The position numbers were made by a program, and so were the translations under genes. The notes below the pieces were generated by a model. It saw nothing but the letters and a program-made list of their open reading frames with translations, did not search any database and was not told where the DNA came from. Positions 1 to 21,011 of a stretch of 21,011 bases of DNA are shown here, one piece after another. How positions within the stretch are numbered: the stretch's first letter is position 1; every line of letters starts with the position of its first letter. Source of the DNA: a bacterium (GTDB taxonomy: Bacteria > JAHJDO01). The DNA lies in assembly GCA_030611945.1 (NCBI GenBank), contig JAUWOV010000024.1:1-21011 (forward strand). Direction: 5' to 3'.

Positions 1-415
1 ATGAGTAAACAGCAAGAATTACAACGCTCGCTCCCAGAAATCCGCTTGCTGGGATGGATAATATCCCGCCTATTATATTCAGTCTTAAGCCGATGTTTAA
101 ACACACACCCATCGCCGCTCCGCCGGAAATACCAAGAGTATATGGCTCTACCAGAGGATTGCGAAACATACCCTGAAGAAGTACCCCTGCAATGCTCAGA
201 GCACTCCCTACCGCAAGACCAAGAATAATGCGGGGCAAACGTATGTCAAAAAGGATGCTGTATTCAGTAGTGCCCCTGCCTTCAAGAATCAAAGGTATGA
301 TTTTTTTAAAAGGAATACCAGCTGAGCCAACACTCAATGAAAAAGCGCCAACTCCAAGAAGAATCCCGCATAAAATTAATATACAGATAAGCCAGCGAAC
401 TGGCTTTTTATTCAT
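1..415 (-). CDS. btuC: FecCD-family (BtuC-like) ABC transporter permease, N-terminal part, cut by window edge
   Basis: The reverse strand reads open from an ATG at 415 to the left edge, giving 138 residues of a polytopic inner-membrane protein. It has an N-terminal hydrophobic helix (about residues 8-29) and then the family signature: RLPRI at 59-63 and QGMFRNPLVEPYTLG at 81-95, matching the conserved R-L-P-R and N-P-L-A-x-P motifs of FecCD/BtuC permeases. Permeases of this family form the membrane channel for cobalamin, siderophores or haem. The B12 riboswitch upstream and the nearby btuF favour cobalamin. It starts 7 bases after the thyX stop, so it is probably cotranscribed with thyX; the Shine-Dalgarno is weak (GGGAAAG) and lies in the end of thyX. 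The C-terminal half and the ATPase gene lie outside the window. Confidence 0.9.
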   Translation of the reverse strand, partial: MNKKPVRWLICILILCGILLGVGAFSLSVGSAGIPFKKIIPLILEGRGTTEYSILFDIRLPRIILGLAVGSALSIAGVLLQGMFRNPLVEPYTLGISGGAAMGVCLNIGLRLNIIGGILSIPASGFLGASVVILAVYS

Positions 416-422
416 AAATTAT

Positions 423-1124
423 TCACTTTCCCAGAGCCTTCTCTTTTGACGGAGCGAGCCCGCAGGAAAACTTACCTTCAGGGCAATACCCCCGTTTCAA
501 ACATTTTGGTCCTGTCATTGAAAAAACCACCGATAATTCCTTTTTGCAGATCAATAACATCTCATACGCCAGCTTTCTTATTTCCCATTGCGCTCTTGTG
601 CAGCATCTTTCTTCAAAAAAATGTAAAAGCTCCCTTGCATTCATTGTAACTACGATCTTTGTCTCTGCCGCTTGAGGCAGAACAAATCTTGCATCCTGAG
701 ATGATGTTGCTTCTAATATTTTGTTATAAGCCTTCTGAATTTTACTCATAATATCTTTAAATTCTTTTTTTAATTTTTCATCTTTTTCAATAGAAGGAGG
801 AACTATATATTTAAAATTGTTTTCTTTCACATACCTCTGACTTTGCTGGGAATATGAAGCAATTCTGTGTCTGACAAGCTGGTGTGTTAATGCGCGCGAT
901 ACACCCTCAATGGCAAAGGTAAATTTTACATGTTCAAGAGGACTTAAGTGACCTAAACCTATTATCTTCTCTACAAATCTCTCCTGCTTGTCAGGGTCTG
1001 TTTTATTCTTAAAAATCTCTCCTGCGAATTCGGACGAATAACACTGACGCGCCGCAGAATAAATTACAGAAAGTGGGTTTTGAGTATATTCAATAAGCTC
1101 TACATTCAATTTAGCGTGTGTCAT
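423..1124 (-). CDS. thyX: flavin-dependent thymidylate synthase ThyX
   Basis: This enzyme makes dTMP from dUMP with methylenetetrahydrofolate, FAD and NAD(P)H, replacing ThyA. The 233-residue length is normal for the family. The ThyX signature RHRxxSxxxxSxR is complete at residues 85-97 (R85-H-R87, S90, S95, R97). The usual C-terminal segment with GPKCLKRGYCPEGKFSCG is present. The ATG overlaps the stop of the upstream AlbA_2-type gene as ATGA, and an AAGGAG lies 10 bases before it inside that gene, so the two were probably translationally coupled. Expression should come from the promoter near 2619-2647 and perhaps from read-through of the B12 operon. ThyX itself does not use B12, so its position between btuF and btuC is unusual. 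Confidence 0.95.
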   Translation of the reverse strand: MTHAKLNVELIEYTQNPLSVIYSAARQCYSSEFAGEIFKNKTDPDKQERFVEKIIGLGHLSPLEHVKFTFAIEGVSRALTHQLVRHRIASYSQQSQRYVKENNFKYIVPPSIEKDEKLKKEFKDIMSKIQKAYNKILEATSSQDARFVLPQAAETKIVVTMNARELLHFFEERCCTRAQWEIRKLAYEMLLICKKELSVVFSMTGPKCLKRGYCPEGKFSCGLAPSKEKALGK

Positions 1125-2514
1125 CTTCTGCCATCTCCTTTTGTTGGTTTCTTATTCGTCATATTTCGATTCTTCAACTCGCGCACTTCCCAATGCCCGC
1201 CTTTATCAGGTCCCACCCGTCGCAAACGTTTATGTTGTTTAAATGTTCGAATGTTTTTCTCAACACCAGCAACACTTAATCCAAGAGCCTTGGCGATTTC
1301 TTGCGTCGTAATAGTTGAATTGTTAGCTATGAGACGAAGAATTTTCTCCTTACTTTTCTTCTTACTTTTCTCCTTACTTTTCTGTCCACCAGCCTCCAAT
1401 CCTTTGTCTTTCTCCCATTTAGTCCGATAAAAGACCGCCACAAAACCTGTCTTGAGCCGGTTAAACTCAACCCTGACACCTACGGCAAGGCATTCATCAT
1501 GAATACGCTTAATACCGCTACCCCAACGCTCTATATCCTTAGACTTATACATCGTTTCCGCAATTAGTGGATTGCGTAAAATTGAATGTTCATGACCGGA
1601 AAAGAAATCCTCTGGATTAATCTCTTCAGGAAAAAGCCCAGGATTATAAACCTCAATCCGATCCTTAAAAATCGCAACTTCATTACCCTTAGGATTAGAA
1701 AAATCACGATGACAAAGTGAATTTCCAACCGCCTCCCGAATAGCCTCAACCGGCACTTCTGGAATTTCCTTCCGAGGGCCTCTTTTAATTTCGACGCGCC
1801 ATTTCATATGCTCATAAACATAAATCTCTGCCTGCTGGCGCAAACTAAACAGATTGCCTTTAAACTGTTTTATATCCAAAAAGGTCAGCTTATCCGTTCC
1901 TGCAAATATGGCGGCTTGAATCTCCATTTGGTTATCATCACAAAATAACACCTCAGCCGCCTGCGTCAAATATTTTCTGTCCAAAAGGTGCAGTTTGTGC
2001 AGTGTTGTTCTGACATTAACAAAATCAAAATCAACACGTTTAGCTGTTCTAGCCTTGCGCATAAACTCTTTAACAGCGTTCTCATTAACATCCGCTATTG
2101 TCTTTCGGGAAAGCTCTCTTTCCCATAAAACCCTCTTCTTCTTAGTAATCTGTTCCTCAATCTGTTTGGCAGTCATCTGTTTATCCGATTCGCCAACGCG
2201 CATATACGCCCGACCATAAGCAAAATAAGGACAATTCGCCCCCTGAAATTCAACGACAACACACTCCTTGCCCTTAATTTTTTTCGTCTCAATTTTAGGA
2301 TAAATCTTTGGTTCAAGATTATCCACAATCGTCTGCGTTACGTCCTTAATTGTATTACGTCCAACAGTCTAACAACCGTTCCATCATCCTTAATACCGAA
2401 ATACAACGCCCCATTGCCGCGCTTATTAAGAATAGCTGCAATAGACACAACTCCATTTTTAAGTTCAGTAGTGGATTTTTTAAATTCAATTGTTTCTGAT
2501 TCCCTATATGTCAT
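1121..2514 (-). pseudogene. AlbA_2 (Schlafen-type) / HATPase_c / winged-helix protein, disrupted by a frameshift
   Basis: A reading frame starts at ATG 2514 (GAGG seven bases upstream) and encodes an N-terminal AlbA_2 domain (starts MTYRESETIEFKKS; contains GNGALYFGIKDDGTVV). It leaves frame near 2365 and stops at 2338. The rest of the protein continues in another frame from about 2360 to 1121: TVGRNTIKDVTQTIVDNLEP, then a GHKL/HATPase-like region with EAVGNSLCHRDFS, then a Lys-rich linker and a C-terminal winged helix. Comparing the two frames with the family pattern G-T-V-V-G-Q-T-V-G suggests about four missing bases. The downstream piece could start only at GTG 2326, without the AlbA_2 domain. 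Proteins of this type are putative nucleic-acid-binding regulators; the exact function is unknown. An assembly error is possible. The gene has its own promoter and overlaps thyX. Confidence 0.8.
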
Positions 2515-2582
2515 CAAAAGCCTCTTTATTTTGCGTAAATTTTGTATAGAAGTAAACCCTATTCCCTTGCCCCTAATAGTAT

Positions 2583-2620
2583 ATACGGTTCTATAGTATT
2601 GGTAATTTTATATACCGTAT
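2583..2620. repeat. inverted repeat overlapping the -10 region, possible operator
   Basis: Arms atacggt (2583-2589) and accgtat (2614-2620) are perfect 7-bp inverted repeats separated by 24 AT-rich bases. The right arm overlaps the -10 box of the promoter. Since the downstream gene encodes a winged-helix domain, autoregulation is conceivable, but nothing in the sequence proves it. Confidence 0.4.
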
Positions 2621-2647
2621 CATATCTGTGAAATGTATGGATGTCAA
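2619..2647 (-). promoter_or_regulatory. near-consensus sigma70 promoter for the AlbA_2-thyX unit
   Basis: On the minus strand TTGACA (2647-2642) is followed after 17 bases by TATGAT (2624-2619). It lies 11 bases beyond the btuF stop and about 105 bases before the ATG at 2514. A 7-bp inverted repeat (atacggt at 2583-2589, accgtat at 2614-2620) overlaps the -10 and the expected start site. It could be an operator or a 5' hairpin. A strong promoter inside an otherwise tight uptake operon fits an inserted unit with its own transcription. Confidence 0.8.
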
Positions 2648-2657
2648 ACTGACTGAT

Positions 2658-3509
2658 TCAGCCTGCGATTAAAGGATGAATCAGCTTAACTATCTCCTCC
2701 AATACCTCAACAAAACTTACAGGTGTAGGACTGCAAACTTTATGTGAATCAACAATATAAATCCTGTTATTTTTTGCCGCGTTCAAGGTTTTGTACTTCT
2801 GCCACGTTTTCTTCTCTTCTTTACCCACAATGCCCATGGTCACAACAATGATCACATCAGGATTTTGCTCAAGTACTTTTTCACGGCTATAAAGACCTGT
2901 TTTTGCACCAGAAGTAATATTTATCCCGCCAGCAAACTTTATGAAGTCATTAACAAAAGAATCGCTTGTTACTGTAAATAAAGGTTTTGCTCCTATTTGA
3001 ACAAAGACTTTAGGTTTAGGTAAATCTTTGACTCTCTCAGTAATAAAATCCACCTTTTTTCTAGATTGACTGAGAATTTCCTCTGCCTCCTTTTCTTTGC
3101 CAACAATTATTCCTAGTTCTAAGAACTGGTCACAAATTTGGGAGAAACTTCCTGCAGTAGAAAAAGTAGTTACTCTTATTCCCAGATTTTTTAATTTCTC
3201 TACTTGCTCAGGATTGGTTAAGGAGGTAGCCATTACTAAATCTGGCTTAAGCATCATAATCTTTTCTAAATTTAATTTTACTACTGTCCCAACCTTTTTT
3301 TTCTTCTGCGCTTCATGAGGTTGCCTGCAATATAGAGTGTTTCCAACCAGTCTATCTTCTACTCCCAAAAGATAAAGTTCTCTAGTCAAAGAAGGGCCTA
3401 GCGAGATTATCCTTTGAGAGAAATTGTCTTCCGCATGGATTACAGAGCCCACATATGAGAACATAAGAATTGTAATAGACCAGCGTAGTAATAATTTTGA
3501 ATTTTTCAT
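2658..3509 (-). CDS. btuF: periplasmic cobalamin-binding protein BtuF-like (ABC transporter substrate-binding protein)
   Basis: A 283-residue protein with a Sec signal peptide (hydrophobic stretch about residues 8-26, likely cleavage after the Ala of SVIHA). It has the BtuF/FhuD class III binding-protein fold: RIISLGPSLTRELYLLG at the start of the first lobe, the KPDLVMA segment near residue 90, a long linking helix, and the second lobe with NPDVIIV. There is no lipobox Cys, so it is probably soluble in the periplasm rather than a lipoprotein. It would bind the corrinoid delivered by the TonB-dependent receptor and pass it to the FecCD permease. Its ATG overlaps the stop of the upstream pyrophosphatase by one base (TAATG), indicating translational coupling. 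The permease gene would normally follow directly but is about 2.2 kb away. Confidence 0.88.
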   Translation of the reverse strand: MKNSKLLLRWSITILMFSYVGSVIHAEDNFSQRIISLGPSLTRELYLLGVEDRLVGNTLYCRQPHEAQKKKKVGTVVKLNLEKIMMLKPDLVMATSLTNPEQVEKLKNLGIRVTTFSTAGSFSQICDQFLELGIIVGKEKEAEEILSQSRKKVDFITERVKDLPKPKVFVQIGAKPLFTVTSDSFVNDFIKFAGGINITSGAKTGLYSREKVLEQNPDVIIVVTMGIVGKEEKKTWQKYKTLNAAKNNRIYIVDSHKVCSPTPVSFVEVLEEIVKLIHPLIAG

Positions 3510-4168
3510 TATTGGATAAGTTCTAAAAACCAGTTTTTCTCTCTTAATATTTTCTTGCCTTTTATAAATCTCACTGGCTCCGTAAAAATAGGACCATCAT
3601 AAACAAAAGTATGGTATTCTCCATTTTCCCCGCAAATATCCACATTACCCAAGCTCTCAATATCTTTCGAAAATTCCTTATCTAGTCTTCTTCCCAACCA
3701 ATCCTCCCCTAAAAATTCAGAATTCGTAGCAACAATAATTGTTTGGAAACCAGTTTCTATAAATCTCTCCATAATTTTCTTTCTTTTTCTCTTCCATAAT
3801 GGAAATAGCGGTTTGATTTGCAATTCGTTACAAACTCTTTCTATCCAATCTCTATGCTCCTGAACATCAATATCTCCAAAAACACCAGCCTGAACATCTC
3901 TATCTTTAAGAACAGTAATGGCTTTTTTGAATTCCTCCTCATAACTTTTCCCAACAGCCTTTTGAATGATAGGAATTCCCATTGCTTCTGCCTGTAGTCT
4001 TAATAAATCCGAGCTAATTCCGTGTGAACGAGAGTGTTTACCATTTTCTGATATCATATTTAACAAATAAGAAACCTCTATATCCTTACTCTGCGCTGCC
4101 TCATAACAAGAAAGACAGCTATCTTTTCCTCCGCTCCATGAAACAAATGCTTTTATTTTTTTTATCAT
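3509..4168 (-). CDS. Dph6-like PP-loop ATP pyrophosphatase (MJ0570-related)
   Basis: A 219-residue soluble protein of the adenine-nucleotide alpha-hydrolase superfamily. The N-terminal PP-loop SGGKDS is at residues 12-17. A C-terminal ENGEYHTFVYDGPIF at 181-195 is diagnostic of the Dph6/MJ0570 group. Eukaryotic Dph6 makes diphthamide on elongation factor 2, which bacteria lack, so the bacterial members must have another substrate. Its place between a B12 receptor and btuF, coupled to btuF by a TAATG overlap and under a cobalamin riboswitch, points to a cobamide-related amidation or ligation role, but this is inference. The Shine-Dalgarno before ATG 4168 is poor. An 89-base gap separates it from the receptor gene, with no clear terminator or strong promoter. 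Confidence 0.85.
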   Translation of the reverse strand: MIKKIKAFVSWSGGKDSCLSCYEAAQSKDIEVSYLLNMISENGKHSRSHGISSDLLRLQAEAMGIPIIQKAVGKSYEEEFKKAITVLKDRDVQAGVFGDIDVQEHRDWIERVCNELQIKPLFPLWKRKRKKIMERFIETGFQTIIVATNSEFLGEDWLGRRLDKEFSKDIESLGNVDICGENGEYHTFVYDGPIFTEPVRFIKGKKILREKNWFLELIQ

Positions 4169-4257
4169 TCAATCACTTTTGCATAAAATATTTTACATTA
4201 CCCCCTTCTCCACACAGGATTTTCAAAACGCTGATATAATTTCTTAAAAAATTTCCC

Positions 4258-6432
4258 TCAGAACTTAACAGTCGCGCCTAGTCCAATATACCTGCCGTCT
4301 CTTGGATAGTAGCTGTTGCTTGGCTCACCATCCGCATCTCTTTTTCCTGTTGAGTTATAAAGCTTTTCAGATTCCTGATCAAAAAGATTAGAACTTAACA
4401 GATAAAGCTTCCAGTTCTTCAGGGTGTAACTCAACTTGGCATCAACCGTACTATAGGCAGTTTCTTTGTAATGATTCATGGCATCTATATACCGCTCGCC
4501 GACTCCGTTTAGAGAGACTGAAAGCTGCCAGTTCTTCAACGCATAAAAATCCACTCCTACACTGCAGGTATATTCCGGCACATCGTAAAGTTTCTTGCCT
4601 TTAACATCCACATATTCATAATTCTTTGTAGGTACTTCACTGTGAATCGCTACTCTCTCTTTCCCACTATCCCATTCAGCGTCAAGCCGGGAGAATGCCA
4701 GTCTATAGCCAAACCATTCCAAAGGTCTGCCATCCGCTTCCACCTCAACCCCCCTATGGATACTATCCCCGACAGGTTTCCAGCCCTGAAAATCCCCAGC
4801 ATCATCATAAAAATACATATACTTGTGTTCTGTCTTAGTCTGAAAAATACCGACACTATAGTTAAATGCCTTCATCAGTCTGTGCTTAAAGCCAAGTTCA
4901 TAAGTCAGGTCTTCTTCAGGTCCCAGGTTCTCAACTTTATTATCAGGAGAGTTTTTCTCTAATGCAGATTTAATATAGGCTGGGGCTGGATACCAATAGG
5001 ACTTGTTTACTGAGAAAAAAAGGTTACTATTAGGCGTAAAGCTATAGGATGGAGCAATATTCCATCCTAGTTCCTTGAATTCATTTTTTACGCTCTGGGG
5101 AACCTCGTTTTCCACATCATAGTTAGCAATATCATAACGCAATCCTGTCAACAAACCCCATTTGCCATATTTAAACTCATTGTTTGCAAACACACCGTGA
5201 ATATTCTTCACACAATTAATGTTCTCTTTCTTGATGTCGTTTTTTTGATCTGATGACAGTGTGATTGCATAGGGATAGCTTTTGGTCTGAGAAAACGTGT
5301 CTTTAGAAAAATCGTATCCCAATATTATTGTGTCAGTAAGCTTATCTTCATCAGAAAATGTATGACCGCCAGAGATCTTGAAATCAATCTTGTCGTCATT
5401 CTTATCATATTTGCAGCACTTATTATATCTCGAATATGTGCCACTAAGTTTATTATAATACTTCAAGTTTTCATAGATGTAGTCAAAATGAGACATAGAG
5501 AATGATGAATTAAAGAGCCAGTTGTCTTTGTCATAACTAAATTTTAAACCCCCATTCAAAAGCTCTTTATCTGACTCATTCGGCCTGTAGGTGTATCCTG
5601 AGACTGATTCTCTCCGCTTATTAGGAATATCTCTTATATCCTTTCTGTATTTCTTAAGCTGCCAGTCCTTCATTGACATATAGGATTTAAGGGAATATTC
5701 GCTCCAGTTCACATCTCCCTCAAGCCTGACTCCTTCATCAAACTCATAACCGAGTTGCCCGCTAAGAGACTCTCTTTCCGGGTCTGTATGCCGATATCCG
5801 TCGGATTCATCGCAGCTGCCGCTCAGGTTGTAATCCCATTTATCTAATTTGCCGTAAACAGATAGAGAATTCTCAAGTGTATTCCATGACCCGATTTCTG
5901 TTTTGGCTGTGAAATTAAGAGGTTTTTGAGCATATTCACCTGTCTTGGTGATTATATTTATCACGCCCCTTGAAGAATTAGCTCCATATATTGAAGCTGG
6001 AGGAGATTTTATTATCTCTATCCGCTTAATCCTCTCTACCGGGATATTTCCCAGATTGTTGAATCCACAAACCCCAAAATTATAGGGCTTACCGTCAACC
6101 AAGACAATCGGAGCGCCAACATGCGGACTTTTTGTGCCTCTGAAGCTAAAATACGTCTTGCCTTTTGCTGTGCTTTGATTGATAACACCCGGCACACTTG
6201 AGATAATGGCAGCAAGGTCTCTCTGCCCACTCTTTTCAATATCCTCTGCTGTAATAATCGAGATTGCTGCAGGTGTATTAAGCAGGGTAGCTCCTTTTTT
6301 AGATGCGGTTACCACAACCGTATCCAGTTTAGTAACACTTTTTGTCTCCTCCTGCGCAGATACATTTAAACCTATGAGCAAAAGGGTTACAGCGCAACTG
6401 ATCGTAACAAATCGCAATACTCGTTTCTTCAT
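4258..6432 (-). CDS. btuB: TonB-dependent outer-membrane receptor, BtuB-like
   Basis: A 724-residue outer-membrane gated barrel. The signal peptide is residues 1-26 (cleavage VSA|QEE). The TonB box is DTVVVTAS at about 37-44. The plug domain covers about 48-160, with typical plug motifs ending in ASIYGANSSRGVINIITKTG. The remainder is a 22-strand-type barrel rich in alternating aromatic residues, ending with a C-terminal Phe as expected for BAM recognition. Substrate specificity cannot be read from the barrel. The cobalamin riboswitch at the head of the operon and the btuF gene downstream support a corrinoid substrate. The start ATG directly abuts the tonB stop (TAG-ATG), so receptor and energiser are made from one transcript. 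Confidence 0.9.
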   Translation of the reverse strand: MKKRVLRFVTISCAVTLLLIGLNVSAQEETKSVTKLDTVVVTASKKGATLLNTPAAISIITAEDIEKSGQRDLAAIISSVPGVINQSTAKGKTYFSFRGTKSPHVGAPIVLVDGKPYNFGVCGFNNLGNIPVERIKRIEIIKSPPASIYGANSSRGVINIITKTGEYAQKPLNFTAKTEIGSWNTLENSLSVYGKLDKWDYNLSGSCDESDGYRHTDPERESLSGQLGYEFDEGVRLEGDVNWSEYSLKSYMSMKDWQLKKYRKDIRDIPNKRRESVSGYTYRPNESDKELLNGGLKFSYDKDNWLFNSSFSMSHFDYIYENLKYYNKLSGTYSRYNKCCKYDKNDDKIDFKISGGHTFSDEDKLTDTIILGYDFSKDTFSQTKSYPYAITLSSDQKNDIKKENINCVKNIHGVFANNEFKYGKWGLLTGLRYDIANYDVENEVPQSVKNEFKELGWNIAPSYSFTPNSNLFFSVNKSYWYPAPAYIKSALEKNSPDNKVENLGPEEDLTYELGFKHRLMKAFNYSVGIFQTKTEHKYMYFYDDAGDFQGWKPVGDSIHRGVEVEADGRPLEWFGYRLAFSRLDAEWDSGKERVAIHSEVPTKNYEYVDVKGKKLYDVPEYTCSVGVDFYALKNWQLSVSLNGVGERYIDAMNHYKETAYSTVDAKLSYTLKNWKLYLLSSNLFDQESEKLYNSTGKRDADGEPSNSYYPRDGRYIGLGATVKF

Positions 6433-7056
6433 CTACCAAACCTCTAAGTGAAAATCCACGTCAATAACAAAAGATATTTCATTCTTCTTTATTTCGTTAG
6501 GGAATAAAGGATATGGATTTGCCCTAACAATAGTCTTTACCGCTGCCTTATTTAAAACTTCATACCTGCACTTTTTCACTATGGCAACATTGCCTTTCAG
6601 TGTCCCGTTTCTTTTTAAGGTAAACCTAACCATCACTACTCCTTCCTGATTTGTTCTTCTTGCCTGCATAGGATAGTGCTTCATCGCATTTATTCTCTTT
6701 AGTATCTTATCCTCATAGGTCTCTCTTGCTTTTATTATAATATCTTTAGAGATTGAAGGCGGTGGCGGGATAAATTTCTCTTCTTTTTTCACTATTTCTT
6801 TCACCATTTCCTTTTTCTTTTCTTTTGGCTTTTCTTCTTTTTTCTTTAAGACATTCGTTTTGCTGTGAACTTTTATCTCTTGCAGACTTACATTAATGAT
6901 TGTCATCTTCGCCTTTTTAGCCGGTAAACTCGTAAATTTCAAAAAAGGCATTTGTATTAACATTGCAGCATGTAAAGCTGCAGAAAAAACAAATGCGCTA
7001 TTAAACAAAACCTTTGGATGCCTATAGAAATATCTACTCAGTTTCTTTAGTTTCAT
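6433..7056 (-). CDS. tonB: TonB energy-transducing protein
   Basis: A 207-residue protein with the three TonB parts: an N-terminal signal anchor (about residues 17-37), a charged periplasmic linker (Lys/Glu runs such as EKPKEKKKEMVKE, then IPPPPS) and a C-terminal TonB domain from about residue 127 (YPMQARRTNQEG, VRFTLKRNG, ANPYPLFP). It couples the ExbB-ExbD proton channel to the TonB box of the receptor. The linker is Lys/Glu-rich with little of the Pro-rich repeat found in enterobacterial TonB. It overlaps exbD by 23 bases and directly precedes the receptor gene, so it is probably dedicated to B12 uptake. Confidence 0.93.
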   Translation of the reverse strand: MKLKKLSRYFYRHPKVLFNSAFVFSAALHAAMLIQMPFLKFTSLPAKKAKMTIINVSLQEIKVHSKTNVLKKKEEKPKEKKKEMVKEIVKKEEKFIPPPPSISKDIIIKARETYEDKILKRINAMKHYPMQARRTNQEGVVMVRFTLKRNGTLKGNVAIVKKCRYEVLNKAAVKTIVRANPYPLFPNEIKKNEISFVIDVDFHLEVW

Positions 7057-7441
7057 GAGCGATATTGATATCCTTTGCTCCGGAGCGTTTAATTATGTCC
7101 AGCACATTAACAAACTTCTTATAAAGAATAGTTTCATCTCCCTGAAAAATAATGCGCTTATCCTTGGAGTATGCGAGCTTTTGTTTCAGGAGTTGTTCTA
7201 ACTTATTTAAATCTACCTTTTGCCGATTCAAATAGATATTATTGTCCTTATCTACCGATAGGATAATATCCTGTTTTTCTATTCTTTCCTGATTACTTGC
7301 TTCAGGCATTTTTAAGAGGATACTCGGCCTTATAAAAGATGAGGTAAGCAGAAAGAACAGAAGAAGCATGAACATAATATCTATAAGCGGCGCTATATCC
7401 AGCGCCATAGAAGTCTTTTTATGGTGAATGAACGGTTTCAT
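7034..7441 (-). CDS. exbD: ExbD/TolR biopolymer transport protein
   Basis: A 135-residue protein with a short cytoplasmic N terminus, one membrane helix (about residues 17-37) containing the conserved proton-path Asp (D21 in APLIDIMFMLLLFFLLTS) and a periplasmic domain. The length matches ExbD (about 140 residues). With ExbB it forms the proton-driven motor for TonB. It overlaps exbB upstream by 4 bases (ATGA) and tonB downstream by 23 bases. TolR is the alternative family name, but the adjacent tonB and receptor genes make ExbD the right call. Confidence 0.93.
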   Translation of the reverse strand: MKPFIHHKKTSMALDIAPLIDIMFMLLLFFLLTSSFIRPSILLKMPEASNQERIEKQDIILSVDKDNNIYLNRQKVDLNKLEQLLKQKLAYSKDKRIIFQGDETILYKKFVNVLDIIKRSGAKDINIAHETKETE

Positions 7442-8070
7442 AGCTCTTTTGTCTTTTTATCAACAGGATGTATGTTAAGTATCTGGTTTAGTTCAGAAAT
7501 TAAATACTGCATCTCGTCAGACCTGTTATTAACAAGATTTTCAAAAAAGTGATAAACTGTCATTACAGGTATAGCGACAATCAATCCGAAGGCGGTGGTC
7601 AATAATGCTACTGATATTCCCCCTGCAAGGGCATTAACATCCGCTTGTCCTCCCATAGATTGTATCTTCTCAAAACAGGTGATCATCCCTAACACAGTGC
7701 CTAATAAACCCATAAGCGGTGTCAGGTGTCCTATGGCAGCCAATACAGGTAAACGCTGCTCTAACCTCCTTAATTCCTGAGAACCTGTGCGGTGAAGAAT
7801 ATCTTCAAAGACAAACTGATTTCTTTTAATATTCCTCAGATATACTACGGTAATTCGGCTAAGGGCTGTATGTTTTAGCCTTGCAAACTGAATGGCTCCC
7901 TTTATATCTTTAGTGGATATATGTTTTTTAACTTCGCGCAGAAATGTCTTGTAGTTCTCTTTTGTCCATAAATAATATATCAATTTCTCCAGCGCTATTG
8001 CTAAGGCTGCTATAGAACAGAAAAATATTGGATACATCACCCAGCCGCCTTTATTGAGCAAATCTAACAT
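7438..8070 (-). CDS. exbB: ExbB/TolQ/MotA-family proton channel protein
   Basis: A 210-residue inner-membrane protein with three predicted helices (about residues 8-33, 105-130 and 150-173) and the MotA/TolQ/ExbB signature around HLTPLMGLLGTVLGMI and GISVALLTTAFGLIVAIP. It forms the pentameric channel around ExbD. It is the first gene after the riboswitch leader. An AAGGAG about ten bases before ATG 8070 is a clear ribosome-binding site, and the intrinsic terminator lies just upstream of it. Transcription of the whole uptake operon therefore depends on passing that terminator. Confidence 0.93.
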   Translation of the reverse strand: MLDLLNKGGWVMYPIFFCSIAALAIALEKLIYYLWTKENYKTFLREVKKHISTKDIKGAIQFARLKHTALSRITVVYLRNIKRNQFVFEDILHRTGSQELRRLEQRLPVLAAIGHLTPLMGLLGTVLGMITCFEKIQSMGGQADVNALAGGISVALLTTAFGLIVAIPVMTVYHFFENLVNNRSDEMQYLISELNQILNIHPVDKKTKEL

Positions 8071-8103
8071 TCTTTCTTTTCTCCTTTTTGTTAACTCATC
8101 CTA

Positions 8104-8137
8104 AAATAAAAAAAGCCCAATCTTCGCAGATTGAGCT
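8104..8137 (-). terminator. intrinsic terminator of the cobalamin-riboswitch leader
   Basis: On the minus strand AGCTCAATCT and AGATTGGGCT form a 10-bp stem (one G-U pair) around a short GCGA loop, followed directly by seven U and further U-rich sequence. It lies between aptamer and exbB. Its 3' arm plus U tract (8110-8118, GGGCTTTTT) is also complementary over 9 bases (one G-U) to AAAGAGCCC at 8206-8198 inside the aptamer's 3' part. That gives a ready antiterminator when the aptamer is not folded. Confidence 0.88.
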
Positions 8138-8157
8138 CTCCATTATAAAAAACTTTC

Positions 8158-8280
8158 CCCTTTCCACGAAGGTACTTACCTAAACAGGCAATGGCCCGGG
8201 CTCTTTCAGAATCTCTGAAAATTACCGTTGCGGGACAGCGCCCAGAATCTCACTGGGACTTCCTTTGCCTCCCCGGCTAA
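8158..8280 (-). promoter_or_regulatory. cobalamin riboswitch aptamer
   Basis: The minus strand carries the conserved adenosylcobalamin-riboswitch core: AAAGGAAG, then TCCCAGTGAGATTCTGGG (the P4-like stem with GTGAGAUU loop), then CGCTGTCCCGCAACGGT. A degenerate B12 box, AGCCCGGGCCATTGCC, follows. AGGCAA (8270-8265) pairs with TTGCCT (8191-8186) to close the aptamer. A CCTT/AAGG hairpin at 8159-8172 is placed where the kissing loop usually lies, but its complementarity to the core loop is short. The 5' P1-P2 extension of the classical type is not obvious. Cobalamin binding should favour the terminator at 8104-8137 and shut off the operon. Confidence 0.9.
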
Positions 8281-8306
8281 AAACTAATTTTTAAAAGAAC
8301 AATTTA

Positions 8307-8339
8307 AACCCCGTTAGAAAACCCTTTCTAAGCGGGGTA
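8307..8339 (-). other. stable hairpin at the 5' end of the riboswitch transcript
   Basis: On the minus strand ACCCCG, a bulged C and TTAGAAA pair with TTTCTAA and CGGGGT, giving 13 pairs with a short loop. No U tract follows, so it is not an intrinsic terminator. With the promoter at 8350-8377 it would begin about 4 bases after the transcript start. It may protect the 5' end or be a peripheral helix of the riboswitch. Confidence 0.6.
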
Positions 8340-8349
8340 AATTCGCTGA

Positions 8350-8377
8350 ATTGTAACACTATTAATTTGTATGTCTA
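8350..8377 (-). promoter_or_regulatory. promoter of the riboswitch-exbB operon (in repeat copy A)
   Basis: On the minus strand TAGACA (8377-8372) and TACAAT (8355-8350) are separated by 16 bases. Each box has one mismatch to the sigma70 consensus. The expected start near 8343 would give a leader holding the 5' hairpin, the cobalamin aptamer and the terminator. The same boxes with the same spacing occur in the second repeat copy, upstream of the DUF4160 gene. Confidence 0.65.
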
Positions 8378-8410
8378 TAACAGATTTGCATATTTTTAGT
8401 AATATCTTGC
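8350..8410. repeat. 61-bp direct repeat, copy A
   Basis: This 61-bp stretch matches 8897-8957 in the same orientation at 54 of 61 positions, and all seven differences are transitions. It runs from the -10 box of the B12-operon promoter to the stop codon of the DUF2442 gene. The two copies exactly bracket the DUF4160-DUF2442 cassette. Confidence 0.92.
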
Positions 8411-8652
8411 TAATTAAATGCAAGCAAACTCTCTACTGAGATGTCTTCGTCTATTGCTTCCCAGTGAATACCAATTCCTCCGCCAATAAGCCGCCAATTT
8501 TGCCGCTGTTTATCTGTGGCGTCTCTAAGTCGGGGAAACCACTCCATAGGAACAGAGACTTCACGTCCATCCGCAAGAATAACATAAACGGAATCTCTTA
8601 CAAAAGATACATCTGTAACTAACGGTTCTATTTCAACTGCTAAAGTGCTCAT
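8410..8652 (-). CDS. DUF2442 domain protein, partner of DUF4160
   Basis: An 80-residue small protein starting MSTLAVEIEP. The ATG at 8652 is preferred because AGGAG lies seven bases upstream; a longer TTG start at 8667 has no such site. The body matches DUF2442: VTDVSFVRDSVYVILADGREVSVPM-type strand pairs, then WFPRLRDAT, and the characteristic WRLIGGGIGIHWEAIDEDISVESLL end. It overlaps the end of the DUF4160 gene by 20 bases, so the pair is cotranscribed. DUF4160-DUF2442 pairs recur as small two-gene units in bacteria and have been suspected of being toxin-antitoxin-like. Which partner would be toxic, and whether either is, cannot be told from sequence. The stop codon touches repeat copy A. 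Confidence 0.85.
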   Translation of the reverse strand: MSTLAVEIEPLVTDVSFVRDSVYVILADGREVSVPMEWFPRLRDATDKQRQNWRLIGGGIGIHWEAIDEDISVESLLAFN

Positions 8653-8869
8653 TCCATTTCTCCTCAAATATTTGCTTATTCTCTTTAACTAATCTCCCAA
8701 TTTCAAATAATTCATGACTTCTGAAACAATGATTGCGAGCTAGTGACACCGGATTAAGCCAAAACTTAGCGTAGCTCCCTGCACGTTCAACATGAATATG
8801 TATAGGCTCACTATCATCAATACTAAAAAAGAAGAACCGATATCCATTTTTTCTCAAAACCGTGGGCAT
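8633..8869 (-). CDS. DUF4160 domain protein
   Basis: A 78-residue protein beginning MPTVLRKNGYRFFFFS, the standard DUF4160 N terminus. It continues with EPIHIHVERAGSYAKFWLNPVSLA and ends with an ELFEIGRLVKENKQ helix and WNEHF, all typical of the family. The ATG at 8869 is chosen over a GTG at 8878: the AGGA upstream is about ten bases from this ATG and too close to the GTG, and family members start at MPT. It is first in a two-gene unit with DUF2442. Its promoter lies in repeat copy B (8897-8924), leaving a leader of roughly 20 bases. The His-containing EPxHIHV motif is the most conserved part of the family; the biochemical role is unknown. Confidence 0.87.
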   Translation of the reverse strand: MPTVLRKNGYRFFFFSIDDSEPIHIHVERAGSYAKFWLNPVSLARNHCFRSHELFEIGRLVKENKQIFEEKWNEHFSS

Positions 8870-8896
8870 TATAATCACGTCCTAAATATAAAATTT

Positions 8897-8924
8897 ATTG
8901 TAACACTACTAATTTGTATGTCTA
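8897..8924 (-). promoter_or_regulatory. promoter of the DUF4160-DUF2442 pair (in repeat copy B)
   Basis: TAGACA (8924-8919) and TACAAT (8902-8897) on the minus strand, 16 bases apart, are identical to the boxes in copy A. The start is expected near 8890, about 20 bases before the DUF4160 ATG. Confidence 0.65.
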
Positions 8925-8957
8925 TAACAGATTTGTGTATTTTTGATAATATTTTAC
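8897..8957. repeat. 61-bp direct repeat, copy B
   Basis: This is the partner of 8350-8410, in the same orientation and offset by 547 bp. Recombination between the copies would excise the DUF4160-DUF2442 cassette and leave a single promoter in front of the riboswitch operon. Confidence 0.92.
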
Positions 8958-8998
8958 AATTTTACCACTACTCTTTTTTCAAAGCAAGTATTCTGTCG

Positions 8999-9029
8999 GC
9001 TGAATTGTATAATTTCTGTAATATCTTGC
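8999..9029. repeat. internally deleted third copy of the repeat (candidate)
   Basis: The ends of this 31-bp stretch, gctgaattgta and gtaatatcttgc, both match the outer ends of the copy A region (8345-8410) exactly, but about 35 internal bases, including the -35 box, are missing. It lies just after the gspF stop. The match is short, so it is tentative. Confidence 0.4.
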
Positions 9030-9041
9030 GATTCTGCCTCT

Positions 9042-10274
9042 TTATCTATAAGTTCCATACATAGTTAAAACACCTGCAATAAGCCCCCATGCTACAAATC
9101 CAACTATACCTGCCATAGTAAGAATGAGTACCGGCTCAATCAGACTGTTCATACGTTTAACATAAGTCTGCAGCAGCTTATCATGAATGCCGGCTACTAT
9201 TTCAAGAGTTTTGTCCATATTGCCTGTCTCTTCTCCAACTGCTACCATACTGGCAACTATTGGCGGGAATATATAAAAAGCGTTCTGCAGAGATGTTGAG
9301 ATGTTTTCTCCTCTGGTAACATCCATCTCCATATTATTCATAACCTCAACAGCCGCTTGATTGCCAAGAGTCCCCCGAACTGCTCTAAGCGCTTGCAATA
9401 TGCCTACGCCGCTCGCAATAAGGGATGATAAATTTCTTGAAAAGCGAACAACAACCGAATAAGAAAAAATAGGACCTATAACAGGAATGTTTACTTTGAT
9501 TCTGTCTATCCAGTATTTTACCGGCTTAAATCTATAGCTCAAAAACGCTCCGCCAATAACAGCGCCAACACTAATAATAAGATGTTTCCAATAAGTTCTA
9601 AACCAGTGTGTGATATCAATCAAAAGCCGTGTATTCCACGGCAGTTTGCCGCCGCGCGCGCTGATAAACGGCATGAATTTTGGTATAACAAAACCAACAA
9701 GAAAGGAAACAGCGATCACAGTCATTACAACTACAATCGCAGGATAAATAAAACCCGTAATAAGCTGTTTGCGAAACGCTGCCTGGTCATCAAGGTAGTC
9801 AGCAATACGTTCAAGGACTATATCCAGCATGCCTCCAATCTCTCCTGCTTCAATCATATTCACAATGAAAGGCGCAAAAGCATTTGGATGTTTTCTTAAA
9901 GCGTCAGCAAGCGGAAAACCTTCTTGAATATCATGGCGAACCTGACTTATAATCTTCCTTAATCTTCTTTTTTTTGTCTGCACCTCAAGTACCTTAAGAG
10001 AGCTGACAAGCGTAACCCCCGCGTTAGTAAGAGCGGAAAGCTGGCGAAACATAATAATAATGTCATTTTTGCTAACAGACCTTATATGATCAAGCGGAGA
10101 AAATTTTACTGAATTTCTAGCGGCTTCTACAACATCTGTAACCTCTTTTAATGAGGTTATGATTTTTTTCTGATTTCGCAATCCACTCGCAGCAGTCTTA
10201 ATATCAGCAGCTTCAATTGTCCCTGAAACATTTTGCCCTTCACTATTTATTGTTGTATAGAAAAACTTCGGCAT
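9042..10274 (-). CDS. gspF: GspF/PilC-family inner-membrane platform protein
   Basis: A 410-residue polytopic protein with the two tandem T2SSF domains of the family. The first follows the opening MPKFFYTTINSEGQNVSGTIEA and covers about residues 70-190 (FRQLSALTNAGVTLVSSL, EGFPLADALRKHP). The second covers about 275-395 (FSRNLSSLIASGVGILQALRAV, MVAVGEETGNMDKTLE). Three strong membrane helices lie near 170-192, 225-245 and 380-402. It is the platform that the ATPase turns to add pilin subunits. It starts 6 bases after the gspE stop and is the last gene of the operon. No obvious intrinsic terminator follows, so some transcription could continue into the DUF4160 region. Confidence 0.93.
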   Translation of the reverse strand: MPKFFYTTINSEGQNVSGTIEAADIKTAASGLRNQKKIITSLKEVTDVVEAARNSVKFSPLDHIRSVSKNDIIIMFRQLSALTNAGVTLVSSLKVLEVQTKKRRLRKIISQVRHDIQEGFPLADALRKHPNAFAPFIVNMIEAGEIGGMLDIVLERIADYLDDQAAFRKQLITGFIYPAIVVVMTVIAVSFLVGFVIPKFMPFISARGGKLPWNTRLLIDITHWFRTYWKHLIISVGAVIGGAFLSYRFKPVKYWIDRIKVNIPVIGPIFSYSVVVRFSRNLSSLIASGVGILQALRAVRGTLGNQAAVEVMNNMEMDVTRGENISTSLQNAFYIFPPIVASMVAVGEETGNMDKTLEIVAGIHDKLLQTYVKRMNSLIEPVLILTMAGIVGFVAWGLIAGVLTMYGTYR

Positions 10275-10280
10275 ATAAAT

Positions 10281-11894
10281 TTATTCCATGACTGCAACCC
10301 GTAAGACTTCTTCCGGAGTTGTCAGTCCTTGTTGAACCTTTAGGAGACTATCCTGATACAGGGTGCGCATACCTTCGGAAATCGCTATTTTCCTAATCAC
10401 CTCAGCAGATGACTGCTTAATAATCTCCTGCTGTATAGATGTATTTATATTAAGCAGTTCAAAAACACCAATACGACCGCTATAACCTGTTTTTTGACAG
10501 TGCCTGCATCCTTTGCCGCGAAACCATTTCTTCTCGTCTGCCAGTGCGGATATTTCAACAGATTCCTCTTTGCAATGCTGACAGTTAACCCTTACCAAGC
10601 GCTGAGCAAGAATTCCGCAAACAGAAGAACTGATTAAATATGGTTCGCAGCCCATATCAACAAGTCTGGTAAGCGCGCTTGGAGCATCGTTGGTATGAAG
10701 CGTAGCCAGAACAAGATGCCCTGTAAGAGCCGCGCGCAGCGCAATATCCGCAGTTTCCTTATCTCTGATTTCACCTACCATAATAATGTCAGGGTCCTGA
10801 CGCAGAATAGCCCGCAGCGCCTTTGGGAAAGTAATCTTATTTATCTGATCAACCTGAGTCTGTGTAATCCCTTCAATCTGATATTCCACAGGATCCTCAA
10901 TAGTGGTAATATTTGCGCTTGCAGAGCGTAGCAGTAAAAGCGATGCGTAGAGAGTGGTGGATTTCCCGCTTCCAGTAGGGCCTGTAATAAGAATAATTCC
11001 GTGCGGTCTCCTGAGCAATGTTTCAAAAGTTTTCAGAGTATGTTCTTCCATACCTAATGTTTTAAGTGTAATCTTTCTGTTTTTAGAAGGAAGAAGTCGC
11101 AGGACAGCTTTCTCTCCATGTATACTTGGCAAAACCGAGACTCTGATATCAACAGGTTCAGAAGTATCCTTAAAAACAAAGCTCCCATCCTGAGGAGCGC
11201 GCTTCTCAGCAATATTCAACCCTGATAGAATCTTAATTCTTGAAATAAGAGGCGGCGCTAAGTCTAATGAAAGCTGATCTTCTTTATAAAGCATTCCATC
11301 AATACGAAATCTTACCTGCAGATTATTCTCTCCCGGCTCCAGATGAATATCAGACGCTCTTTGCCCGGACGCTTTGACAATAAGCTTGCTGAGAATGTCA
11401 ACAATAGACTGATCTATAGACTCTTCCTCAAGTAAAGGCGCAGAAGTTCCTGTAATATCTCTCAATAAGTTTTTAATACTGGAACTGGTTGCAATATATG
11501 AAGCAATCTGCTTTCCGCTCACTCTCTGCAGATTTCCAAGCACTTGCCCTGAAAGCGGCTTATCACAAGCGAGATATAAAGTAATGCCTTCTATCTTTGT
11601 GGGAATGATGCTATATCGGTGAATAAGAGCTGCGGGAATATATTTGGCAGCTTCGGCTTGAATATTGCCAGTATCCAACTCTATATATGGAAGATTATAA
11701 CTCTCAGCTATGGAACGCGCAATATCCTCTTCAGTTATATAACCTAATTCAATTAATATCTTCCCTAAAAGTTCCCTTTTCCTTGACTGTATTTTCAGAG
11801 CTTCATTTAACTGCTTTGATTGAATGATCCGCTTCTCTATTAATGTTTCACCAAGCAATTTCTTTTTCTGCTTCTCGTCTTTTAAGATTGCCAC
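10281..11894 (-). CDS. gspE: GspE/PilB-family assembly ATPase
   Basis: A 537-residue cytoplasmic hexameric ATPase that drives pseudopilus or pilus assembly. An N-terminal MshEN-type domain (about residues 12-140) is followed by the NTPase core. The Walker A motif GPTGSGKS is at about 305-312, an Asp box (TIEDPVEYQ) near 331, the Walker B region DIIMVGEIRD at about 369-378, and a His box HLVLATLHTND near 393. Two CxxC pairs (C438/C441 and C463/C466) form the tetracysteine zinc site of GspE/PilB, absent from PilT retraction ATPases. The start is GTG 11894, with GAGGAG nine bases upstream. Both elements lie within a dispersed GC-rich repeat, so the first few codons are repeat-derived. No ATG is available near the expected N terminus. 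Confidence 0.93.
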   Translation of the reverse strand: MAILKDEKQKKKLLGETLIEKRIIQSKQLNEALKIQSRKRELLGKILIELGYITEEDIARSIAESYNLPYIELDTGNIQAEAAKYIPAALIHRYSIIPTKIEGITLYLACDKPLSGQVLGNLQRVSGKQIASYIATSSSIKNLLRDITGTSAPLLEEESIDQSIVDILSKLIVKASGQRASDIHLEPGENNLQVRFRIDGMLYKEDQLSLDLAPPLISRIKILSGLNIAEKRAPQDGSFVFKDTSEPVDIRVSVLPSIHGEKAVLRLLPSKNRKITLKTLGMEEHTLKTFETLLRRPHGIILITGPTGSGKSTTLYASLLLLRSASANITTIEDPVEYQIEGITQTQVDQINKITFPKALRAILRQDPDIIMVGEIRDKETADIALRAALTGHLVLATLHTNDAPSALTRLVDMGCEPYLISSSVCGILAQRLVRVNCQHCKEESVEISALADEKKWFRGKGCRHCQKTGYSGRIGVFELLNINTSIQQEIIKQSSAEVIRKIAISEGMRTLYQDSLLKVQQGLTTPEEVLRVAVME

Positions 11895-11917
11895 GTCGCT
11901 ACGCTCCTCGCAATGAC
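11886..11917. repeat. dispersed GC-rich repeat (CATTGCGAGGAGCG family) between gspD and gspE
   Basis: On the minus strand GTCATTGCGAGGAGCGTAGC continues with GACGTGGCAATC. ATTGC and GCAAT form its inverted ends. From general knowledge, this 30-odd-bp motif recurs as a scattered repeat in many Deltaproteobacteria and candidate-phylum genomes. Here it fills the gap between the two genes and runs into the first codons of gspE, supplying an AGGAG and a GTG nine bases later. Confidence 0.75.
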
Positions 11918-11919
11918 AT

Positions 11920-13713
11920 TTACTTTGTGCCTTTTTTGCTCTTTATCTCCGTTTGTATCAATTTCTCCAGCAATCTCTTTCCTCTGCTCTTTTTCCTCTT
12001 GCCTTCTTCAATAGGTTTGAATTTTTCTAGATTTTCATTGTAACGCAGGATTCTGTTTTGATCATGTTTAATGTACGGATGTTCTGAAAGTTTTGAGAGA
12101 GCCTTTTTAGAAACCTCCTGATTTTCCCCCGGAGACATCATAATATGAGGCGTGATCAGAATAACAGTCTCTGTCTGCGTTTTCCTTATGGTCTTTTTCT
12201 TAAAAAAGAATCCTAATAAGGGTATATCACCAAGAATCGGCACTTTTTGCTCGTAATTCTGATTGTGCTCCCGCACAAAGCCGCCAATAGCAAGTGAACT
12301 CCTGTCTTTAGCAATAATAATGCTCTCAACCTTTGTAGTATCAACAGTGTCTATTGGCAAAGAAACTGTTACTCCGGTATTTGTTACATGACTGATAGTC
12401 GCTCCGCCCGCATTAACAGTAGAAATCTCTGTCAGAAACCGCATTGTTACAGTTCTATCCTCATTTATGGAAGGCGTGATCTCCAGCTTCTTGCCTATCT
12501 CCTTAAGCTCCACAACAGGTCTCGTTGTCTCTGTTGAGCTGCCCTCAAATTCACGAACTTCATACTCATAATTAGTAGTAATCGGTCTTTCTTCTCCTAT
12601 AAAGAATTCTCCCGGAGCATTATTAGCGCAGAGAAGCATCGGAGTTCCAATGGTTTTAACCAGATTATTCGTTTCCAGAAGCTCCATGCGCGCGCTAATA
12701 AGCTTGTCAACAAATGTATATGCTAATGTATTGCCTGTGATTGATTCAGCCGTAAATCTTCCGGTACTTAAAGTATGAGCGCCTTCCCCTTTTATCTTAT
12801 CTGTATGAATGTTGGCAATATCCAGCTTAAAGAATGAATCAAAATCATCAGTCAGAGTAACCTCAAGTATTTTACACTCAAGCAGGATCTGCGATGTCGG
12901 AGTGTCCAGCTGTTCAATCAGATCATTGATGTCCCTCAGGATTCTGGTATCAACCGAACGGGCAACTACGCAGTTATTGCGCGGAAAAACTGTCATGTAA
13001 GCAACCGCCTGCTGAGTTTCTGCTGTAAGTATCCTTTCAGGCTCTGCTTTTCCCTCCTTAACCGCTTTTTGAAAGTCTTCAAGCTTCTTTGAAGTAAGAG
13101 CTTTCTCCAGTTTCACTCTTTCCTGCGCCTCTCTGGTAGCAGCGTATGTTGCGTCATGACGAATAACGCGGGCTCCTCTTGAACCGGAGCTTCTGTTTCT
13201 GCTGCTGCCGCTGGTTCCTTCCTCTGTTCCAACGTGTCCGTAACTGGCAAATTCATCAGGCTCAACATATTCAATGCACTCACCCATTAAATTGGCAATC
13301 AGATCCGCAACTGCAAGCGAAGAAGCATACTTAAGATTATATATCATTGTTTTTTCATCATGCCTTATGGACAATTCCTTGCCATAGTCCTGCGCTCTCA
13401 TAACGCGGATAACCTGCCCGTCCTGTGTGTACCATAGATTATAGAGCTTACACATTGTCCTGAGAGCTGACATTGGAGACGTATCTTTTAAGAAAAGCGT
13501 TATTTTGAAATTCATAACATTCTCCGATGCCACTACGTTCTGACCTGTCAGCTCGGTAAAAAGCTTCAGCACATCAATCATTGGCGTGTCCTTAAAGTCA
13601 AAAACATCTATCTTTCCAACCCCCGCCTCATCAATCTCTGCTTCGGCAATGCCCCAGACCGCAGAGATACAAAACACCATAACGACTAATAACCTGCTAA
13701 ATCTCATTTTCAT
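11920..13713 (-). CDS. gspD: secretin (GspD/PilQ family outer-membrane channel)
   Basis: A 597-residue protein with a signal peptide (residues 1 to about 25). An STN/N0-like domain (about 34-105, FDFKDTPMIDVLKLFTELTGQNVV) is followed by N1/N3-like repeats (IYNLKYASSLAVADLIANLMG near 125; VVARSVDTRILRDINDLIEQLD near 250-270). They are interrupted by a Ser/Gly/Arg-rich loop at about 165-182. The secretin domain runs from about 275 to 545 and contains VPILGDIPLLGFFF and TETVILITPHI. A Lys/Arg-rich tail of about 60 residues follows and might bind a pilotin or peptidoglycan. ATG 13713 lies only 4 bases from AAGGAG, so ATG 13707 may be the true start. It forms the outer-membrane pore for the system encoded around it. 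Confidence 0.93.
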   Translation of the reverse strand: MKMRFSRLLVVMVFCISAVWGIAEAEIDEAGVGKIDVFDFKDTPMIDVLKLFTELTGQNVVASENVMNFKITLFLKDTSPMSALRTMCKLYNLWYTQDGQVIRVMRAQDYGKELSIRHDEKTMIYNLKYASSLAVADLIANLMGECIEYVEPDEFASYGHVGTEEGTSGSSRNRSSGSRGARVIRHDATYAATREAQERVKLEKALTSKKLEDFQKAVKEGKAEPERILTAETQQAVAYMTVFPRNNCVVARSVDTRILRDINDLIEQLDTPTSQILLECKILEVTLTDDFDSFFKLDIANIHTDKIKGEGAHTLSTGRFTAESITGNTLAYTFVDKLISARMELLETNNLVKTIGTPMLLCANNAPGEFFIGEERPITTNYEYEVREFEGSSTETTRPVVELKEIGKKLEITPSINEDRTVTMRFLTEISTVNAGGATISHVTNTGVTVSLPIDTVDTTKVESIIIAKDRSSLAIGGFVREHNQNYEQKVPILGDIPLLGFFFKKKTIRKTQTETVILITPHIMMSPGENQEVSKKALSKLSEHPYIKHDQNRILRYNENLEKFKPIEEGKRKKSRGKRLLEKLIQTEIKSKKGTK

Positions 13714-13725
13714 AAGTCTCCTTTT

Positions 13726-14190
13726 TTATTTAAAACGACCTCGCACTTCCTGACCGTTATCCATTATGATAACCAGTTCCCGGGATGTGATCTCCTTCAC
13801 CACAAAGGAAAGCGATTTGTCCCTTTTGATAATTATTCTTTCTTTTGGTTTTAACGTTACATTTCCCAGCGACTCAATCTCTGCCGCTGCCATTACCTTG
13901 TCTCCTGCGATCATAATACCTGTGATCTTGATCTTCGGCAGATTTAATTTACTAGAACCTTTCTTTCTATTAAAAAATACATATTGACTTGCTGCAACCC
14001 TGCTTAAAAGTTTAATACTAACGTTAAACGGATCGCGCTCTTCCTGAACAGAAATATTTAAAGGTGTGTCTGCGTCAGATCTCTCGCTTGGTTTCAGCTG
14101 AATCTCCTCTGAATACGCATAAGAGCATGATAACCCCAAATAAACACTCAGAAACAGGATAAGTATTAATCCAATTCTATTATTTCGCAT
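13726..14190 (-). CDS. PilP/GspC-like alignment protein
   Basis: A protein of about 154 residues with an N-terminal hydrophobic signal or anchor (IGLILILFLSVYLGLS). An RDPF motif typical of PilP lies near residue 53. A small beta-rich domain follows (KIKITGIMIAGDKVMAAAEIE, KERIIIKRDKSLSFVVKEITSRELVI), the homology-region fold shared by PilP and GspC. ATG 14190 is preferred because GAGG stands nine bases before it. A TTG at 14208 would add six residues and overlap the preceding gene. Such proteins link the inner-membrane PilN/PilO or GspL/GspM complex to the secretin, and the gene lies exactly between those two parts. A Cys at the end of the hydrophobic stretch (LGLSC) could be a lipobox, making it a lipoprotein like PilP. 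Confidence 0.75.
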   Translation of the reverse strand: MRNNRIGLILILFLSVYLGLSCSYAYSEEIQLKPSERSDADTPLNISVQEERDPFNVSIKLLSRVAASQYVFFNRKKGSSKLNLPKIKITGIMIAGDKVMAAAEIESLGNVTLKPKERIIIKRDKSLSFVVKEITSRELVIIMDNGQEVRGRFK

Positions 14191-14204
14191 TTTAAATTCC
14201 TCTC

Positions 14205-14753
14205 TCAAATACTAAGCAACAATGTTATTTCCAAACTCTCTTCATCCTGTCCACGTTCAATTGTAATTTTCTCCACTGTTACAAGTTTCGGCATTCTGCC
14301 AAGTTCCTCTAAAAACTCCTCAAGCTCTATGAAATTACCATACATCTTGAGATTATAATGACTGCGCTGGTAGAAGCCTGAAGATTTTGTTTCATTCACA
14401 GGGTCAAAAAGACATATCTTCAGATTATGCTCTGCTGAACTGCGGCTGATCCTCATCATAATATCCGCTCTATCCTCGCTTCCGGCAAGAGATGTCTCAA
14501 TCTGTCTGAGCTCTTTTTTCGCCTCGCTGACACGTTCTTTTTGTTTAGAAAGAAATGTATGAACTCTTTTATCAACAGGTTCATATCTTAAATCCTGAAC
14601 CTTCTGGGAAAGTTCTCTATACTGCTTGCGGACATTCGCAGACTTCTTAACACACGGGTTATAAACCCTGCCGACATAAAAATACCCTATCGCAATACCG
14701 ACAACCGCAATAATCCCAATCTGCTCAAATTTTGTTAATTTTTTCTTAATCAT
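14205..14753 (-). CDS. PilO/GspM-like inner-membrane alignment protein
   Basis: A 182-residue protein with a short cytoplasmic N terminus, one membrane helix (about residues 11-28), a coiled-coil region (about 40-90, RKQYRELSQKVQDLRYEP and KERVSEAKKELRQIE) and a C-terminal ferredoxin-like domain with FIELEEFLEELGRMPKLVTVEKITIE, the pattern seen in PilO. It overlaps the end of the upstream GspL-type gene by 8 bases. PilO/GspM proteins dimerise with PilN/GspL in the periplasm and align the ATPase platform with the secretin. Confidence 0.8.
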   Translation of the reverse strand: MIKKKLTKFEQIGIIAVVGIAIGYFYVGRVYNPCVKKSANVRKQYRELSQKVQDLRYEPVDKRVHTFLSKQKERVSEAKKELRQIETSLAGSEDRADIMMRISRSSAEHNLKICLFDPVNETKSSGFYQRSHYNLKMYGNFIELEEFLEELGRMPKLVTVEKITIERGQDEESLEITLLLSI

Positions 14754-16107
14754 GTCTTAACTCCAATCTGACAGCAAATTGATATAAAAGCACATCTTTG
14801 CCATCGCTCCTGCGTTCTTTCTCTTTAATGGATTTTAGCTTCACCTCTGCGCAGCATTCAAGCTTTTCAAGTTTGGTAACGAATAACGTAATTGAGCCTG
14901 CGCGCAGACCATAACCTTCAAGCAAGAACGCATACTTCTCATCCTGCTCTATCTTATTAAGAATAACATCGTCAGGAATCGCTTTGCTAATGCCATGCAG
15001 CAGAGCGAGAAGATTCTTGTGCTGTGCGGGAAGTATCTTCTCAATGTATTCTCTTCTTTCACATAATTCTTTTTCCTCTTTCTTTAACTCCGCATGTTTT
15101 TCCCATACGGACTTAACCTCCGAAAGAGTGGATTCAAGCTTTACCTTTTCTTTGCTTAAACTGCTTATTTTTGCAGAATAACGCCCCATTGAAGATCGCG
15201 TGTAAAGATAATGGCTCATAAAACCTATTAGAATTATTCCCACAAGAACCGCAGGGAGAAAATGAACATTTTCTTTAAGCCTTTTTATTAGGGGTGTCCT
15301 ATCATTAATGCCAAGAAATCTCTCGCCTCTGATCTTTAACTCCTGCAAAGCCGCATCTGCAGCGAAAGCAAATTCTGCGTCAATATTTAAGCTCTTATCT
15401 GCTGCCCCAATACTCTTAATGTCCTTCAGCAGCTCTTCAGAATAAACTCTGCGCAGAACTAGATTCTGTTCCCTGCATAAGGTTCTGAATTCCGAAAACT
15501 TACCTTTTGACATGTAAGATATAAAAACAGGCGTGGTGTTTGTCTTCTCGCCTGTCTTTGTATCCGGATGCAGATGATAACCAAACAAACCCTCTGATAC
15601 AGGAAAATCAAGATACGGCTCAGCTTCCCAACGAACCGCTTCCTGCAGTTTGTCCGAAGATATTTTTACATCAGGAGATATGGGCAGTTCGCTTGAGAGA
15701 AACCTCGCGTCAGAGCTGACCAAAACTACCAATCTCGGATAATTGTTTAATTTTTTAAGAAGTTCACTAATCTCTTCCTTTAGCAGTCTATGGTCCGGGG
15801 TTCTTTCCAATTTAACCGCTGATAGAACAATCGGCTTTCCTGCCTCTCTTTTCACAACAACAGCTTTTATAAAAGAACCGGACAGGTCAATAGAAAGAAT
15901 TTCATTCTTTTTGAAATATGATAAGACTACATATTTTAAGCTGTGCGCCACAGGCAAAACCTTTTTCCAGAGGTCTGACGAAGTTTTAGTCAAACGTTTC
16001 CTGTATGCTGCTAGTGTGGCTGAATTTTTAATTTTTAATTTCCAATCAATTATTAATTTACTAATTTCGAAATTTCTAATTCTTTTATCCTTCACAATTC
16101 TAATCAA
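14746..16107 (-). CDS. GspL-type PilM-PilN fusion (actin-like domain plus membrane anchor)
   Basis: A 453-residue bitopic protein. An actin-like PilM/GspL cytoplasmic domain begins near residue 69 (EILSIDLSGSFIKAVVV) and includes LQEAVRWEAEPYLDFP near 154-169. One membrane helix lies at about 281-302, a coiled coil at about 308-350, and a PilN-like periplasmic domain follows (LLALLHGISKAIPDDVILNKIEQ). It recruits the GspE ATPase and pairs with the PilO/GspM-like protein. The start is TTG 16107, overlapping the preceding gene by 8 bases; GTG 16095 is an alternative. The first 30 or so residues (RIRNFEISKLIIDWKLKIKN) come from an AT-rich, repeat-like stretch, and PilM/GspL domains normally begin about 65 residues later. 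The N terminus may therefore be an acquired extension or misassigned. Confidence 0.85.
   Translation of the reverse strand: MIRIVKDKRIRNFEISKLIIDWKLKIKNSATLAAYRKRLTKTSSDLWKKVLPVAHSLKYVVLSYFKKNEILSIDLSGSFIKAVVVKREAGKPIVLSAVKLERTPDHRLLKEEISELLKKLNNYPRLVVLVSSDARFLSSELPISPDVKISSDKLQEAVRWEAEPYLDFPVSEGLFGYHLHPDTKTGEKTNTTPVFISYMSKGKFSEFRTLCREQNLVLRRVYSEELLKDIKSIGAADKSLNIDAEFAFAADAALQELKIRGERFLGINDRTPLIKRLKENVHFLPAVLVGIILIGFMSHYLYTRSSMGRYSAKISSLSKEKVKLESTLSEVKSVWEKHAELKKEEKELCERREYIEKILPAQHKNLLALLHGISKAIPDDVILNKIEQDEKYAFLLEGYGLRAGSITLFVTKLEKLECCAEVKLKSIKEKERRSDGKDVLLYQFAVRLELRHD
16016..16083. repeat. AT-rich low-complexity stretch with AATTAGAAATTT units
   Basis: This stretch consists of short aattt/ttaat units. 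An AATTAGAAATTT core also occurs at the start of the GspK-like gene (about 16892-16905). It encodes the atypical N terminus of the GspL-type protein. It resembles the AT-rich intergenic repeats of some candidate-phylum genomes, but that comparison is from memory. Confidence 0.5.
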
Positions 16108-16909
16108 CCGTTATCGGGTAAGCATTCACGCCAGGCGGAATACAAACCATTTCAATAGATATTATATTGCCACTCACTTGTACTTCTATCTTTCTCAAAC
16201 CAATGGGTATGCCAGTAAAAGTGTGTGTACTAGATGATGATATGGGAATAAATCCGCTACCTACTACAGTTCCTTGAAAAGGATAAATAACCTGAAAGTT
16301 TGCATCAGCACCAGTATTATTCTCTACCTCTATATCTCTTCGCCTGTGAAAGACATCTTCTATATCCTTTCCATAGTAAGTAGTGTCTGCTTCATCTCCT
16401 TCGTCTAATATATTATCCTGTCCTCTGCTTCTTATTAATACAGTATCTCCTCCAGCACTACTATGAAAACTAACTTCCATAGAATTGCCCCAGCCGTCTA
16501 TGAAAGTATCATTACCAGCCATATCTTTGGCGTTTGCCTCTAAATATCGATCACCTCTGTAACCAGCCCAGAAAAAATTTGTGTATTCCAAAGGCATGCC
16601 TGCGAACTCTGAATTACTCAACAAGTCATCAATGCGAAAAGCATTGGAATCACCAGGCTCCCCATAATCGCTTATAAATCCTCCGCAGGAGGTAATATGT
16701 TCTCCTCCGCCAATATCCGCTAATCTGCCAATCAAAGCGCGTTTCGCTTCAAGCATTCTTTCCCTTGTTTCATCATAACGAGCATCGTCATCCGCTTCAT
16801 TCCCCACAACGAAAGCGCATACTGCAACCAGTCCGATAAGCCCGGACAGCATTGTTACTATTGCTAAAAGGGCAATGCCATCATTATTTTTCAAATTTCT
16901 AATTTTCAA
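16100..16909 (-). CDS. GspK-like minor pseudopilin
   Basis: A 269-residue protein with a type III-type leader: NNDG|IALLAIVTMLSGLIGLVAVCAF, a prepilin-like Gly before the cleavage site and a long hydrophobic helix, but no Glu at +5. Loss of Glu5 is a hallmark of the tip subunit GspK. After the helix come DETRERMLEAKRALIG, a WAGYRGDRYLE block and DGWGNSMEV with an IRSRGQDN segment, which match the two following pseudopilins and GspG. A C-terminal beta-sandwich-like part with GIPIGLRKIEVQVSG is also echoed in the neighbour. The start is TTG 16909 after AGGGG; no in-frame ATG is available upstream. The gene is 42 bases from the neighbour and overlaps the GspL-type gene by 8 bases. Confidence 0.75.
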   Translation of the reverse strand: MKIRNLKNNDGIALLAIVTMLSGLIGLVAVCAFVVGNEADDDARYDETRERMLEAKRALIGRLADIGGGEHITSCGGFISDYGEPGDSNAFRIDDLLSNSEFAGMPLEYTNFFWAGYRGDRYLEANAKDMAGNDTFIDGWGNSMEVSFHSSAGGDTVLIRSRGQDNILDEGDEADTTYYGKDIEDVFHRRRDIEVENNTGADANFQVIYPFQGTVVGSGFIPISSSSTHTFTGIPIGLRKIEVQVSGNIISIEMVCIPPGVNAYPITVD

Positions 16910-16921
16910 CTCATCCCCTAG

Positions 16922-16945
16922 CCCCTTCTCTTGACAAAGAAGGGG
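16922..16945. other. perfect 8-bp-stem hairpin between pseudopilin genes
   Basis: CCCCTTCT (16922-16929) and AGAAGGGG (16938-16945) pair around an 8-base loop in the 42-base gap. No U tract follows on the minus strand, so termination is unlikely. It could be an RNA-processing or stabilising hairpin that sets the relative amounts of the pseudopilins. Confidence 0.55.
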
Positions 16946-16951
16946 AACCGT

Positions 16952-17734
16952 TTAATTTCCAATCTCAAGCGTGCCAAGCCAGTTGCCTGTTGGTTCAATT
17001 GTAAAAACACGAGTATCCAATTCTGACCCTTCAGTTATTACAATACTTCGCACTCCTACAGGAATTCCACTATCTCCATTAACATTATCTTCAAAACGAA
17101 AATAGGAATCATCTTTTATGTCCTCCCAAAGAATAACCGCTGAATCTCCTTTGTCGCTATCAGGAAACCACATTTTAACCTCTGTACACAATTTCCCTAC
17201 CTTGCCTGCTACCGGAGCTCTATATTGAGTTTTTCTTATTGTTAATGTTATATCCTCATCAAAACCACTGCCTCCAATGTTGTTGTCCGCTCCTCTGCTG
17301 ATAATATCAATGCCTGTATCATAAATAATAAAAGCAAACGTGTCTCCCCATGCGTCCTCAAGCAGATTTTCCTGTGGCGCTTCAATATACGGACCTCTCC
17401 AGCCCATCCATATTTTTGGTCCTTGGTTATATTCCCAGTCACGCTGACTACCCTGCTCCCAAAGACTATCAGGCTGATCGTATTCATCAAGACCCGGAAG
17501 TTCTCCCATATCCGTAATATATCCAGCAAACTGTCTCTGCCCATTAGCATAAGCGCCTGATGTGCCTATAAGAGCTTTTTTTATTTCTTCCATCTTTATC
17601 CTTGTTTCATCAAATCGCTTCTGATCATCACCATGCGTAAAAACCTTTACCATCATTGCTGTAAGAAAGCCCAGAATGACCAGAACAACGAGCAGCTCAA
17701 GGAGGGAAAAACCATTTTTTCTACAATTCTGCAT
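16952..17734 (-). CDS. GspG-like type II pseudopilin
   Basis: A 260-residue prepilin with the classical leader KNG|FSLLELLVVLVILGFLTAMMV: Gly before cleavage and Glu at +5. The head domain resembles GspG: DETRIKMEEIKKALIG, ITDMGELPGLDEYD, WMGWRGPYIEAP, EDAWGDTFAFII, then IISRGADNNIGGSGFDEDIT. The last part carries the Asp residues that bind calcium in GspG. A C-terminal extension of about 80 residues with GIPVGVRSIVITEG follows; its equivalent is found in the GspK-like neighbour. It is larger than classical GspG (about 145 residues). It begins 3 bases after the stop of the next upstream pseudopilin gene. Confidence 0.87.
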   Translation of the reverse strand: MQNCRKNGFSLLELLVVLVILGFLTAMMVKVFTHGDDQKRFDETRIKMEEIKKALIGTSGAYANGQRQFAGYITDMGELPGLDEYDQPDSLWEQGSQRDWEYNQGPKIWMGWRGPYIEAPQENLLEDAWGDTFAFIIYDTGIDIISRGADNNIGGSGFDEDITLTIRKTQYRAPVAGKVGKLCTEVKMWFPDSDKGDSAVILWEDIKDDSYFRFEDNVNGDSGIPVGVRSIVITEGSELDTRVFTIEPTGNWLGTLEIGN

Positions 17735-17737
17735 ATC

Positions 17738-18457
17738 CTATGGTCTCCTCATAGGCTGTGTGCCAAAGATAAACATTACCAGGTCATCGCCAGTATCCAC
17801 AGATAAATGAAGAGGCGTTGTTGCTCCACCATTATCTACCCCGTTTGCGCCAAAACTAACAATACGGCTTGATAATCTTTCGTCTTCTCTTGTTATCCCC
17901 GGCACCCCATCTAGTTCATCATAAATAATACGATATTCCCCAATTACGCCATCAGGGTCAACGCTACTGTCAACGCTTTTACCCCACGAGTCAATAACCA
18001 AAGGATACCATTCGTCATCAGCGGTAGCAGGAGGAGGAGTTCCTTTATTATCATAAGCAGTAATCTCCTGCTCTAAATAAGCTCCTCTCCAACCCTTGCG
18101 ACTGTATTTATTCCAATCTATTAAGGAAGGAACGCCGCATGCTGTTAGAAAAACAAGCATATCGGTTCGTTCATTTGCACCGTCATCTTTTAGACAAAGA
18201 AGCTTAATAGCAAATTCTGGTCTTTCGTCTCCACTACCTCGTACATCATCCAGACCCAAATCCTCAGGAATAAGTCCAAGGTCAGGATAAAATCTATCCC
18301 TTATCGCTTCTTTAATTTCTTTCATCTCATTTAAGGTAGTAGTAATAGCAGCATCCCCTTTAATCCGAGAAAAACCGCCAGCTACCATAGCTACCAAGAA
18401 ACCCATAATCATAATTACAACCAGAATTTCTAAAAGAGTAAAACCTTTTTTGTTCAT
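17738..18457 (-). CDS. GspG-like type II pseudopilin
   Basis: A 239-residue prepilin with leader KKG|FTLLEILVVIMIMGFLVAMVAGGF (Gly, then Glu at +5). After the helix it shows LNEMKEIKEAIRDRF, a GWRGAYLEQEI block, IDSWGKSVDS and a terminal IVSFGANGVDNGG segment. This is the same order of motifs as the other two pseudopilins here and as GspG. The ATG overlaps the stop of the TPR-protein gene as ATGA. It would be processed by a prepilin peptidase, not encoded in this window. Confidence 0.87.
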   Translation of the reverse strand: MNKKGFTLLEILVVIMIMGFLVAMVAGGFSRIKGDAAITTTLNEMKEIKEAIRDRFYPDLGLIPEDLGLDDVRGSGDERPEFAIKLLCLKDDGANERTDMLVFLTACGVPSLIDWNKYSRKGWRGAYLEQEITAYDNKGTPPPATADDEWYPLVIDSWGKSVDSSVDPDGVIGEYRIIYDELDGVPGITREDERLSSRIVSFGANGVDNGGATTPLHLSVDTGDDLVMFIFGTQPMRRP

Positions 18458-19458
18458 AACTTTTCTGCTTTCTTAATGTATTGAAGCAGTCTGTCTGAAA
18501 GCGCCTTTGCTTGTCTTGAATTAAATCCCTTTAAAAACTCATACTCTTTTTTTGCCTCTTCCTTCTTTCCTGTATCCATATACAAAATTCCCAAATTATA
18601 ATGCGCTTTCGCATCGTTGGGTGAAAGCAAGTTATATTTCTTGTAGGCATCTAATGCCTCTTTGTATTTTTTTAATTTTCCCAAACAAACCCCCATCTTA
18701 AAATAAGCCTCTTTATCATCAGGATGATCTTTAATTAATTTCTTTAATTTCGGAAGCGCTTCTTCATGCTTGCCCATTCCTATTAGATAAACGATTGTCT
18801 GCCTCTTCCCTGTATCGCTTTCCATCCATTCCTTAGTCCTCTTTTCCTTCCATTCTTCTATACTCAAAAGCCCTAATTCTTCAAAAGAAATTCCCTCTAA
18901 AGTTGGAATAGCGTAGATATAATTTTTGTTCCGTATAAAAAATTCAATAATCCCTAACACCTGTCCATCTTTATTAAAAACAGGCAGTCCTCTTATCTTT
19001 GGCATTTGAGAATTTATCTCTATTTTTATCCTATTCTTTATGGAGACAATTTTCCCCTTTACAGTCTCCTCTCCTGGCAGGTTTATAAATACCTCCTGAT
19101 TTTCCTTTATCCCTCCGGCAAATTCCGCTTTTTTAAATCCTTTTTCATCAATTTTGAGCTTTAGTAATTTCTTTTCCTTATTCCTCCCGCAAATCCCCTT
19201 TATCTCAAACTCCTTATCTTTTGCTTTCAGCACTGCCCTTTCTGCACCGGAAAATACATAATAATGCGTAAGCGCTTCATCTTCTGATATAAAAACTCCC
19301 GCCTCTTTGCCGATGACTTTGCCATTTTGATTATATATCTCAATTATGGCAATTGAATCAGCGCCTGAAGCAAAAACGGGCTGAGAAGAAAGAACAAAAA
19401 CTAAAATACAAAAGAGTCTTTTTGCTTTGCTTAACATTGTAAAATTATTTACCTTCAC
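18454..19458 (-). CDS. exported TPR protein with a degenerate trypsin/HtrA-like domain
   Basis: A 334-residue protein with a signal peptide (cleavage near residue 30, VFA|SGA). It has an S1C (HtrA/trypsin-like) domain at about 35-195 and three TPR repeats at about 215-330 (EAYFKMGVCLGKLKKYKEALDAY, AKAHYNLGILYMDTGKKEEA). The protease part keeps the fold markers LTHYYVFSGA and RGLPVFNKDGQVLGI. The catalytic positions are replaced: His by Tyr67, Asp by about Lys97 and Ser by Arg156. It is therefore probably a binding module, not an enzyme. Its place between the large prepilin and the pseudopilins suggests a periplasmic chaperone or assembly role. The start is GTG 19458 (AAAAAGG nine bases upstream); ATG 19437 is an alternative with a poorer Shine-Dalgarno. 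Confidence 0.8.
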   Translation of the reverse strand: MKVNNFTMLSKAKRLFCILVFVLSSQPVFASGADSIAIIEIYNQNGKVIGKEAGVFISEDEALTHYYVFSGAERAVLKAKDKEFEIKGICGRNKEKKLLKLKIDEKGFKKAEFAGGIKENQEVFINLPGEETVKGKIVSIKNRIKIEINSQMPKIRGLPVFNKDGQVLGIIEFFIRNKNYIYAIPTLEGISFEELGLLSIEEWKEKRTKEWMESDTGKRQTIVYLIGMGKHEEALPKLKKLIKDHPDDKEAYFKMGVCLGKLKKYKEALDAYKKYNLLSPNDAKAHYNLGILYMDTGKKEEAKKEYEFLKGFNSRQAKALSDRLLQYIKKAEKL

Positions 19459-19473
19459 CTATAATAACCTTTT

Positions 19474-19508
19474 TAAGAAGAAAAGGAGGAGAGGGAAGTA
19501 CCCTCTCC
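19474..19508 (-). terminator. hairpin with U-rich tail after the large prepilin gene, probable attenuator
   Basis: GGAGAGGG (minus strand 19508-19501) and CCCTCTCC (19495-19488) form an 8-bp GC-rich stem with a 5-base loop, followed by TCCTTTTCTTCTT. The T tract is interrupted, so termination is probably partial. That would give more prepilin than downstream assembly proteins, as is common in pilin operons. Confidence 0.65.
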
Positions 19509-19535
19509 CCATCTTTTCTAAATTACTAGCAGAAA

Positions 19536-20555
19536 TTAAGGCGTTGGGAACGTTTCTGAACCCTCAATCCCCCAAAATTCTACTACTTCAGGATACCTGT
19601 GACCTTCAGGACAGAAGACATCAAAAGCCGCCCTCTCGTACTCCTCGTTAACATAGCTCAAGTCAAACGTCTTTCTCTGTGCCTTAACATCGGCTGGATC
19701 ATCCCCAGCGTAACAGGTTGCTTCTCTCATCATCGTCCCGCTAGCACTGCCATCGGTCTCAAGATGAGCAACTGTTGCAGCTAGGCGAGGAAGCACTACC
19801 ACGTACCAGCCCCACATAGTATCATCAGCCGCTGCCCGCTCAAAACTTGGGCATTGCCCTTCCGCTGAAATAATGCTATGCATGAGCTCGCAATCAGGTC
19901 CGATTCCCAAGATAAGCCTGTAAGCCCATTCCGGGTCAGCGATGGTATTATCTACTGCGTCCCAATCAGCGTGGTGTGCCCATCCAGTGACAGCCACATG
20001 ACCTCCACCAATCATCGGCCAGATCATACCTACTGCATCTGTGCCAGTAAGGTCAACTGAACGAAATTGTGATGACGCAGTCGGTGTAACCGCAGCGCCG
20101 CCATACGCGGTCACTTTTGCCACACTTGCGTCGTCAGGATTATTCAACACTACCACAGAACGAATCCCAAGGTCATTAACAATTTCCTTAACCTCATCCG
20201 CTCTTAATCGATGCGGCATAAGGCGGAGTCTCTCTAAGATGGCAGTTGTGAACACCTCATTACCATCAGCAGTAGTACTTTCTTCCGTCGGACCATACCA
20301 AGCAACGCCGTCATAGTAAGCAGGCACAATCATGTCATCAGGCAGCTTGCTGGAGTGCGCCTCAAAAAATGCGACGTACTTTTTGCTGTCCTTGATGTTG
20401 GTGTCGCAAATAGTGTCCTCTGAGTCCTGAAAGATGCCCGAAAGCTTAGGCGCTACCATTGCAAGCAGGAATCCCATGATCATAAGCACCACAAGAATCT
20501 CAAGCAAGGTAAAACCGCTTTCATTCCCGAACATTTTTCTCATTTTCTTTATCAT
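19536..20555 (-). CDS. large type IV-like prepilin / pseudopilin (probable major subunit)
   Basis: A 339-residue prepilin with leader MIKKMRKMFGNESG|FTLLEILVVLMIMGFLLAMV: Gly before cleavage, Phe at +1, Glu at +5. The globular part is unusually long and does not show the GspG-type WGxRGxYxE / DxWG motifs of its neighbours. It has four Cys residues, so disulfides are possible. Coding G+C is visibly higher than in the neighbouring genes (sampled 60-base lines at 55-57 percent, against under 40 percent in the TPR gene). A near-perfect Shine-Dalgarno AGGAGGTGA lies about nine bases before ATG 20555. First position, the strong ribosome-binding site and the attenuating hairpin after it suggest the most abundant product of the operon. 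Confidence 0.87.
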   Translation of the reverse strand: MIKKMRKMFGNESGFTLLEILVVLMIMGFLLAMVAPKLSGIFQDSEDTICDTNIKDSKKYVAFFEAHSSKLPDDMIVPAYYDGVAWYGPTEESTTADGNEVFTTAILERLRLMPHRLRADEVKEIVNDLGIRSVVVLNNPDDASVAKVTAYGGAAVTPTASSQFRSVDLTGTDAVGMIWPMIGGGHVAVTGWAHHADWDAVDNTIADPEWAYRLILGIGPDCELMHSIISAEGQCPSFERAAADDTMWGWYVVVLPRLAATVAHLETDGSASGTMMREATCYAGDDPADVKAQRKTFDLSYVNEEYERAAFDVFCPEGHRYPEVVEFWGIEGSETFPTP

Positions 20556-20707
20556 TTTCTTTCACCTCCTCTCATTTTTAGATTTTCCCATCTTGCAGAA
20601 CCGCTCACCCTCAGAGCCATTGCCTGCCCTATAAAAGCTCTCTTCCAGCGCCTTGCTGCGACAGAGAGACTGTTATACACATCAAATCTTTTTAGCTTTA
20701 TCATCAT
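20552..20707 (-). CDS. 51-codon leader ORF over a structured RNA leader (candidate)
   Basis: From ATG-ATG at 20707 an uninterrupted frame runs to a TGA at 20552 that overlaps the prepilin ATG as ATGA. The product would be a very basic peptide (MMIKLKRFDVYNSL...SGSARWENLKMRGGERK). The promoter's expected start lies only about 4-6 bases before this ATG, so it would be read almost leaderless. The same RNA has nested hairpins: CTCTCT with AGAGAG enclosing CAGC with GCTG, then GCAG with CTGC enclosing GCTC with GAGC. It could be a leader peptide, a structured regulatory leader, or both. No known family is recognised. Confidence 0.4.
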   Translation of the reverse strand: MMIKLKRFDVYNSLSVAARRWKRAFIGQAMALRVSGSARWENLKMRGGERK

Positions 20708-20717
20708 AAGTTAGGCA

Positions 20718-20745
20718 ATTCTAACATACTGATTTTTCTTGTCAA
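20718..20745 (-). promoter_or_regulatory. promoter of the secretion/pilus operon
   Basis: On the minus strand TTGACA (20745-20740) and TAGAAT (20723-20718) are separated by 16 bases. Transcription should start near 20711, giving a leader of about 155 bases before the prepilin ATG. It diverges from the antitoxin promoter, with 31 bases between the two -35 boxes. Confidence 0.75.
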
Positions 20746-20776
20746 GTCTTTTTTTATTTTTTTTCATTTTAGTAAT

Positions 20777-20805
20777 TTGACAAGTGTTCCTTGCTGTAGT
20801 ATATT
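20777..20805 (+). promoter_or_regulatory. promoter of the Phd-type antitoxin gene
   Basis: TTGACA (20777-20782) and TATATT (20800-20805) are separated by 17 bases. The start is expected near 20812, within about 18 bases of the ATG at 20830. Confidence 0.75.
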
Positions 20806-20829
20806 TTTCTTTGAAAGGAGATTAGAGTT

Positions 20830-21011
20830 ATGAACTTAGCCTTAAAAAAACAACAGTTTATAGTAGATAAAAGCGGACAACCTAAATCTGTAATATTAGA
20901 TCTGGTTGAATATAATAAACTTCTTAAGTTTATTGAAGATTTAGAGGATAGCCTGGATTTGAAACATGCCGTTGAAACAAACACAGGTTTTACTTCGCAT
21001 AATGAACTTCT
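20830..21011 (+). CDS. Phd/YefM-family antitoxin, cut by window edge
   Basis: An ATG at 20830, preceded by GAAAGGAG at a good distance, opens a frame that runs off the right edge (60 codons seen). The product begins MNLALKKQQFIVDKSGQPKS, continues with VILDLVEYNKLLKFIEDLEDSLDL and then a variable tail. This is the usual layout of Phd/YefM-type antitoxins, with an N-terminal DNA-binding part and a C-terminal toxin-binding segment. A RelE- or Doc-type toxin would be expected just downstream, outside the window. Such antitoxins often repress their own promoter. It is the only confident plus-strand gene in the window. Confidence 0.8.
   Translation, partial: MNLALKKQQFIVDKSGQPKSVILDLVEYNKLLKFIEDLEDSLDLKHAVETNTGFTSHNEL

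Follow-up and report, generated by a model that had tools for sequence, protein, structure and literature searches.

We consider it likely that a 61-bp unit present twice in the 21,011-nucleotide stretch of bacterial DNA analysed here (the window) is the B12-operon promoter of its genus, that copy A drives an operon under an AdoCbl (cobalamin) riboswitch, and that copy B, on an older site, drives a toxin-antitoxin-like DUF4160-DUF2442 gene pair. The features concerned are listed in Table 1.

Table 1. Features of the repeat locus, in window coordinates
Feature	Position	Strand	Details
Copy A, 61-bp promoter unit	8350..8410	-	TAGACA 8377-8372, 16 nt, TACAAT 8355-8350, extended TG
Copy B, 61-bp promoter unit 5' of DUF4160	8897..8957	-	transcription start expected at ~8890
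Copy C, internally deleted relic without -35 region	8999..9029	-	GCAAGATATTAC-9 nt-ACAATTCAGC
Upstream flank of copy B	8958..9006	-	homologous to flank of riboswitch promoter G002:C1
DUF4160 gene, toxin-like, DhiT-type pair	8633..8869	-	78 aa from ATG 8869; PF13711, 62.7 bits, E 3.8e-17
DUF2442 gene, antitoxin-like	8410..8652	-	80 aa from ATG 8652; PF10387, 83 bits, E 1.8e-23
GC-rich hairpin in leader, between copy A and riboswitch	8308..8337	-	-16.3 kcal/mol, z -3.7
AdoCbl (cobalamin) riboswitch aptamer	8147..8290	-	RF01482
Terminator-like hairpin and T-run 3' of aptamer	8110..8141	-	conserved in relatives

A promoter-like unit at the cobalamin riboswitches of the genus

As originally predicted, copies A and B are identical at 54 of 61 positions, with all seven mismatches (7/7) being transitions and a longest exact run of 26 bp, and each contains TAGACA and TACAAT hexamers 16 nt apart on the minus strand; both also carry a TG before the -10 and match the consensus at 10/12 positions. 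They form the top-scoring pair of 61-mers in the window; the runner-up (45/61) comes from the 5' ends of two pilin-like genes, and in 20 first-order Markov simulations of the whole sequence no pair exceeded 40/61. A third full copy was not found in the genome from which the window derives (1.66 Mb, 91% complete). Scanning the window with the promoter consensus returned 3 sites against 3.7 expected from shuffling, and as this is not above chance, support for promoter function rests on comparison with relatives.

Our comparison set comprised five species genomes of the phylum, all from one genus. The unit is found directly upstream, in the same orientation, of all five cobalamin riboswitches detected in the genus (5/5), which represent two Rfam families and four species. 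This arrangement is present in G002, G003 and G004, and contig C1 of G002 carries a second, more diverged unit 5' of a different cobalamin riboswitch (L037, 3998-4304; RF00174, 103 bits), so that one promoter type is associated with two riboswitch families. Neither unit nor cobalamin riboswitch was found in G001, which is 62% complete. No comparable matches occur away from these sites in the genus genomes, and copy B is the sole riboswitch-free occurrence of the unit among the five. Between species the unit is 59/61 and 56/61 identical, compared with only 12/30 and 15/30 in the 30 nt upstream; indels occur in the leader, and the aptamer shows the conservation expected of it. The -35, the -10 and the 16-nt spacing are retained in every A-type copy, the -10 reading TATAAT in G004 and on contig C119 of G002. 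The unit therefore shows, conserved across orthologues, the -35 and -10 hexamers 16-18 nt apart that characterise sigma-70-type promoters, and its assignment as an extended-TG, sigma-70-like promoter of the B12-riboswitch transcripts is well supported by these sequence comparisons. This agrees with the promoter reading first put forward, and the related genomes do not show the unit scattered without relation to promoters, a pattern that had been named as contrary to it. The start sites and activity of the copies are predicted, with transcription from copy A expected to begin at around 8343. For a little-studied phylum, this provides a testable signature, shared across a genus, of the promoters of B12-riboswitch operons.

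The tight flanking of a small toxin-antitoxin-like pair by direct repeats, together with the nearby relic copy C, could also suggest that the repeat mobilises cassettes, as a MITE-type mobile element or as an attC- or dif-like site for site-specific recombination. This is very improbable given that the genome contains only two full copies, that none is located away from riboswitches in relatives, that viral contigs contain no match to the unit, and that the -35 and -10 are conserved at fixed spacing; the sole match outside the genus in the genome collection is not close to a riboswitch and is consistent with chance. A mobile repeat was rejected as a candidate, as many copies in unrelated places were not found.

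An AT-rich part is located toward the upstream end of the unit, and the conservation seen upstream of the -35, in units that precede two riboswitch families, prompts us to ask whether protein-level control might also exist. The unit might bind a regulator responsive to B12 status, giving DNA-level control of the riboswitch operons, in which case copy B would bring the toxin-antitoxin-like pair into the same regulon. We regard this as improbable; were it true, growth control via the pair would track B12 supply.

The DUF4160-DUF2442 pair behind copy B

The two genes are adjacent, with DUF4160 first and a 20-nt overlap, which is the layout of DhiTA, and the Pfam scores in Table 1 uphold their original identification; NCBIfam has no name for either small protein. 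DhiTA (DUF4160/DUF2442) of Dickeya dadantii is a type II toxin-antitoxin system (PMC8198452), and on Thermus plasmids a DUF4160-DUF2442 module (the PEM module) stabilises plasmids (PMC12724237). Toxicity of the first protein and its neutralisation by the second have been shown only in these relatives (PMC8198452, PMC12724237), and toxin and antitoxin functions are predicted here. The pair in the window resembles DhiTA and PEM in combining the same two Pfam families, with the toxin gene first and a short overlap; unlike them, it lies behind a promoter unit that is otherwise found only at cobalamin riboswitches.

Copy B is positioned to drive this pair, as had been proposed. Its -10 is followed by AAATTTTATATTTAGGACGTGATTATAATG, which gives 27 nt up to the DUF4160 ATG, and a Shine-Dalgarno-like AGGA is located 10 nt 5' of this codon. 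The leader separating copy B from DUF4160 is unstructured, and no riboswitch or remnant of one was found in it by an Rfam search. As a further promoter site of the copy A type, copy B would transcribe both genes via a riboswitch-free leader of ~20 nt. Since the unit occurs in relatives only before B12 riboswitches, the pair seems to be expressed from a copy of the B12-operon promoter, and with a leader that lacks the riboswitch it would be transcribed without B12 control. At the other end of the cassette, the DUF2442 stop codon (TAG, 8412-8410) reaches into the margin of copy A. Relatives carry TAG at the equivalent position (AAAATAGCAAG), so this stop may have been supplied by the flank of the promoter; even so, the protein is of full length (80 versus 81 aa).

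A Legionella plasmid carries a homologous pair (60% and 58% identity) that has the same 20-nt overlap and adjoins a Tn3 transposase, and DUF2442 was not found in G002-G004, which points to horizontal arrival; the pair was probably acquired in this way. Among phages, only distant relatives of the cassette were found, in a single Erwinia phage record and a single viral contig. A second DUF4160-DUF2442 pair is encoded on contig C10 of the window's genome, without the promoter unit.

DhiTA of Dickeya represses its own promoter (PMC8198452), and by extension the unit could be an operator of the DUF4160-DUF2442 complex, through which the pair represses both itself and the B12 operon. The presence of the unit in G002-G004, which have no DUF2442, and its absence from the C10 pair make this highly unlikely. 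The order of events that we favour is that a DhiTA-type pair was placed behind a pre-existing promoter, copy B, which would provide an example of an incoming toxin-antitoxin pair coming under a copy of a host promoter.

Origin of the repeat copies

At 59/61, the G003 copy resembles copy A more than copy B does (54/61). The upstream flank of copy B shares ~45 bp with that of the riboswitch promoter on G002:C1 (90% over 48 bp, E 6e-11; 32/39 across the flank). This sequence is missing from all A-type loci, and in a search for it as a general repeat, G002:C1 was the only convincing match. The greater closeness of A to G003, combined with the homology of the B flank to another riboswitch locus, indicates that copy B probably stands on an older, separate promoter site that predates the present arrangement. 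The original prediction of a simple, recent tandem duplication, in which the cassette landed beside A and copy B was derived from A as a private promoter, is not borne out by these comparisons and appears rather unlikely. It would fit the near-identity of A and B over a 33-nt core (32/33) and the restriction of mismatches to transitions, and an accelerated rate of change in B following duplication could account for the closeness of A to G003, but not for the flank of B, which is its own.

The core of copy B is only 21/33 identical to G002:C1. With an A-like core and a C1-like flank, copy B looks mosaic, as would result from gene conversion from A or from divergence of C1. Because core and flank differ in history, duplication, gene conversion and relaxed change in B are inseparable. 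Just upstream of B is copy C, which is absent from the original prediction and retains both ends of the A unit, having an exact 12-mer and 10-mer in common with copy A. A similar arrangement occurred in 0/20,000 simulated 150-nt stretches. The presence of this relic beside A and B points to a locus with a history of repeated promoter copies on which, in the reading we prefer, B is the older site now used by the pair.

Related genomes were searched, as had been suggested, for an instance of this locus lacking the cassette, and none was found; when the T2SSF neighbour was used as query, the only matches were paralogues of 31-37% identity. In cassette-free relatives the upstream neighbour of the riboswitch is a feoB-like gene, as opposed to a T2SS gene in the window, so these do not represent the same locus. 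A search of G000 and G001 for the feoB-like neighbour, run without a positive control, found no match. It is possible that recombination between the repeats, the longest exact run of which is given above, leads to clean excision of the cassette, although this is putative and an excised form (one repeat, no cassette) was not found.

The riboswitch operon and neighbouring genes

Copy A would drive the AdoCbl-riboswitch operon exbB-exbD-tonB-TonB-dependent receptor, together with DUF71-type and btuF-like genes if the operon extends that far. The riboswitch match (46.6 bits, E 3.4e-7) is slightly under the Rfam gathering score of 50, but is believable since the orthologous riboswitches of relatives score 46-50.5, the G002 orthologue reaching 50.5. 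The terminator-like hairpin is likely to be the expression platform of the riboswitch. The GC-rich hairpin in the leader is not present in the orthologous leaders of relatives and is unique in the genome; possible roles are shielding of the riboswitch from cassette read-through or protection of the 5' end.

In common with B12-uptake operons controlled by AdoCbl (RF01482) or Cobalamin (RF00174) riboswitches, the aptamer is followed by a terminator-like hairpin, with exbB, exbD, tonB, TonB-dependent receptor and btuF-like genes downstream. What differs here is a conserved 61-bp promoter unit that is common to two riboswitch families in the genus and has an additional riboswitch-free copy. A literature search on this combination returned nothing relevant. 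Each component belongs to a known type, and the arrangement is a case of modest genome tinkering.

The btuF-like gene in the B12 region adjoins a DUF71/COG2102 (Diphthami_syn_2) gene (3509-4168, minus strand), a family for which a role in B12 salvage has been predicted (PMC3541065). An unexpected gene comes first in the B12 operon of three relatives (L027, L028 and L029, near 430-1265): immediately downstream of the riboswitch, it codes for a pilin-like protein whose N-terminal methylation-type motif was recognised by eye. Elsewhere in the window, a Schlafen/AlbA_2-HATPase_c_4 regulator-like gene (1121-2517, minus strand) is split, with AlbA_2 profile positions 1-48 in the ORF at 2338-2517 and 65-118 in that at 1121-2326, which suggests a frameshift or an assembly error.
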